Origin: Anoxybacillus tengchongensis
Lineage (GTDB): Bacteria; Bacillota; Bacilli; Bacillales; Anoxybacillaceae
Direction of reading: 5' to 3'
Assembly: GCF_014201585.1 (NCBI RefSeq)
Contig: NZ_JACHES010000001.1
Coordinates: forward strand, 1 to 64,000
Length of the DNA: 64,000 bases
The notes beneath the pieces are model-generated. The model did not search any database. It saw only the letters and a list, made by a program, of their open reading frames with translations, and was not told where the DNA came from. Numbering within the stretch: position 1 is the stretch's first letter; each line of letters starts with the position of its first letter. Made by a program: the position numbers and the translations under genes. This document shows, piece by piece, positions 1 through 64,000 of this stretch.

Positions 1-2
1 GC

Positions 3-503
3 ATGCAAAGACAAATATCACGAAAGTACGAAATGAATAAAACAAAAACAGAAGGAGGTGAATTCCGTTACAGAAAAACGGAAAACATCAAGAAAATTGA
101 ATTCCTTGTTTTGAAAAAACGCCGAAGGCTAAAAAATATACAACTTAACTATACCCATCACATCACAACGACGTTGGTGAAAGCCAAGCCAACGTATGTC
201 GTGATGGAAGACTTGAACACAAGTGGCATGTTAAAAAATCGCAAGCTATCGAAAGCGATTCAACAACAAACATTCCACGAGTTTAAGCGGCAAATGACGT
301 ACAAATGTGCATGGCAAGGTATCGAGTTGATCGTCGTAGATCGCTTTTATCCGTCAAGCAAAAAGTGTAGCCGTTGCGGTCATGTGAAAGACCGCCTTTC
401 TTTATCGGAACGGACGTACCGTTGCGAAGTGTGTGGGTTACAAATGGATCGCGATCTCAACGCGAGCATCAACTTGAAACAATATGCCGAATCCATGATG
501 TGA
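3..503 (+). CDS. tnpB: TnpB-family RNA-guided nuclease, C-terminal part (cut by window edge)
   Basis: This is the C-terminal portion of a TnpB protein of an IS200/IS605-type element. TnpB proteins are RuvC-like nucleases guided by an RNA made from the element's right end. The visible part holds the second RuvC acidic residue in MEDLN (E69 of the visible peptide), a zinc finger (CSRC at 122-125 and CEVC at 141-144) and the third acidic residue in DRDLNASIN (D151). The first RuvC Asp lies left of the window, and the frame is open to position 1, so the ATG at 3 is probably internal. No frameshift is seen. It differs clearly from the second TnpB at 24954 (for example TSGMLKNRKL against [10 protein letters not shown]), so the two are not copies of one element. 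Confidence 0.85.
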   Translation: MQRQISRKYEMNKTKTEGGEFRYRKTENIKKIEFLVLKKRRRLKNIQLNYTHHITTTLVKAKPTYVVMEDLNTSGMLKNRKLSKAIQQQTFHEFKRQMTYKCAWQGIELIVVDRFYPSSKKCSRCGHVKDRLSLSERTYRCEVCGLQMDRDLNASINLKQYAESMM

Positions 504-609
504 CATGACCATGTACCCATACGTTAGTGGGGAAGTAAAGTCTTCGGAGCGCCAAGCAAACGAGAGTAGCTTTTTGCGAAATCGGGCGCGATGAACAAAG
601 AAGGAAACG
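504..609 (+). ncRNA. Possible omegaRNA/right-end region of the first tnpB element
   Basis: The bases after the tnpB stop are non-coding and have short self-complementary stretches. The right end of IS605-type elements normally supplies the TnpB guide RNA. The assignment rests on position only; the element's right tip cannot be placed without comparison to other copies. Confidence 0.35.
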
Positions 610-649
610 AAAACTTTATAAATAATGAATAGATGATTTATAAAGTTTT
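610..649. promoter_or_regulatory. 14-bp perfect inverted repeat upstream of the CARF-RelE/Cmr operon
   Basis: AAAACTTTATAAAT at 610-623 is followed 12 nt later by its exact reverse complement at 636-649. The repeat ends 26 nt before the ATG of the CARF-RelE gene. It is AT-rich and lacks a proper T-tract, so an operator for the Cmr operon promoter is as likely as a terminator for tnpB. The TATAAA within it could be part of a -10 region. Confidence 0.5.
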
Positions 650-675
650 GTAAGTTTTCTGTAACGGGAGAACCG

Positions 676-1875
676 ATGTATCAAACAATTGTTATGACAT
701 GTGGTGTATCGTCATTAATGAGAACAAATGTGTTTGGAAAAAGAAAAGAAAATTTGCTTCATAAGTTGGGAATGAGCGAAGGAGAATTTTCTCAATTGCT
801 TAATAAACACACCGTTTCTGAAGAAATAGATAGAGCGATTTTGAAGTGGATAGATGAAATGAAACGACATTTTAAAGAAGTGAAAGAAACCCCAAATTTT
901 GTAAGTGCAGAATATTCGATGATGTATGAACTACAAAAACAAGGGAAATTAGGGAAACATCCACGTGTAGAACTTATATTGACAAGTACTGTTGGTGGGA
1001 AAATTGTGGAGCGATTGCTTAGCGCTTTGTTTAAGGAACATTTTTCTGCAACGGTTGGATGCTCATATGTGAATATCGACGTAACTGAAACGAAGCGAAT
1101 GAATCGAACGTTAGGGGAATATATGCAAACAGTCGGTGAAAAGTTGTCGCAAGGAGAGCCATCATCCACGTGCTTTGCTCCCATTGGTGGATATAAAGTA
1201 ATGACGTCACTTGGATATATTGTTGGTTCGTTTTTAGGTTATCCCACCGCTTATTTACACGAAAATAGTCAAATTATGCACGAAATCCCTCCTATTCCGA
1301 TTCATCTTGATGAGGGGTTTGTACAGAAGCATATTGCTCTCTTAAGACGTTGTCAGCGCCATATTGTATGTATTGATGAACTATCGCATCCAGAAAAACA
1401 AGTCATTTCAGCTTATTCATCCATATTCCAACAAGAAGAGGGCTACGTCTATTTGACGCCTTTCGGTGAATTTTTGTTTGAACATGAAAAATATAAACAT
1501 TTATTGGATACAAAATATTTGGCAACGAAACAAGTAATAAAAATGATGGAAGGAAACAAGAAGTTTGTTGTAGATCAACTTAAACAATTTGTGAAAAAAC
1601 TAAAGTATGAAGAAGGAATCATTTTTAATTTACAACATGAAAAAGAATTCGAGAAACTCGATCAAAAAAGGGTAAAATTTTATTTATATAAATCATCTAC
1701 TGGGGACGTGTTCCGTCTCGCTTATCAGTATGATGAAAAAGAAGATGTGCTCTTTGCCAATTATTTATGGTTTGATCATAATCAATACGAAAGAGAAGCA
1801 GCTGTTGGAATTGGACTTTATGAACAGCATTCTGAATTTGAGGATATTACAAATATAATCGTTGGACATAAGTGA
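676..1875 (+). CDS. CARF-wHTH-RelE-like CRISPR ancillary ribonuclease (Cami1-type)
   Basis: This 399-aa protein heads the Cmr operon. Residues 1-210 look like a CARF cyclic-oligoadenylate sensor of the APE2256-like group: MTCGVSSLMRTN near the start, ILTSTVGG at 101-108 and a Gly-rich CFAPIGGYKVM at 166-176. Residues 215-275 read as a winged helix (GYVYLTPFGEFLFE). Residues 285-399 resemble a RelE-type toxin fold, with FYLYKS, FRLAYQYDEK and VLFANYLWFDHNQYERE. Known CARF-RelE proteins (Cami1) cut mRNA on ribosomes when a type III complex makes cyclic oligoadenylate. I infer that role from domain order and from the position 11 nt before cmr1. The RelE call is by eye. A ring nuclease with an unrelated C-terminus is the alternative. 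The ATG has a GGGAGA ribosome site. Confidence 0.7.
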   Translation: MYQTIVMTCGVSSLMRTNVFGKRKENLLHKLGMSEGEFSQLLNKHTVSEEIDRAILKWIDEMKRHFKEVKETPNFVSAEYSMMYELQKQGKLGKHPRVELILTSTVGGKIVERLLSALFKEHFSATVGCSYVNIDVTETKRMNRTLGEYMQTVGEKLSQGEPSSTCFAPIGGYKVMTSLGYIVGSFLGYPTAYLHENSQIMHEIPPIPIHLDEGFVQKHIALLRRCQRHIVCIDELSHPEKQVISAYSSIFQQEEGYVYLTPFGEFLFEHEKYKHLLDTKYLATKQVIKMMEGNKKFVVDQLKQFVKKLKYEEGIIFNLQHEKEFEKLDQKRVKFYLYKSSTGDVFRLAYQYDEKEDVLFANYLWFDHNQYEREAAVGIGLYEQHSEFEDITNIIVGHK

Positions 1876-1886
1876 GGGGAACGATA

Positions 1887-2768
1887 ATGAATCATTCAGC
1901 CATTTGCAAACGGTCATATGATATGCAACTAATTACCCCCCTCGCCATGCATGGGGCGAATCCGAAGCAACAGGCGGAATTTCGCATCGCATCGTGGCGT
2001 GGTGTGTTGCGGTATTGGTGGCGAACACTTCAGGAAGAATTTAATAAGGAAACATTGCTAAAAAAGGAAGAGGCATTATTTGGTGGGACGATGATGGAAA
2101 AGCAAAAATCACCTGTTGCTTTTGTGCTAGAAAAAGAGATGGTGAGTGCAAAAAAAGAAAATGTGCTTCCACATAAACAAGGGACTGCTGTTCCAGCGAT
2201 TCCGAGCGGCTGCTCTGTAACGGTGACGATGCAAGCGCGCAACCGCCATGAACCGTACGTACACACTTATGATTTGTATGTGCAATATATGCTTCATCTT
2301 GCTGGTATGGGACAGCGAGCACGGCGCGGATTTGGTGCAATGCAATGGACGGAGCACAGATGGGAAAGCGTTGCTCAATTTTCGGATAGTTTACAACAAA
2401 TTCTTCAACAGTTGCGCGTAAGTGATGCGTTTACGTTTTCACATGAAGGATGTGTAGTAAAACGAAAAAGGGATGTAAAAACAAGCTATCCGGTATTGTC
2501 AGCTGTTTGGATTGGGAAAGGAGAGCAATCTCCACAAAGTATATTAATCAAGTTCGGGAAAGCATCGCACGAAGCGAACGGTCGAGGGGATCTTGGATGC
2601 GTGCGCCCGAAAAAATGGGCTTCGCCGTTGTGGTGCACCGTAAGAAAAATGGGTAGCTTATACTATCCAATTATTACAGAAGTGAAAGCAAATGATGAAC
2701 GATATACGAATAAAAACTATGAGCGTCAACGAGACGAGTTTTTGAAAATAGTCGGGGTGAAATTATGA
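1887..2768 (+). CDS. cmr1: Type III-B CRISPR RAMP protein Cmr1
   Basis: Cmr1 is the RAMP subunit at the target 3'-flank end of the Cmr effector complex, where it takes part in target RNA recognition. The 293-aa product has the Cmr1 N-terminal pattern: a short first strand (MQLITPLAMHGA) followed by ASWRGVLRYWWR. A glycine-rich RAMP loop, GQRARRGFGAM, comes later. The ATG at 1887 is preferred over the upstream GTG at 1872 because GAGGGG lies 6 nt before it. It follows the CARF-RelE gene closely and overlaps cmr2 by 4 nt (ATGA), indicating one transcript. Confidence 0.9.
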   Translation: MNHSAICKRSYDMQLITPLAMHGANPKQQAEFRIASWRGVLRYWWRTLQEEFNKETLLKKEEALFGGTMMEKQKSPVAFVLEKEMVSAKKENVLPHKQGTAVPAIPSGCSVTVTMQARNRHEPYVHTYDLYVQYMLHLAGMGQRARRGFGAMQWTEHRWESVAQFSDSLQQILQQLRVSDAFTFSHEGCVVKRKRDVKTSYPVLSAVWIGKGEQSPQSILIKFGKASHEANGRGDLGCVRPKKWASPLWCTVRKMGSLYYPIITEVKANDERYTNKNYERQRDEFLKIVGVKL

Positions 2769-4369
2769 CGAACCGCCATGTCGTGATTTTTACAATTGGT
2801 CCTGTGCAGTCATTTATCGCTTCCGCGCGAAGAACAGAAGATTTGTGGAGCGGAAGTTACATTCTTTCTTATTTAGCACGGGAAGCGATGAAAGCGTTGT
2901 ATCAAATGGATGAAACAACGGAAATGGTATTTCCGAAAGTTTCGAAAGAAGAGTTAAATAAGCCAAATGTAAAAAACTTTCATATTGCGTCCATTCCGAA
3001 CCGTTTTACTGCGATCGTCCAAGGAAGTGCAGAGCAAGTGTACGCTCGGTTAAAGGAAGTGGAACAAAGCGTACGCAACATTTTTACGGACTTTTGTTTT
3101 CAAGCGATCGAAGAAGTGTTTCATTCTTTAAGCGACGAAGAAAAAGAAAAATTAAAGCGCTTAACCGAAAAGCAAATTCGCTCATTTTTAGAAATATATT
3201 GGGTAATTGAACCGTATGGAGATGAACCATTTAACAAGGTGCGAGAGCGGGCAGAGAAACGCCTTGGAGCGTTAAAAAACGAAAAAACGTTTGAATATGT
3301 GCCGCAAACAAGTTTCGTTTGTACGATTTGTAAAGAACGAGAAGCGCTTTGTCTTGATGACATTCATCCGAATGATCGGTACGGTACGATTAAGCAAAAG
3401 TTAGTTAAGACGTGGAGTAGACGCGCTTACGAGTACAGAGAAAACGAAGAAAAACAAACAGGAAAAATTAAAGATTCAGAGTTTTTATGTGGCGTTTGTT
3501 TAGGAAAACGAGCAGCTCGCTCTTATTTTGAGGAGAAGTTTAAACAAGCAGGAGCGAAATTTCGCTCATTCCCTTCTGTATTGGACATCGGTCACGGAAA
3601 CTATTATGCCATCATTATGATGGATGGAGACAACATGGGAAAATTGTTTAGCGGCGACAAAGAACATGCGTATAGTGAAGTGAGTGAAAAACTTGCGCGT
3701 TTTGCGCAACAACATGTTCCACATATTGTCGAAAAACATGATGGCAGGCTCGTTTATGCGGGCGGAGATGATGTGCTTGCGTTTGTCCCTGTTGACAAAG
3801 CGTTAATAATCGCAGAACAGTTACGCTTTGCATTTAGCGATCAAGAAAAGGGACTTGGCAAGGAAGCAACCGCTTCGTTTGGCGTGATCATCGGGCATAA
3901 AAAAGCACCACTTCATATGTTGCTTGATGGGGTGCGCAAATTAGAGAAAAAGGCGAAAAGCTACCGAAAAGAAAAAGATGCGCTCGCTCTTTCGATTTAT
4001 ATGGGAGCAGGAGAAATTTTAGAAACGGTGTTGCCATGGAAAATTGAACATGAAACAACGTCGCAATTATTACTAAAATTCGTCGACTTGCTTCATACGA
4101 CATTATCATCGACGTTTATTTATCGCTTTTTAGAGGCATTTTCCCCGTTATTAGAGCAAGGAGGAAAGTGGAAGCAAAACGATATGCTCCGTCTCGAGCT
4201 TTATCGTTTATTACACCGCTCGAAGCGTGAAGGAGCTAAACATGTCGATGTTCGTCCATACGTCGAAGATTTAATGAAATTGCACGACGTAGCAAAAACA
4301 GGATATGACTTTTTATATTTGTTAAAGATGTTGACGTTTTTTAGAAGGAAGGAGGGGGAGAAAAAGTGA
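2765..4369 (+). CDS. cmr2: Cmr2/Cas10, HD-less cyclic-oligoadenylate synthase subunit
   Basis: This is the large subunit of the type III-B effector. Its palm polymerase domain makes cyclic oligoadenylates when target RNA is bound. The protein is 534 aa. It starts directly with the first palm-like region (FTIGPVQSFIASARR), so the N-terminal HD DNase domain of many Cas10 proteins is missing. Zinc ligands are CTIC (186-189) and CGVC (242-245). The active palm shows MMDGDNMG (D287/D289) and YAGGDDVLAF (GGDD 333-336), both intact. No upstream in-frame HD-coding sequence exists, since cmr1 ends 4 nt inside this gene. The complex should therefore signal rather than cut DNA, which fits a CARF effector in the same operon. 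Confidence 0.93.
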   Translation: MTNRHVVIFTIGPVQSFIASARRTEDLWSGSYILSYLAREAMKALYQMDETTEMVFPKVSKEELNKPNVKNFHIASIPNRFTAIVQGSAEQVYARLKEVEQSVRNIFTDFCFQAIEEVFHSLSDEEKEKLKRLTEKQIRSFLEIYWVIEPYGDEPFNKVRERAEKRLGALKNEKTFEYVPQTSFVCTICKEREALCLDDIHPNDRYGTIKQKLVKTWSRRAYEYRENEEKQTGKIKDSEFLCGVCLGKRAARSYFEEKFKQAGAKFRSFPSVLDIGHGNYYAIIMMDGDNMGKLFSGDKEHAYSEVSEKLARFAQQHVPHIVEKHDGRLVYAGGDDVLAFVPVDKALIIAEQLRFAFSDQEKGLGKEATASFGVIIGHKKAPLHMLLDGVRKLEKKAKSYRKEKDALALSIYMGAGEILETVLPWKIEHETTSQLLLKFVDLLHTTLSSTFIYRFLEAFSPLLEQGGKWKQNDMLRLELYRLLHRSKREGAKHVDVRPYVEDLMKLHDVAKTGYDFLYLLKMLTFFRRKEGEKK

Positions 4370-5490
4370 GATTGTCATTACAACCAATTGACACGTTTTT
4401 TTTCAAAACACATCACGTGACAGAAGCAGGGGAGCATACGGTGATGGAATCGATGTTTCCACCGCGTCCAAGCACCGTTTACGGTGCGTTGCGCGCAGCG
4501 TACATTCATGCTCATACGTCGTTTGACGAATTTGCACAAGGGACGAATGAACAGGTGCGTCTGTGGATGGGGACACCAGAGAGTTACGGAGAGTTTCGTC
4601 TCCAATATTGCACGCTATACCGAAATGAGCCGTTTTTGCCGCTACCGCTTGATTATCAATTGATCGAAGAAGACGGTAAACTATCAGCTCACTCTCTTCA
4701 ACTATCAAAAGACCATAAATTATCATCTATTTCCAATCCGTGGCGTTTAATTGCGACAAAACGAGCGAAGACGAAAGACGCGAAACATCATTGTGTAAGC
4801 ATGACACATTGGAAACAAGCGTTGCTAGATGGAAGAGAAATGACAGACATTATCTCGTTATCTTCCATCGTTATTCCGGAAGAAAAAGTGGGCATCCAGC
4901 TTAACACATATGCTCGGACAACAGAGAAAGGCCAACTATATCGTGCGACGCATTACCGTTTTCACGATGGATGGGAGCTTGCGGCATATGTTGAGAACGC
5001 CCCTGATTTTTCAAACGTTTCGTTTGCGCGCATCGGTGGAGAAAATCGTCCATGGGTCGTGCAGCAACAAAATGATTCGTTCTCATTGTGGAATGAAAAG
5101 GAAAAAGAAAAAATAGCAAGTCGCATTCGTCAAACGAAAAAAGCGAAAATCGTATTTCTTTCCCCTGCAATTTTCGCAGGTGGCGCTCGCCCGCGCCAAT
5201 TTGACGGAGAATATGTAACGTTACCGAACGGACTCAAGGTGAAGTGGCTAGCAGGCGCAATCGGACGTCCAGAGCTTTACGGTGGCTGGGATATCGTTCG
5301 TCACCGCCCGAAAGAGCGCATGCCGATGATTCCGGCAGGTTCTGTCATTTACGTGGAAATCGACAGTGAAGAACATATTCCACGTCTTATGGAACTAGCA
5401 AACGGTATGCATTTTACGGATGAAAACGCACACGAAGGGTTTGGTTTCGCTATGATTACAAGCGCAAATGAAAGCAAGGAGGAGTTATAA
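4366..5490 (+). CDS. cmr3: Type III-B CRISPR RAMP protein Cmr3
   Basis: Cmr3 binds the 5' handle of the crRNA and pairs with Cmr2 at the foot of the Cmr complex. The 374-aa protein has the family start (RLSLQPIDTFFFK) and a Gly-rich loop near the start (MFPPRPSTVYGALRAAY). A second Gly-rich segment lies close to the C-terminus (HEGFGFAMI). It starts at GTG, overlaps cmr2 by 4 nt and is preceded by a strong AAGGAGGGGGAG site. Confidence 0.9.
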   Translation: MRLSLQPIDTFFFKTHHVTEAGEHTVMESMFPPRPSTVYGALRAAYIHAHTSFDEFAQGTNEQVRLWMGTPESYGEFRLQYCTLYRNEPFLPLPLDYQLIEEDGKLSAHSLQLSKDHKLSSISNPWRLIATKRAKTKDAKHHCVSMTHWKQALLDGREMTDIISLSSIVIPEEKVGIQLNTYARTTEKGQLYRATHYRFHDGWELAAYVENAPDFSNVSFARIGGENRPWVVQQQNDSFSLWNEKEKEKIASRIRQTKKAKIVFLSPAIFAGGARPRQFDGEYVTLPNGLKVKWLAGAIGRPELYGGWDIVRHRPKERMPMIPAGSVIYVEIDSEEHIPRLMELANGMHFTDENAHEGFGFAMITSANESKEEL

Positions 5491-5491
5491 C

Positions 5492-6379
5492 ATGTATTCA
5501 ATCGTACAACCATTTTTATTGCACGCAGTTACATCGGTTCATGCAGGAAGCGGAAGTGAAATTGGATTAGTCGACTTACCGATTCAACGCGAAAAACATA
5601 CAGGATTTCCGAAAATTGAAAGTTCTTCCTTAAAAGGAGCGCTTCGCTACCATATGAAGCTTTCCGCAAACGGAAACAAAGACGAAGAAAAAAAGTTAGA
5701 AATTATTTTTGGTGGAGAAAAAAGCGATGAAAACAATACGGTCGCGAGTGCCACAGCGTTAAGTGATGCGCGCATCCTTCTTTTCCCTGTCAAATCGATG
5801 CGCGGTGTTTTCGCTTGGGTGACATGCCCACAAGTGATTCAACGTTGGAACTATGAGATGAGCATGCATAAAAAAGACGCCCTTGCTCTCCCTGTTCCGA
5901 AAGAAAATACGTGCAGCACAACGAAACTGCTTGTTGGAAAAAGTGAACTCGTGCTCGAAGAATATACGTTTTCTGTTCAAGTGGATGAAAATACAAAAGC
6001 GATCGCTCAACGAATTGAACAATGGCTCGGGGCGCACGTATGTATCCCTGTTGTCGATCGCCTCGTTGTGTTGTCCGATGATGATTTTGCTGACTTTGTT
6101 CAATTGTCAACAGAAGTCAATGCGCGCATTAAAATTAATGACGAAACAGGAACAGTGGACGAAGGGGCGCTTTGGTACGAAGAAAATGTGCCCCCAGAAA
6201 CAATTTTTTATAGTTTTTTATATGTCGGCAATCCGCGCAAAAAAGACGAGCGTGTAAAAGATGCCGAACAAATTCATACGTACTTAGTAGCTGAGCGCAA
6301 GTTTCCAGAAGTATTTCAATTAGGTGGAAATAGCACATTAGGACGCGGAATGATGAGAACGATTTGGCTAGGGGTGTGA
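5492..6379 (+). CDS. cmr4: Type III-B backbone RAMP ribonuclease Cmr4
   Basis: Cmr4 is the Cas7-like subunit that forms the helical backbone of the Cmr complex and cuts target RNA at 6-nt steps. The 295-aa product contains HAGSGSEIGLVDLPIQR. D28 in this segment matches the catalytic thumb Asp known from Pyrococcus Cmr4 (an inference by alignment). SSSLKGALRYH and GGNSTLGRGMM are the expected RAMP motifs. An in-frame ATG at 5468 lies inside cmr3. The ATG at 5492 was chosen because AAGGAGGAG sits just before it and the frame then starts right after the cmr3 stop. Confidence 0.93.
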   Translation: MYSIVQPFLLHAVTSVHAGSGSEIGLVDLPIQREKHTGFPKIESSSLKGALRYHMKLSANGNKDEEKKLEIIFGGEKSDENNTVASATALSDARILLFPVKSMRGVFAWVTCPQVIQRWNYEMSMHKKDALALPVPKENTCSTTKLLVGKSELVLEEYTFSVQVDENTKAIAQRIEQWLGAHVCIPVVDRLVVLSDDDFADFVQLSTEVNARIKINDETGTVDEGALWYEENVPPETIFYSFLYVGNPRKKDERVKDAEQIHTYLVAERKFPEVFQLGGNSTLGRGMMRTIWLGV

Positions 6380-6384
6380 GAGGG

Positions 6385-6771
6385 ATGAAAACGACACGTG
6401 TTGGAATTGAAAATGGCCGTGCTACATTTGCGTTTGAGGCAGTAAAAAAAGCGAAAGAAGGCGGAGTGAAAGATTTTAAGGCGTATCGGTCTTATGTGAA
6501 AAAAATGCCTTCGCTTATTCAAGTGAACGGCTTTGGACAAGCGCTCGCTTTTTGTTTTCAAAAAGGGAAAGAAAAAGAATATGGTGCTATTTATAACACA
6601 TTGCGAGATTGGTTAAAAGAAAAGTATAAAGGCAAATTCGAAGACAAAGAGTTTGTCGAGGTAGTGATCAGTTTATCAAGTGCTGAATATCGTGCATGGA
6701 CGATGGAAGCGTTAGCGTTGTTAAATTGGATGCGCAAGTTTGCAGACGGCATGGCAAAGCAAGGAGAGTGA
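6385..6771 (+). CDS. cmr5: Type III-B small subunit Cmr5
   Basis: Cmr5 is the small, mostly helical subunit that lines the belly of the Cmr complex beside Cmr4. The 128-aa product matches the family in length, has helices only, and includes the stretch MPSLIQVNGFGQALAF, typical of Cmr5. The ATG at 6385 was chosen over an earlier in-frame start at 6364, which would overlap the end of cmr4. GAGAGGG, just past the cmr4 stop, is the likely ribosome site. Confidence 0.9.
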   Translation: MKTTRVGIENGRATFAFEAVKKAKEGGVKDFKAYRSYVKKMPSLIQVNGFGQALAFCFQKGKEKEYGAIYNTLRDWLKEKYKGKFEDKEFVEVVISLSSAEYRAWTMEALALLNWMRKFADGMAKQGE

Positions 6772-6775
6772 ACTT

Positions 6776-7933
6776 ATGAACAAGCGTCACCCCGCAAAAC
6801 AACAAGTACGAGAAGAAAAATATTTTCTTCCAAAGGATACGCATGCGATTTTTCGCGCTGCAAACGATCAGCAACTAACCCATTTAGCTTATCGTTTACA
6901 TTATGGGCTATCTCATGAGTTTGATGAGAAAAAAGGTTGCTATAAAGTGGCGAAACGTCTTCCTGTCGTATCCATTCATCCAGACGTTCAACAAGTGGCG
7001 AAACAAGCACTTCTTCATCGTGAGCGTTCGTTTGTTTCTTTTGCGCATATCGCATCTGTTCGGAAGCTCAAAGCTACGCCTGTCGGAAAAATGGTTCACG
7101 GGCTCGGTGCCGGTCACGTTCGCGAAACGTCGCTAACGATTCATCCAACGTACGGGATTCCATACATTCCAGCGTCAAGTTTAAAAGGTGTCGTGCGGCA
7201 ATGGTGGATCGAAGCGTACGGGGAAGGAAAAGAAGCCGCAATCGAACAGTCTAATGAAGCAACAGCGATTTTCGGTACACAGCAACGACGAGGTTGCGTG
7301 CAGTTTTACGACGTTTATTTAGTGAATGGGTTGCAACTCGTTCCAGAAGTAATGACGGTGCATATGAAGAAGTACTATGAAACAAAAGGTATGCCGACAG
7401 ATGATCAATCTCCGACACCTGTTTCGTTTTTTACAGTGAAAGTGACGGACGTCGACATTTATTTATCTTGTTTACATCTTGAGCAGCAGGCGGAGCAGTT
7501 GTTAAAGACAGCAACGGAGTGGACGATGCGGGCACTTGAGGAATTAGGAATTGGCTCAAAAACATCGTCAGGATATGGCTATTTTCGTAACGTGCGCGAC
7601 GTGACAGAACAAGAATTTCTTCCGCTTATGAAGCAAGCGAAAGAGCAAATCGAAAGCGAGATGCAAAAACAACAGCAACAAAAAGAAGAACAATACCTCG
7701 CTTCTTTGTCGCCGGAAGAACGATTAGTCAAAGAAATTGAACGATTAACAACAAACGAACAAGACCAGCAAAAAAGCAAATCGGAATTGTACAAACAAGT
7801 CATTGAAACGAAAAATAAAGATGCTGCTCGTGCGCTGAAAGCATATTGGGAAAAAATCGGCGAATGGAACGTAAAGCCAAAACAAAAAAAGCAATATGAG
7901 AAAGTACAAGCCGTTCGTGCATTGCTAGAATAG
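6776..7933 (+). CDS. cmr6: Type III-B CRISPR RAMP protein Cmr6
   Basis: Cmr6 caps the end of the Cmr4/Cmr5 helix next to Cmr1. The 385-aa product has a RAMP core with PYIPASSLKGVVRQWW and the C-terminal Gly-rich segment GIGSKTSSGYGYFRN. About 100 residues follow that are unusually charged and Gln-rich (MQKQQQQKEEQYLASLSPEERL) and likely form a coiled coil. This tail looks longer than the minimal fold needs. The ATG at 6776 follows AAGGAGAG. It is the last cmr gene; a hairpin follows. Confidence 0.9.
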   Translation: MNKRHPAKQQVREEKYFLPKDTHAIFRAANDQQLTHLAYRLHYGLSHEFDEKKGCYKVAKRLPVVSIHPDVQQVAKQALLHRERSFVSFAHIASVRKLKATPVGKMVHGLGAGHVRETSLTIHPTYGIPYIPASSLKGVVRQWWIEAYGEGKEAAIEQSNEATAIFGTQQRRGCVQFYDVYLVNGLQLVPEVMTVHMKKYYETKGMPTDDQSPTPVSFFTVKVTDVDIYLSCLHLEQQAEQLLKTATEWTMRALEELGIGSKTSSGYGYFRNVRDVTEQEFLPLMKQAKEQIESEMQKQQQQKEEQYLASLSPEERLVKEIERLTTNEQDQQKSKSELYKQVIETKNKDAARALKAYWEKIGEWNVKPKQKKQYEKVQAVRALLE

Positions 7934-7943
7934 TTATCATGAC

Positions 7944-7990
7944 ATGCCATCGCTCTCTCATAGAGATGCGGTGGCAGTTTTATAGTTTTA
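7944..7990 (+). terminator. Likely terminator after cmr6
   Basis: TGCCATCGCTCTCT and AGATGCGGTGGCA form an imperfect stem with a CATAG loop, followed by TTTTATAGTTTT. It separates the Cmr operon from the next operon. Confidence 0.55.
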
Positions 7991-8060
7991 TGCAATACAA
8001 TTTCTTTCTCTGGTATTTTTTGACTTTATTAAAGTAGGAATTTTTTGAGGGGATATGTTT

Positions 8061-9551
8061 ATGGCGTATGAAGCACTTATGTTTGATCTTGACGGTACGT
8101 TAGTTGATACTTCAGCAATAAAAACGTGGAGAGAAAAAAGATTATGGCACGAGTGTATACGGCATTTCCGCTTTACTCGTTTCAATCCACATGTACGTTT
8201 GTTATTAAATAATATACAAAACAAAAAAATTGGAATTGTCACAAATGCTCCGTACATGTATGCTGAACCGCTTTTAAAATATCACGGTATTCGTTATGAT
8301 GCACTTATTTCCTATGAAAAAAATCGAAACAACAAACCATATCCAGATCCATTATTTCGTTGTGCCCAACATATGAATGTTCACATTAAACATTGTATAT
8401 ACGTTGGAAATGAAGCGATCGATATTGCAGCAGCGAAAGCAGCAGGCTGTACATCTGTGGCATATGTGAATACATATAGTGAAATCGAACAATTGCTTGT
8501 TCATATGCCTCATTTGATCATTAATAATTTTTTAGATTTACAGCATATACTAACCGAAGAGAAAGAGATGAAGAAAACAGCTCAAAAACGTTTTGAACAG
8601 GCATTAGAGGAAAAACACAAGGGGAATGGCTCGGGATATTTTCGCTATCTCAGAGAGGCAAGCGATCAAGGACATGGACTTGCACAGTATTATCTTGCTA
8701 AGTTGTTACGCAAAAACCCCCATCTTCTTCACGAAGGGAAAAATGTACACGACTTGTTGTGGAGTGCTGCAATGAAAATGATACCAGAAGCCATTTTTGA
8801 ACTTGGTCAATTGTTTGAAAAGGAAAATGAATGGGAGAAAGCAAAACATTTTTATCGTGTTGCTGCTCATATGGGTTACGCTCCCGCACAATATTTTTTT
8901 GCAAAGATGAAATTACGAACTCCGTTTTCACACATGAAATTGCATATTGCTTATCATTGGATAAAAAAGTGTAGTGAAAAACTTAACCAAACTCTCCCTC
9001 TTTTAAACCAAGTGGAGAAAATTGTGCAATTTGAAAACGACCTAAGACAGCATTTCCACTATGACAAAGGAAATGAAATTTTTTTTATATGCAACTACCT
9101 TCCAAACGAAAAATATAAAGATGAATATTCTATGCGTATATTAGGTGTAAAGGAACGGAAGCAGGCGGATATTGCCTATTTTTGTGAGCGTATTTCTCCT
9201 CTTATTTCAGACGACATCGTAATATGTTGCTTTCCTTCTTCAGATCATCGTAATATTTTGACAGGCATACGTGAAATTGCTCAATTTGTTGCACAAGAGA
9301 AAGGGATAGATGGCACGGATTGTCTCGTTAGATGGAAAAGCCGTGAGAAAAGTTCTTATGGTGGAGAAAGAAATATACAGTCACATGTGCAAACAATGAA
9401 AGTTTTTAAGCGAGAAAAAATTGTGGGAAAGCATGTGCTCCTTTTAGATGATGTTACAACATCAGGAAGTTCACTTCGGGCGGGTGAGCAGTTACTTCTT
9501 GAATCAGGTGCCTTATATGTGACAAAACTTGCCCTCGGAAAAACGAAATGA
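8061..9551 (+). CDS. HAD phosphatase-Sel1 repeat-phosphoribosyltransferase fusion (ShosT-like)
   Basis: This 496-aa protein has three parts. Residues 1-165 are a HAD hydrolase: DLDGT with D9/D11, VTN at 60-62, K92 in KPYPDP, and VGNEAID with D121, where the usual first Asp of motif IV is Asn. Residues 170-320 contain Sel1/TPR-like helices (SDQGHGLAQYYLAKLL, AAHMGYAPAQYFFAKM). Residues 335-496 are a phosphoribosyltransferase with the PRPP loop LLDDVTTSGSS at 461-471. HAD-PRTase proteins beside DprA proteins are known from ShosTA-type toxin-antitoxin/anti-phage loci, and I infer the same kind of role. The ATG at 8061 has GAGGGG 8 nt before it; the ATG at 8055 is too close. It overlaps the potential upstream start of the DprA gene. 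A salvage enzyme is the alternative. Confidence 0.7.
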   Translation: MAYEALMFDLDGTLVDTSAIKTWREKRLWHECIRHFRFTRFNPHVRLLLNNIQNKKIGIVTNAPYMYAEPLLKYHGIRYDALISYEKNRNNKPYPDPLFRCAQHMNVHIKHCIYVGNEAIDIAAAKAAGCTSVAYVNTYSEIEQLLVHMPHLIINNFLDLQHILTEEKEMKKTAQKRFEQALEEKHKGNGSGYFRYLREASDQGHGLAQYYLAKLLRKNPHLLHEGKNVHDLLWSAAMKMIPEAIFELGQLFEKENEWEKAKHFYRVAAHMGYAPAQYFFAKMKLRTPFSHMKLHIAYHWIKKCSEKLNQTLPLLNQVEKIVQFENDLRQHFHYDKGNEIFFICNYLPNEKYKDEYSMRILGVKERKQADIAYFCERISPLISDDIVICCFPSSDHRNILTGIREIAQFVAQEKGIDGTDCLVRWKSREKSSYGGERNIQSHVQTMKVFKREKIVGKHVLLLDDVTTSGSSLRAGEQLLLESGALYVTKLALGKTK

Positions 9552-9571
9552 GGATAAGGAAGGGGAACGTC

Positions 9572-10555
9572 ATGCGAACATTATGGTTAGCTTTCACATT
9601 TGTTCGAGGCCTTGGGGCAAAAAGAATAAAGAATATATATGATACGATGCCACAGTTAACGGAAAATTATTTTCATGATGATGAACAAAAGCATATATTA
9701 ATGAAAGTGATTAAAAATAAAAATATTTTAGATGTTTTATTTCATGAAAAAACAATGAAAGAGTATATAAAGCAAGCACAAGAAGTAATATGGCATCATC
9801 AAAAGCAAGATATAAACGTCATTACAATTGGAGACGAGTATTATCCAAAATTATTGAAAAAGCTAGATGATCCTCCGATTGCTCTCTACTGTAAAGGAAA
9901 TATTGAATTATTACAAACATCTGATCATATTGCTATCGTCGGCACACGCCATCCAACGGAAATCGGGAAAAAGTTTGCACGAAGGATTGCAGAAGTATTT
10001 GTCGAAAAAGGATATTGTATTGTTAGTGGGCTAGCTATAGGAATTGATACGGAAGCTCATATTGGTACGTTAGATGCGAAAGGAAAAACCGTTGCCGTTT
10101 TAGCAGGTGGTCTTCATTCAATTTTTCCAAAAGAAAATACAAATTTAGCACACCGAATTATTGAAAATGGGGGGGTGCTTATATCCGAGCAAGCGATTGG
10201 ATCCCCAGCATTTCGAGCTGCATTTGTACAAAGGGATCGCATTCAAAGTGGATTGTCTTTAGCTGTTTGTCCAGTACAGACAGATATCGAAGGAGGGACA
10301 CAAAACACCATTCAATTTGCACGCAAACAAAATCGCTTATTGTTTTGTCCTGTTCCAATTGAGAATGTCCCAGCAACTCGTGGAATTTTTAAACTATTAG
10401 AAGAAGATGCTATTCCTTTGAAGACTTCAAGTGATCTGCCCTATATTATACAAAATATTGAAAACAAAAAGGTTGAGCTACTTGAAGATAATAAACAAAG
10501 TAGCAAGCCGATACTTAACTGCAAGACAGTTGAGCAATTAAATTTGTTTGACTAA
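9572..10555 (+). CDS. DprA/Smf-family DNA-binding protein (ShosA-like)
   Basis: This 327-aa protein has the DprA Rossmann fold: VGTRHPT at 123-129, SGLAIGIDTEAH at 152-163, and the FVQRDRIQSGLSL region at 218-230, where chromosomal DprA usually has RNR. Classical DprA loads RecA on incoming single-stranded DNA. A copy in a defence island directly behind a HAD-PRTase gene fits the antitoxin or DNA-sensing partner of ShosTA-type systems (inference). It lacks a recognisable C-terminal winged helix. An ATG at 9548 overlaps the upstream stop. The ATG at 9572 has AAGGGG about 8 nt before it and is preferred. Its AT-rich codon use resembles the two genes after it. Confidence 0.75.
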   Translation: MRTLWLAFTFVRGLGAKRIKNIYDTMPQLTENYFHDDEQKHILMKVIKNKNILDVLFHEKTMKEYIKQAQEVIWHHQKQDINVITIGDEYYPKLLKKLDDPPIALYCKGNIELLQTSDHIAIVGTRHPTEIGKKFARRIAEVFVEKGYCIVSGLAIGIDTEAHIGTLDAKGKTVAVLAGGLHSIFPKENTNLAHRIIENGGVLISEQAIGSPAFRAAFVQRDRIQSGLSLAVCPVQTDIEGGTQNTIQFARKQNRLLFCPVPIENVPATRGIFKLLEEDAIPLKTSSDLPYIIQNIENKKVELLEDNKQSSKPILNCKTVEQLNLFD

Positions 10556-10581
10556 TCTTCCGGAAAGGATATGTTTTTTGT

Positions 10582-11889
10582 ATGGTCAGTCAACTTGATG
10601 AAATGATCAAACTTATTAATGCTGGAAATTTACAAGAAGCAAAAAAACAGTTTTGTGAAAAAGCTAGTTCATTGAGCAAATATGATTATTTTAAACTGTC
10701 AAAACATTTATCAGAACGTGAATACCACTTGGAAAGCATGAGCGTGCTAAAAAAAGGTTTAGAGTATTTTCCGAAAAATGAATATCTTATTCGGAGTCTC
10801 GTTCCTAAAGTATATAAGCATATTATTCGTCGTTTTTATAATGAAAAGCATATTCCAGAAGAACAATATACAGCAACAATTGAATATATTGATCGTATAT
10901 TAGAAGAAATGAACCGAGGGGAGTACAGTTATATTTATTTAAGACATGTGGACTATTTACTAACAAAACAAAACGTAAATAAGGAGATAGTCTTAGCTTA
11001 TTTACAGCGTCTCAAAGGATTTCCGTTAAGCAAAGATGCTTATAAAAATGGAGAACAGTCGTTTCCATCCCCATATGAAAAGTGGGTGACGAAAACGGCA
11101 AAGCTTCAGTTTGAATTAAAGCAATACACACGATGTATAGAGACCGTGAATGAGGCATTGAAAGCTCCGATTTCTTGGCATTATCATAACGATATTTGGC
11201 TTTTACGATTAAAAGCGCGTTCTTTGTGCTTTCTTGGAGAAATAACCGATGCGGTTCGCATATATGAAGAATTGTTACTTAAACATCCAACGTGGTTTAT
11301 GTATCGGGAAATGGCTGAGTGTTATGAAAACATAGGAGAGCGACAAAAAGCGTTGTATTATGGAGCGAAAGCTTGTTTAAGTCGTGATGCTGAGCCAATG
11401 AAATGTGGAAAGTTATATACAATGATGTATGAATGGCTTGTTGAAAGTGAGGAGTATATGGCGTTTGTACATATAGACTATATCATTCAAGTCTATAAGG
11501 AAAACGATTTTCACGTAGATGAAAAAACGAAAAAATTACATGAACGCATATGCCAAAAATACGAGCAGCCAAAAAACATTCGTCAAACGTTAGAAAGGTT
11601 TTGGTTTCATATCATTGAGAGGATAATACCACGACACGAAGGAACGATTTGTAAGCTTCTTCCTAATGGGAAAACAGGATTCATTGAATATGGCAATAAG
11701 CAAAAAATTTATTTTAAAAAATCTGATGTACGTTTTCCAAAGAAACTTGTGCAAGAGGGAAAAAAGGTGACGTTTTTTATCGAAGAGTCGTTTGATTTTG
11801 CGAAAAATCGGCGTTCGCAAATCGCACAATATATTTGTGAGGTGAACGATGAAGAACATTGCCCCAAAAGCATTCCAATGTCCAAATGA
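10582..11889 (+). CDS. TPR protein with C-terminal cold-shock/OB-like domain
   Basis: The function is not known. The 435-aa protein is mostly paired helices of TPR type (for example EAKKQFCEKASSLSKYDYFK, then repeated units through about residue 300). It ends in a region near 350-420 that resembles a cold-shock domain. In that region TGFIEYGNKQKIYFKKSDV mimics the RNP1/RNP2 arrangement of nucleic-acid-binding OB folds. There is no signal peptide or membrane helix. It sits 26 nt behind the DprA-like gene and overlaps the next gene, so all four are likely co-transcribed. A plausible job is sensing RNA or single-stranded DNA for the operon (inference). Confidence 0.6.
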   Translation: MVSQLDEMIKLINAGNLQEAKKQFCEKASSLSKYDYFKLSKHLSEREYHLESMSVLKKGLEYFPKNEYLIRSLVPKVYKHIIRRFYNEKHIPEEQYTATIEYIDRILEEMNRGEYSYIYLRHVDYLLTKQNVNKEIVLAYLQRLKGFPLSKDAYKNGEQSFPSPYEKWVTKTAKLQFELKQYTRCIETVNEALKAPISWHYHNDIWLLRLKARSLCFLGEITDAVRIYEELLLKHPTWFMYREMAECYENIGERQKALYYGAKACLSRDAEPMKCGKLYTMMYEWLVESEEYMAFVHIDYIIQVYKENDFHVDEKTKKLHERICQKYEQPKNIRQTLERFWFHIIERIIPRHEGTICKLLPNGKTGFIEYGNKQKIYFKKSDVRFPKKLVQEGKKVTFFIEESFDFAKNRRSQIAQYICEVNDEEHCPKSIPMSK

Positions 11890-12361
11890 CTTGTTTCATG
11901 AAATTGAAAAAAGATTGCACACGCATGAGTTAGTTATATACTCTAGAAAAGATCATCCATATCATTTTATTTTAGAAGTGGGAACGAAAGAGAGAAAAAT
12001 TGGTAGAATAAAGTGTCATTACAATAAATTTTTTCGTTGTACATCTGTGGAGATGATTGATGCTATGGATGACATTTATCCTTTGCTTGTTCAGCTGTTT
12101 CCAATAAAAAAGATAAAGGATAATCAAGTCGATGAACTTGCTCGTTATTTAATAATTAACTACCATTTCGAAGTTCATATTATTCATCGTGATCGTGTAA
12201 GAACATGCTACGAAATTCGTTTTAGGGATCAGTTCATTTGGGTAAATATAGAAAACAAACATGAAAATTCATGCACATATGTACAAGGTGATTTGGATTT
12301 CTTTGACGAAGTGTACCATATTTATATTGACTTTGAACGTATCATAAGACAAACACAGTAA
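11849..12361 (+). CDS. Unrecognised 170-aa protein, last gene of the PRTase-DprA operon
   Basis: I do not recognise this protein. It is 170 aa, rich in aromatic and basic residues, with no signal peptide, membrane helix or obvious catalytic motif. The start overlaps the preceding gene by 41 nt and has a strong GAGGTGAACG ribosome site, so it is probably translated from the same message. It ends just before the leader of CRISPR array 1. The overlap suggests a functional link to the TPR-OB protein. Confidence 0.55.
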   Translation: MKNIAPKAFQCPNDLFHEIEKRLHTHELVIYSRKDHPYHFILEVGTKERKIGRIKCHYNKFFRCTSVEMIDAMDDIYPLLVQLFPIKKIKDNQVDELARYLIINYHFEVHIIHRDRVRTCYEIRFRDQFIWVNIENKHENSCTYVQGDLDFFDEVYHIYIDFERIIRQTQ

Positions 12362-12382
12362 AATCCACTTATTGTGAATTTC

Positions 12383-12559
12383 TTCACAACTGTCGTCGAC
12401 CCCCAATCGTGCAAAAACCCCGGGGGATCGACGACAGTTTGTATGTTGCAATTTTTTCAGTTGTATCAACGGATATAGACTATTGACTGAATTTTCGAAT
12501 GTATGTATAATATCAATGTATAGCTTTTCCATGTGTTGATTTATCAACATTTTTTTGGG
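12383..12559 (+). promoter_or_regulatory. Leader of CRISPR array 1 with promoter and stem-loop
   Basis: A non-coding leader lies before the first repeat and is nearly identical to the leader of array 2. It holds a strong stem-loop at 12388-12439 (AACTGTCGTCGA pairs with TCGACGACAGTT, with an inner CCCCC/GGGGG). It also holds a sigmaA-type promoter: TTGACT at 12483-12488, a 17-nt gap, TATAAT at 12506-12511. Transcription would start about 40 nt before the first repeat. The last bases before the repeat (TTTTTTGGGG) are shared and may be part of the integration signal. Confidence 0.85.
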
Positions 12560-14219
12560 GTTTGTATCGTACCTATGAGGAATTGAAACATTGTATAGCG
12601 CTGATCTGGCCGTTTTCTGTATAGAAGAGTTTGTATCGTACCTATGAGGAATTGAAACTCGGGTCAATAAAGAAAACTATTTTGAAGTTGAAAACGCGTT
12701 TGTATCGTACCTATGAGGAATTGAAACTTTCAGTATCGCTGAATTAAGCCGTTTTCACTTACTCCCAGTTTGTATCGTACCTATGAGGAATTGAAACATC
12801 GTATTAAACGCGGAGATACATGTACGATTGAAGCAGGTTTGTATCGTACCTATGAGGAATTGAAACTCAATCTTTTTCAAGCGTTCAAAATAAATCGGCA
12901 TCGGTTTGTATCGTACCTATGAGGAATTGAAACTGATACAACAAGATTGCTGAAAAAAATGTCGAAATGGTTTGTATCGTACCTATGAGGAATTGAAACA
13001 CCCACGGCGCAGGACAATTTTTTCTGGTGATGTCATGTTTGTATCGTACCTATGAGGAATTGAAACGGACTTGACTTAGACACGTTGATTCTAATCATTC
13101 TGTTTGTATCGTACCTATGAGGAATTGAAACTGTTCTGCGACGACTAAAAGGCCCTTCTGCCATCCGTAGTTTGTATCGTACCTATGAGGAATTGAAACG
13201 CGAATACAATCGTGTATTCGCCGTCCGCAACCCATTTCGTTTGTATCGTACCTATGAGGAATTGAAACGATGCTTGCAATCGGAAGAGGAGGTAGCTAGG
13301 TGGATAGAGTTTGTATCGTACCTATGAGGAATTGAAACATTTCGATACAACTTTTTGAAGCGTGAAAAATCCTTGTTTGTATCGTACCTATGAGGAATTG
13401 AAACCTAAAAATTTCATTTTTACTTCCTCCTTTGTTTGTAAGTTTGTATCGTACCTATGAGGAATTGAAACAAGTTATCTTCTGTTGTTTTTTCTATTTG
13501 TACTTCAACCGTTTGTATCGTACCTATGAGGAATTGAAACACGACGAAAGATGGCTTCTCTTTCGTCGACTTCTCCTGCGTTTGTATCGTACCTATGAGG
13601 AATTGAAACATGAAGATTTTTCAATAATTGGAATGAGAAATCTCAATGGTTTGTATCGTACCTATGAGGAATTGAAACTATGAATGGGTGTGGATAGATG
13701 ACGAAGCAGGCCAAAGCGTTTGTATCGTACCTATGAGGAATTGAAACTCGCTAATTTTCCGCTCAATTTTTCTGAAGGTATGGTTGTTTGTATCGTACCT
13801 ATGAGGAATTGAAACGTGCAGAGGCGTACAAGCATTGGGCTGTCCTGTTGGAGTTTGTATCGTACCTATGAGGAATTGAAACTCCACTCCGTCACGATTT
13901 GTAAGAACGCTTGTGATTTTTGTTTGTATCGTACCTATGAGGAATTGAAACAAGGCAATGGCTGATATATTTGATAGCATTTCGGATGTTTGTATCGTAC
14001 CTATGAGGAATTGAAACCGCCCATCTTCTAAATTTTTCAATCCGCTTTTCCATTCGTTTGTATCGTACCTATGAGGAATTGAAACCCATACCAAACAACA
14101 TTCCACGCAGCATACCCGATTTCCGTTTGTATCGTACCTATGAGGAATTGAAACGCAGAAATGCAATATTCGCTCGCACGAGATGAAGAAATTTGTATCG
14201 TACCTATAAGGATTAAAAA
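12560..14219 (+). CRISPR. CRISPR array 1: 24 identical repeats plus a degenerate last one, 24 spacers
   Basis: The 30-bp repeat starts GTTTGTATCG and ends GAGGAATTGAAAC. Twenty-four copies from 12560 to 14154 are identical. A 25th copy at 14191-14219 has decayed (ATTTGTATCG... GGATTAAAAAA), marking the trailer end and confirming the plus orientation. Spacers are 35-40 nt. The ATTGAAAC end is the usual 8-nt 5' handle of type I-B and type III crRNAs. Leader at the left, decay at the right. Confidence 0.99.
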
Positions 14220-14256
14220 AGCTGTTCCGAAGTGTTGTTCGGAACAGCTTTTATGT
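14217..14256. terminator. Bidirectional terminator between array 1 and the nuclease gene
   Basis: AAAGCTGTTCCGA and TCGGAACAGCTTT form a perfect 13-bp stem around an 8-nt loop, with A and T runs on both sides. It can end both the pre-crRNA and the minus-strand nuclease transcript. Confidence 0.85.
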
Positions 14257-14259
14257 TGT

Positions 14260-14883
14260 TTATACGTTCCAGAGACCTTTCTTTTGTTGGCGTGCTTTTC
14301 GTTCAGCCTCAAGAAAACGTTGTTGATACTTTACATTTGGTTGAATCGTCATCACACGTGCGTATCCGTCTTTGACGAGCGTTTCGTTGTAAAGCTCTTT
14401 TCCAATCCAAACGTATGCTAGGAATCTGCCGTATTTATCTTTTATTCCTACATCGAACTCAAGTGTAACTGTTTGATTAGTCAATCGTTTTTTTGTGTAA
14501 TTAGATGCTTCTTTTCCATATTTCTCGACTGGTTTTTGAGGATGGACGGTTTCTGGTGTATTAACCCCAATGAAACGAACTCGTGACGTTGCGCCGTTAG
14601 AGAAGCGTACATCGATCGTGTCGCCATCTACTACACGAATGACTTTTACGATATGTTTTGAGTTCACACGAATAGTAGGGACACTCGTGGCTTTACTTTT
14701 TTGGCGAATAATGTTGCCATTTTTATCATGATAATGATACTTTCCCGTTTCTAGCCCCCATTTTTCACAATTAGTTCGACAAGTATGTCCACCATTTGCA
14801 TCTGTTTTTCCTGGATGGGCGTATGCGGAAGAAGTAAATAAAAAAATGAAAGCAATGAGAAAAGAAAATATGGCTCTAAACAA
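14260..14883 (-). CDS. Secreted thermonuclease (SNase-like) with YHYH-type N-terminal segment
   Basis: This is a 207-aa exported nuclease of the staphylococcal nuclease family, expected to degrade DNA and RNA outside the cell. Residues 1-22 are a signal peptide ending SSAYA. Residues 23-60 carry HPGKTDANGGHTCRTNC and KYHYHDKNG, a metal/cell-wall-associated segment often seen before such domains. The SNase core shows VVDGDTID, RFIGVNTPET and DKYGRFLAYVW; the usual Ca-binding Asp before TPE is Asn here. It starts at TTG, with AGGAGGAAG before it. The gene is oriented against all the surrounding CRISPR genes, converges on array 1, and may be a chance insertion. Confidence 0.87.
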   Translation of the reverse strand: MFRAIFSFLIAFIFLFTSSAYAHPGKTDANGGHTCRTNCEKWGLETGKYHYHDKNGNIIRQKSKATSVPTIRVNSKHIVKVIRVVDGDTIDVRFSNGATSRVRFIGVNTPETVHPQKPVEKYGKEASNYTKKRLTNQTVTLEFDVGIKDKYGRFLAYVWIGKELYNETLVKDGYARVMTIQPNVKYQQRFLEAERKARQQKKGLWNV

Positions 14884-15194
14884 AATGACTTCCTCCTTCG
14901 TCCTCTATATTTTTTGCTCCCGTTCCTATTATTTGTATATTTAAATATTATGTCAAGAAAATGAAGAAGATAGATGGATATTTGGGAGCTTCTGATTTCG
15001 AATTTATTAATATAATGATTGAATATGTCATGTTTTAAATTATGAAAATTTATTGAAATTTAGTTTTATTTGACAAAAAACGACAACATTTTCTTTTCTT
15101 TTTCGGTAGAATCGTTACATAGGATGAGATATAAAAATATCTTTTTAGACAAAATTTATTTTTATGCTATTTTGCACTGAAGTAGGTGGTTGCT
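14884..15194. other. AT-rich intergenic region with divergent promoters for the nuclease and the cas8b operon
   Basis: About 310 bp separate the nuclease start from cas8b. It is very AT-rich and must hold both divergent promoters. A TTGACA at 15070-15075 is the best -35 candidate for the cas operon, but no good -10 lies 16-18 nt after it, so no promoter is called. No small gene or repeat was found. Confidence 0.5.
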
Positions 15195-17156
15195 ATGATT
15201 AAAACTATTTACTCTCTAGGTCATAAGTATATGATCGATGAAAATCCTTCTATAGTACAAGCTATAACGTTACCGCTTGAAAAGCCGGATGATACTATAA
15301 AATATGCCGTTATCATCGATCTGTCACTGCAAACGAAAAAGGTTCAACTGTCCCTAAAAGAGATCGGATCATCTACTTCTACCGATCTCTTGTGGATCGG
15401 AACAGCAGATGGAGCAGCAAGCCCGCAGTGGTACGGTACTGTAAGAAACATCGAATATTTACTAGGACAAACAATTCCGAACTTACTTGAGCGCTGGGAT
15501 CGAGAAGACTCTTATTATCGTCTTCTAAAAGAAGCTCATCAATTGTTCTTTCTTGATCTTGGCGCTACTAAAAAATCAGATGAGAGATATCGTTATGTGT
15601 TTAATCCAATCTATATTGGCGGTACGTTGACGGAAGTAGACGGAAAAAAAGCAGTTAGTGAGGTAGCTAAGCAGTTTCAGCATTTTGTTGAAAAAGAAGC
15701 ACACGTAAACAGCAAAGATGTTCTTTTATATTCTTTAGCTATTGATGGCAAGCTTATTGTGAAGCAACCAGAGTACGAGAGATTGGTGATTTCTGAAAAG
15801 TTTAGTGTATTTAAGGACGCAGAAGAAGGTATATGTGCGCTTACAAATAAAAAAGCTCCTGTTACGGGCGAAACTACAAAATTAAAGTTTAACTACTACA
15901 TAAATGATAAAATCAGCTTTGCGAGTGACTTGGATAAAAAATCGTTTGTAAAAAATTTATCAATTTCCAAAGAAGCCTATCAAGCAATTATGGCTGGGGA
16001 AGCATACATCCTTAGAGATTTTAACACCCGCTTTAGTGGCCTCCCTTGCTATATTATCCCAGACTTTTTATATGATGTTCCATTTGCGAACACACCTCTC
16101 CAAGACATTAGTGAACGTATCCGACGATTCATTCGTACAGTGAAAACAGTTGAGACAGCAGAGTTTTTGTATAGAGATATTGAAGATTACAAGTTATTTG
16201 AAGAGCAAATGGATAATTATATTTCTCTACATTTTCTTTTTTATACAAAATCGAAAGCTTCTCTAAAGATTAACAAACTGATATCCGACGTCCCTTTGAC
16301 TTATCTACGAGCTCTGGGGAGAGGAATGAGAAATGTTGAAGATATTGGGCGTCGCTTTTTTAGTAGTGGAAAATTTAATTTAGGGTTAGATGCTATTTAT
16401 TATTTAATTCCAATGCGTACCCAACGAGGAGAAAACTTAGAAAAACGAAAAATATTGTATGTTTATGAGTCTTTGTTAACAAATAAGTCTATTTCTTATC
16501 AATGGCTTGTCACGCAATTTGTGCAATTGGCTAAAGTTCATATGTATGCAAATTACGACCTTTATCAATATAATAGCAAAAAAGAATATAATGATTTTCA
16601 ACTTATCGATTCGATGATACACGCACAGTTATTTTTGAAGCTCTTGTACAGGCTTAATTTAATAAAGGAGGGAAGAGAAATGACAGGTATTTTATATGAT
16701 TTGCCTGATGCAGAAATGGCGGAATATATGGAAACGATGAACTATATGACTGCACAAAGAGCGTTATTTTTGCTCGGTTATTTAATTGCTCGAATTGGGG
16801 CAGAACAGGTTAAGAGATCTAACGAACGGTCAGAAGCTCTTGGACAAGCTAGAGCAGGGAAAACAGCGAGTAAACCTATTTTATCAAAAATTAATTACCA
16901 TGGAATGAACAAGCAAAAAGTGATGATGCTTTCTACTGAAGTGTTTGAAAAACTTCGCCAACTGAAAATTGCGTCTTTGTATAATGAGTCGATTTATGCA
17001 GCGCACAAGCATTTACTAGATGTAGCACTACGGGAAAAATGGAGTTTGTCAGATCGTGAAAGCGTCTTTTATTTACTGTCTGGTTATGCTTATGGAACAA
17101 AACGAATTTTAGAAAACGCCAAAAAAGGCAAGACAGAATTAGATAATGAAGAATAA
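15195..17156 (+). CDS. cas8b: Type I-B Cascade large subunit Cas8b (Csh1 type)
   Basis: Cas8b is the large subunit of the type I-B Cascade complex, which recognises the PAM and recruits Cas3. The 653-aa protein matches the Csh1/TM1802 family in size and place (first gene, before cas7b). A remnant Cys site is seen in GICALTNKKAPVTGET. The long C-terminal half is helical, as expected where the Cas11-like region lies; in I-B systems a separate small subunit can arise from an internal start here. The ATG at 15195 is preceded by AGGTGG; the GTG at 15186 overlaps that site and is less likely. Confidence 0.85.
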   Translation: MIKTIYSLGHKYMIDENPSIVQAITLPLEKPDDTIKYAVIIDLSLQTKKVQLSLKEIGSSTSTDLLWIGTADGAASPQWYGTVRNIEYLLGQTIPNLLERWDREDSYYRLLKEAHQLFFLDLGATKKSDERYRYVFNPIYIGGTLTEVDGKKAVSEVAKQFQHFVEKEAHVNSKDVLLYSLAIDGKLIVKQPEYERLVISEKFSVFKDAEEGICALTNKKAPVTGETTKLKFNYYINDKISFASDLDKKSFVKNLSISKEAYQAIMAGEAYILRDFNTRFSGLPCYIIPDFLYDVPFANTPLQDISERIRRFIRTVKTVETAEFLYRDIEDYKLFEEQMDNYISLHFLFYTKSKASLKINKLISDVPLTYLRALGRGMRNVEDIGRRFFSSGKFNLGLDAIYYLIPMRTQRGENLEKRKILYVYESLLTNKSISYQWLVTQFVQLAKVHMYANYDLYQYNSKKEYNDFQLIDSMIHAQLFLKLLYRLNLIKEGREMTGILYDLPDAEMAEYMETMNYMTAQRALFLLGYLIARIGAEQVKRSNERSEALGQARAGKTASKPILSKINYHGMNKQKVMMLSTEVFEKLRQLKIASLYNESIYAAHKHLLDVALREKWSLSDRESVFYLLSGYAYGTKRILENAKKGKTELDNEE

Positions 17157-17180
17157 TGTCGAAAGCGAGGAGAAGATGCG

Positions 17181-18116
17181 ATGAACAATAGTGATATTTT
17201 ATTTCTTTATGATGCGAAATTAACAAATCCAAATGGTGACATTGATGAAGAAAACCGTCCACGCATGGACTATGAACGCTCGATAAACTTAGTAAGCGAC
17301 GTTCGATTGAAGCGCTATATTCGTGATTACTTTGAACAAATTGGGAAAGAAATTTTTGTAGGGAAAGTGGATGGGGAGACGGTAAATGCGACAGAACGGA
17401 TTAAACGTTTATTTGAGAAATACGATGGTAAAGTAAATATTAACAAATTATCAAAAGAACAACAAACATGGATGCTTGATCAATTGATCGACGTTCGAGT
17501 ATTTGGAGCAACAATGCCATTGAAATCTGAGGATAAGGGAAGCTCCATGACTTTTATTGGTCCTGTTCAGTTCAACTGGGGATATTCATTAAATAAAGTG
17601 ACGCTTGTGGAGTCAGCAAGTATTACTTCTCATTTTGGCTCGGATGATAAAAACGATGGCGGCAACATTGGAAAAGATTATCGTGTATACTACTCGTTTT
17701 TAGCATTTCATGGGGTAATTAGTGGTCATCGTGCAGCACATACAAGGCTTACAGATGAAGATATTCATCTTTTTGACAAGGCGGTTATCAAGTCTATTCC
17801 ATTAAGTGCGACTCGCAGTAAAGTCGGTCAGTATCCACGCCTATATGTACGTGTGGAATATAACTCTCCGGAATTCCTTGTAGGGGACTTGCGAGATTTA
17901 GTGAGTTTAGCAGAAACAGAAGGATTGCGAAGCATTTCAGAGGTGCAACTTCATGTGGATGCGCTAGTAAACAAGTTGTTAGAAGTGCGTGATGAGATTG
18001 CGTATATTCATTACTGGCAGGATTCTAACTTATTGTTAAGTTATGAAGGGCTGCAAGGAAAATTGGTTGATCTTATACCGACTGAGTTGGCTGATAAGCT
18101 TGTTTCAGTGTTGTAA
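17181..18116 (+). CDS. cas7: Type I-B Cascade backbone protein Cas7b (Csh2)
   Basis: Cas7 coats the crRNA spacer as the repeated backbone subunit of Cascade. The 311-aa product has the Csh2/Cst2-like start: LFLYDAKLTNPNGDIDEENRPR followed in the same region by VSDVRLKRYIRDY. The later GSSMTFIGPVQFNWGYSLNKV segment is also typical. It follows cas8b by 24 nt and precedes cas5 by 15 nt. Confidence 0.92.
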   Translation: MNNSDILFLYDAKLTNPNGDIDEENRPRMDYERSINLVSDVRLKRYIRDYFEQIGKEIFVGKVDGETVNATERIKRLFEKYDGKVNINKLSKEQQTWMLDQLIDVRVFGATMPLKSEDKGSSMTFIGPVQFNWGYSLNKVTLVESASITSHFGSDDKNDGGNIGKDYRVYYSFLAFHGVISGHRAAHTRLTDEDIHLFDKAVIKSIPLSATRSKVGQYPRLYVRVEYNSPEFLVGDLRDLVSLAETEGLRSISEVQLHVDALVNKLLEVRDEIAYIHYWQDSNLLLSYEGLQGKLVDLIPTELADKLVSVL

Positions 18117-18131
18117 AAAAGGGTGACATTT

Positions 18132-18866
18132 ATGAACATGCTTATTTTTGATTTGGTTGGGAAGATGGGACATTTTCGAAAGATAGATACGAACTCATCT
18201 TCTCTATCATATTTTTTTCCGCCGCGAACAACGGTTATAGGAATTATTGCGGGTATTTTAGGAATGGAAAGAGATAGTTATTATGAGCAGTTTTCAGAGA
18301 ATCAATGCGATATCGCACTTTCTGTACGTACTCCCGTCCGGAAAATGGTTCAAACAGTAAATTATATGCTAGTAACATCTAAAAGTCATCTCAACAATAG
18401 TAAGGGGCATACACAAATCCCACTTGAGTTTGTTTTACCTAGGAAAGAAGAAGTACATTTGCGATACCGCATTTATTTTTCACATGATGATTCGTTTATT
18501 TATGAAAGTGTGAAGAAGCGAATACAAGAAAATCGCTATATTTATCCTCCATACTTGGGACTTTCTGAACTTATTGGGCAATTGGAATGGATTACCGAGG
18601 TGGAAGGGGTACAAAATGAGGCAGGTAGGTTAGTGCCGATTCATTCTGTTGCTCGCGTTTCCCAGTTACGTGAACGCTCAATTCAGCTATCTAATGAAAT
18701 AAGGATTGTTAAAGAGTTCATGACTCGCCACTTCACAAAGGAAAGAATGATTCAAGAAACCGATTACTATTTGTTAGAGCAATCGCGGCAACTAGTAGCT
18801 ACTCCCGAGGTACCGTATGTTACTGTCATGTACGGTGGGGAAAAAGAAAACGTGTTATTTATGTAG
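18132..18866 (+). CDS. cas5: Type I-B Cascade protein Cas5b
   Basis: Cas5 holds the 5' handle of the crRNA in Cascade. The 244-aa product shows the Cas5 N-terminus: MLIFDLVGKMGHFRK, then SLSYFFPPRTTVIGIIAGILG, where the PPRTTV(I)G(I)IAG pattern is diagnostic. The ATG at 18132 has AAGGGTG before it; an ATG at 18138 (MLIF) is also possible. Its stop codon lies inside the stem of the hairpin that separates it from cas3. Confidence 0.9.
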   Translation: MNMLIFDLVGKMGHFRKIDTNSSSLSYFFPPRTTVIGIIAGILGMERDSYYEQFSENQCDIALSVRTPVRKMVQTVNYMLVTSKSHLNNSKGHTQIPLEFVLPRKEEVHLRYRIYFSHDDSFIYESVKKRIQENRYIYPPYLGLSELIGQLEWITEVEGVQNEAGRLVPIHSVARVSQLRERSIQLSNEIRIVKEFMTRHFTKERMIQETDYYLLEQSRQLVATPEVPYVTVMYGGEKENVLFM

Positions 18867-18898
18867 CGCAGCGACGTTCGAATTGCTGCGCTATTTTT
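18864..18898 (+). terminator. Intrinsic terminator or attenuator between cas5 and cas3
   Basis: TAGCGCAGC (18864-18872) pairs perfectly with GCTGCGCTA (18885-18893) and is followed by TTTTT. It sits inside an otherwise continuous cas operon, so it may lower cas3 and adaptation gene expression relative to Cascade. Confidence 0.75.
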
Positions 18899-18912
18899 AA
18901 GGGGGCGAAAAC

Positions 18913-21384
18913 ATGTATCTATCCCATACAAACCCGGATAAACAATTAGTTGTTCATTTATGGGAAGTGTATGAGTATTCGAGTGATATGCTGAAGCACG
19001 TGCCGTTATCCGAAGAAAATCGGGAAGTATTGCTATATATCAATAAGATTGTTTCTTTGACTCACGATTTTGGCAAATACTTATCCTATTTTCAAACCTA
19101 TTTAAAAAACGGAGAAACGCAAGGGGACTTGCATCATCATTCATTTATTTCTGCTTTGTTTGCAGCTCACCTTTTATGCCGCTCAAGTTTCTTGGTAGCT
19201 TCTTGGTCTGAATTTGCTCCATTATTAGGATATTTTATAATTATGCATCACCATGGGAATCTGCGCGATATAGCATTAGATGTAACAAAATCACGAGATA
19301 TTTATGAAGATAGTGTACAAGACTCTCTTCGCTATCGTATTCGTATTTTGAAGGAGCAGATTGAGGATGTAAAAAAACATGTATCAGATATCACAAAGGA
19401 TCTGCGTCCGCTATGGGAGAAGTTATGTGTCCCTCTCTCGTTGGAAGAGGAACTTCAAGACTTTACGCGGGACTACGAAAAAAGCTTTGATGAGGTATAC
19501 CGTCAATACTATTTTATTAAGAAGAAAAGGAGAGGAGAGGTAACGGATAATTTATACTACTATACCTTATTGCTATATTCAGTACTAATTAATGCTGATA
19601 AACTGTCAGCTGCAAATATTAAAAGACAGCCACGTGTCCACATTCCTTCAGATCTTGTTGATCAATACCGTAAAATCCATTTCAATACAGAAGTAATAGA
19701 AGGGACGAATGGATGGCGCAATCGAATGTACAATGTTGTAATGGAGCGACTCCAATATATTGCGAACACAAAGCCAGAGCAACGATTGTTTACACTAACG
19801 GCACCAACTGGCGCAGGAAAAACATTGTTGTCGATTTCAGCTGCTTTGAAATGGAGAGAATATGCCGAACAGCATGAAGGCTATACACCAAAAGTTATTT
19901 ATGCATTACCGTTCACAAGTGTTATTGACCAAAACGAGAAAGTCATTCACGATCTGTTAAAACAATTGGAGGATTTTACATGTAACGAACAGCGATATCT
20001 TGTAAAGCACCATCATTTGTCTAATTTTCAGTATCGTACAAATAATGAAGAATTACCTGTTAGGCAGGCACTGTTGTTGACGGAAAGTTGGGAAGCTGAG
20101 TTTATTGTAACAACATTTGTGCAATTATTTTATACATTGATCGGTTATGAAAATAGAGCACTAAAGAAATTTCATCAAATTGCAGGAGGCATTATTATTC
20201 TTGATGAAATACAAAATGTACCTGTTGAATACTGGCCTCTGCTTCGCTCTGTATTATACAAAATGGCTGAATTATTTAGTTGCAAAATTTTATTACTAAC
20301 AGCTACACAGCCTTTAATTTTTCCAAAAGATGAGACAATAGAGCTTCTAGAATCTGACATGATAAAGCCGATTAACTTCTTTAAGGAAATGGAGCGTGTG
20401 GAGCTTCATCCGTTTAGAGGAGAAAGAGGATTTTGTAATGTGGATGAATGGATTGAACAGTTTCAACTTCGATTTGAAGAGGGAAAAAGTTACTTATCCA
20501 TTTTTAACACGATTAAAACGTCAATTGATGTATATGAACGATTAAAAGGTTGGCTAAAACAGTACGGCTATCATGTGATATACCTTTCTACTAATATTGT
20601 TCCTTACGAACGTAGGCAACGGATTGAAACAATGAAGCAACTTTTAAAAGATAAGAAGAAGGTAGCTGTTATTTCTACACAAGTAGTCGAAGCTGGAGTA
20701 GATGTTGATTTTGATATTGTTTATCGTGATATAGGTCCAATTGATGCTATTGTCCAAGCTGCAGGTCGCTGTAACCGGAACGGAAAAGCAAGGGAGTTTG
20801 GCAAAGTGTATATTGTTCCGGTAGAAAGAAACGGAACTTTAGAATCGCAGTACGTATACGGATCTGTTCATACGAAAATTGCAAAAGAATCGTTGCCGAA
20901 AGAGACAGTTTCAGAGCATCAATTTTTTGGTATTATTTATCGGTATTTTGAGAGTGTACAAAATGCTAAATCATTTACTGTATCAGAAGGGATTATACGG
21001 GCGATAGAGGGATTGAGATTTGATGCAAAAGAAAAGAGCGAGTTCGACTATGTATCAGACTTTCAACTAATTAAAGATGTTCACCAGGCAGTAGATGTAT
21101 TCGTTGAAGTAGATGAGCAAGCAATGGCTATTTGGGAAGAGTACATTTCAACGGTAATTGAAGAAAAAGATTTAGAAACAAAACTTGAAAACTATTTACA
21201 CTTGAAGAAAGAGGTACGTCAGTATGTCATTTCTGCCCCAATCCAGCTTGTGAAAAATTTAGATCGTGACTTGTACGAGAAAACTCGAATGCTCCGATTA
21301 CCAAATGACATATTAAACCAATATTATCATTGCGAATATGGATTAATTCGCTCAAGTGAGATGGTGGATGCATGGACTATGTAA
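18913..21384 (+). CDS. cas3: Cas3 nuclease-helicase
   Basis: Cas3 unwinds and cuts the DNA marked by Cascade. The 823-aa product has an N-terminal HD nuclease (H15, LTHDFGKY with H51/D52, GDLHHHSF, IIMHHHGN). A superfamily 2 helicase follows: Walker A APTGAGKT near residue 297, a DEIQ box near 430, LLTATQP, and QVVEAGVDVDF with AAGRCNRNGK. Both domains are complete. The ATG follows GGGGGCGAAAAC. Confidence 0.95.
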   Translation: MYLSHTNPDKQLVVHLWEVYEYSSDMLKHVPLSEENREVLLYINKIVSLTHDFGKYLSYFQTYLKNGETQGDLHHHSFISALFAAHLLCRSSFLVASWSEFAPLLGYFIIMHHHGNLRDIALDVTKSRDIYEDSVQDSLRYRIRILKEQIEDVKKHVSDITKDLRPLWEKLCVPLSLEEELQDFTRDYEKSFDEVYRQYYFIKKKRRGEVTDNLYYYTLLLYSVLINADKLSAANIKRQPRVHIPSDLVDQYRKIHFNTEVIEGTNGWRNRMYNVVMERLQYIANTKPEQRLFTLTAPTGAGKTLLSISAALKWREYAEQHEGYTPKVIYALPFTSVIDQNEKVIHDLLKQLEDFTCNEQRYLVKHHHLSNFQYRTNNEELPVRQALLLTESWEAEFIVTTFVQLFYTLIGYENRALKKFHQIAGGIIILDEIQNVPVEYWPLLRSVLYKMAELFSCKILLLTATQPLIFPKDETIELLESDMIKPINFFKEMERVELHPFRGERGFCNVDEWIEQFQLRFEEGKSYLSIFNTIKTSIDVYERLKGWLKQYGYHVIYLSTNIVPYERRQRIETMKQLLKDKKKVAVISTQVVEAGVDVDFDIVYRDIGPIDAIVQAAGRCNRNGKAREFGKVYIVPVERNGTLESQYVYGSVHTKIAKESLPKETVSEHQFFGIIYRYFESVQNAKSFTVSEGIIRAIEGLRFDAKEKSEFDYVSDFQLIKDVHQAVDVFVEVDEQAMAIWEEYISTVIEEKDLETKLENYLHLKKEVRQYVISAPIQLVKNLDRDLYEKTRMLRLPNDILNQYYHCEYGLIRSSEMVDAWTM

Positions 21385-21881
21385 TGGATGTAAATGGTAC
21401 ACATATTTGGTATTACTTTATTTGCAAGCGTGAAGTCTGGCTTATTGTGCACCAAATAGCAGCTGATCAAGAAGATGATAACCTTGAAATAGGGCGGTTT
21501 ATTTCTGAAACAAGTTATCAACGTCAGAAAAAAGAAATAATCATTGGAAATATTAAAGTGGATCGTGTACGTCGTGAAGGGAATACACTTGTTGTCGGTG
21601 AAGTGAAAAAATCATCCACTTATGAAAAAAGTGCATATTATCAACTCTTTTATTATCTTGATACACTTCGGAAAATGGGAATAACAGCTCAAGGAGAGCT
21701 TTTGTTTCCAAAAGAGAAGAAAGTGGTTAAAGTGGAATGGACAGAAAAAGGGAAGCAAGTATTAGAAGAAGCCATTGCTGATATTCGCAGCATCGCCCGT
21801 TCACCTGTACCTCCAGAGCCGAAAAAGATCGGATTTTGCCGTAGTTGTGCTTACCGAGAATATTGTTGGGCGGAGGAATAG
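21372..21881 (+). CDS. cas4: Cas4 PD-(D/E)XK nuclease
   Basis: Cas4 trims prespacers and checks their PAM before Cas1-Cas2 integration. The 169-aa protein has D64 and GEVKK (E77/K79) of the PD-(D/E)XK centre. It also has the four iron-sulfur cysteines: C18 in FICKREVW and C156, C159, C165 in CRSCAYREYC. The start at 21372 overlaps the end of cas3 by 13 nt; a second in-frame ATG at 21384 is possible. Confidence 0.93.
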   Translation: MDYVMDVNGTHIWYYFICKREVWLIVHQIAADQEDDNLEIGRFISETSYQRQKKEIIIGNIKVDRVRREGNTLVVGEVKKSSTYEKSAYYQLFYYLDTLRKMGITAQGELLFPKEKKVVKVEWTEKGKQVLEEAIADIRSIARSPVPPEPKKIGFCRSCAYREYCWAEE

Positions 21882-21883
21882 AA

Positions 21884-22891
21884 ATGAAAAAAACGCTTTA
21901 TATTTTTCAAAATGGAGAGTTGTTTCGGAAGGACAACAGTGTTTGTTTTGAAACATCTGAGCGGAAACGTGTGTTGCCTGTCGAGGATATTAACGATATT
22001 TACATTTTCGGTGAAGTGAATGTAACGAAAAAGTTTTTGGAGTTAATGGCACAAAAGCATATTTGTATCCATTATTTTAATCATTATGGTTATTACACCG
22101 GGACATTTTATCCTCGGGAGCACTTAAATGCGGGGCATGTTGTTTTGAAACAGGCTGAAGCGTATTTGCATCCTGAAAAACGTCTTATTCTAGCGCGAAA
22201 ATTTATTGATGGGTCTATCGGACAAATGATTCAAGTGTTGAAATATTATCAAAATCGCATACAAGAGAAAAATGATAAATTCAAGGAAATGATTTTAGAT
22301 TTTCAGCAGAGCTGCTCCAAGCTGGAACAATGGACTAGTGTTGAAGAAATGATGGCAACAGAAGGGCATGTACGTGAGAAATATTATCGTATGTTCGATG
22401 ACATTTTGAACAATCATCCAGACTTTTTGTTTGAAAAACGCTCGAAGCGCCCACCTCTAAATCGTTTAAATGCGATGATTAGTTTCGGAAATCAGATTTG
22501 CTATACGATGTGTTTGAGTGAAATCTATAAAACATACTTAGATCCACGAATTGGTTTTTTGCATGCGACAAACTTTCGGCGGTTTTCACTTAATTTAGAT
22601 GTTGCAGAAATTTTCAAGCCGATTATGGTAGATCGTTTAATTTTTACGCTTATTAATAAGAAAATGATAACGAAAAAAGATTTTGATAAGCATATGGAAG
22701 GAATTTTATTGTCTGAAGAAGGACGCAAAAAGTTTATTGAAGAGTTAGACAAACGGATGAAAACAACAGTTAATCATCGGCATCTCGGGAAATCCGTATC
22801 CTATCGACGGCTTATTCGGTTAGAGCTTTATAAAATTCAAAAACATTTACTCGGTGAAAAAGAATATGAGCCATATCGCTCATTATGGTAG
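21884..22891 (+). CDS. cas1: Cas1 integrase (type I-B)
   Basis: Cas1 is the integrase that inserts new spacers at the leader end of arrays. The 335-aa product has the I-B Cas1 pattern: an N-terminal beta domain (TLYIFQNGELFRKDNSVCF), HYFNHYGYYTG, and a helical C-terminal domain with GFLHATNFRRFSLNLDVAEIFKP, which carries the catalytic His and acidic residues. The ATG at 21884 comes 3 nt after cas4 with GGAGGAAT before it; an upstream in-frame start inside cas4 is unlikely. Confidence 0.95.
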   Translation: MKKTLYIFQNGELFRKDNSVCFETSERKRVLPVEDINDIYIFGEVNVTKKFLELMAQKHICIHYFNHYGYYTGTFYPREHLNAGHVVLKQAEAYLHPEKRLILARKFIDGSIGQMIQVLKYYQNRIQEKNDKFKEMILDFQQSCSKLEQWTSVEEMMATEGHVREKYYRMFDDILNNHPDFLFEKRSKRPPLNRLNAMISFGNQICYTMCLSEIYKTYLDPRIGFLHATNFRRFSLNLDVAEIFKPIMVDRLIFTLINKKMITKKDFDKHMEGILLSEEGRKKFIEELDKRMKTTVNHRHLGKSVSYRRLIRLELYKIQKHLLGEKEYEPYRSLW

Positions 22892-22901
22892 GTGTCGATA
22901 T

Positions 22902-23165
22902 ATGTTTGTTATTCTTGTCTATGATTTTGATAAGAGAAGGGTTTCAAAAGCATTGAAAATTGCACGTAAATATTTATACTGGGTTCAAAACTCAGTATTC
23001 GAAGGGGAGATTTCTGAAGCGAACTATGTGAAGTTAAAAGCGGAGCTGGAAGACATTATAGATCCAGATGTTGATTCAGTTATTTTTTATACATTCCGCA
23101 CGCAAAAATATTCGAAGCGTGAAGAGTTTGGACTGAAAAAAGGTGGAGAGGAATTCATTTTGTAG
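22902..23165 (+). CDS. cas2: Cas2 adaptation protein
   Basis: Cas2 forms the core dimer of the Cas1-Cas2 integration complex. The 87-aa product has the ferredoxin-like first strand FVILVYDFD with the conserved D8, then KYLYWVQNSVFEGEIS. The ATG at 22902 lies 10 nt after cas1 with GGTAGGTG before it. Confidence 0.95.
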   Translation: MFVILVYDFDKRRVSKALKIARKYLYWVQNSVFEGEISEANYVKLKAELEDIIDPDVDSVIFYTFRTQKYSKREEFGLKKGGEEFIL

Positions 23166-23179
23166 AGAGGAAGACGGAA

Positions 23180-23929
23180 ATGCGTTTAACGATTACATTA
23201 CGGGGAACAGACGGAACGGTTATATTGCCACTTCATTATCAGCAATATTTACAAGGGCTAATATACCATTCACTCAGCGATGAGGCATTTGCTCACTTTT
23301 TGCATGATCGTGGATTTCGCAAAGAAAAGCGATCGTTTAAAATGTTTACATTTAGCCGCTTATTTGGCGAACATTACATTCAATACGATGCCAAAACGAT
23401 TACTTTTGTTGATTCGATTCAATGGCACATTGGCACTGTGCTTCCTGAACTGACGCAACAGTTAGGGGAATATTTATTGCTTCAGCCATACGTAAAAATT
23501 GGTGATCAGCATGTCATCGTTGAGCGAGTGGAAACCGAGAAACGAGCAATTGAGCAACGTGAAATTGAAATCGATATGTTGTCGCCGATGACTGTATACA
23601 GTACGTACGAAACGGTGGATGGGAAGAAAAAAACACAATTTTTTGACCCGAACGATGAAGTGTTTCCCCATTTAATGGAACGGAATTTTCATAACAAATA
23701 TGAAGCATACTATGGGGTTCCACCGAGCGATCGGTTACTCATCGAACCTGTCGATGTTCGAAAAAACGATCGGATCGTAACGAGCTTTAAAGGCTTTTAC
23801 ATTACAGCGTGGAAAGGGCGGTATAAGCTTATTTCTTCTCCAGAAAATTTAACGTTTTTGTATCGTGTAGGTATCGGCGGACGAAACTCACAAGGATTCG
23901 GCATGTTTCGTATTGCAAATAGAAAGTGA
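23180..23929 (+). CDS. cas6: Cas6 crRNA-processing endoribonuclease
   Basis: Cas6 cuts pre-crRNA inside each repeat to leave the ATTGAAAC handle. The 249-aa product has the Cas6 fold signature: an early LPLHYQQYLQGLIYHSLSD helix with candidate catalytic His, and the C-terminal Gly-rich GIGGRNSQGFGMF loop. It is the only Cas6 seen, so it probably processes both arrays and supplies both the I-B and III-B complexes (inference). The second array leader begins right after it. Confidence 0.93.
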   Translation: MRLTITLRGTDGTVILPLHYQQYLQGLIYHSLSDEAFAHFLHDRGFRKEKRSFKMFTFSRLFGEHYIQYDAKTITFVDSIQWHIGTVLPELTQQLGEYLLLQPYVKIGDQHVIVERVETEKRAIEQREIEIDMLSPMTVYSTYETVDGKKKTQFFDPNDEVFPHLMERNFHNKYEAYYGVPPSDRLLIEPVDVRKNDRIVTSFKGFYITAWKGRYKLISSPENLTFLYRVGIGGRNSQGFGMFRIANRK

Positions 23930-23935
23930 AGTATT

Positions 23936-24111
23936 TCACAACTGTCGTCGACCTCCAATCTTGCAAAAACCTCGGGGGATCGACGACAGTTTGTATTTTG
24001 CCACTCTTTCAGTTGTATCAACGGATATAGGCTATTGACTGAATTTTCGGATGTATGTATAATAACATTGTATAGCTTTTCCAAGTGTTGATTTATCAAT
24101 ACTTTTTTGGG
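23936..24111 (+). promoter_or_regulatory. Leader of CRISPR array 2
   Basis: This is a near copy of the array 1 leader, with a small number of substitutions. The stem-loop lies at 23940-23991. The promoter has TTGACT at 24035-24040, a 17-nt gap and TATAAT at 24058-24063, and the run before the first repeat again ends TTTTTTGGGG. Confidence 0.85.
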
Positions 24112-24889
24112 GTTTGTATCGTACCTATGAGGAATTGAAACTAAGCTGGTTCAATATCTTGACGGCGAACCTTATAATAGTTTGTATCGTACCTATGAGG
24201 AATTGAAACATGATATGATAGACAGCATTCATTTCTTTTTTTACAATGTTTGTATCGTACCTATGAGGAATTGAAACAAATCAGTAATACCGCTATTACC
24301 AAAATAAAAGGCTGTTTGTATCGTACCTATGAGGAATTGAAACGAGTTTTCGTATCCCGACCCGAACGCAACCGAATCGCAAGTTTGTATCGTACCTATG
24401 AGGAATTGAAACTCCTCAATCCACGTCTTTCCATCCCAAATAAGCCACTGTTTGTATCGTACCTATGAGGAATTGAAACTCTGTTCGGTGGAAAAGATGA
24501 ATCCTCGCAAGACCTCGTTTGTATCGTACCTATGAGGAATTGAAACTTAGGAGGAAAAGATAATGGCACAAATTAGCTTCGAGGGTTTGTATCGTACCTA
24601 TGAGGAATTGAAACCAGCTTGAAAGAAGGTGTGAAATGGTGGTAGATGCGTTTGTTTGTATCGTACCTATGAGGAATTGAAACTTTGCAAATACATAACC
24701 AATCTTTGTTTTACCAATGTTTGTTTGTATCGTACCTATGAGGAATTGAAACGAACCATTGAAACTCGACGGGAACGAGCGAGCGATGATTGTTTGTATC
24801 GTACCTATGAGGAATTGAAACTGGTTTTTCAACATATTGCTTACTTGCAAATCCTCTACGTTTGTATCGTACCTATGAGGAATTGAAAC
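24112..24889 (+). CRISPR. CRISPR array 2: 12 identical repeats, 11 spacers
   Basis: The 30-bp repeat is the same as in array 1. Twelve perfect copies lie between 24112 and 24889, with spacers of 36-39 nt. The last copy is perfect, not decayed, and a tnpB element begins within about 65 nt. The trailer end has therefore probably been lost or displaced. Confidence 0.99.
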
Positions 24890-24953
24890 AAGTTTTCAAG
24901 GAGCGTTTCTGTTAGAAAGGTTTTCAAAACATTTCTAGCGGGAGGTGAAAGTC

Positions 24954-26078
24954 TTGCCCGTGCATAAAGCGTATAAGTTTCGCATGTACCCGAACAAAAA
25001 ACAAGAGGTGCTAATTAATAAAACGTTCGGATGCTCACGTTTTGTGTTTAACCATTTTCTCGTCAGATGGAACGACACATACAAAAAAACAGGGAAAGGA
25101 CTGTCTTATCAGGCGTGTTCTTCGCAATTGACCAAGTTGAAAAAAGAATACACTTGGCTCAAAGAAGTGGACAGCATCGCACTTCAAACCTCGCTGAAAC
25201 ATTTGTCGGATGCATTCACACGATTTTTCCAAAAACAAAACGACAAACCTCGTTTTAAGTCAAAGAAGAACAAGGTGCAATCGTATACAACGAAATACAC
25301 GAAAGGAAATATAGCGATTGTAGGTAACAAAATCAAGCTTCCGAAACTAGGATTCGTTCGTTTTGCCAAAAGTCGTGAGGTAGAAGGACGTATGTTATCC
25401 GTCACCATTCGACGCAATCCAAGCGGAAAATATTTCGTATCCATTCTTGTAAAAACAGATGTGCAACCACTCCCAAAAACACATACTGCTGTTGGTATCG
25501 ACATGGGTTTAAAGAACTTTGTCATTCTTTCAGACGGAACAACGTATGCGAATCCAAAATTTCTTCGGAAACTTGAAAAAAAATTAGTCAAAGCTCAACG
25601 CATTCTTTCTAGGCGCAAAATCGGGAGTTCGAATTGGCATAAGCAGCGAATCAAGGTTGCGCGCATACACGAGAAAATCACAAATTCCCGAAACGACTAC
25701 TTGCACAAAATCTCCACCGAGATCGTCAAAAACCACGACATCATCGGGATGGAAGATTTGTCAGTTGCTAGCATGCTCAAAAACAACAAACTCTCCAAAG
25801 CGATCTGCGAGGCGTCATGGGCAACGTTCAAAGCGATGATCGCATACAAGGCCAAGTGGTATGGGAAGCAATTGGTTGTGGTGGCGAAAAACTTCCCATC
25901 GAGCCAGTTATGCTCCCATTGCGGATATCAAAATAAAGACGTGAAACATCTCACTTTGCGTGAATGGCAATGCCCAAATTGCCATACCCGTCATGACCGA
26001 GATGTGAACGCAAGTATCAATATTAAGAATGAAGCCGTTCGGCTTCTAACCGCAGGAACTGCGGGGCTAGCCTACTAA
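24954..26078 (+). CDS. tnpB: TnpB RNA-guided nuclease (complete)
   Basis: This complete 374-aa TnpB has an N-terminal helix-turn-helix-like domain ([20 protein letters not shown]) and a RuvC domain with all three acidic residues: D183 in [10 protein letters not shown]267 in GMEDLS and D350 in DRDVNAS. A zinc finger is formed by CSHC (320-323) and CPNC (340-343). It is expected to cut DNA matching its guide RNA and so help keep the element. It starts at TTG, with GGAGGTG 6 nt before it; the GTG at 24945 lies within that site. There are no signs of decay. Confidence 0.92.
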
Positions 26079-26190
26079 ATAACTGAAGGGTGCTTCGGTG
26101 TTTGTAGGAATCTCCTGCTTCAAACAAACCGTAAGGTTGTTAAGCGGCGAGTAGTTCAATTGAACGTAGTGGGATAAACCCTCCCCCTTT
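26031..26190 (+). ncRNA. Likely omegaRNA (TnpB guide RNA) scaffold
   Basis: Serial hairpins cover the tnpB 3' end and the bases after it: GAAGCC-GTTC-GGCTTC (26031-26046), CCGCAG-GAA-CTGCGG (26050-26064), ACTGAAG with CTTCGGT (26082-26099) and AACC-GTAA-GGTT near 26130. This is the arrangement known for omegaRNAs, which end with the guide at the element's right tip. The exact 3' end is not determined. Confidence 0.6.
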
Positions 26191-26262
26191 CACTTAATTT
26201 TCACCATCGGCTAGTACATTTACGATATACGGTAAATGATATGTGAATGCGGGGGATATGTG

Positions 26263-27030
26263 TTGAAGAAAAATATTGTAAAAATCATATTAGATGTATC
26301 GTTGGCGATTATGTTTGTGTTGTTAATGAATCCGAGGGTGTTTAATGGGTTGCCGTTTCATGAAGTGACAGGGTTAGTGATTGGTGTCGCTATTTTCGTT
26401 CATATTGCATTAAACTATAAATGGGTTGTCAATACGGCGAAAAAAATGTTTGATCGTTCACTTTCAGGGAAGACGAGATTTAGTTTTTTGCTAAATATAT
26501 TGTTGTTTATATCGATGACGGGAATTATTGTGACAGGCATTCTTATTTCCAAAGTCGTTTTTCCGCATATTGCAGGTGGGGAAAATCACGTTTTGCGAGA
26601 GCTTCATGATGTTTTTTCGAATGCGACGCTTGTGCTTGTCGGCGTTCACATTGCGTTACATTGGCACTGGATCATGGGTGTGTGGCGAAAAATATTTAAG
26701 ACAAAAGAAGGGCATTGGCGGAAAGGAGTGCTTGTGGCTTTCGCGTTGGTGTTTGCGTTATTTTTCGGAAGCATGCACTGGCTTGCGGTTCATGTAAAGC
26801 CGAGCGAAGAGGCGTTCAAGTCGAAATTTAAACATGAAGTGGCTCATGTGGGAGATATGCCTGCACCGCCGAAAAAGTTTCGCGAAGGGGAGTTTCCTCA
26901 TAAAGAACGCCACGGCAGCAGCCATCCGCTACTTGTTATTTTTGGTCACTTTACATTTTGGGCAGTTGTTATTGTTCCTGTTTACTACATAGAAAAGCGA
27001 ATGCGTCATAGACGACAGGTTCGTGTGTGA
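26263..27030 (+). CDS. DUF4405-like membrane b-type cytochrome
   Basis: This roughly 255-aa integral membrane protein resembles DUF4405/flavinylation-associated cytochromes. It has helices at about 5-25, 35-55, 75-95, 110-130, 140-165 and 215-240. Repeated histidines in or near helices (HIALNYKWV, RELHDVFSNA, HIALHWHWIMGVW) are candidate haem ligands. The substrate is not known; electron transfer across the membrane is the family expectation. The TTG at 26263 is chosen because GGGGGA lies 6 nt upstream; GTG 26260 and ATG 26236 are alternatives. It is a single gene, ended by the hairpin at 27032. Confidence 0.65.
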   Translation: MKKNIVKIILDVSLAIMFVLLMNPRVFNGLPFHEVTGLVIGVAIFVHIALNYKWVVNTAKKMFDRSLSGKTRFSFLLNILLFISMTGIIVTGILISKVVFPHIAGGENHVLRELHDVFSNATLVLVGVHIALHWHWIMGVWRKIFKTKEGHWRKGVLVAFALVFALFFGSMHWLAVHVKPSEEAFKSKFKHEVAHVGDMPAPPKKFREGEFPHKERHGSSHPLLVIFGHFTFWAVVIVPVYYIEKRMRHRRQVRV

Positions 27031-27031
27031 A

Positions 27032-27064
27032 AAAAGGTGTCCCAAGTGTGTGGGACACCTTTTG
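27032..27064. terminator. Bidirectional terminator between the cytochrome gene and sigK
   Basis: AAAAGGTGTCCCA and TGGGACACCTTTT form a perfect stem around a 6-nt loop, lying between the convergent ends of both genes. Confidence 0.88.
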
Positions 27065-27065
27065 T

Positions 27066-27779
27066 TCATGATCCTTTTTTTCCTTTATCATGTTTATAAC
27101 ATTCATGAAATAGCTTCATTAATGCACGTTTTTCGATACGTGAAACGTAGCTGCGAGAAATGCCGAGTTCTTTGGCGATTTCGCGCTGGGTGCGTTCAGG
27201 TTGCATGTTTAAGCCGAAGCGACTAACAATGACTTGGCGTTCACGATCGTCAAGGACGTGCAAATGTTGGGCGATGTTTTCAAGCTCATTATTTTTTTCA
27301 ATCATATCGCTAATGTCCTCATCTTCCGACTTTAATACATCTAGCAAGCTAATTTCGTTTCCGTCGCGATCTTGCCCGATTGGATCATGAAGAGATACAT
27401 CTTTTTTTGTTTTTTTGAGCGAACGTAAATGCATAAGTATTTCATTTTCAATACAACGCGCTGCATAAGTGGCGAGTTTCGTTCCTTTTCCGGTTGAGTA
27501 GCTTTCGATCGCTTTAATTAAGCCGATTGTGCCGATTGAAATTAAATCTTCTGGATCTTCTCCGGTGTTTTCAAACTTTTTTACAATGTGCGCAACGAGA
27601 CGTAAATTATGTTCGATTAGCTTATTTCGGGCGTGTTCGTCTCCTTTAGCCATCTGTTTTAAATACATTGCTTCTTCTTTTGCATCGAGCGGTTGTGGGA
27701 AGGCATTGTTTTTCACATAAGAAACTAAAAAGACAAGCTCTTTTATAAACAAAGCAAGTGCAGAAAAAATAGTGCCCAT
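27066..27779 (-). CDS. sigK: RNA polymerase sporulation sigma factor K precursor (pro-sigmaK), uninterrupted
   Basis: SigmaK drives late mother-cell genes for cortex and coat formation. The product has sigma-70 regions 2 ([17 protein letters not shown]) and 4 ([23 protein letters not shown]) in one reading frame, so no skin-type prophage interrupts it, unlike in B. subtilis. The first 20 residues are hydrophobic and end before [11 protein letters not shown]. The known pro-sequence cleavage S20-Y21 fits exactly if the second ATG (27779) is used, which supports that start over 27782. SpoIVFB would activate it. Confidence 0.93.
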
Positions 27780-27812
27780 CATCGTTCACCTCACAGGTGG
27801 TCATTTGTTGCT

Positions 27813-27835
27813 TATGTATGTATATGCATTAGAAA
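27813..27835 (-). promoter_or_regulatory. Possible sigmaE/sigmaK-type promoter of sigK
   Basis: On the minus strand CATACATA (27813-27820) matches the -10 box of sigmaE/K promoters. A weaker CAAGTTT lies 14 nt upstream as the -35. Known sigK genes are transcribed by sigmaE with SpoIIID, then by sigmaK. Confidence 0.4.
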
Positions 27836-27932
27836 ACTTGTTCGTGTTTGGACACACGATTTTTTTTGTTTTGTGAAAGAACATGACGTATAATTGGAAA
27901 CTGTAAATATACCTAAGAAAGAAGGATGAATC

Positions 27933-29261
27933 GTGAGAAGGGCGATGATGAAACCGTTAAAACTGACACCGCCGCAACTATTAGCGTTTATGTTTCTTTT
28001 TCTCGTCGTTATTGGTGGGGTGTTGTTGAAGTTGCCGATCGCAACAAATAAACATATTAGCTGGCTTGATGCATTCTTTTTATCCACGTCCGCCGCGACA
28101 GTAACTGGACTAGCACCAATTGATCCCGGCTCTACGTTCACGTTGTTTGGGGAAGTCGTTTTAATGGTGCTCATTCAAGTGGGTGGGCTTGGGATTATGA
28201 CCTTTGCGGTGCTCGTTGTCATTGTGCTTGGAAAAAAAATCGGAATGAAGCAGCGCATGTTGATGCAGGAAGCCCTAAATCAACCATCGCTTGGCGGCGT
28301 CATTCGTTTGGCGCGCAATTTATTGTTGTTTGCTTTATTCATGGAAGTTGTCGGAGCGGCGTTGTTAGCGATCGATTGGGTTCCGAAAATGGGGTGGGCA
28401 AAAGGATTGTATTACAGTCTTTTTCACACCATCGCATCGTTTAATAATGCAGGGTTTGCATTATGGCCGGATAATTTGTCACGTTTTGTCGGTGACCCGA
28501 TCGTCAACGTTACCGTTTCTTTGCTCGTGATCATCGGAGGTCTTGGTTTTACCGTTGTGTTTGACGTATTGTATCAACGGCGTTGGAGAAAACTGTCTCT
28601 CCATACGAAACTCATGTTAATCATGACGCTTGTTGTGAATGTTGTGGCGATTGTTGCCATATTTTTATTTGAACGTCATAATCCGAAAACGCTCGGTTCA
28701 CTTTCGCTTTTTGAACAGTTATGGGCTGCATATTTTCAAGGCATTACACCAAGAACGGCAGGATTTAATACAATCGATATCGGCTCATTAGAGCAACCAA
28801 CAGCGATGCTTATGATTTTTCTTATGTTTATTGGAGCAGGAAGCACATCGACCGGTGGAGGAATTAAACTGACAACATTTGCGGTCATCGTGTTTGCGGT
28901 GATGAGTTTTCTAAAAGGAAAAGAAGAAACAGTGATTGGGATGAGAACGATTCGCCATACGATCATTTTGCGTGCGTTAGCGATTGCATCGATGAGTATG
29001 TTGTTTATTTTTGTTGTGACGATGATGTTGACACTTACCGAAGACGCCTCGCTTCTTGCTCTTTTATTTGAAGTAGTATCTGCATTTGGGACCGTTGGAC
29101 TCTCGATGAATTTGACGCCACATTTATCAACGGTTGGGAAAATGCTCATTATTGGCGTCATGTTGTTTGGAAAGTTAGGTCCGTTAACGCTCGTGTATTC
29201 GATTGCGAAACCGAAAAAAACAAATATTCGTTATCCGAACGGAGATATATTGACAGGATGA
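27933..29261 (+). CDS. TrkH/KtrB-family potassium transporter channel subunit
   Basis: This is the membrane subunit of a Ktr potassium uptake system that works with a cytoplasmic KtrA/KtrC nucleotide-binding ring. The 442-aa protein shows the fourfold TM-pore-TM pattern. Each pore loop has the expected filter-like segment: STSAATVTGLAP, HTIASFNNAGFAL, QGITPRTAGFNTID and VSAFGTVGLSMN. No ktrA/ktrC gene is adjacent. It starts at GTG with AAGGAT 6 nt before it. KtrB and KtrD cannot be told apart here. Confidence 0.88.
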   Translation: MRRAMMKPLKLTPPQLLAFMFLFLVVIGGVLLKLPIATNKHISWLDAFFLSTSAATVTGLAPIDPGSTFTLFGEVVLMVLIQVGGLGIMTFAVLVVIVLGKKIGMKQRMLMQEALNQPSLGGVIRLARNLLLFALFMEVVGAALLAIDWVPKMGWAKGLYYSLFHTIASFNNAGFALWPDNLSRFVGDPIVNVTVSLLVIIGGLGFTVVFDVLYQRRWRKLSLHTKLMLIMTLVVNVVAIVAIFLFERHNPKTLGSLSLFEQLWAAYFQGITPRTAGFNTIDIGSLEQPTAMLMIFLMFIGAGSTSTGGGIKLTTFAVIVFAVMSFLKGKEETVIGMRTIRHTIILRALAIASMSMLFIFVVTMMLTLTEDASLLALLFEVVSAFGTVGLSMNLTPHLSTVGKMLIIGVMLFGKLGPLTLVYSIAKPKKTNIRYPNGDILTG

Positions 29262-29262
29262 A

Positions 29263-29291
29263 AAAAGCGAGGGAGCGTCCCTCGCTTTTAT
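29263..29291. terminator. Bidirectional terminator between the Ktr gene and motB
   Basis: AAAAGCGAGGGA and TCCCTCGCTTTT form a perfect stem around GCG, and it overlaps the end of motB. Confidence 0.85.
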
Positions 29292-30043
29292 TGTGCTGGC
29301 TCTTGTGGCATAATTAAAATTTCTACACGTCGGTTTTTGGCGCGTCCTTCTGGTGTGGCGTTGGAAGCGATCGGTTTAAATTCACCGTATCCTTTTGCGC
29401 TAAATAATTGTGGATTTAACTTTGTATTTTCAAGCAACAGTTTCATAAAGTTAACGGCGCGCATGACGCTTAATTCCCAGTTTGAAGCAAACTTCGCATT
29501 GTTGATCGGTACGTTGTCCGTATGTCCGCTAATGACGATGTTGCGCGGTGGATTCATGACAAGCAAGTTTGATATTTTTTTGGCGACATCGCGATATTGC
29601 GGTTTAATGTCAGCACTGCCCGAATCAAACAGCACATCGTTTGCGATCGTAACAAGTAATCCTTCCTCTGTCATCGCTACAGATAATTCTCCACTCAATT
29701 GATTCGTTTTGACGTATTCGTTAAATTTACTTTGAATCTTTTTTAATTCCTCGTATTCTTCTTTTGAAATTTTGACATACGGTTTTTGATTTGGTGAGTC
29801 TTTAATGACCGAGTCCATTTCTTCCCGCTCAATCGGGCTTAAATATTGCAGCGCCCCTGTACCGCCTGTGAATACACTATTAAACGCGCGCGCAATTTCC
29901 ATAAACTTTTTTGAGTCAATTTGACTACTTGCGAACAGTACGATAAATAGCGCAAGCAACAATGTCAATAAGTCAGCGTACGGAATGAGCCAGCTTTCAT
30001 CGACATGTTCTTCATGATGATGTTTTTTATGCTTTTTCGCCAT
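29288..30043 (-). CDS. motB: Flagellar motor stator protein MotB
   Basis: MotB anchors the stator to peptidoglycan and carries the proton site. The 251-aa product has one N-terminal helix with D24 in PYADLLTLLLALFIVLF, the expected proton-binding Asp. An OmpA-like peptidoglycan-binding domain follows (about 125-245, with ISGHTDNVPINN and NWELSVMRA). The SWLIPYADLL region is closer to B. subtilis MotB than to the sodium-type MotS (by memory). It overlaps motA by 17 nt. AGGAGCT lies 7 nt before the ATG. Confidence 0.92.
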   Translation of the reverse strand: MAKKHKKHHHEEHVDESWLIPYADLLTLLLALFIVLFASSQIDSKKFMEIARAFNSVFTGGTGALQYLSPIEREEMDSVIKDSPNQKPYVKISKEEYEELKKIQSKFNEYVKTNQLSGELSVAMTEEGLLVTIANDVLFDSGSADIKPQYRDVAKKISNLLVMNPPRNIVISGHTDNVPINNAKFASNWELSVMRAVNFMKLLLENTKLNPQLFSAKGYGEFKPIASNATPEGRAKNRRVEILIMPQEPAQ

Positions 30044-30827
30044 TATTTTGAGCTCCTTGTCCTAAAAGTTTTTGACGTTCGCTCATCGGTAAGTACGAAG
30101 CTAATTTTTGTTCAATCGCCCGCGGTGCTTGTCCTTCAATAATGGAAAGCACACCTTCAATCATCACTTGTCGCACTTTAATTTCTTCTTTTGATTTCCG
30201 TTTTAATTTGTTCGCAAACGGGTGCCAAAGAACGTATCCTGTAAAAATCCCCATGAGTGTCGCCACGAACGCCGCACTAATCGCATGACCGAGACGCTCA
30301 ATATCAGACATATCTTGCAAGGCAGCGATCAATCCAACGACGGCCCCAAGTACCCCGAGCGTTGGGGCATATGTGCCGGCTTGTGTAAAAATGGTAGCGT
30401 TCGCTAAGTGTCGTTCTTCCATCGCTTCAATTTCTTCCGTCATGACATCACGAATAAATTCTTGTGACTGTCCGTCAATCGCTAAACTTAATCCGTTGCG
30501 CAAAAACGGATCATCAATTTCAGCCACTTTTGCTTCTAACGCTAACAATCCTTCGCGGCGAGCGATGTTTGCCCATTCAACAAACAGAGGGATGAGTTCT
30601 TCAATTTTCGGCGTTTTTGACTCTTTGAAAATAATCCCAAATAATTTCGGCACTTTCGAAATTTCTTTTGTTGGAAAGGCGATCGTAACAGCGGCCGCTG
30701 TCCCTAATAAAATGATTAAAATCGCAGCAGGGTTAATGAGCACAGCTGGGCTTACCCCTTTAAACACCATTCCGACACCGACAGCGATAATGCCAAGAAT
30801 GAGCCCAATTAAGGACGTACGGTCCAT
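30027..30827 (-). CDS. motA: Flagellar motor stator protein MotA
   Basis: MotA forms the torque-generating ring of the stator. The 266-aa product has four membrane segments (about 5-22, 35-52, 150-170, 185-205), the start MDRTSLIGLILG seen in Bacillus MotA, and the cytoplasmic loop with ANIARREGLLALE. The ATG at 30827 follows AGAGGTGAT; the longer frame to 30947 is not supported. It is translated first, with motB overlapping. Confidence 0.93.
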   Translation of the reverse strand: MDRTSLIGLILGIIAVGVGMVFKGVSPAVLINPAAILIILLGTAAAVTIAFPTKEISKVPKLFGIIFKESKTPKIEELIPLFVEWANIARREGLLALEAKVAEIDDPFLRNGLSLAIDGQSQEFIRDVMTEEIEAMEERHLANATIFTQAGTYAPTLGVLGAVVGLIAALQDMSDIERLGHAISAAFVATLMGIFTGYVLWHPFANKLKRKSKEEIKVRQVMIEGVLSIIEGQAPRAIEQKLASYLPMSERQKLLGQGAQNNGEKA

Positions 30828-30921
30828 GATATCACCTCTAGTTGTAGTTGTAGATTGAAAAATAAATCCAAGTTTATCATATAATTTATCCGAATGTTTG
30901 AAAAGGGAAATTTGTACGAAA

Positions 30922-30954
30922 AAAACCCTTGAAGTGGAAAACTTCAAGGGTTAA
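30922..30954 (-). terminator. Terminator after pssA
   Basis: AACCCTTGAAGT and ACTTCAAGGGTT form a perfect 12-bp stem. On the minus strand it is followed by TTTTTTTC. Confidence 0.85.
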
Positions 30955-31490
30955 ATTTTCTTTAGCTTGAATGGACCAACCATTAAAAGAGAAAGCGTAA
31001 AAATAATAAAAATAAAGACATAAGGCGGGAAGTAATGAATCGTTAAATAGCTGAGCGTCAATAAACAACCTGCCGCTGTAATCGGCAAACCGGTGAAATA
31101 TCCGTTGCTTTCAGTAATGTTAAATCGCGCTAGGCGAAAGGCTCCACAACCGATATAAAAAATCGTAAAAAATGAGCCAGGTGCACCAAATTCGTGCAAT
31201 AATCCTTGATAAAGTAATAGTGCAGGTGCTACTCCAAATGATATAATATCACTCATTGAGTCCAATTGTTTCCCTAAGTCCGATTCGATGTTCATTTTCC
31301 GAGCGACTGTCCCGTCAAAACGATCGGCAAGTGCTGCTAAAAAAATAAATAATACAGAAACGTTCAGCTGGCCTTTCACCGCAAATAAAATTGCGAAACC
31401 GCCTAAGCTTAAGTTTGTTAACGTCAATACGTTTGCCGTATGCGCTTTAAGTTTTTTAATGGTATGATCAATATAATCCGATAAAAACAT
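30951..31490 (-). CDS. pssA: CDP-diacylglycerol-serine O-phosphatidyltransferase
   Basis: This enzyme makes phosphatidylserine from CDP-diacylglycerol and serine in the membrane. The 179-aa product carries the full CDP-alcohol phosphotransferase motif: D59-G60-x2-A63-R64-x8-G73-x3-D77-x3-D81. About six membrane helices are seen. The psd gene, which uses its product, lies divergently 125 bp away. Together they give phosphatidylethanolamine. Confidence 0.92.
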   Translation of the reverse strand: MFLSDYIDHTIKKLKAHTANVLTLTNLSLGGFAILFAVKGQLNVSVLFIFLAALADRFDGTVARKMNIESDLGKQLDSMSDIISFGVAPALLLYQGLLHEFGAPGSFFTIFYIGCGAFRLARFNITESNGYFTGLPITAAGCLLTLSYLTIHYFPPYVFIFIIFTLSLLMVGPFKLKKI

Positions 31491-31527
31491 ATAAATTCAC
31501 TCCTTTATTAAAATCGTGCCGACCCAC

Positions 31528-31557
31528 TTGCCAAAAATATCACTCGGTTACTAATAT
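31528..31557 (+). promoter_or_regulatory. Probable sigmaA promoter of psd
   Basis: TTGCCA (31528-31533), an 18-nt gap and TAATAT (31552-31557). A small hairpin, AGTAAAG with CTTTACT (31579-31598), lies in the leader just before the ribosome site. Confidence 0.5.
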
Positions 31558-31614
31558 TTTATTGATAATAAGCAAACTAGTAAAGGACATTCTTTACTTT
31601 AGGAGGGAAAGTCG

Positions 31615-32412
31615 TTGGTGAAGTGGTTATATCGACTATTTATTGAATTGACAAATCAGCCATTGACATCGAAATGTCTCGCTTCGTTCACACGTTCGAA
31701 ATGGAGTCGGTTAGTCATTCCATCTTATGCGAAAGTATATAAAGTTAATGAAGAAGAAATGGAAAAAAAGTTGCACGAATACGAAACGCTCCAACAACTG
31801 TTCGTTCGCACATTAAAAGAAGGTCTTCGTCCAGTTGATGCGCATCCAGATAGCGTCGTCAGCCCTGTCGATGCAGTCATCGAAGATGTCGGCATCATTA
31901 CGGATCAAAAAGAAATCATCGTCAAAGGGAAAACGTACTCCATTCGTGAAATGCTCGGCGATGACCGAATAGCTGAAAAATATTTGCATGGAACGTTTAT
32001 TATTTTGTATTTAAGTCCGAGTCATTATCATCGCATTCATAGCCCAATATGTGGGGAGGTTGTAAAGCAGTGGGAGCTCGGCAACAAGTCATATCCGGTA
32101 AACCGCCTTGGATTGAAATATGGCAAGGCGCCCCTTTCTAAAAATTACAGAAGAATTACGGAACTGTGTACAAATGGCATGTATACGGCTATTGTGAAAG
32201 TCGGGGCGATGTTTGTCAACAGCATTGAATTAACGCATGAGCATGATTACGTAAAAAAAGGAGAAGAAATCGGATATTTTTCGTTCGGTTCAACCGTTGT
32301 GTTATTGTTTGAAAAAGATGTATTTACGTTAGACGAACAAATCGTTCCGCCACTTGAAGTGAAAATGGGACAACGGATCGGTTTTTTGACACAAAAGAAA
32401 AAGAGCCAATAA
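31615..32412 (+). CDS. psd: Phosphatidylserine decarboxylase proenzyme
   Basis: Psd turns phosphatidylserine into phosphatidylethanolamine at the membrane. The 265-aa proenzyme has SPSHYHRIHSP (active-site His region), SPVDAVIEDVG, and YFSFGSTVVLLFE near the C-terminus. There the chain is cut before Ser of GST to make the pyruvoyl group. The start is TTG at 31615 (8 nt after AGGAGG) or GTG at 31618. The neighbour pssA supplies the substrate. Confidence 0.93.
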   Translation: MVKWLYRLFIELTNQPLTSKCLASFTRSKWSRLVIPSYAKVYKVNEEEMEKKLHEYETLQQLFVRTLKEGLRPVDAHPDSVVSPVDAVIEDVGIITDQKEIIVKGKTYSIREMLGDDRIAEKYLHGTFIILYLSPSHYHRIHSPICGEVVKQWELGNKSYPVNRLGLKYGKAPLSKNYRRITELCTNGMYTAIVKVGAMFVNSIELTHEHDYVKKGEEIGYFSFGSTVVLLFEKDVFTLDEQIVPPLEVKMGQRIGFLTQKKKSQ

Positions 32413-32416
32413 AGGC

Positions 32417-32563
32417 TCAAGCCGATGATGATTGTTTTAGTTTATGTTCAAGACGGCGACGGAAAATTTCACGTTCAATCAGTTGAATAAACTCTTTACT
32501 TAATTGCAACTCTTTCGCTTTGTAGTATGATTCGATTAATAAGTCGTCAGGCAAACATTTCAT
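32417..32563 (-). CDS. sda: Sporulation checkpoint inhibitor Sda
   Basis: Sda is a small helical hairpin that blocks KinA autophosphorylation when replication is disturbed, holding back sporulation. The 48-aa product includes [16 protein letters not shown] and [17 protein letters not shown], closely like the B. subtilis pattern LSDELLIESYFKATEM. It has a strong AGGAGGCG site before the ATG. It is placed beside yqeG as in B. subtilis. Its 5' region holds an inverted repeat, a LexA-like palindrome and DnaA boxes, fitting replication-linked control. Confidence 0.9.
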
Positions 32564-32580
32564 TTTTTTCGCCTCCTAAG

Positions 32581-32602
32581 GTATACATCAATACATGTAT
32601 AC
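32581..32602. promoter_or_regulatory. Inverted repeat in the sda upstream region
   Basis: GTATACAT and ATGTATAC are separated by 6 nt, 18 nt before the sda start. It could be an operator or a leader hairpin. Confidence 0.45.
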
Positions 32603-32646
32603 ATATAATGGTAGGTTTATCTTCACTTTACCATAAATCAAAAATA

Positions 32647-32660
32647 AGAACAATTGTTCT
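32647..32660. promoter_or_regulatory. LexA/DinR-like palindrome between sda and yqeG
   Basis: AGAACAATTGTTCT is a perfect palindrome with the core GAAC-N4-GTTC known for Bacillus LexA boxes. The flanking bases are A/T and not the usual C/G. On the sda strand TTGTTC in it could act as a -35, with TAAAGT 17 nt further as the -10. Confidence 0.5.
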
Positions 32661-32662
32661 AA

Positions 32663-32762
32663 TTATCCACAGGTGGCGGTGGATAAAGTGTGGATGGATT
32701 GTTCATAACATGTAGGAAAAGTTGATAAATATGTGTGGGTAATGTGTATAAAGTTATCCACA
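32663..32762. promoter_or_regulatory. Cluster of DnaA boxes between sda and yqeG
   Basis: Exact TTATCCACA boxes lie at 32663-32671 and 32754-32762. One-mismatch boxes on the other strand lie at 32678-32686 (GGTGGATAA) and 32734-32742 (TGTGGGTAA). DnaA control of sda is established in B. subtilis. The yqeG promoter (TTGATA at 32722, TATAAA at 32747, gap 19) also falls in the cluster. Confidence 0.8.
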
Positions 32763-32843
32763 ATACACGAAAGTCGTCGGATTTTGTCGAAAAATTTTAC
32801 AATTTGTTTATTTATGTAAAAAACAAAGAAGGAATGAGGAAGT

Positions 32844-33356
32844 ATGTTAAAATATTTTTTGCCAAACGAACATGCGAAAAGTATTTTTGAAATTACCCCA
32901 GAGCATTTGAAACAAAAAGGAATAAAAGGGATTATTACCGATTTAGACAATACGTTAATCGAATGGGATCGCCCGCTAGCAACGCCAGATGTTGCTCGTT
33001 GGTTTGAACAAATGAAACAAAGCGGCATTCAAGTAACGATCGTATCGAATAACAATAAAAAGCGAGTTGAAGCGTTTGCGAAACCGCTCGGTATCCCGTT
33101 TATTTTTGAGGCGCGCAAGCCGTTAACGCGAGCGTTTCAACAAGCGCTGCGCGACATGAATCTAAAAAAGGAAGAAGTTGTCGTCATCGGTGATCAGCTT
33201 CTTACCGATGTATTTGGCGGCAATCGCCTCGGATTACATACGATTTTAGTCGTTCCTGTTGCGCAAACAGACGGCTTTTTTACTCGTATAAATCGAAATA
33301 TTGAACGAAAAATTTTAAATATGATGCGAAAAAAAGGTATGATTCATTGGGAGTGA
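32844..33356 (+). CDS. yqeG: YqeG-type HAD phosphatase
   Basis: This 170-aa HAD-family phosphatase of subfamily IIIA has the nucleophile motif DLDNTLIEWD, VSNNN (motif II), a Lys in ARKPLTRAF, and VIGDQLLTDVFGGN (motif IV). The physiological substrate is not established. It begins the conserved run yqeG-yqeH-aroE-yqeI-nadD and its stop lies next to the yqeH start. Confidence 0.9.
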   Translation: MLKYFLPNEHAKSIFEITPEHLKQKGIKGIITDLDNTLIEWDRPLATPDVARWFEQMKQSGIQVTIVSNNNKKRVEAFAKPLGIPFIFEARKPLTRAFQQALRDMNLKKEEVVVIGDQLLTDVFGGNRLGLHTILVVPVAQTDGFFTRINRNIERKILNMMRKKGMIHWE

Positions 33357-33361
33357 TGATA

Positions 33362-34465
33362 ATGAGTGAACGAATGATTTGTATTGGGTGTGGAGTAACA
33401 ATTCAAACCGAAGATGAAACGAAAATTGGATATGCGCCTCCTTCAGCGCTTGAACGTGATCCAATGATTTGCCAGCGCTGTTTTCGATTAAAACATTACA
33501 ACGAAGTGCAAGATGTATCTTTAACGGATGATGACTTTTTAAACATTTTGCACGGCATCGGACAAGCGGATGGACTTGTAGTGAAAATTGTTGACATTTT
33601 TGACTTCAATGGTAGTTGGTTGCCGGGCTTACATCGATTTGTCGGAAAAAAAGATGTGCTACTTGTCGGCAATAAAGTTGATTTGTTGCCAAAGTCTGTG
33701 AAACATGAAAAAGTCACGCGTTGGATGAAACAAACAGCGCGTGAACTCGGATTGCAGCCACGCGATGTCTTTTTAGTCAGCGCCAATAAAGGTGATGGAA
33801 TGAAGGAAGTGATGGTTGCGATTGATGAGTATCGCAATGGAAAAGATGTATATGTCGTCGGCTGTACAAACGTCGGAAAATCAACGTTTATTAATCGTAT
33901 CATTAAAGAAGCGACAGGAAAAGGAAACGTCATTACGACGTCATATTTTCCGGGAACGACATTAGATATGATTGAAATTCCGCTCGATGACGGATCAGCG
34001 CTTTATGATACGCCAGGCATTATAAATCATCATCAAATGGCACATTTCGTCGATAAAAAAGATTTAAAAGTCATTACGCCGAAAAAAGAAATAAAGCCGA
34101 AAGTATATCAATTAAACGAACAACAAACGTTATTTTTCGGCGGACTTGCCCGGTTAGATTATGTGAGCGGGGGAAGACGTCCATTTGTATGTTATATGTC
34201 AAATGAACTATTTATTCATCGAACGAAACGTGAACATGCAGATGAATTGTATGAGAGACATCTCGGTGAATTGTTGCAGCCGCCGCGCAAAAGCTATTGT
34301 GATCAATTGCCACCACTTGTTGCCCATCATTTTACGTTAAAAGAACCAAAAACAGATATCGTTTTTTCAGGGCTCGGTTGGGTGACATGTCACGAACCGG
34401 GGGCACAAGTCATTGCGTATGCGCCAAAAGGTGTCGGTGTGATGTTGCGCAAATCGCTCATTTAA
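33362..34465 (+). CDS. yqeH: Circularly permuted GTPase YqeH, 30S ribosome assembly
   Basis: YqeH is needed for 30S subunit maturation. The 367-aa product starts with a zinc finger (CIGCG and CQRCFR). It shows the GTPase motifs in permuted order: G4 NKVDLL, G5 SANKGDG, G1 GCTNVGKST, G2 region SYFPGTT, then G3 DTPG. A C-terminal RNA-binding domain follows. The ATG at 33362 is favoured; TTG at 33347 lies inside yqeG. Confidence 0.95.
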   Translation: MSERMICIGCGVTIQTEDETKIGYAPPSALERDPMICQRCFRLKHYNEVQDVSLTDDDFLNILHGIGQADGLVVKIVDIFDFNGSWLPGLHRFVGKKDVLLVGNKVDLLPKSVKHEKVTRWMKQTARELGLQPRDVFLVSANKGDGMKEVMVAIDEYRNGKDVYVVGCTNVGKSTFINRIIKEATGKGNVITTSYFPGTTLDMIEIPLDDGSALYDTPGIINHHQMAHFVDKKDLKVITPKKEIKPKVYQLNEQQTLFFGGLARLDYVSGGRRPFVCYMSNELFIHRTKREHADELYERHLGELLQPPRKSYCDQLPPLVAHHFTLKEPKTDIVFSGLGWVTCHEPGAQVIAYAPKGVGVMLRKSLI

Positions 34466-34485
34466 CATAAAAGGGGGAGAGGGAT

Positions 34486-35313
34486 TTGAAACTATTTGGA
34501 CTTATTGGCTGTCCTGTTCATCATTCGTTATCGCCACTTATGCATAACGATGCGTTCCAATCGTTACATATCGATGCGCATTATCATGCGTTTCATGTCG
34601 AGCCACATATGTTAAAAGAGGCGGTAGAAAGTTTAAAGGCGTTACAATGTGCCGGGTTTAATGTGACGATCCCGCATAAGACAGCGGTGATGGAATATAT
34701 GGATGAGCTTGACGAAACGGCTACACAAATAGGGGCAGTGAATACAGTTGTTAATGAAAATGGGAAATGGGTTGGCTATAATACAGATGGTGAAGGATTC
34801 GTTCGGGCGTTATGCGAGCAAATGAACATGGAATTATCCGGCGCAAGCATACTCATTGTCGGTGCAGGTGGAGCCGCGCGTGGCATTTATTTTACTCTTT
34901 TAAAACATCAAGTGTCCGCTCTTGATATATGTAATCGCACACTAGGAAGGGCGGAAGCGTTTGTTAAAAAAGAAAAGTCAGCTGTGTATTCGCTTGAACA
35001 AGCGGAAGAGCGTTTAGGAGAGTATGACATCGTCATTAACACAACGTCTGTCGGCATGTATCCGAATGTTGATGCGATGCCAATTTCCCTTCGAAATTTA
35101 AAAAAAGATACAATCGTCAGCGATATTATTTATAATCCGCTGATGACGAAATGGTTGCAAGAAGCGAAAGAAAAAGGGGCGCGCGTGCAAAACGGCGTTG
35201 GGATGTTTGTCTACCAAGGGGCGCTAGCGTTTGAAAAATGGACAGGCATCTTCCCCGATACGAAACGAATGGAACAACTTGTTATTCAACAGTTAGGAGG
35301 AAAAACATGTTAA
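34486..35313 (+). CDS. aroE: Shikimate dehydrogenase
   Basis: AroE reduces 3-dehydroshikimate to shikimate with NADPH in aromatic amino acid synthesis. The 275-aa product has the substrate motifs HSLSPLMHND and NVTIPHK (catalytic Lys), the dinucleotide loop GAGGAARG and the NTTSVGMYP signature. It starts at TTG with GGGGGAGAGGG before it, and its end overlaps yqeI by 7 nt. Confidence 0.95.
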   Translation: MKLFGLIGCPVHHSLSPLMHNDAFQSLHIDAHYHAFHVEPHMLKEAVESLKALQCAGFNVTIPHKTAVMEYMDELDETATQIGAVNTVVNENGKWVGYNTDGEGFVRALCEQMNMELSGASILIVGAGGAARGIYFTLLKHQVSALDICNRTLGRAEAFVKKEKSAVYSLEQAEERLGEYDIVINTTSVGMYPNVDAMPISLRNLKKDTIVSDIIYNPLMTKWLQEAKEKGARVQNGVGMFVYQGALAFEKWTGIFPDTKRMEQLVIQQLGGKTC

Positions 35314-35600
35314 CAGGAAAGCAAAAACGATTTTTACGTTCTTTAGCTCATCATTTAACACCAATTTTTCAAGTAGGAAAAGGCGGTGTCAATGACAATA
35401 TGATTAAACAAATTGCGGATGCGCTTGAAGCGAGAGAACTCATTAAAGTGAGTGTACTAAAAAATTGCGAAGAAGAAAAAGAAGTAGTTGCAGAGCAATT
35501 AGCGAAAGGTGCAGGGGCGGAAATCGTCCAACTGATCGGACATACGATCGTGTTATATAAAGAATCACGTGAACATAAACAAATTGTGTTACCAAAATAG
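35307..35600 (+). CDS. yqeI: YhbY-family RNA-binding protein YqeI
   Basis: This 97-aa CRM-domain (YhbY/CRS1) RNA-binding protein is associated with ribosome assembly. It has the [24 protein letters not shown] start region and the KH-like GxxG-type loop, KGGVNDN. The ATG at 35307 follows AGGAGG and overlaps the aroE stop. Confidence 0.92.
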
Positions 35601-35610
35601 GAGCGACGCG

Positions 35611-36177
35611 GTGAAAAAAGTAGGCATTTTAGGTGGGACGTTTGATCCGCCTCATTACGGGCATTTACTAATTGCGGATGATGTACGAACGGAGTTGCAA
35701 CTCGATGAAATATGGTTTATGCCAAACTACATTCCGCCACATAAAGACAAAAAAGTGACAGATCATGTGCATCGCGTCAATATGTTGCATGCGGCGGTTG
35801 CCAATCAGCCGCACTTTCGCATTGAAACGATCGAACTTGAACGAAAAGAACGGTCATATACGTACGATACGATCGTTTTGTTAAAGAAAAAACATCCTCA
35901 TACGATATTTTATTTTATTATTGGCGGGGATATGGTCGAATATTTGCCACACTGGTATCGTATTGATGAGCTCATTCAGCTTGTGCAATTTGTCGGCGTG
36001 AAACGACCGGGTTATTCGCTTTGTACGCCGTATCCGATCATTGAAGTCGATGTGCCGGTGTTTGCAGTTTCTTCTTCGCTCATTCGTCAACGTATACAAA
36101 GTGGAAAAAGTGTGACGTACTTGTTGCCCGAAGCCGTTCAATTATATATAAAGGAGAATCGGTTGTATGAAACGTGA
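35611..36177 (+). CDS. nadD: Nicotinate-nucleotide adenylyltransferase
   Basis: NadD joins nicotinate mononucleotide and ATP to form deamido-NAD. The 188-aa product has the nucleotidyltransferase motif [11 protein letters not shown] (H15, H18), MPNYIPPHK, and SSSLIRQRI near the C-terminus. It starts at GTG with GGAGCGA before it. An earlier in-frame ATG at 35569 falls in yqeI and is rejected. It overlaps yqeK by 11 nt. Confidence 0.95.
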
Positions 36178-36742
36178 AGAAGCGTTAGCGATCGTGCGCA
36201 AGCAATTAAAAGAACAACGTTACATTCATACAGTAGGCGTGATGGAAACAGCGATTGAACTTGCGAAAATATATGGTGCTGATATTCAAAAGGCGGAATT
36301 AGCCGCGATTTTTCATGACTACGCTAAATTCCGTACAAAAGAGGAAATGAAGCGCATCATTATCGAGCAACAAATGCCACAAGATTTGTTAGCGTACAGC
36401 CCAGAGTTATGGCATGCGCCGGTCGGGGCATACTTAGTTCAAACGGAAGTCGGCATTCAAGATGAAGACATTTTACAGGCGATTCGTTATCATACATCAG
36501 GAAGACCGAATATGACATTGCTTGAAAAAATTGTATATATCGCCGATTATATTGAGCCGAATCGTTCGTTTCCAGGTGTTGACGAAGTGCGGGCGTTAGC
36601 ACGAGAGCATTTGGATCGTGCGCTTTTTCGGGCGTTGCAAAATACGATTCAATTTTTAATGGATAAACGTGAACCGATTTATCCAGATACGTTTCATACG
36701 TATAATGATATAGCACAAAAATTGAAGGGGGTTTCATCATGA
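36167..36742 (+). CDS. yqeK: YqeK HD-domain Ap4A hydrolase
   Basis: YqeK-type HD proteins split diadenosine tetraphosphate into two ADP. The 191-aa product has H21 in [14 protein letters not shown] (H50/D51), WHAPVGAYL, and [11 protein letters not shown]; these are the metal ligands of the HD fold. It overlaps nadD and rsfS. Confidence 0.92.
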
Positions 36743-37095
36743 CGGAACGAGATATTTTACGTATTGCTGTACAAGCAGCTGATGAAAAAAAAGCAGAGAA
36801 CATCGTGGCATTAAATATGAAAGGTATTTCGCTTGTCGCCGACTACTTTATGATTTGCCATGGCAATTCAGATAAACAAGTACAAGCTATTGCGCGCGAA
36901 ATTAAAGAAAAGGCGGAAGAACATGACGTTCTAGTCAAACGTGTTGAAGGCTTTGATGAAGCGCGTTGGATTTTAGTCGATTTAGGGGATGTTGTCGTCC
37001 ATGTATTCCATAAAGAAGATCGGGAATATTACAATCTCGAACGGCTATGGGGCGATGCGCCACTTGAACAAATTGAGAGTGATCTCGGAGCATGA
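36739..37095 (+). CDS. rsfS: Ribosomal silencing factor RsfS
   Basis: RsfS binds L14 and keeps the 50S from joining the 30S when nutrients run low. The 118-aa product has the family core: ADYFMICHGNSDKQVQAIA and WILVDLGDVVVHVFHKEDR. It overlaps yqeK and yqeM by 4 nt each. Confidence 0.95.
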   Translation: MTERDILRIAVQAADEKKAENIVALNMKGISLVADYFMICHGNSDKQVQAIAREIKEKAEEHDVLVKRVEGFDEARWILVDLGDVVVHVFHKEDREYYNLERLWGDAPLEQIESDLGA

Positions 37096-37832
37096 CGTAC
37101 GAACGATTTGCGAGTTGGTATGATCAATTAATGAGCGATGCCCCGTATGACGCGTGGTGTGCACTCGTTGAACGAACGGTTGCTTCCCATCACGTTGGAA
37201 AACGGCTACTGGATCTCGGATGTGGTACGGGGGAGCTTGCGATTCGGTTAGCAGAAAAAGGGTTTGAAGTGACCGGTGTCGACTTATCAGAGCAAATGCT
37301 AGCTATTGCACAAATGAAAGCAGAAGAGCGCGGGGTCGCTCTCTCGTTTTTTCAACAAGATATGCGCGAATTTGGCCCGTTCGAGCCGTTTGATACGATC
37401 GTTATTTTTTGCGATTCACTCAATTATTTATTACAGGAAGAAGACGTGATTGCCACATTTTCACGTGCATATGATCAATTGCGTTCGGGTGGATTGTTTT
37501 TATTTGATGTGCATTCTTTATTTAAAATGGAAAACGTCTTTTTACACCATAGAACGTTTGCGAGCAACGATGAACAAGTGAGCTATATATGGAATTGTTA
37601 CGAAGGACCGTGGCCGCATAGCGTCGAACATGAGCTCACGTTTTTTGTTCAATTAGAAGAAGGCGTGTATGAGCGAGTTGATGAAATGCACGTACAGCGA
37701 ACATATGATGTGGATCGATATGTGATGTGGTTAAAACAAGCTGGTTTTCGCCTATTACATGTATGGGCGGATTTTACAGAACAGAAACCGACAAAAGAAA
37801 GCGAGCGCATTTTTTTCATTGCGCAAAAATAA
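37092..37832 (+). CDS. yqeM: YqeM-type SAM-dependent methyltransferase
   Basis: This 246-aa class I methyltransferase has the SAM loop LLDLGCGTGELAIRL, then TGVDLSEQM, and the FFQQDMREF segment. The substrate is not known. It ends the yqeG operon and is followed by a strong hairpin. Confidence 0.9.
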   Translation: MTYERFASWYDQLMSDAPYDAWCALVERTVASHHVGKRLLDLGCGTGELAIRLAEKGFEVTGVDLSEQMLAIAQMKAEERGVALSFFQQDMREFGPFEPFDTIVIFCDSLNYLLQEEDVIATFSRAYDQLRSGGLFLFDVHSLFKMENVFLHHRTFASNDEQVSYIWNCYEGPWPHSVEHELTFFVQLEEGVYERVDEMHVQRTYDVDRYVMWLKQAGFRLLHVWADFTEQKPTKESERIFFIAQK

Positions 37833-37866
37833 CGTCCCAAAAGTGTTTGCTTTTGGGACGTTTTAA
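37831..37866. terminator. Bidirectional terminator between yqeM and comER
   Basis: AACGTCCCAAAAG and CTTTTGGGACGTT form a perfect 13-bp stem with a TGTTTG loop and flanking A and T runs. Confidence 0.88.
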
Positions 37867-37884
37867 TTAGAAGGAGTTTTTTTG

Positions 37885-38715
37885 TTAATCGCGAATATTA
37901 TCGATTTGTTGGCGCACCTTTTCCGTTTCTTCATAAAACTTTTCGTGCGTTTTTTGGAAAACATGGACAAACAAGTCCCCAACTTCTTTTTCTAACACGT
38001 CAATGCCAGCCCCTGTAATGCCGCCTTTCACGCATACTTTTTCCTGCAATGTTGGTAGTGTATATAATTGTTGTTCAAGCAATGCTCCTAGCCCAATGAT
38101 CATGTTTGTCGCTAACGTTGTTGCTTGCTCTTTCGTAATAGATGTTTGTTGAACAGCTGCATCGATAAACTTTTGAATTAAGTAGCTAAAAAAAGCAGGA
38201 CCGCAGCTTGTTAAATCAGAAGCGATGCGCGTAATAGGCTCGTCTATGTATATTGGACGAGAAATGGAACGGAATAGCTGCTCAATCGTTGTCCGATTTG
38301 CCTCTGTGCAACGTTCACTTACAGTAATTAACGTACTTCCGGCGAGCGCCCGATTTGTAATGCTCGGAATGACGCGGACGACATGACATGGCACGAGTGA
38401 TTCAAGTTGCTGCACGGAAATCGGGCTCGTAATCGATACGATACAGTGATGACCAGTCAAATGTGGACGTAGTTGCTTTAAAACGGCAGGCACATGCAAC
38501 GGTTTTGTACAAATAAAAACAATGGTCGCATGTTTAGCTACTTCTTCATTTGTCGCCATGACGTGAATGTCTGGGTAACGCTTTTGTATATTGTACGCTT
38601 TTTCAAGCGTCCGGTTCGTAATGAATAGTTGTTCTGGTTTTACCGCATTTCCGTTAATAAACGATTCAATTAAAATCGTTCCCATGTTTCCTGTTCCAAT
38701 AAACCCTATATTCAA
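37885..38715 (-). CDS. comER: ComER, pyrroline-5-carboxylate reductase-like protein
   Basis: ComER is a member of the ProC family, divergent from comEA as in B. subtilis. Its reaction is unclear; links to sporulation and biofilm control have been reported. The 276-aa product has the NAD(P)-binding start NIGFIGTGNMGT and the dimer region DLTSCGPAFFSYLIQ with KGGITGAGI. The TTG at 38715 has AAGGGGGGAAT before it and lies right before NIGFIG. Earlier codons add a tail unlike the family. Confidence 0.88.
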   Translation of the reverse strand: MNIGFIGTGNMGTILIESFINGNAVKPEQLFITNRTLEKAYNIQKRYPDIHVMATNEEVAKHATIVFICTKPLHVPAVLKQLRPHLTGHHCIVSITSPISVQQLESLVPCHVVRVIPSITNRALAGSTLITVSERCTEANRTTIEQLFRSISRPIYIDEPITRIASDLTSCGPAFFSYLIQKFIDAAVQQTSITKEQATTLATNMIIGLGALLEQQLYTLPTLQEKVCVKGGITGAGIDVLEKEVGDLFVHVFQKTHEKFYEETEKVRQQIDNIRD

Positions 38716-38792
38716 CGGTATTCCCCCCTTATCCGTCACCACTATACGTCATATGTATGCGCGAATAATGCTTTTTATGAAAGGATGAAAGC

Positions 38793-39380
38793 ATGAAGTG
38801 GATAAAAACATATGAACGTTGGATATATGTAGGCTCGATTGTCATTGGAGCGATCATTTGGATCGTTCAACAACAAGAGGAAACGCCGATACAACCGCTT
38901 CCTTTCGAACAGGTAGAACAACAAGAACAGCAAGAAAAGCAAGTAGAGGAGCAATCATCCGTTGTTGTCGATGTGAAAGGAGCAGTGAAACGAGCGGGAG
39001 TATATGAAGTGGCGCCGACAAGTCGTATTCATGACGTTATTCAACTGGCAGGAGGATTAACAGACGAAGCAGATGAGACGAAAGTGAACTTTGCAATGAA
39101 AGTGCATGATGAAATGGTCATTTACGTGCCGAAAAAAGGTGAGGATATCCTCGTGGAAACAGCTAGTCAAACGAGCAGTTCAAGTGGAAAAATCAACATT
39201 AACACAGCAACGATTGAACAACTACAAACATTACAAGGAATTGGTCCTGCGAAAGCATCTGCGATTATAGCATATCGCGAGGAACACGGACCGTTTCAAA
39301 ACGTCGAAGATTTGTTGAATGTTAGTGGAATCGGTCCGAAATCGCTTGAAAAAATAAAAGAACAAATTGTCGTTCGTTAA
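38793..39380 (+). CDS. comEA: Competence DNA receptor ComEA
   Basis: ComEA binds double-stranded DNA at the cell surface during natural transformation. The 195-aa product has a membrane anchor (about 10-27), a Gln/Glu-rich linker, a SLBB domain (VVVDVKGAVKRAGVYEVAP), and two helix-hairpin-helix motifs (GIGPAKASAIIAYRE, VSGIGPKSLEKIK). The 77-bp gap to comER has no clear ComK box (AAAA-N5-TTTT), so control may differ from B. subtilis. Confidence 0.95.
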   Translation: MKWIKTYERWIYVGSIVIGAIIWIVQQQEETPIQPLPFEQVEQQEQQEKQVEEQSSVVVDVKGAVKRAGVYEVAPTSRIHDVIQLAGGLTDEADETKVNFAMKVHDEMVIYVPKKGEDILVETASQTSSSSGKININTATIEQLQTLQGIGPAKASAIIAYREEHGPFQNVEDLLNVSGIGPKSLEKIKEQIVVR

Positions 39381-39425
39381 AATTGACGATAAACTAAAGG
39401 CATAATGGACAAGGGGGAGAAATAG

Positions 39426-39893
39426 ATGGAGCGAATTACATGGGATCAATATTTTATGGCCCAAAGCCATTTATTAGCGTTGCGTAGCACGTGTACGAGA
39501 CTAGCTGTCGGGGCAACAATTGTGCGCGATAAGCGTATTATTGCCGGGGGATATAACGGTTCGATCGCAGGGGGGGCGCATTGTATCGATGAAGGATGTT
39601 ATGTGATCGACAATCATTGCGTGCGCACTATTCATGCAGAAATGAATGCCATTTTGCAATGTGCAAAGTTCGGTGTGCCAACAGAAGGGTCGGAAATATA
39701 CGTCACCCACTTTCCTTGTTTACAATGTTGCAAAGCGATTATTCAAAGCGGGATAAAAGCTGTGTATTATGCGAACGACTATAAAAACCACCCGTTTGCT
39801 TTGCAATTGTTCGAACAAGCGGGGGTAACGGTAAAACACGTTCCGTTTGATGTTAACTCGATTCCAACATTTTTACACGCAAAGGGGAGATGA
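39426..39893 (+). CDS. comEB: ComEB, dCMP deaminase-like protein
   Basis: ComEB belongs to the deoxycytidylate deaminase family and lies in the comE operon, though it is not needed for DNA uptake in B. subtilis. The 155-aa product has the zinc site HAEMNAIL (H70, E72) and PCLQCC (C98, C101). It has a GGGGGAG site before the ATG. It ends shortly before comEC. Confidence 0.93.
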   Translation: MERITWDQYFMAQSHLLALRSTCTRLAVGATIVRDKRIIAGGYNGSIAGGAHCIDEGCYVIDNHCVRTIHAEMNAILQCAKFGVPTEGSEIYVTHFPCLQCCKAIIQSGIKAVYYANDYKNHPFALQLFEQAGVTVKHVPFDVNSIPTFLHAKGR

Positions 39894-39905
39894 CGTATCG
39901 TTTAC

Positions 39906-42146
39906 GTGGCGATGGCGGCCGTTTTGGCCGTCTTGTCTATGCTAACGAAATCGCCTGTTTGTTTTGTATTGTCATTTATGTACAGTTTCTTTTTACTTTG
40001 GAGGAAGCGGGAGTTGTTTTTCGCTTGTATATGTTGTTATTTGCTTTTCTCGTTATGGAGCAAATGGGTGGATGCACATAATGTGACGGCGCTTTCAGGT
40101 AATGAAACGACATTTTTTGTCCGATTTATTGCCCCGATTTATATTGACGGCGATCAAGTGAAAACGATTGTCCAATGGCAAAAGGAACGATTGCAACTCG
40201 CCTACCGTCTTCGAACAGAAGAGGAAAAACGAAAATGGGAAGACATTCAAATTGGGACAGCGTGCTTATTAAAAGGAACGATTGAACGCCCTTCTTTACC
40301 AACAAACCCGTATGCCTTCAATTATCGTCGTTATTTGTTTTACCAACACATTCATTGGATCGTTCGCCCAGCTTCACTTGAACGTTGTACGCGTACAAAT
40401 GTGACATGGATAGAACGATTACAAATGATTCGACAACAAGGCATTCGCTACATTCAACATTATTTTCCAGATGGCGTAAGTGCGTTTATGCAAGCGTTGA
40501 TTTACGGTGAACGGAGTGATATAGAGCCAACGGTGTTGGCGAGTTATCAAAAGTTAGGGCTTATTCATTTACTTGCGATTTCAGGTTTGCATATGACGTT
40601 GCTTGTCGGTGGTTGTTTTTATTTGTTTATTCGCTTCGGCATCCCGAGGGAACGAGCGACGGTGATATTGCTTGGATGCATTCCGCTATATGCTGTTTTA
40701 GCTGGTGCTGCTCCGTCGGTGATGCGCGCGGCCATCATGACAAGTTGTTTTCTCCTTTTTTCATCTCGTCTCCGTACACTTGATACGTTAAGTATCGCTT
40801 GCCTCGTTTTATTAGTAAAAGACCCGTATACAGTATTTCATCTCGGTTTTCAATTATCTTTTCTCGTTTGTTTTGCATTAATCATATGCTCTACATTCAT
40901 TCAAAACGAACCATCTGTTGTGCGTCAATTGTTCATGACATCCTTTATTGCACAAATAAGTACATTACCGCTTTTGCTTTATCATTTTTACGAAGTGTCT
41001 TTTTTATCTATTCCGTTAAACATCATTTTTGTTCCACTTTACTCGTTTATTATTTTGCCGCTTTCCTTTTTAGCGTTGCTCATCCACTTGTTTATGCCAT
41101 TTGCTAGTCCCCTCATCATATATGTACTAGCGATTGTCATTGAACATGCGAACGCCCTTGTTGTTGCACTAGCCGATACATTCGTGCTTACGCTCGGTCG
41201 TCCGCCACTATTGTTGCTTGTTGCTTATATCATCTCGATTTTCCTTTTTTTTCTTTCTTTCGAATACGGAAAGTGCGCGGTTATTTTTCGTTTTTCATTT
41301 ATTTTTGTTATGATCGCACATTTTATTTGGCCATTTTTTCGCCCGACTGGTGAAGTCGTGATGTTAGACGTTGGACAAGGAGATAGTATATATATTGAGC
41401 TGCCATATCGAAAAGCGGTTTATATAATTGATACGGGTGGAACGATGTCGTTTAGCGATGAACATTGGAAAAAACGGAAGCGATCGTTTCGTGTTGGAGA
41501 AGATGTGATCGTTCCATTTTTAAAGGCAAAAGGAGTTCGCACGCTTGATGCGCTCATTGCAACACATGGTGACTTCGATCATATAGGGGATGCAAACGAT
41601 ATATTCGATGCCGTTCGTGTGCGAAAGCTAATCGTTGGTATGCAACGAAATGATTTCATCCAATCGGTGATGAAGCAAGCGATAAATAAAGGAACACATG
41701 TAGAAATGGTGAAAAGTGGTGATCGTTGGACAGTGGGAGAAGCTCGATTTTATATTCTTTCTCCGTTTGGAAACGAAACGACAACAAATGATGGTTCTGT
41801 TGTATTGTATGTGTTTATGGGAGGGGCATATTGGCTATTTACCGGCGATTTGGAAGAGGAAGGGGAGCGGCGAATAATAAGCACATATCGGTCATTGCCT
41901 GTTCACATCTTAAAAGTAGGGCATCATGGGAGTAAAACGTCAACATCTGAACCGTTTTTACGACATATACGTCCGAAATGGGCGCTTATTTCAGTCGGAC
42001 GACGTAACCGATATGGTCATCCGCATCGTGAAGTCATCGAACGTTTACGTCGCTATGACGTGCACATATTTCGAACGGATGAACAAGGAGCGATCGTGAT
42101 TCGTTTTCATAAGCGGATAAGCACCATTCAGACGTTTTCGCCATAA
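39906..42146 (+). CDS. comEC: ComEC DNA uptake channel
   Basis: ComEC carries single-stranded DNA across the membrane. The 746-aa product has N-terminal helices, an OB-like region, the competence core (GLIHLLAISGLHMTLLVGG and following helices), and a C-terminal metallo-beta-lactamase-like domain (VGQGDSIYIE, THGDFDHIGD, GHHGSKTSTSEP). That domain may be the nuclease that degrades one strand. The start is uncertain: GTG at 39906 is 16 nt from AAGGGGAGA, and ATG 39912 is also possible. Coupling to comEB is likely. Confidence 0.93.
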   Translation: MAMAAVLAVLSMLTKSPVCFVLSFMYSFFLLWRKRELFFACICCYLLFSLWSKWVDAHNVTALSGNETTFFVRFIAPIYIDGDQVKTIVQWQKERLQLAYRLRTEEEKRKWEDIQIGTACLLKGTIERPSLPTNPYAFNYRRYLFYQHIHWIVRPASLERCTRTNVTWIERLQMIRQQGIRYIQHYFPDGVSAFMQALIYGERSDIEPTVLASYQKLGLIHLLAISGLHMTLLVGGCFYLFIRFGIPRERATVILLGCIPLYAVLAGAAPSVMRAAIMTSCFLLFSSRLRTLDTLSIACLVLLVKDPYTVFHLGFQLSFLVCFALIICSTFIQNEPSVVRQLFMTSFIAQISTLPLLLYHFYEVSFLSIPLNIIFVPLYSFIILPLSFLALLIHLFMPFASPLIIYVLAIVIEHANALVVALADTFVLTLGRPPLLLLVAYIISIFLFFLSFEYGKCAVIFRFSFIFVMIAHFIWPFFRPTGEVVMLDVGQGDSIYIELPYRKAVYIIDTGGTMSFSDEHWKKRKRSFRVGEDVIVPFLKAKGVRTLDALIATHGDFDHIGDANDIFDAVRVRKLIVGMQRNDFIQSVMKQAINKGTHVEMVKSGDRWTVGEARFYILSPFGNETTTNDGSVVLYVFMGGAYWLFTGDLEEEGERRIISTYRSLPVHILKVGHHGSKTSTSEPFLRHIRPKWALISVGRRNRYGHPHREVIERLRRYDVHIFRTDEQGAIVIRFHKRISTIQTFSP

Positions 42147-42151
42147 CATAC

Positions 42152-42184
42152 AAGAAAAAAGAGACTGCAACAAGCAATCTCTTT
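42152..42184. terminator. Terminator after comEC
   Basis: AAAGAGACTGC and GCAATCTCTTT form a stem with one mismatch around AACAA. It lies between convergent comEC and yqzM. Confidence 0.65.
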
Positions 42185-42194
42185 CGGGCGTTCA

Positions 42195-42329
42195 TTATGC
42201 ACCGAAAAATTTTACAAGTGTGGCGATAATGAACATAGTGGCGAAAAAGCCGAATGATACGATGAAGCCAACTGCCGAGTCAACGGCATCGTTGCGCGTA
42301 CATTGAACGTTTTTTTCAAATTCGTTCAT
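42195..42329 (-). CDS. yqzM: Small membrane protein YqzM
   Basis: This 44-aa protein has one C-terminal membrane helix (SAVGFIVSFGFFATMFII). Its sequence and its place after comEC match B. subtilis YqzM. The function is unknown. GGAGGGATG precedes the ATG; a longer frame up to 42407 is not supported. Confidence 0.85.
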   Translation of the reverse strand: MNEFEKNVQCTRNDAVDSAVGFIVSFGFFATMFIIATLVKFFGA

Positions 42330-42391
42330 GACCATCCCTCCTATTTTCTCACCATTAGTATAAGGGAAAAATGAAAGAAAATCTACATCGT

Positions 42392-42524
42392 TGACAACAG
42401 TTGTCACAAATAGTTCGCGCCAGATCGGAAAAGATAATGATACCCGTTGGACAAATGAGTTCCTAGGGCTTGTTTTCCAACGTTTAAATAAATGGGAGTT
42501 GGCAATTTTCGTTTGCTAACTCCC
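42392..42524. other. Palindrome and hairpin in the 260-bp yqzM-holA gap
   Basis: TGACAACAGTTGTCA (42392-42406) is an odd perfect palindrome overlapping a TTGACA. GGGAGTTGGCAA with TTGCTAACTCCC (42494-42524) forms a hairpin without a T-run, upstream of holA. No small gene was found in the gap. Confidence 0.5.
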
Positions 42525-42589
42525 TTGTAAAATGCTCCGAAACGTTGTATGTTCTTTAAAGAAAGTCGATAAAGAATGGGGAAGGGAAC

Positions 42590-43549
42590 ATGGAACAACT
42601 ATATGTCATATATGGTACGGAGCATTTTTTAATCAAACAAGCGCATGAGCAAATCATTCGACGAGCATTATCGGATGAAGAGCGTGAATGGAACGTTAGT
42701 ACATATGATTGCGAAGAAACGCCGATTGAAGTAGCGCTTGAAGACGCAGAAACGCTTCCGTTTCTTGGTGAACGAAAAGTTGTGATCGTCAAGCAACCGT
42801 ATTTTTTAACGGCGGAAAAAGGAAAAGAAAAAGTAGAGCACGACGTGAAACGGTTAGAAGCTTACATTGAGCAACCAGCACCGTTTTCAAGCGTCATTTT
42901 TGTCGGTTCGTATGAAAAACTCGACGAACGAAAAAAAGTGACGAAAGCGTTATTAAAAAAAGCGCATGTCATTGTTGCGAAACCGTTAAATGAAAAAGAA
43001 TTAAAACAATGGGTGAAAGGGCAATGTCAAATTGATGATGATGCAATTGATGTATTGCTTACATTAGCGGGTACTGACTTAGCGACATTATCGAATGAAA
43101 TCGAAAAGCTTATGCTTTTTGCTGAGCGTCGTTCCATTACAGCTGACGATGTTCGGTTGCTTGTATCACGTACACTTGAACAAAACGTATTTACCCTTGT
43201 AGAGCAAATCGCTAGGCGCAACATTTCAGCTGCATTACAAACATTGCAAGATTTATTGCGCCAAAATGAAGAGCCGATCAAGCTTGTCGCATTATTGGCT
43301 AGTCAATTTCGGCTTATATATGAAGTGAAAGAATTGATGAAAACAGGGTACGGACAACAACAAATCGCCTCGATGTTAGGTGTTCATCCGTTTCGTGTAA
43401 AAATGGCAGCAAGTTATGCAAGCGGGTTTTCAGAACAGCAGTTGATGCACATTTTATATGATTTAGCTGAAACGGATTACGCACTAAAAAGCAGCGCGAT
43501 GGACAAACAGTTGTCGTTGCAGTTGTTTTTCTTAAAGTTACAGCGGTAG
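42590..43549 (+). CDS. holA: DNA polymerase III delta subunit
   Basis: The delta subunit opens the sliding clamp as part of the clamp loader. The 319-aa product has the N-terminal clamp-binding region (EQLYVIYGTEHFLIKQA), the AAA-like fold and the C-terminal collar (LVALLASQFRLIYEVKEL). This is the yqeN position in B. subtilis. It has a GGGGAAGGG site before the ATG. Confidence 0.93.
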   Translation: MEQLYVIYGTEHFLIKQAHEQIIRRALSDEEREWNVSTYDCEETPIEVALEDAETLPFLGERKVVIVKQPYFLTAEKGKEKVEHDVKRLEAYIEQPAPFSSVIFVGSYEKLDERKKVTKALLKKAHVIVAKPLNEKELKQWVKGQCQIDDDAIDVLLTLAGTDLATLSNEIEKLMLFAERRSITADDVRLLVSRTLEQNVFTLVEQIARRNISAALQTLQDLLRQNEEPIKLVALLASQFRLIYEVKELMKTGYGQQQIASMLGVHPFRVKMAASYASGFSEQQLMHILYDLAETDYALKSSAMDKQLSLQLFFLKLQR

Positions 43550-43638
43550 AGAAGAAACTACCGCTTTTGTTGCAATGCATCGACATCAATGATATAGTAG
43601 CATTTTCCTCAATGAAATATGTGTGGCTCCCAATAATG

Positions 43639-43675
43639 AAAAAACAGCTTGCCGCGTATGACAAGCTGTTTTTTC
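43639..43675. terminator. Bidirectional terminator between holA and rpsT
   Basis: AAAAAACAGCTTG and CAAGCTGTTTTTT form a perfect stem around a 10-nt loop. Confidence 0.9.
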
Positions 43676-43676
43676 A

Positions 43677-43943
43677 TTATGCTGTAATGCTGTTTAATTT
43701 TTTCGCTAAACGTGATTTATAGCGATTTGCAGCATTTTTGTGGATTAAGCCTTTGCTAGCTGCTTTGTCGATTTTTTTCGTTGCAAATGCGAAAGCTTCT
43801 TTCGCTTTTTCCACGTCTTTTAATTCAACAAGCGCTTCGAATTTTTTAATTGCAGTGCGCATTGCTGATTTCATAGATGCGTTATGAGCGCGACGCTTTT
43901 CGCTTGTTTTTGCACGTTTAATTGCTGATTTAATGTTTGCCAT
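43677..43943 (-). CDS. rpsT: 30S ribosomal protein S20
   Basis: S20 is an early-binding helical protein of the 30S subunit. The 88-aa product begins [18 protein letters not shown], is rich in Lys and Ala, and has the usual length. The ATG at 43943 follows GGAGGTG. Confidence 0.97.
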
Positions 43944-44150
43944 TTTTTTCACCTCCGTTAACCGATCGCCAATATATACGTTCAATACGCGACAGTTCGA
44001 TGAACAATAAGAACAAGTGATATTCTACCAAACTGCTCTTAATTATGCAATAGGGCAAATCCGGAAAAGTACGATTGTATGAAAAAGGAGGAAAATGGAT
44101 AAAACAAATGATAAAAAGTAATGAAAGTGATAAGTGATGGAGGGGATCGC

Positions 44151-45254
44151 ATGATCGATTTACGACCGTATAGTGTACGAACGGATTTAGCGATTGAAGC
44201 GCATGAAATAGCGATTGAAGAACGATTGCAAAGCAAGCAGGAAACTTCGCTTGAAGGGGTATTGATTCACGATTGGGAAGAAGATGGTGTTCATTTTTCA
44301 TTTGTAGAAGTGACGGAAGAAGGCGCAAAAACGTTGGGCAAAAAACAAGGAAAGTATTTAACAATTGAAGCGCAAGGCATTCGAACGCAAGATACTGACT
44401 TACAACAAAAAGTAGAAAAACTATTTGCGAAACATTTTCATGCTTTTTTACAGCAGCTTGGTATTCCTCAAGAAGCCAGTTGTCTCGTCGTTGGGTTAGG
44501 GAATGCGGAAGTCACCCCTGATGCGCTCGGTCCACTAGCTGTGTCTAACTTATTGGTGACGCGTCATTTATTTCAGTTACAGCCTGAAAGTGTTCAAGAC
44601 GGATTTCGCTCGGTGAGCGCCCTTGCCCCAGGAGTGATGGGAATGACCGGAATCGAAACGAGCGATGTTATTGCAGGTATCGTAGAAAAAATTAAACCGG
44701 ATTTTATCGTTGCTATTGATGCATTAGCTGCCCGTTCAATTGAACGAGTAAACGCCACGATTCAAATTTCAGATACAGGTATTCACCCAGGATCAGGAGT
44801 AGGAAATAAACGAAAAGAGCTAAGTAAACAAACGTTAGGTATTCCTGTTATTGCTATCGGTGTACCAACTGTTGTTGATGCCGTATCGATTGCAAGCGAT
44901 ACGATTGATTTGTTATTAAAACATCTCGGTCGCGAGATGAAAGAAGGCAATCGCGCAGCGCGCGCGTTGGCCCCAGCTAATCTTGTATTCGGGAAGAAAA
45001 AAAAGTTAACGGAAGGAGATTTGCCAAATGAGTCCGATCGTTCTGCTTTTTTAGGCATGGTCGGTATGCTAGATGAAGAAGAAAAGCGGCAATTAATTTA
45101 TGAAGTGCTTGCTCCGATCGGTCATAATTTAATGGTTACACCAAAAGAAGTGGATGTCTTTATCGAAGAAATGGCGAACATATTGGCGAGCGGGTTGAAC
45201 GCTGCTTTGCATCATCGGATTGATCAAGAAAACGTTGGGGCATATACGCATTAG
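44151..45254 (+). CDS. gpr: Germination protease GPR
   Basis: GPR degrades the small acid-soluble spore proteins when spores germinate. The 367-aa product starts [17 protein letters not shown], a short propeptide that is removed during spore formation. It has the family core ([48 protein letters not shown]). The ATG at 44151 follows GGAGGGGAT; the ORF upstream of it is not supported. Confidence 0.95.
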
Positions 45255-45267
45255 TTTTTCGTTCTAT

Positions 45268-45312
45268 CTTTCAAAGCGTTGTCATATTGATAGAGTAGAC
45301 AAGCTTTGAAAG
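45268..45312 (+). promoter_or_regulatory. 10-bp inverted repeat between gpr and spoIIP covering the spoIIP ribosome site
   Basis: CTTTCAAAGC (45268-45277) is repeated inverted as GCTTTGAAAG (45303-45312). The right arm overlaps the AAAGGGTGA ribosome site of spoIIP. No T-run follows, so a plain terminator is unlikely. Confidence 0.55.
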
Positions 45313-45321
45313 GGTGAAGTG

Positions 45322-46488
45322 ATGAAAATGATGGTGACCGTTCACGGGGCAAGTATAAAAAAGTGGCTTGTATTTATTTTGTTTACATTTATGGGGACGT
45401 TGACAGTTGTCGCTACGATGACAGCGACATCGACATATCGCCTTTCTTCTTCTTCTGTTCATGAAGTGACAAATCGGTTTTCAACGGAATCGCTTGTACA
45501 CTTGCTCTCTTTTGAAAATGTGTACTTTCGTCACATGTTGCCGAAAGATAAACAACAATGGCCGTATTCTCAATATTTTTTTCAAATGACGACAAGTGTC
45601 AACTTGAATGATCCTCGCAGTTTGCTTGGACGGGAACTTCCGGGTTTTTCGTTGTATGATAGTGAAATTATTTTAGCTGGAGAAGGAACGGACTTTACAA
45701 ACATCCCATACGAATCGCCCCCTCCTTTAGAAGTGCTGCTTGCTGAGCGCGAAGCTGCCCAAGAACAGCTTCAAGAGGAAGAAACGCCACCTGCTCCTGC
45801 GCCGTCACAAACGACAGGAGGAAAAAAAGTAGTCTACATTTATCATACACATACACAAGAATCGTATTTGCCAGCGTTAAAAGGAGTTACGAATCCAAAC
45901 TTTGCCCATCATCCGACTGTGAATGTGACGAAAGTTGGCAAAAAATTAGGAGAAGAGTTAGAAAAGCGTGGCATTGGTGCGGTTGTAGACACGACCGACT
46001 TTATAAGCAAATTATTAAAAAGCAATATGGAATATTATCAAGCGTATGATATGTCGCGTAAAACGGTCGTTGAAGCGATGGCGAACAATCGTGACGTGCA
46101 ATATTTAATTGATATTCACCGTGATTCTCGTCGCCGTAATGATACGACAGTGACGATTAATGGAGTTGATTATGCACGAGTGTCGTTCATTATCGGCGGG
46201 GAAAACGCGAAATATGAGAAAAATTTACAGCTCGTAACGAAATTGCATGAGTTGCTTGAAAAAAAATATCCAGGGTTAAGCCGTGGAACGTTCGAGAAAA
46301 AAGGGGTCGGCACAAATGGAAAGTTTAATCAAGATTTATCAGAAAACGCCATTTTAATTGAATTTGGTGGTGTGGATAACACGTTTCAAGAATTGTATCG
46401 AACGGTGTCAGCTGTTGCTGACGTGTTTAGTGAATATTATTGGCAAGCGGAAAAAGTGAATGCGACACAACCAGCAGAAAAAAAGTAG
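45322..46488 (+). CDS. spoIIP: Stage II sporulation protein P
   Basis: SpoIIP is an amidase and endopeptidase that, with SpoIID and SpoIIM, thins septal peptidoglycan during engulfment. The roughly 388-aa product has an N-terminal anchor (about 14-35) and a zinc amidase domain with YIYHTHTQESY, LIDIHRDSRRR and the late Glu in ILIEFGGV. GTG 45319 directly before the ATG is an alternative start. Confidence 0.95.
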   Translation: MKMMVTVHGASIKKWLVFILFTFMGTLTVVATMTATSTYRLSSSSVHEVTNRFSTESLVHLLSFENVYFRHMLPKDKQQWPYSQYFFQMTTSVNLNDPRSLLGRELPGFSLYDSEIILAGEGTDFTNIPYESPPPLEVLLAEREAAQEQLQEEETPPAPAPSQTTGGKKVVYIYHTHTQESYLPALKGVTNPNFAHHPTVNVTKVGKKLGEELEKRGIGAVVDTTDFISKLLKSNMEYYQAYDMSRKTVVEAMANNRDVQYLIDIHRDSRRRNDTTVTINGVDYARVSFIIGGENAKYEKNLQLVTKLHELLEKKYPGLSRGTFEKKGVGTNGKFNQDLSENAILIEFGGVDNTFQELYRTVSAVADVFSEYYWQAEKVNATQPAEKK

Positions 46489-46497
46489 GTGAGTAAG

Positions 46498-46803
46498 ATG
46501 GTGAAATTTACAATTCAAAGTTTACTCATCGCCGTCATTTTTTTAGTCGGGGTATTGCTCGGCATGCAACAAGCAAACGAAGGAATGCGAAAGATGAAAG
46601 GGTATAACGATCCATCGCTTGAGCGGGTTGTACACGTATCAAAAGATGAAACGATCGTCCTTGGACAATCCATCGAAGAGAAAAAAGAAAAACTGCAACA
46701 AATTGAGGCGTTTAACATGTTTTCAAAGGCAGGTCAAAAGCTAGCCACGCTCGTTCATTCGCTCGTTGAACATATGCTTTCATTTATGCAAAAGGCAGGA
46801 TAA
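46498..46803 (+). CDS. yqxA: YqxA, DUF3679 membrane-anchored protein
   Basis: This 101-aa protein of unknown function has one N-terminal helix (FTIQSLLIAVIFLVGVLLG) and a soluble tail. It lies between spoIIP and lepA, as in B. subtilis. The ATG at 46498 has AGGTGA 5 nt before it, overlapping the spoIIP stop. A small hairpin with a T-run follows at 46795-46825. Confidence 0.85.
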   Translation: MVKFTIQSLLIAVIFLVGVLLGMQQANEGMRKMKGYNDPSLERVVHVSKDETIVLGQSIEEKKEKLQQIEAFNMFSKAGQKLATLVHSLVEHMLSFMQKAG

Positions 46804-46827
46804 CGATCCGCCTTTTCTTTTTTTGCG

Positions 46828-46856
46828 TTGAATATTGCAAACGTTGTTGTTATAAT
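46828..46856 (+). promoter_or_regulatory. SigmaA promoter of lepA
   Basis: TTGAAT (46828-46833), a 17-nt gap and a perfect TATAAT (46851-46856), about 40 nt before the lepA start. Confidence 0.8.
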
Positions 46857-46897
46857 CAAAGCTAGCGTATTTCGGAATTTATAGGAGTGGAATATAG

Positions 46898-48724
46898 ATG
46901 AATCGTGAAGAAAGATTAAAAAGAAGGGATCGCATTCGTAACTTTTCGATTATTGCACATATCGACCACGGAAAATCTACGCTTGCAGACCGCATTCTTG
47001 AAAAGACGGGTGCGCTATCTGAGCGCGAAATGAAAGATCAAGCGCTTGACTCGATGGAGCTAGAGCGTGAGCGCGGTATTACGATTAAATTAAACGCTGT
47101 CCAGCTTCATTACAAAGCAAAAGACGGCGAAGATTACATTTTACATTTAATCGACACGCCGGGGCACGTCGATTTTACGTATGAGGTGTCACGCAGTTTA
47201 GCGGCGTGTGAAGGTGCGATTTTAGTCGTTGATGCGGCGCAAGGTATTGAAGCACAAACGCTTGCGAACGTATATTTAGCGATTGATAACAATTTAGAAA
47301 TTTTGCCCGTTATCAATAAAATTGACTTACCAAGTGCAGACCCTGAACGTGTTCGTCAAGAAATTGAAGATGTGATCGGTCTTGATGCATCCGAAGCGGT
47401 GTTGGCATCAGCGAAAGTTGGCATTGGGATCGAAGAAATTTTAGAGCAAATCGTTCAAAAAATTCCTGCTCCATCTGGCGACCCAGATGCTCCGCTAAAA
47501 GCGCTCATTTTTGACTCGTTGTACGATCCGTATCGTGGGGTTGTCGCATATATTCGCGTCGTCGAAGGAACGGTCAAAGCGGGTCAAAAAATTAAAATGA
47601 TGGCGACAGGAAAAGAATTTGAAGTTGTTGAGGTCGGCGTATTTACACCGAAAGCGAAAGTTGTAGATGAATTAACGGTCGGTGATGTTGGTTATTTAAC
47701 GGCTTCGATTAAAAACGTCAGCGATACGCGTGTCGGGGATACGATTACGCATGCGGACAATCCAGCGAGCGAACCGCTTCCAGGGTATCGCCGATTAAAT
47801 CCGATGGTGTTTTGCGGATTATATCCGATCGATACAGCGCGCTACAACGATTTGCGTGAGGCGTTAGAAAAATTACAATTAAACGATGCAGCGTTGCAGT
47901 TTGAGCCGGAAACGTCACAAGCGCTCGGTTTCGGCTTCCGCTGTGGCTTTTTAGGACTTTTGCATATGGAAATTATTCAAGAACGATTAGAGCGCGAATT
48001 TAACATTGACATTATTGCAACAGCGCCAAGCGTTGTATATAAAGTATATTTAACAGACGGAACAGAGTTAGCTGTCGATAACCCGTCAAACATGCCAGAT
48101 CCGCAAAAAATTGAACGTGTGGAAGAGCCGTACGTGCGTGCGACAATTATGGTGCCAAACGATTACGTCGGCCCTGTCATGGAATTATGTCAAAAGAAAC
48201 GTGGCATTTTCGGAGATATGCAATATTTAGACGAGCGGCGCGTCACATTGACGTATGAATTGCCACTTGCTGAAATTGTGTACGATTTCTTTGACATTTT
48301 AAAGTCGAGCACGAAAGGATACGCATCGTTTGACTATGAGTTGATCGGCTATAAGCCGTCTAAGCTCGTCAAAATGGACATTTTATTAAACGGTGAAAAA
48401 GTTGACGCTTTATCGTTTATTGTCCATCGCGATTCAGCATACGACCGTGGAAAAGTGATCGTTGAAAAATTAAAAGATTTAATTCCGCGTCAACAGTTTG
48501 AAGTGCCTGTTCAAGCAGCCATTGGTAATAAAATTATTGCCCGTTCAACGATTAAAGCATTGCGCAAAAACGTATTAGCGAAATGTTACGGTGGTGACAT
48601 TTCTCGTAAGCGCAAGTTGCTTGAAAAGCAAAAAGAAGGGAAAAAGCGCATGAAGCAAGTCGGCTCTGTTGAAGTGCCACAAGAAGCGTTTATGGCTGTA
48701 TTAAAAATGGATGATCAAAAATAA
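46898..48724 (+). CDS. lepA: Elongation factor 4 (LepA)
   Basis: LepA is a ribosome-binding GTPase that helps translation under stress and 30S assembly. The 608-aa product has [13 protein letters not shown] (G1), [11 protein letters not shown] (G2), DTPGHVDF (G3), NKIDLP (G4), EF-G-like domains, and the LepA-specific C-terminal domain ending in [18 protein letters not shown]. Confidence 0.97.
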
Positions 48725-48754
48725 ACCGCAGAACGATTCTGCGGTTTTTTATAT
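48723..48754 (+). terminator. Terminator after lepA
   Basis: AAACCGCAGAA and TTCTGCGGTTT form a stem around CGA, followed by TTTTATAT. Confidence 0.85.
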
Positions 48755-48771
48755 AGAAAAGGGTGAAACAA

Positions 48772-49914
48772 GTGATTCAAGCAGCATATATTCATATCCC
48801 GTTTTGTACGCACATTTGTCATTATTGTGATTTCAATAAAGTATTTTTACATCAACAACCGGTTGATGCTTATATTGATGCGTTAATCATCGAAATGGAG
48901 CGGACGTTTGAACGCTTTCCAACGCCACGATTACAAACGGTATTTATCGGTGGAGGAACGCCGACGTCGCTTAACGCCAAACAACTCGAGCGATTATTGC
49001 GCGCGATTCATCGTATAGTTCCACTTGCTTCAAATGTCGAGTTTACCGTTGAAGCGAACCCAGATGGCGTAAGTGACGAACAGTTGCATGTGCTCAAGCA
49101 ATGGGGCGTGAATCGCCTTAGCTTTGGGGTGCAGACGTTTGACGATGAGCTGTTAACACGCATTGGACGTACGCATACGAAAGAAACAGCGATCGAAACA
49201 ATCGAACGAGCGCACGAGCTCGGTTTTTATAATATAAATATCGATTTAATGTACGGATTGCCAACACAAACGATCGCTCAACTAAAAGAGACGTTGCACA
49301 TGACGTTTTCATTGCCGATTCAGCACGTTTCTGCTTACTCGTTAATTATTGAACCGAAAACGGTATTTTACAACTTAATGAAAAAAAGTACGTTGTCGTT
49401 ACCGAGTCAAGAAGAAGAAGCATATATGTACGAAATTATTATGGAACAAATGGAACAACGTGGGTATAAACAGTACGAACTAAGCAATTATGCACGAAAC
49501 GGGTTTTATAGCCGTCATAATATGACATATTGGAATAATGAGTATTACTACGGATTTGGTGCAGGAGCGCACAGTTATATGAACGGCGTAAGATATGTAA
49601 ACGCGGGACCGATTAAAAAATATATCCAACTCATTCAACAAGGCCAACTCCCTTATGTAGATACACATGTTGTGTCAAAAGAGGAGGAAATGGAAGAGCA
49701 TATGTTTCTCGGTTTGCGAAAAATCGAGGGAATAAATAAAGATGAATTTTTTCAACGTTATGGAAAAACGGTACATGCTGTCTTTAATGAAGCGATTGCG
49801 TTGCAAAAACAAAACGGATTACTCGAAGAAACAGATGAAGCTATTTTTCTTACACATCGCGGCAAATTGCTAGGAAATGAAGTATTTCAGTCGTTTCTTG
49901 GCGTTTCATCTTGA
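48772..49914 (+). CDS. hemW: HemW, radical SAM haem chaperone
   Basis: HemW is a radical SAM protein, like oxygen-independent HemN but without the extra cysteine that HemN uses, and is thought to insert haem into respiratory enzymes. The 380-aa product has the CxxxCxxC cluster motif C12-C16-C19 (PFCTHICHYCDF), IGGGTPTSL, and AYSLIIEPKT. The GTG at 48772 has AAGGGTGA 6 nt before it; GTG 48763 overlaps that site. Confidence 0.92.
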   Translation: MIQAAYIHIPFCTHICHYCDFNKVFLHQQPVDAYIDALIIEMERTFERFPTPRLQTVFIGGGTPTSLNAKQLERLLRAIHRIVPLASNVEFTVEANPDGVSDEQLHVLKQWGVNRLSFGVQTFDDELLTRIGRTHTKETAIETIERAHELGFYNINIDLMYGLPTQTIAQLKETLHMTFSLPIQHVSAYSLIIEPKTVFYNLMKKSTLSLPSQEEEAYMYEIIMEQMEQRGYKQYELSNYARNGFYSRHNMTYWNNEYYYGFGAGAHSYMNGVRYVNAGPIKKYIQLIQQGQLPYVDTHVVSKEEEMEEHMFLGLRKIEGINKDEFFQRYGKTVHAVFNEAIALQKQNGLLEETDEAIFLTHRGKLLGNEVFQSFLGVSS

Positions 49915-49939
49915 CATGAAAAGTGCAATTTGATACCTT
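49911..49939 (+). promoter_or_regulatory. Probable promoter of the hrcA operon
   Basis: TTGACA (49911-49916) overlaps the hemW stop. The -10 is weak (TACCTT after 17 nt, or TGATAC after 14 nt), but the CIRCE element just after it supports a promoter here. Confidence 0.5.
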
Positions 49940-49949
49940 AATAGTAGAT

Positions 49950-49976
49950 TTAGCACTCGCTTTATTAGAGTGCTAA
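49950..49976. promoter_or_regulatory. CIRCE operator
   Basis: TTAGCACTC, 9 nt, GAGTGCTAA: the exact CIRCE element bound by HrcA. It lies directly before hrcA, so the operon is autoregulated and derepressed by heat. Confidence 0.98.
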
Positions 49977-49991
49977 CAGAGGTGATAAGCG

Positions 49992-51026
49992 TTGCTAACA
50001 GATCGCCAATTGTTAATTTTAAAAATTATTGTCGATGATTTTATTCGTTCAGGGCAACCGGTTGGTTCGCGGACGTTGTCGAAAAAAGAACAAATTACGT
50101 TCAGTTCGGCGACCATTCGTAACGAGATGGCGGATTTAGAAGAACTTGGTTTTATTGAAAAAACACATATTTCCTCTGGTCGCGTTCCGTCTCAAAAAGG
50201 ATATCGGTATTACGTTGATCATTTGTTGCCACCTTTTCGATTAACACAAAAAGATGTCCAAACGATTCGATCGATTTTTAATGAACAAATATACGAATTA
50301 GAGAAGCTCATTCAAAAATCGGCGCAAATTTTATCCGATTTAACAAACTATACAACGGTTGTGCTCGGTCCTTCAGTGAAAGAGCATAAATTAAAAACGA
50401 TTCAAATCATCCCGCTGAATGCAGAAACAGCTGTTGCGATCATTGTGACGGATACAGGATATGTGGAAAAGCATGTCGTTACACTTCCACCGTCTATTCC
50501 GACATCTGATGTTGAAAAAATGGTAAACATTTTAAACGATCGGTTGACGGGTGTGCCTTTAGAAGATTTGACAGATAAAATTCAAACGGAAGTTGCGCAT
50601 GTTTTGCGTGAACATATCCAAAGCTACGACCACATGTTGCGGATGATTTCTACTCCGTTAGATTTAAACGCGCCTGCACAAATGTTTTTAAGTGGAAAAA
50701 TGAACATGCTTCGTCAACCGGAATTTAACGACATCGATAAACTTCGTGCTTTATTTAATGTCATTGAACAAGAAAAAGAGTTTTATCGTTTGTTAAGAAA
50801 ACATAAGCAACAAGGCGTCCAAGTGAAAATTGGCACTGAAAACGACGTGGAAGGAATGGAAAACTGCAGTTTAATTACAGCGACATATTCTGTCGGTGGA
50901 GAGAAACTAGGCACAATTGCCGTCCTTGGTCCAACTCGTATGGAATATTCGCGCGTCATTTCGTTGTTGAATCTTGTTGCGACTGACTTATCGAACGTAT
51001 TAACGATGTGGTATCAAAAAGATTAG
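49992..51026 (+). CDS. hrcA: Heat-inducible transcription repressor HrcA
   Basis: HrcA represses the dnaK and groE operons through CIRCE and needs GroEL for activity. The 344-aa product has the N-terminal winged helix ([39 protein letters not shown]). It starts at TTG with AGAGGTGAT before it, and the first residues align with the B. subtilis protein from that point. Confidence 0.96.
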
Positions 51027-51092
51027 CGATGTCAATATTATGGATGGGGAATTTCCCCATCCGCTTTTCAAGTGTTTGAGGGAGGTGAGAAG

Positions 51093-53502
<2,410 letters not shown>

Positions 53503-53508
53503 ACAAAC

Positions 53509-53549
53509 AAAAAGTCAAAGTCAGGCCTGCCTTGGCTTTGACTTTTTTG
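53509..53549 (+). terminator. Partial terminator between dnaK and dnaJ
   Basis: AAAAGTCAAAG and CTTTGACTTTT form a stem, followed by TTTTT. A promoter lies beyond it, so dnaJ may be read both from the operon and alone. Confidence 0.75.
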
Positions 53550-53569
53550 CTATGGAAATATCAAATATA

Positions 53570-53599
53570 TTGCGTAATAAGATGAGACAATGATAAAAT
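53570..53599 (+). promoter_or_regulatory. Possible sigmaA promoter of dnaJ
   Basis: TTGCGT (53570-53575), an 18-nt gap and TAAAAT (53594-53599). No CIRCE is present, so heat control would come only through read-through from hrcA. Confidence 0.5.
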
Positions 53600-53633
53600 T
53601 ACGTTCATGTGAACGAGTCGGGAGTGGGTGATC

Positions 53634-54755
53634 ATGAGTAAACGAGACTATTATGAAGTGCTCGGTGTAAGTAAAAACGCAACAAAGGAAGAAATTAAAA
53701 AAGCATATCGGAAGTTATCAAAACAGTATCATCCAGATATTAATAAAGCACCCGATGCAGCAGAAAAGTTTAAAGAAATTAAAGAAGCATACGAAGTGTT
53801 AAGTGACGATCAAAAGCGTGCTCACTACGATCAGTTTGGTCATACAGATCCGAACCAGCAGTTTGGTGGATTTGGCGGTGCTGATTTTGATTTTGGTGGG
53901 TTTGGTGGCTTCGAAGATATTTTCAGTAGCTTTTTTGGCGGTGGGCGCCGACGTGATCCGAACGCCCCACGTGCAGGGGCAGACTTGCAATATACGATGC
54001 GCTTGACGTTTGAAGAAGCGGTATTCGGAAAAGAAACAAATATTGAAATTCCACGTGAAGAAACGTGCGATACATGCCAAGGTTCTGGTGCGAAGCCGGG
54101 AACGAAAAAAGAAACGTGCGCACATTGTCACGGTACAGGGCAATTAACGATTGAACAAGCAACGCCATTTGGGCGCATCGTCAATCGACGTGTTTGTCAT
54201 CATTGCGGCGGAACAGGGCAATGGATTAAAGAAAAATGTACAACATGTCATGGAACAGGTCGTGTGAAAAAACGGAAAAAAATTCATGTGAAAATTCCTG
54301 CTGGTGTCGACGATGGCCAGCAATTGCGTTTAGCAGGTCAAGGTGAACCAGGAATAAACGGAGGACCACCTGGGGACTTATATATCGTTTTCCACGTTGA
54401 ACCGCATGAATTTTTCGAACGCGATGGCGATGACATTTATTGTGAAATGCCAATTACATTTACGCAAGCGGCGCTCGGTGCAGATATCGAAGTGCCGACG
54501 TTGTATGGAAAAGTAAAGTTGAAAATTCCAGCTGGTACGCAAACAGGTACAAAATTCCGTTTAAAAGGAAAAGGAGTGCCGAATGTGCATGGGTACGGAA
54601 AAGGAGATCAACATATTCGCGTGCGTGTCGTCACGCCAACGAAATTAACGGAACGTCAAAAACAATTATTGCGTGAATTTGAACAACTCAGTCAAGGGAA
54701 TGGCCAAGAAGACAGCTTTTTTGCAAAAGTGAAGCGGGCATTTAAAGGGGAGTAA
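53634..54755 (+). CDS. dnaJ: Chaperone DnaJ (Hsp40)
   Basis: DnaJ delivers substrates to DnaK and starts its ATPase. The 373-aa product has the J domain with HPD (YHPDINK), a Gly/Phe-rich region (about 75-110), four CxxCxGxG zinc repeats ([32 protein letters not shown]) and the C-terminal substrate domains. The ATG at 53634 has GGAGTGGGTG before it. Confidence 0.97.
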
Positions 54756-54778
54756 CGTGAAGGAGGAGTTGGTAGATC

Positions 54779-55717
54779 ATGAAATGGTCAGAAATAAGCA
54801 TTCATACAACACACGAAGCGGTTGAGGCGATTTCGAATATTTTACATGAAGCAGGTGCAGGTGGCGTTGTCATTGAAGATCCATTTGAACTAACGAAAGA
54901 GCGTGAAACGACTTACGGGGAAATCTACCAACTCAATCCTGACGATTACCCCGAAGAAGGCGTCATTATTAAAGCATATTTACCAGTGAATAGTTTTTTA
55001 GGTGAAACTGTCGAAGAAATTAAACAAGCAATTAACAACTTAATGTTATATAACATTGATATCGGGCGAAATAAAATTACGATCAGTGAAGTGAATGAAG
55101 AAGAATGGGCGACGGCATGGAAAAAATATTACAATCCGGTGAAAATTTCTGAACGCTTCACGATCGTTCCGACATGGGAAACGTATGAACCGGTTTCAAG
55201 CGATGAATTAATTATTGAGCTAGATCCGGGCATGGCGTTTGGCACAGGGACGCATCCAACAACAGTCATGTGTATTCAAGCGCTTGAAAAAACGGTTAAA
55301 GAAGGAGATACAGTCGTTGATGTCGGTACGGGATCAGGCATTTTAAGCATTGCTGCTGCGATGCTAGGTGCCAAACGTGTCCATGCGCTCGATTTAGATC
55401 CGGTTGCGGTAGAAAGTGCCAAATTAAACGTGAAGTTAAATAAAGTACATGATGTCGTCACCGTTTCGCAAAACAATTTACTTGATCGAATCGATGAACA
55501 AGCAGATGTCATCGTCGCCAACATTTTAGCTGAAATTATCCTTCGTTTTGTCGATGATGCGTATCGTTTGTTGCGCTCAGGTGGCGTATTTATTACATCA
55601 GGTATTATTCAAACGAAAAAACAAGAAGTGAAGGAAGGGCTTCTTCGCGCTGGTTTTACAATTGAAGAAACGTTAACGATGGAAGACTGGGTTGCGTTTA
55701 TTGCAAAAAAACAATAA
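54779..55717 (+). CDS. prmA: Ribosomal protein L11 methyltransferase
   Basis: PrmA trimethylates several amino groups of ribosomal protein L11. The 312-aa product has an N-terminal substrate domain, the family segment [14 protein letters not shown], and the SAM loop [14 protein letters not shown]. The ATG has AAGGAGGAG before it. Confidence 0.95.
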
Positions 55718-55728
55718 AAAGGGTGTTC

Positions 55729-56481
55729 GTGTTGCAACGATATTTTGTACGTAACGAGCAAATCGTTGGCGATCACGTTATGATTTATGGCGATGACGTC
55801 CATCATATCGGACGGGTGATGCGCATGAATGAAGGTGATCGCCTTCTTTGTTGTAATGAACGTAGTGAAACGATGCTTTGTGAGATCGAACAAATTTCCA
55901 ATGATTTTGTGCGATGCCGTATTATACAATGGATAGAGGCAAACGTTGAACTTCCTGTACACGTATATGTCGCAAGTGGATTGTTAAAAGGAGATAAATA
56001 CGAACTCGTCTTACAGAAAGGGACAGAGCTCGGGGCGAAAGGATTTCTTCCACTCATAACTTCTCGTTCGATCGTGAAATGGGACGAGAAAAAGGGCGAT
56101 AAAAAAGTGGAGCGTTGGCAAAAAATTGTGAAAGAAGCAGCGGAACAATCGCATAGAGCCTATATGCCATCTGTTTATGCTCCGATGACAGTTCATGAAC
56201 TCATCTCATGGGCGCACGATGTCGATTATAAATGTATTGCATATGAAGAAGAGGCGAAAGAAGGAAACCATCGTTCGTTTGCTCGTCTTCTTCAGACGAT
56301 GAACGACGGGAACTCTCTCCTCATCGTTTTTGGACCAGAGGGCGGACTATCCGAGCAAGAAGTTGCGCTATTAAAAGACCATGGGTTTGTCGCGTGTAGT
56401 CTTGGACCGCGTATTTTACGGGCAGAGACGGCGCCGTTATACGCATTATCAGCAGTATCTTATGAATGGGAACTTAAGTGA
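55729..56481 (+). CDS. rsmE: 16S rRNA (uracil1498-N3)-methyltransferase
   Basis: RsmE methylates U1498 of 16S rRNA. The 250-aa product has an N-terminal PUA-like domain (YFVRNEQIVGDHV) and a SPOUT knot with FGPEGGLSEQE and SLGPRILRAETA. The GTG at 55729 has AAAGGG before it; GTG 55723 lies in that site. Confidence 0.94.
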   Translation: MLQRYFVRNEQIVGDHVMIYGDDVHHIGRVMRMNEGDRLLCCNERSETMLCEIEQISNDFVRCRIIQWIEANVELPVHVYVASGLLKGDKYELVLQKGTELGAKGFLPLITSRSIVKWDEKKGDKKVERWQKIVKEAAEQSHRAYMPSVYAPMTVHELISWAHDVDYKCIAYEEEAKEGNHRSFARLLQTMNDGNSLLIVFGPEGGLSEQEVALLKDHGFVACSLGPRILRAETAPLYALSAVSYEWELK

Positions 56482-56491
56482 GGTGATATAC

Positions 56492-57844
56492 ATGCCAACG
56501 GTTGCATTTCATACGTTAGGATGCAAAGTGAATCATTACGAAACAGAAGCGATTTGGCAGTTGTTTAAACAAGCAGGATATGAGCGAAAAGATTTTGAAA
56601 GCCACGCCGATGTATACGTTATTAATACGTGTACAGTAACGAATACAGGGGATAAAAAAAGTCGCCAAGTCATTCGTCGTGCGGTGCGCCGTAATCCTGA
56701 TGCGGTCGTCTGTGTAACAGGCTGTTATGCCCAAACGTCTCCTGCGGAAGTTATGGCAATTCCAGGCGTTGATATTGTCATCGGTACACAAGATCGCGGT
56801 AAAATTTTAGAGTACATTGAACAGTTTAAACAACAACGCCAGCCGATTAACGGTGTGCGCAATATTATGAAAACACGCGTATATGAAGAGCTTGATGTGC
56901 CTGCGTTTACGGATCGAACACGTGCATCGCTGAAAATTCAAGAAGGATGCAATAACTTTTGTACGTTTTGTATTATTCCATGGGCGCGTGGCTTAATGCG
57001 ATCACGCGATCCGAAAGAAGTCATTCGTCAGGCGCAACAACTCGTTGATGCAGGCTATAAGGAAATTGTGTTAACGGGCATTCATACAGGCGGATATGGA
57101 GAAGATATGAAAGATTACAATTTCGCCATGTTGTTGCGCGATATCGATGAGCAAGTGAAAGGATTGAAACGATTACGTATTTCATCGATTGAAGCGAGCC
57201 AAATTACAGATGACGTCATCGCCGTATTAAAACAGTCTGATAAAATTGTTCGTCATTTACACATTCCGTTGCAATCTGGTTCAAATACGGTGTTAAAGCG
57301 AATGCGTCGCAAATATACGACGGAATTTTTTGCGGAGAGACTGGCACGTTTACGCGAAGTATTTCCAGACTTAGCTGTTACATCGGATGTGATCGTCGGC
57401 TTCCCGGGTGAGACGGAAGAAGAATTTATGGAGACATACGAATTTATTCGCGAGCAACGCTTCTCCGAACTGCACGTCTTTCCATACTCGAAGCGGACAG
57501 GCACACCAGCAGCAAGAATGCCAGATCAAGTTGACGAAGAAATAAAAAATGAGCGCGTTCATCGCTTAATTGCGCTTTCCGATCAATTAGCGAAAGAGTA
57601 TGCATCAAAGTTTGAAGGACAAGTGCTTGAAGTCATTCCAGAAGAGCTTTATAAAGAAGATCCAACGAGCGGCTTATATGTCGGCTATACGGATAACTAT
57701 TTAAAAGTGAAATTCCCAGCAACAGAAGACATGGTAGGTAAGCTTGTGAAAGTGAAAATGACAAAAGCAGGCTACCCATATAACGAAGGGGAATTTGTTC
57801 GCGTCATCGATGATGCCCATGAAGCCATTCGGTTAAGCTCATAA
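56492..57844 (+). CDS. mtaB: tRNA t6A37 methylthiotransferase MtaB
   Basis: MtaB adds a methylthio group to N6-threonylcarbamoyladenosine at tRNA position 37. The 450-aa product has the N-terminal MTTase domain (C11, C47, C78 for one cluster), the radical SAM motif CNNFCTFC (C153, C157, C160), and a C-terminal TRAM domain. The ATG at 56492 follows GAGGTGAT; the longer ORF starts inside rsmE. Confidence 0.95.
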   Translation: MPTVAFHTLGCKVNHYETEAIWQLFKQAGYERKDFESHADVYVINTCTVTNTGDKKSRQVIRRAVRRNPDAVVCVTGCYAQTSPAEVMAIPGVDIVIGTQDRGKILEYIEQFKQQRQPINGVRNIMKTRVYEELDVPAFTDRTRASLKIQEGCNNFCTFCIIPWARGLMRSRDPKEVIRQAQQLVDAGYKEIVLTGIHTGGYGEDMKDYNFAMLLRDIDEQVKGLKRLRISSIEASQITDDVIAVLKQSDKIVRHLHIPLQSGSNTVLKRMRRKYTTEFFAERLARLREVFPDLAVTSDVIVGFPGETEEEFMETYEFIREQRFSELHVFPYSKRTGTPAARMPDQVDEEIKNERVHRLIALSDQLAKEYASKFEGQVLEVIPEELYKEDPTSGLYVGYTDNYLKVKFPATEDMVGKLVKVKMTKAGYPYNEGEFVRVIDDAHEAIRLSS

Positions 57845-57851
57845 AAAGAAG

Positions 57852-57880
57852 TTGACTTATGAACTTGGTTATATTATACT
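57852..57880 (+). promoter_or_regulatory. SigmaA promoter of rpsU
   Basis: TTGACT (57852-57857), a 17-nt gap and TATACT (57875-57880), 64 nt before rpsU. Confidence 0.82.
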
Positions 57881-57944
57881 TTGAAAGTACATGTTCTAAC
57901 ATGTGCCAAGGATTAGCGGTTTTGTTCGGAGGGAGGGAAGTAGG

Positions 57945-58118
57945 ATGTCGAAAACGATCGTTCGTAAAAACGAGTCGCTTGAAGATGCTCTTCGTCGCTT
58001 CAAACGTGCGGTTTCCAAAACAGGTACGTTACAAGAAGCAAGAAAGCGCGAATTCTATGAAAAGCCAAGCGTAAGACGCAAGAAAAAGTCTGAAGCGGCT
58101 AGAAAGCGCAAATATTAA
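57945..58118 (+). CDS. rpsU: 30S ribosomal protein S21
   Basis: S21 is a small basic protein of the 30S platform. The 57-aa product has [20 protein letters not shown] and a Lys/Arg-rich tail. The ATG at 57945 follows GGAGGGAGGG; the longer frame upstream is not supported. Confidence 0.97.
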
Positions 58119-58132
58119 AAGAGGGTGTATTT

Positions 58133-58576
58133 ATGAGTCTTCTCGAACGTTTGAACAATGATATGAAGCAAGCGATGAAAAACAAAGAGAAGGACAAATT
58201 ATCGGTCATTCGCATGGTGAAATCCGCTTTACAAAATGAAGCGATTAAACTTGGCAAAACGTTGACCGAGGATGAAGAATTAACCGTACTTTCTCGCGAA
58301 TTAAAACAGCGTAAAGACTCCCTCCAAGAATTTGAAAAAGCTGGTCGCACAGACCTTGTTGATAAAGTCAAGGAAGAGATTACGGTTCTTGAACTTTACA
58401 TGCCGAAGCAGTTGAGCGAAGAAGAGCTTGTGCAAATCGTAAAAGAAACGATTGCCGAGGTAGGCGCTTCCTCAAAAGCGGATATGGGTAAAGTGATGGG
58501 AGCGATCATGCCGAAAGTGAAAGGAAAAGCAGACGGCTCGCTCGTAAACAAACTTGTTCAACAACATTTGAGTTAA
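58133..58576 (+). CDS. yqeY: GatB/YqeY domain protein YqeY
   Basis: This 147-aa helical protein is related to the tRNA-binding tail of GatB. The function is not settled; a link to tRNA-dependent amidation is often suggested. It has the family stretches [18 protein letters not shown] and LPKQLSEEE-like [15 protein letters not shown]. It lies 14 nt after rpsU and is followed by a hairpin. Confidence 0.93.
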
Positions 58577-58607
58577 AACACCTTACGACATCGTAAGGTG
58601 TTTTTCT
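58575..58607 (+). terminator. Terminator after yqeY
   Basis: AACACCTTACGA and TCGTAAGGTGTT form a perfect stem around CA, followed by TTTCTGTTTTT. Confidence 0.9.
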
Positions 58608-58666
58608 GTTTTTGAAACTTTTTTTCTTTTCATACGTACATATAAAAGGTGAAGGGAGGAAAAACG

Positions 58667-59329
58667 ATGGGCGATTTCATTATTGCTTTTACGCATCCGT
58701 TTCTTGCTGCTCTCTTACTCATCGTTGGCAGCGTGCTGTTTGTTTGGCAGCTATACGATGCGCGTTGGGGATGGAAGGGAACGGGAAGCCTCGTTTGCTT
58801 TTTGCTTTTTTTCTCAGCGCATTTAGCGGCTGGTTTAACAACTTTTGGAGCGATCATGTTATTTGCTATTGGTCTTATTTTGTTAGTCATTGAGTTGTTT
58901 GTTCCGGGTGGGGTAATTGGCTTGCTTGGGCTCGGGACGCTTGTTTGGAGTTTATTTTTAGCCGCCAAACATTCCCCTTTTATCACTGTTTCTTTAGCCG
59001 TAGCTGTCGTTAGTGCGCTCATGATGGGATTGTGGTTAAGTCGAGTCAGTAAAAAGAAGATGATGCTTTTCGAGAAAATCGTGCTTACTGATGAACAGCG
59101 AAATGAAAAAGGGTATGTTTCTCACGAAGCGCGTGTTGATTTAATTGGAAAGCGTGGAGTGTCGCTTACTGTCTTGCGACCAGCGGGAACAGCACTCATT
59201 GATGAAGAACGTGTAGATGTCGTCACAGAAGGAGAATATATAGAGCGAAATCGCCCGATTGAAGTCGTTTATGTCGATGGGTTAAAAATTGTTGTTCGTG
59301 AATGGAAAAAAGAGGAGGAGATCATATGA
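58667..59329 (+). CDS. NfeD-like membrane protein, short form lacking the protease domain
   Basis: NfeD-type proteins pair with flotillin-like proteins at the membrane. The 220-aa product has about four helices in the first 130 residues ([35 protein letters not shown]) and a C-terminal OB-fold domain ([34 protein letters not shown]). B. subtilis YqeZ in this position is longer and has an N-terminal ClpP-like protease (known); that part is absent here, and the region upstream is non-coding. It overlaps floA by 4 nt. Confidence 0.85.
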
Positions 59330-60315
59330 CACCAGATCAATTTTTGTTCATTATTGCACTTGCTTTAGGGCTTGTGTTGTTAGCTGTGTTTTTCTCGTTC
59401 GTTCCAGTTATGCTTTGGATTTCAGCTATTGCTTCCGGCGTTCCAATTAGCATTTTTACGCTTATTGGTATGCGATTACGTCGCGTCATTCCATCGCGCG
59501 TTATTAATCCGTTAATCAAGGCGAAAAAAGCAGGATTAGATGTAACGATTAATCAGTTGGAAAGCCATTATTTAGCAGGAGGAAATGTCGACCGCGTCGT
59601 TAATGCTTTAATTGCTGCACAACGCGCCAATATTAATTTAACGTTTGAACGTTGTGCTGCCATTGATTTAGCAGGACGAAATGTACTAGAAGCTGTCCAA
59701 ATGAGCGTGAATCCAAAAGTCATTGAAACGCCATTTATTTCGGGTGTCGCAATGGATGGTATTGAAGTGAAGGCGAAAGCGCGTATTACTGTACGAGCAA
59801 ATATTGATCGATTAGTGGGTGGAGCAGGGGAAGAGACGATTATCGCACGTGTAGGTGAAGGTATTGTATCAACAATCGGCTCTCAAGACGATCATAAAAA
59901 AGTGCTTGAAAACCCAGATATGATTTCTCAAACGGTATTGGCTAAAGGATTAGACTCAGGAACAGCGTTTGAAATTTTATCGATTGATATTGCGGACATT
60001 GATATCGGAAAAAATATCGGTGCAGAATTGCAAACAGATCAAGCAGAGGCAGATAAGAAAATTGCGCAAGCGAAAGCAGAAGAACGTCGTGCAATGGCCG
60101 TTGCGCTTGAACAAGAAATGAAAGCACGCGTGCAAGAAATGCAGGCAAAAGTTATTGAAGCAGAGGCACAAGTGCCACTTGCGATGGCGGAAGCCCTTCG
60201 TTCTGGCAAGCTCGGTGTGATGGATTACATGAACTTAAAAAACATTATGGCGGATACGAATATGCGCGATTCGATTGGGAAACTCACGCAACAACCAGAT
60301 GATGAGAAAAAGTGA
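59326..60315 (+). CDS. floA: Flotillin-like protein FloA
   Basis: FloA organises membrane microdomains and influences fluidity and signalling. The 329-aa product has an N-terminal hairpin in the membrane ([18 protein letters not shown]), an SPFH domain, and a C-terminal coiled coil rich in Ala-Glu repeats ([19 protein letters not shown]). The ATG at 59326 follows AGAGGAGGAG and overlaps the NfeD stop. Confidence 0.95.
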
Positions 60316-60322
60316 GGAATAA

Positions 60323-60655
60323 ATGATGGTGCTAATCGATTGGCTCCTTAACAACTTATTTGTCGTCTTTGTTTTAGTTACATTTGTTTCATGGATTGGA
60401 AAACGAATGAAAACAGTAGAGGAAACGATTGAACAAAAACAACAGCAAGAACAACAACCGACCGTCGTTGTGAAAGAAATAGAGCCAGAAACGAGACGTG
60501 AAGTGAAGAAAGAGCGAGAAATTATTGTGCCACAGCAAATGATCGAGCAACAAGCAAAAGTAAAACAATTACCGACGCATCCGCTCGTACAAGGTGTCAT
60601 TTTTTCAGAAGTGTTTGGTCCACCGCGAGCAAAGCGTCCGTACAGTAGAAAATAA
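60323..60655 (+). CDS. yqfB: YqfB-like membrane-anchored protein of unknown function
   Basis: This 110-aa protein has one N-terminal helix (about 4-25) and a charged Glu/Gln-rich coiled-coil-like body. It sits right after floA (7 nt). By position it corresponds to B. subtilis yqfB; I do not recognise a domain. A role with FloA is possible (inference). Confidence 0.65.
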   Translation: MMVLIDWLLNNLFVVFVLVTFVSWIGKRMKTVEETIEQKQQQEQQPTVVVKEIEPETRREVKKEREIIVPQQMIEQQAKVKQLPTHPLVQGVIFSEVFGPPRAKRPYSRK

Positions 60656-60656
60656 G

Positions 60657-60702
60657 TGATATAACCCCCATTTCGCTCATACATATGAGATGAAAGGGGG
60701 TT
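60657..60702 (+). promoter_or_regulatory. Probable sigmaE promoter of yqfC-yqfD inside a hairpin
   Basis: TGATATA (60657-60663), a 14-nt gap and CATACATA (60678-60685) match the sigmaE pattern. The same bases form an imperfect stem: CCCCC with GGGGG and CTCAT with ATGAG, followed by TTTTGTTT. This may end the floA transcript. yqfC-yqfD are sigmaE-dependent in B. subtilis. Confidence 0.65.
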
Positions 60703-60708
60703 TTGTTT

Positions 60709-60993
60709 ATGATCGGAAAATGGAAAAACAACATGCGACAATGGTTAACAAATCAAATGGAATTACCCGCAGATGTTGTCGCTGACCTCCCCCGTATTAC
60801 AATGATTGGGCATATTCATATCTACATAGAAAACCATCGTGGTTTACTTTTGTTTACAGACCGCGAATTGCGTTTGTTGTTAAAAAACGGGCAGCTACTT
60901 GTCAAAGGGGAATCGTTTAGTATTAAAACGATTTTGCCAGAAGAAATTTTGCTCGAGGGAAAGATTAGCCAAGTGTTGTATTTGGAAGAATAA
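60709..60993 (+). CDS. yqfC: Sporulation protein YqfC
   Basis: This 94-aa protein of the sigmaE regulon is of unknown action. It has the YqfC/YabP-like pattern: ADLPRITMIGHIHIYIENH, then LLLFTDRELRLLLKNGQLL. The ATG at 60709 follows AAGGGGG. It is followed by yqfD at 12 nt. Confidence 0.9.
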   Translation: MIGKWKNNMRQWLTNQMELPADVVADLPRITMIGHIHIYIENHRGLLLFTDRELRLLLKNGQLLVKGESFSIKTILPEEILLEGKISQVLYLEE

Positions 60994-61005
60994 GGGGGGG
61001 CGAGT

Positions 61006-62193
61006 GTGAAAAACGAATGGATGTATCGCGTGGCCGGAAATTTGCGTATACGTATTGTTGGAAAAGGATTAGAGCGGTTATTAAATGAATTTACACGACG
61101 TGGAATATACGTATGGAACGTGAGGCGAGAGGATGAAAACTCGCTCACGTGTTACATGTTTCTTCGCGATATTCATCATGTGCGAGTAGCGATGCGAAAA
61201 AGTGGATGTAAGCTATATGTTCTCGAACGGCGAGGGGCACCGTTTTGGTTGAAAACGTCATGGAAAAATAGCGGCATCGTTGTCGGATTAGTTGCCTTTA
61301 TGTGCGTCGTTTTTTTATTATCTAATATGATTTGGCGTATTGAAGTAACTGGGGCGAATCCAGAAGTGGAACATACCGTGAGACAACAATTAAAAAAAAT
61401 AGGGGTTGAACGTGGCGCCCTACAGTTTGTCATCCCTACCCCTGAAGCGATTCAGCGAACGTTAATGAACAATATGGATACGATTACGTGGATTGGTGTT
61501 GAATGGCGCGGGACAACGTTATATTGCCAAGTCGTTGAAAAAAAGAAGCCGACACAAACGAAAGCGAATGCGCCACAACATCTTGTTGCAAAGAAAAAAG
61601 CGATCATTACGTATATGTTTGTCGAACAAGGTCAAGCAGTTGTAGAAGTGAATGATCATGTTGTCCCAGGACAGTTGCTTGTTTCTGGTTTTATTGGAAA
61701 AGAAGGACAAACGGAGATCGTGCCAGCGCGCGGTCAAATTTTAGGCGAGACGTGGTACAAGTCTACAGTTGCCGTTCCGTTAAAAACAACGTTTTATATG
61801 TTGACAGGGAAAAAACGGGAAACACATTACGTTCGTTTTTGGTCGTGGAAAGTTCCGGTTTTTTGGAATCATAAAGAACCGTTTTCACAATTTGAAAAAC
61901 AAGTAGACGAAAAAACGTTTCGTTTCTTGACGTGGACGTTACCGATTCGCTATGAAAAAGTAGTGTGGCGTGAAAAAGAAGTTGCTGTTCGTGAATATTC
62001 ATATGAACAGGCAAAAACAGCCGCAAAACAAATTGCTCGTGAACAGTTAAAGCGACAATTGCCTGCGGATGCGATCATCCAAGGTGAAAAAGTTTTGCAT
62101 GAGACGAAGGAGAATGGTAAAGTAAAAGTAGAAATGCATTACCAAGTCATTGAAAACATTGCGACACCACAACCAATTATTCAAGGAGATTGA
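61006..62193 (+). CDS. yqfD: Sporulation protein YqfD
   Basis: YqfD is a mother-cell membrane protein needed for sporulation in B. subtilis. The 395-aa product has a membrane helix near 90-108 (GIVVGLVAFMCVVFLLSN), a FtsQ-like POTRA-type segment after it (WRIEVTGANPEVEHTVRQQL) and a C-terminal region with PIRYEKVVWREKEVAV. It starts at GTG with GGGGGGG before it. Confidence 0.92.
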   Translation: MKNEWMYRVAGNLRIRIVGKGLERLLNEFTRRGIYVWNVRREDENSLTCYMFLRDIHHVRVAMRKSGCKLYVLERRGAPFWLKTSWKNSGIVVGLVAFMCVVFLLSNMIWRIEVTGANPEVEHTVRQQLKKIGVERGALQFVIPTPEAIQRTLMNNMDTITWIGVEWRGTTLYCQVVEKKKPTQTKANAPQHLVAKKKAIITYMFVEQGQAVVEVNDHVVPGQLLVSGFIGKEGQTEIVPARGQILGETWYKSTVAVPLKTTFYMLTGKKRETHYVRFWSWKVPVFWNHKEPFSQFEKQVDEKTFRFLTWTLPIRYEKVVWREKEVAVREYSYEQAKTAAKQIAREQLKRQLPADAIIQGEKVLHETKENGKVKVEMHYQVIENIATPQPIIQGD

Positions 62194-62196
62194 GGA

Positions 62197-63159
62197 ATGT
62201 CGGAACAGTTTGTCACGATTTACCCTAACGTACAAAATGCAGATGAAGCGCTTGCCTTATTTGGTGCGCACGATATTCATTTAAAGCGCATTGAACAAGA
62301 ACTCGGTGTTTCCATTGTGACGCGCGGAGAGGCAGTCAGCGTTTCAGGAAGCAAACAACATATTGAGCTTGTTGATGAATTGCTTCGTCATTTGTTGTTT
62401 GTTATTCGTAAAGGCATCGTTATTAGCGAGCGAGATGTGCTTTATGCGCTACAAATGGCGAAGAATGGTACGATTTCTTATTTTGTAGAGTTGTACAATG
62501 AAGAAATTGGAAAAAATGCAAAAGGAAAAGCGATTCGCGTCAAAACGCTTGGTCAGCGTCAATACGTTTCTGCCATTCAGCGCCACGACTTAATTTTCGG
62601 TATTGGACCGGCAGGAACGGGAAAAACGTATTTGGCTGTCGTTATGGCTGTACAAGCGTTAAAAAACGGACAAGTCAAGCGAATTATTTTAACGCGTCCG
62701 GCCGTTGAAGCGGGAGAAAACTTAGGTTTTTTGCCGGGGGATTTAAAAGAAAAAGTTGATCCGTATTTACGGCCGCTTTACGATGCCCTTCATGACGTCC
62801 TTGGTCATGAACATACCCAACGATTAATTGAGCGCGGTGCAATTGAAATTGCTCCGCTAGCATATATGCGTGGGCGAACGTTAGATGATGCGTTTGTCAT
62901 TTTAGACGAGGCGCAAAATACAACGCCTTCGCAAATGAAGATGTTTTTAACGCGCCTTGGCTTTGGCTCGAAAATGGTAATTACCGGTGATATTTCGCAA
63001 GTGGATTTGCCAAAAGGTGTTCGTTCGGGACTTGCGATTGCAAAAGACATTTTAACGAATGTAAGCGGAATTTCATTTGTCTTTTTAGAGCAAGCTGATG
63101 TTGTACGCCATCCGCTTGTCGGCAAAATTATCGCTGCATATGAAGATGCCGGAATGTAA
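62197..63159 (+). CDS. phoH: PhoH-like ATPase
   Basis: This P-loop ATPase is thought to act in RNA metabolism together with YbeY, next in order. The 320-aa product has an N-terminal KH-like region, Walker [14 protein letters not shown] near residue 136, and [15 protein letters not shown] (Walker B). It follows yqfD by 3 nt with AAGGAGA before the ATG. Confidence 0.95.
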
Positions 63160-63162
63160 ATG

Positions 63163-63188
63163 CGACCTGCGCTCACGTAGGTCCTTTT
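63163..63188 (+). terminator. Weak terminator between phoH and ybeY
   Basis: GACCTGCG and CGTAGGTC pair (one G-T), followed by CTTTTTG. It may reduce read-through. Confidence 0.6.
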
Positions 63189-63217
63189 TGCACTTTAATA
63201 AAGAGAGGGAAGAGTAT

Positions 63218-63685
63218 ATGTTAATGATTGACTTTATTGATGAGACGAATGAAATAACAGAACAACAAATCGATCTTATTGAACAGTTATTGCAACATGC
63301 TGCAAAGGAAGAACACGTACGAGATGGAGCAGAAGTGAGCGTCACGTTTGTTGATAATGAAAAAATTCGCGAAATCAACCGCGATTATCGCGGAAAAGAT
63401 CAACCGACAGATGTCATTTCGTTTGCGCTCGAAGAAATGGGTGAAGAAGAAATCGAAATTGTCGGTGCAGATTTTCCGCCGGTGTTAGGAGATATTATCA
63501 TTTCCGTTCCAAAAGCGCGCGAACAGGCAGAACAATACGGTCATTCGTTTATGCGTGAACTTGGTTTTTTAGCGGTGCACGGTTTTTTACATTTGCTCGG
63601 TTATGATCATGAAACGGAAGAAGAAGAAAAAGTGATGTTTGCGAAACAAGAGCAATTATTACAACAGTTCGGCTTAACGAGATGA
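63218..63685 (+). CDS. ybeY: Endoribonuclease YbeY, rRNA maturation factor
   Basis: YbeY is a metal-dependent RNase for 16S rRNA 3'-end maturation and ribosome quality control. The 155-aa product has [17 protein letters not shown] and the zinc site [11 protein letters not shown] (H121, H125, H131). The ATG at 63218 follows GAGAGGGAAGAG; the ORF upstream starts inside phoH. Confidence 0.96.
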
Positions 63686-63691
63686 TTGCTT

Positions 63692-64000
63692 ATGCGCTGG
63701 AAACGATTTGTCGCTAGCGTGTTATATGCTTTACACGGCATTCGTCTGGCGGTTTGTTATGAGCGAAATATGCGCATTCATTTAGCAGCAACGATTGCTG
63801 TTATCGTTGCTGCAACGGTGTTTCGTATTACGAAAACGGAATGGCTCGTGTTGCTTTTGACGATCGGGGCAGTCATTAGCTTAGAAATCGTCAACAGTGC
63901 AATTGAACGGACGGTCGATTTAGTGACGGACGAGTATCGACCGTTAGCGAAAGAAGCGAAAGATTTAGCGGCAGGTGCAGTGCTCGTTTTTGCGATTATT
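63692..64000 (+). CDS. dgkA: Diacylglycerol/undecaprenol kinase DgkA, cut by window end
   Basis: DgkA phosphorylates undecaprenol and is a small membrane protein. The first 103 residues are visible: an N-terminal amphipathic segment (RFVASVLYALHGIRLAVCYERNMRIHLA in part), helix 1 (AATIAVIVAATVF), helix 2 (LLLTIGAVISLEIVNSAIE) with the active-site Glu, and TVDLVTDEY. The start is ATG 63692, with TTG 63686 as an alternative; the ribosome site is poor. The stop lies beyond 64000. Confidence 0.92.
   Translation, partial: MRWKRFVASVLYALHGIRLAVCYERNMRIHLAATIAVIVAATVFRITKTEWLVLLLTIGAVISLEIVNSAIERTVDLVTDEYRPLAKEAKDLAAGAVLVFAII

Follow-up and report, generated by a model that had tools for sequence, protein, structure and literature searches.

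A four-gene operon of Anoxybacillus tengchongensis is a probable expanded relative of the ShosTA toxin-antitoxin system

In ShosTA, an HAD-PRTase protein (ShosT) adjoins a DprA-like partner (ShosA). A review describes ShosT as damaging the nucleotide pool by using PRPP and a phosphatase domain (PMC12593503), and a DprA plus PRTase system is described as protecting against T7 and lambda (PMC9122126). In PsyrTA and RqlHI, likewise, a DprA-like protein keeps a PRTase effector in check (for RqlHI, as described in PMC4670107), although RqlH differs in carrying a RecQ-like helicase. The solved structures of ShosT (8zvb-8zvd) and ShosA (9vzo) have the same sequences as the proteins of phage P2_4C9. 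Here we compare these systems with a locus in the first 64,000 nt (positions 1-64,000, forward strand; hereafter the window) of contig NZ_JACHES010000001.1 of Anoxybacillus tengchongensis (GCF_014201585.1). A preliminary description of this DNA had placed four same-strand genes between a Cmr operon and a CRISPR array, and ORF calling confirmed an operon of four intact ORFs, all on the + strand, at 8055-12361. The locus shares with ShosTA the HAD-PRTase protein and the adjoining DprA-like partner, but it also has a Sel1/TPR-like arm, two further genes and a toxin-first order. By sequence and predicted fold, gene 1 of this unit supplies an HAD-PRTase carrying the arm, gene 2 a DprA-like protein with a clamp-type motif at its C-terminus, gene 3 TPR repeats with an OB domain, and gene 4 two TBP-like repeats in tandem; these parts are kept together (Table 1). 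Kinship to ShosTA is very likely, and the operon is probably an expanded ShosTA-type toxin-antitoxin (abortive-infection) system.

Table 1. Coordinates of the genes, domains and motifs of the operon and of the hairpin upstream of it, in window positions.
Feature	Position	Strand	Description or basis
RNA hairpin, then T-rich tail	7941..7979	+	-22.8 kcal/mol, z -4.37, 0/200 shuffles as good
Gene 1	8055-9551	+	498 aa; HAD - Sel1/TPR-like helices - PRTase, candidate ShosT-like toxin
HAD domain of gene 1	8055..8549	+	HAD_2 E 5.2e-17 (Pfam); AF2 model
Helical Sel1/TPR-like arm	8559..9053	+	AF2 helices 169-333; arm profile matches Sel1 structures
PRTase domain of gene 1	9057..9548	+	Pribosyltran E 4.7e-5, under the Pfam cut-off; PADLOC ShosT E 1.4e-17 over 332-497
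PRPP loop LLLDDVTTSGS	9438-9470	+	Residues 461-471 with start 8061
Gene 2	9548-10555	+	335 aa; ShosA-like DprA
C-terminal QLNLFD of gene 2	10535..10552	+	Candidate sliding-clamp (DnaN) binding motif
Gene 3	10582-11889	+	435 aa; TPR repeats, then C-terminal cold-shock-like OB domain
OB / cold-shock-like domain of gene 3	11629..11835	+	Structure matches; invariant G, GFI, F columns
Gene 4	11849-12361	+	170 aa; tandem TBP-like, predicted nucleic-acid-binding adapter
First TBP-like repeat of gene 4	11882..12097	+	Helix - four strands - helix (AF2); RnlA 6y2s Z 6.3
Second TBP-like repeat of gene 4	12134..12355	+	AF2; RnlA 6y2r Z 6.0, 6y2p Z 5.2

Gene 1 more likely starts at 8061 and gene 2 at 9572, because the N-termini of homologues ('MAYEAL..'-like and 'M..WIAL..'-like, respectively) and the Shine-Dalgarno spacing, judged by eye, agree on these positions. 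With the start at 8061 the HAD aspartates of gene 1 are D9 and D11, and homologue starts, Pfam and the alignment bear out the start, the aspartates and the PRPP loop as they were first described. The HAD motifs are kept (DLDGT, T/N, K and GNEAID), with residues D, D, T, K and D invariant in the five-row gene 1 alignment, and so is the loop core DDxTTxG across the five loci aligned. A structure search with the gene 1 model returned solved ShosT at ranks 2, 3 and 6 (8zvb, 8zvd and 8zvc) over 537-553 columns; overall, model and structures superpose poorly (rmsd 23-24, TM 0.21-0.29), and similar scores were reached by plain HAD structures. The order of the HAD and PRTase domains is that of solved ShosT, with the helical arm added. 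At motif I the two proteins differ: DLDGT is intact in gene 1, whereas the ShosT row reads SIADV at that place. Among the ORFs of the loci compared, the Sel1 arm profile matches only the five intact four-gene loci and one decayed copy. The PADLOC ShosT model was rejected as a specific marker, since it matches in 47 of 119 Bacillota genomes, mostly on frames of ~220-330 aa that appear to be ComF-sized, and in 4 of 14 controls including B. subtilis.

Simpler HAD-PRTase-DprA units occur on plasmids and phages, and the four-gene operon therefore reads as an expanded ShosTA variant. The plasmid units (Priestia, Psychrobacter, Bradyrhizobium, Sinorhizobium and Segatella) are predicted to have the same core activities, fused or split, the PRTase of the Priestia unit being seen only with a profile built in this analysis (E 6e-14); they differ in that the stretches compared contain neither a TPR-OB nor a TBP-like gene, nor the Sel1 arm. 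This narrows what had been proposed as an expansion: the Sel1 arm and genes 3 and 4 stand as additions, but the HAD domain was rejected as a novelty, because it is common in the plasmid and phage units, fused or split, and is present in ShosT. Searches with gene 1 gave only partial matches in plasmids and phages, and at least four partial matches in viral contigs.

The DprA fold noted for gene 2 was confirmed by Pfam (DNA_processg_A, E 3.4e-63) and by the PADLOC ShosA profile (E 3e-75, 251 bits), and the score against NCBIfam dprA, 190.6 bits, lies just short of the 191.15 cut-off. The gene 2 family profile matches solved ShosA 9vzo (E 4e-39); with the PADLOC matches and the structure match of gene 1 to ShosT, this upholds the reading of genes 1 and 2 as a ShosTA-like pair. 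Gene 2 has the Rossmann/SLOG core in common with natural-transformation DprA, but an ordinary DprA is encoded separately in the genome, and the tree sets gene 2 apart from that copy. The DprAs of the four-gene loci form one clade (100/98) beside the Priestia plasmid protein (99/99), their nearest relative, which ends QLNMFNF.

For gene 3, the TPR repeats and cold-shock-like end seen earlier agree with a match to PADLOC PDLC01170, 'TPR fused to cold shock-like OB' (E 9e-41). The TPR matches are weak in Pfam, and profile positions 354-407 weakly match cold-shock and UNR structures (E 0.01-0.13). The gene 3 profile matched 3 of 398 class genomes, one of them weakly, and had no match in plasmids; among viral contigs 1 of 43 pattern matches was confirmed, and a wider alignment confirmed 1 of 51, at the same locus.

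The RNase LS toxin RnlA has two tandem TBP-like domains at its N-terminus and its RNase site in its last domain. Gene 4 of the window, unrecognised in the preliminary description, indeed has no Pfam match, TBP-TOTE included, but a likely fold can now be assigned: the AF2 model predicts two TBP-like repeats that fill the whole 170-aa chain and resemble the first part of RnlA without the nuclease. RnlA took Foldseek ranks 1-6 (E 3.7e-3 to 1.7e-2, none passing E 0.001), and residues 11-169 align with RnlA 13-187. Each half alone also aligns with an RnlA N-terminal domain, at Z 6.0-6.3, scores tied with unrelated rows. Gene 4 stops where RnlA (~345 aa) continues into its last domain, and the AF2 model contains no C-terminal RNase domain of RnlA type. 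A profile-profile comparison of the two halves gave no signal of an internal repeat (probability 3). The N-terminal half matches by profile (probability 95) a domain at the end of a helicase that adjoins a decayed TPR-OB gene in another locus, L025. This helicase fusion and the gene 4 proteins of the four other intact loci match PF22721 TBP-TOTE with E values from 4e-6 to 0.012, none reaching the gathering score of 27 bits; the family had no match in 229 genomes, an uninformative result, as the controls were also silent.

The distribution of the operon is patchy. All four genes are present in five intact loci, in the window and in four other Bacillota (26-62% identity to the window across the four genes), and a sixth copy is decaying in a same-genus genome. 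Because the same four genes recur in four other genomes, their grouping is more than chance, and the two gene orders among the five intact loci mean that the linkage survives shuffling. The co-occurrence check suggested at the outset thus found genes 3 and 4 with the PRTase-DprA pair in all five intact loci; as these were located via gene 1 or gene 4, 5/5 is not a frequency. Gene 4 was found in 3 of 41 family genomes, counting its own and the decayed copy, and is missing from 7 of 9 same-genus genomes (its own among the 9) and broken in one more. Gene 1 was found in 5 of 299 order genomes, a count that includes its own, the decayed copy and one HAD-only match, and its profile matched 15 of 398 phylum genomes, at full length in the window alone. 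Two further gene 4 matches, in genomes G584 and G446 (E 8e-5 and 7e-4), were rejected as relatives, with no convincing adjoining match to genes 1-3 by tblastn; gene 4 had no match in plasmids, and 0 of 54 pattern matches in viral contigs were confirmed. From the matches of the arm profile, confined to four-gene loci and the decayed copy among the ORFs compared, we infer that the arm belongs together with genes 3 and 4.

We propose that the gene 1 product would be a toxin that damages the nucleotide pool by means of PRPP and its phosphatase domain, and that the DprA-like gene 2 product would be the antitoxin, restraining the toxin while itself bound to DNA and, through its tail, to the replication sliding clamp. 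Genes 3 and 4 would encode nucleic-acid-binding proteins that touch the toxin via the Sel1 arm, and phage-induced changes in replication or transcripts would then release the toxin, so that growth stops. A defence role is likely; a role of genes 3 and 4 as the sensor is a tentative suggestion, with a little under an even chance of being right. If the proposal holds, the four-gene form would be a defence toxin that acquired, together with a new arm, two proteins that are candidate readers of nucleic acid; the question of the sensor could then be approached by single-gene deletions. A broader and rather unlikely version places ShosA-type antitoxins on the clamp, the solved ShosA of the E. coli P2 phage among them. 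The four-gene system would then guard the replisome: a DprA docked there would restrain a nucleotide-poisoning HAD-Sel1-PRTase toxin, and the TPR-OB and tandem-TBP proteins would read RNA or DNA of the invader via the Sel1 arm and so trigger the toxin.

Sliding-clamp-binding motifs follow the consensus QL[SD]LF, and by this pattern the accessible end of gene 2 is a possible clamp motif. Q[LI]xLFD ends the DprA in 5/5 four-gene loci, and solved ShosA 9vzo, which ends QLSLLGDE, also has a clamp-type pentamer (QLSLL); the canonical DprA of the same genome and the plasmid RqlI-like protein examined differ in having no clamp-type motif at the C-terminus. A clamp-type pentamer ends 11 of 53 PRTase/HAD-linked DprAs, compared with none of the 30 other DprAs and a single one of 1314 further ORFs. 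The tail could nevertheless dock elsewhere than on the clamp, or be merely part of the fold, a reading of appreciable but less than even probability: many related DprAs have different tails, and even a wider tail pattern is missing in 34 of the 53 linked proteins. The rarity of the pentamer on other ORF C-termini, the similar tail of the studied ShosA, and the position of the consensus match, at the extreme C-terminus past a variable stretch, all argue for the clamp. In viral loci, fetched last, the pentamer was not enriched (2/34 vs 0/29, p 0.5), and we therefore lowered our estimate for docking of gene 2 on the clamp from an even chance to marginally below one. No link between ShosA and the sliding clamp was found in the literature searched. 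Were docking true, this tail, shared with the studied ShosA, would tie defence to the replisome.

Other readings of the operon as a whole must be weighed against an expanded ShosTA-type system. Genes 3 and 4 could instead be the recognition core of a TOTE-type conflict system with varied effectors, the HAD-PRTase-DprA part being one cassette and possibly an enzyme on invader nucleic acid, not a toxin-antitoxin; we consider this a serious contender that falls somewhat short of even probability. TOTE conflict systems, known here from the name of the matched Pfam domain (no paper using the phrase was found in the literature searched), would share the adjacent TPR-OB and TBP-like proteins, and domains like those of genes 3 and 4 do occur with other partners: the L025 helicase and, at locus L052, a TPR-OB gene beside a protein that weakly matches RnlA_toxin and has a methyltransferase-like part. 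These are, however, the only two such loci found, with L025 decayed and the L052 partner giving no profile signal with gene 4, and a third TPR-OB gene has a dCTP-deaminase-like gene as its neighbour, in a stretch of 10.6 kb where the profiles of gene 4, PRTase, HAD and DprA matched nothing. The TBP-TOTE matches also lie below the curated cut-off, and the effector here is ShosTA-like. Improbable, in our estimate, is a metabolic or repair role, in which a phosphatase/PRTase would serve nucleotide salvage and a DprA-like recombination mediator repair or competence. Both domain types are known in housekeeping proteins (gene 1 also matches the ComF family in NCBIfam, E 4e-8, and DprA is ordinarily one), but the genome carries its own ordinary DprA, the distribution is patchy, the nearest outside relative of the four-gene clade is plasmid-borne, and mobile genes adjoin two operon copies, an integrase in one and a DDE transposase in the other.

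The neighbourhood in the window, where Cmr6 ends upstream at 7933, a CRISPR array begins downstream at 12560 and PADLOC identifies a neighbouring CARF-RelE gene, would suit a type III CRISPR accessory operon whose products act as effectors downstream of the neighbouring Cmr system, and the CARF-RelE gene shows that the locus employs accessory toxins. We hold this reading to be very improbable. The Cmr/CRISPR setting is real in the window but is shared only with the decayed same-genus copy; ORF lists inspected by eye had no cas-like neighbours in three other four-gene loci, the fourth being a short contig. None of the four proteins has a CARF-type domain among its Pfam, PADLOC and NCBIfam matches (for gene 1, the best 25 of 48 in NCBIfam). 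A consensus promoter scan gave 17 matches vs 19.4 in shuffles, no excess, and the hairpin at 7941..7979 is missing from the output of a consensus terminator scan; from its stability and T-rich tail, it is probably a terminator dividing the Cmr operon from the four-gene operon.

The four-gene operon is a real, conserved, expanded variant of ShosTA, as the preliminary description had proposed: its first gene has the domain order of ShosT, its second encodes a ShosA-like partner, and genes 3 and 4 accompany this pair at every intact locus reached through gene 1 or gene 4. The placement of four closely spaced or overlapping same-strand genes between a Cmr operon and a CRISPR array also held, with all four open reading frames intact, the type III-B Cmr operon before them and the array after. 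With one possible start for gene 2, genes 1 and 2 overlap by 4 bases; with the other, 20 bases separate them. The gap between genes 2 and 3 is 26 bases, and the last two genes share 41 bases. The stretch between Cmr6 and gene 1 contains a strong hairpin and, after it, a T-rich tail, so the operon probably has transcription separate from that of Cmr.

Positions of features in the window, the gene 1 protein and comparison loci
Sequence	Positions	Strand	Feature	Basis
Window	8055-9551	+	Gene 1 (likelier start 8061)	
Window	9548-10555	+	Gene 2 (likelier start 9572)	
Window	10582-11889	+	Gene 3	
Window	11849-12361	+	Gene 4	
Gene 1 protein	1-165		HAD	AF2 model
Gene 1 protein	169-333		Helices	AF2 model
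Gene 1 protein	335-498		PRTase	AF2 model
Window	3-503		IS605/TnpB-like transposase gene	By eye
Window	24945-26078		IS605/TnpB-like transposase gene	Pfam
Window	676-1875		CARF-RelE-type accessory toxin gene	PADLOC, E 2e-144
Window	12374-12589		CRISPR leader region	
Window	23926-24141		CRISPR leader region	
Window	14260-14883	-	Staphylococcal-nuclease-family gene	
L008	1-219		Transposase-like coding	By eye
L008	4719-5444		Transposase-like coding, opposite orientation	DDE_Tnp_1
L056	3726-4244		Unannotated ORF after PRTase-DprA pair	Home-made HAD profile, E 3e-45
L025	4807-7195		Decayed TPR-OB gene, then SF1 helicase with gene-4-like TBP domain in C-terminal part	
L052	5707-8339		TPR-OB gene, then protein with weak RnlA_toxin match and methyltransferase-like C-terminal part	

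Whether homologues of genes 3 and 4 recur beside PRTase-DprA pairs had been put forward as a check, and all four genes are present in 5/5 distinct intact loci, a count that depends on searches started from gene 1 or gene 4 and is not a frequency. The order is 1-2-3-4 in the window and in Anoxybacillus vitaminiphilus (L008/L018), and 3-1-2-4 in Aquibacillus halophilus (L019), Rossellomorea aquimaris (L015/L020) and a genome labelled Paenibacillus bovis (L016/L021). A same-genus copy, L007, is disrupted by frameshifts and transposase insertions. Gene 1 was found in 5 of 299 genomes of the order, one having the HAD part only, and gene 4 relatives in 3 of 41 genomes of one family. Across 398 genomes of the class, four gave a gene 4 match (the window's genome itself, a helicase fusion, and two weak matches that are not linked to the other genes), and 4 of 31 pattern matches in the genome-contig collection were confirmed. 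L008 is a small contig filled by the four-gene cassette, with transposase-like coding at its ends in an arrangement resembling IS-flanked cargo.

The AF2 model of gene 1 (mean pLDDT 84, weakest in the HAD part) has the predicted layout of HAD, helical repeats and PRTase. The helical part gives a profile match to Sel1-repeat structures, and the HAD and PRTase motifs are invariant in all five four-gene loci. Foldseek against the PDB placed ShosT structures at ranks 2, 3 and 6, over 537–553 columns. Because the overall superposition is poor (rmsd 23–24) and single HAD structures score about alike, the likeness to ShosT rests on the HAD-then-PRTase order and the partner gene. The solved ShosT sequence is the phage P2_4C9 protein (E 7e-294, all 424 residues); in this single example HAD motif I reads SIADV, so that the acid pair is out of register, whereas gene 1 has DLDGT at the same place. 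Gene 2 does encode a DprA fold, nearest to ShosA, and its family profile finds solved ShosA 9vzo (E 4e-39). A tree built from 82 DprA-like sequences, with long branches and a root for drawing only, groups the five four-gene members in one clade (100/98), adjoined by a Priestia plasmid protein (99/99). A second DprA is encoded on another contig of the same genome.

Gene 3 combines TPR repeats with a cold-shock-like OB domain, as first described. Gene 4 itself has no match in Pfam, NCBIfam, PADLOC or PHROG; its four relatives and the helicase fusion L025 match Pfam TBP-TOTE below cut-off (relatives: L019, 9e-6; L015, 1.6e-4; L016, 0.0096; L008, 0.012; fusion: 4e-6). Its model (pLDDT 84, from five sequences) contains two helix-four strands-helix units. 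All six top Foldseek matches are RnlA (144–154 columns, E 3.7e-3 to 1.7e-2, rmsd about 15), and a second aligner gave Z 6.0–6.3 for the halves and 6.2 for the whole against RnlA, scores that unrelated rows tie. The first domains of RnlA are TBP-like. We read gene 4 as a tandem TBP-like protein that lacks a nuclease and is likely to bind nucleic acid.

HAD, PRTase and DprA also come in other arrangements: separate genes in S. meliloti and Segatella, a HAD-PRTase fusion in Psychrobacter, Bradyrhizobium, S. fredii and P2_4C9, and a HAD-DprA fusion in Deinococcus. The HAD-profile ORF on a Hymenobacter plasmid (L056) makes that pair a three-gene HAD unit too. Among ORFs of the compared loci, the Sel1-arm profile had no match outside the four-gene group. 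Gene 3 and 4 profiles matched outside it at L025 and L052, more weakly at L045 (gene 3, E 5e-9), and in a few further unlinked ORFs (E 4e-5 to 0.008); viral loci carried 3.5 kb flanks, so distant genes would escape. The L025 helicase is a second partner type for genes 3 and 4. In a 10.6 kb stretch with another TPR-OB gene, L177, there was no gene 4, PRTase, HAD or DprA profile match.

All five four-gene DprAs end in Q[LI]xLFD, a candidate clamp motif similar to the sliding-clamp consensus QL[SD]LF. Solved ShosA 9vzo has the C-terminus QLSLLGDE; construct 8zva, also solved, lacks the final 14 residues. We sought the pentamer Q[LIMV]x[LMI][FLY] in the last 14 residues of a DprA-like set drawn from plasmids, genomes and viral contigs (80 loci for the last); its 97 complete proteins came down to 83 once near-copies were dropped. 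A protein counted as linked if home-made profiles found a PRTase or HAD neighbour on its strand at a distance of up to 1.2 kb; many of the PRTase calls are weak. The pentamer occurs in 11/52 linked versus 0/31 other DprAs (Fisher 0.006; all tail p-values are optimistic owing to relatedness), in 11/53 versus 0/30 (0.006) with the HAD-DprA fusion L055 counted as linked, and in 1/1314 other ORF C-termini (stop-to-stop ORFs of at least 150 aa, genes or not). A stricter form, fixed before the viral tails were seen and after the plasmid and P2 tails were, gave 10/53 versus 0/30 (0.012). A wider form with a hexamer, devised after the tails were seen, gave 19/53 versus 0/30 (7e-5) and 2/1314 other ORFs. 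Tighter neighbour cut-offs move one or two pentamer rows to the other group (10/36 versus 1/47; 9/23 versus 2/60). Of the 22 DprAs that are fused to a HAD domain or have one as neighbour, 10 carry the pentamer, and 14 carry at least one of the two forms. The closest approach to a test on fresh data is the viral set taken by itself, where only 2/34 linked versus 0/29 other DprAs have the pentamer (p 0.5) and 8/34 versus 0/29 the wider form (0.006). Rows with the motif spread over several clades of the DprA tree; Psychrobacter, Segatella, Hymenobacter, an RqlI-like protein and others have no clamp-type tail. The clamp-type tail is thus rare and recurrent, but few independent cases tie it to the class as a whole. 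Tails of QLAFQF, QLVMDFI or QLALAGL are found on three phage DprAs next to PRTase-like ORFs (L118, L114, L110), which the tree places away from its ShosA half.

A DprA and PRTase system is reported to protect against T7 and lambda (PMC9122126). According to a review (PMC12593503), a 2025 study found that ShosT has PRTase and pyrophosphatase activity and upsets the purine pools, that ShosA binds DNA, and that T7 Gp0.7 is the trigger. Kinship and distribution make a defence role of the four-gene operon likely, if putative.

Around the operon, the accessory toxin gene stands at the head of the Cmr operon, and transposase genes lie either side of the CRISPR/defence stretch. Both CRISPR arrays have an identical repeat and a common 216-base leader region (92% identity), and Cas1 and Cas6 genes immediately precede the second. 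The nuclease-family gene adjoins the end of the first array, and its start resembles a signal peptide by eye.
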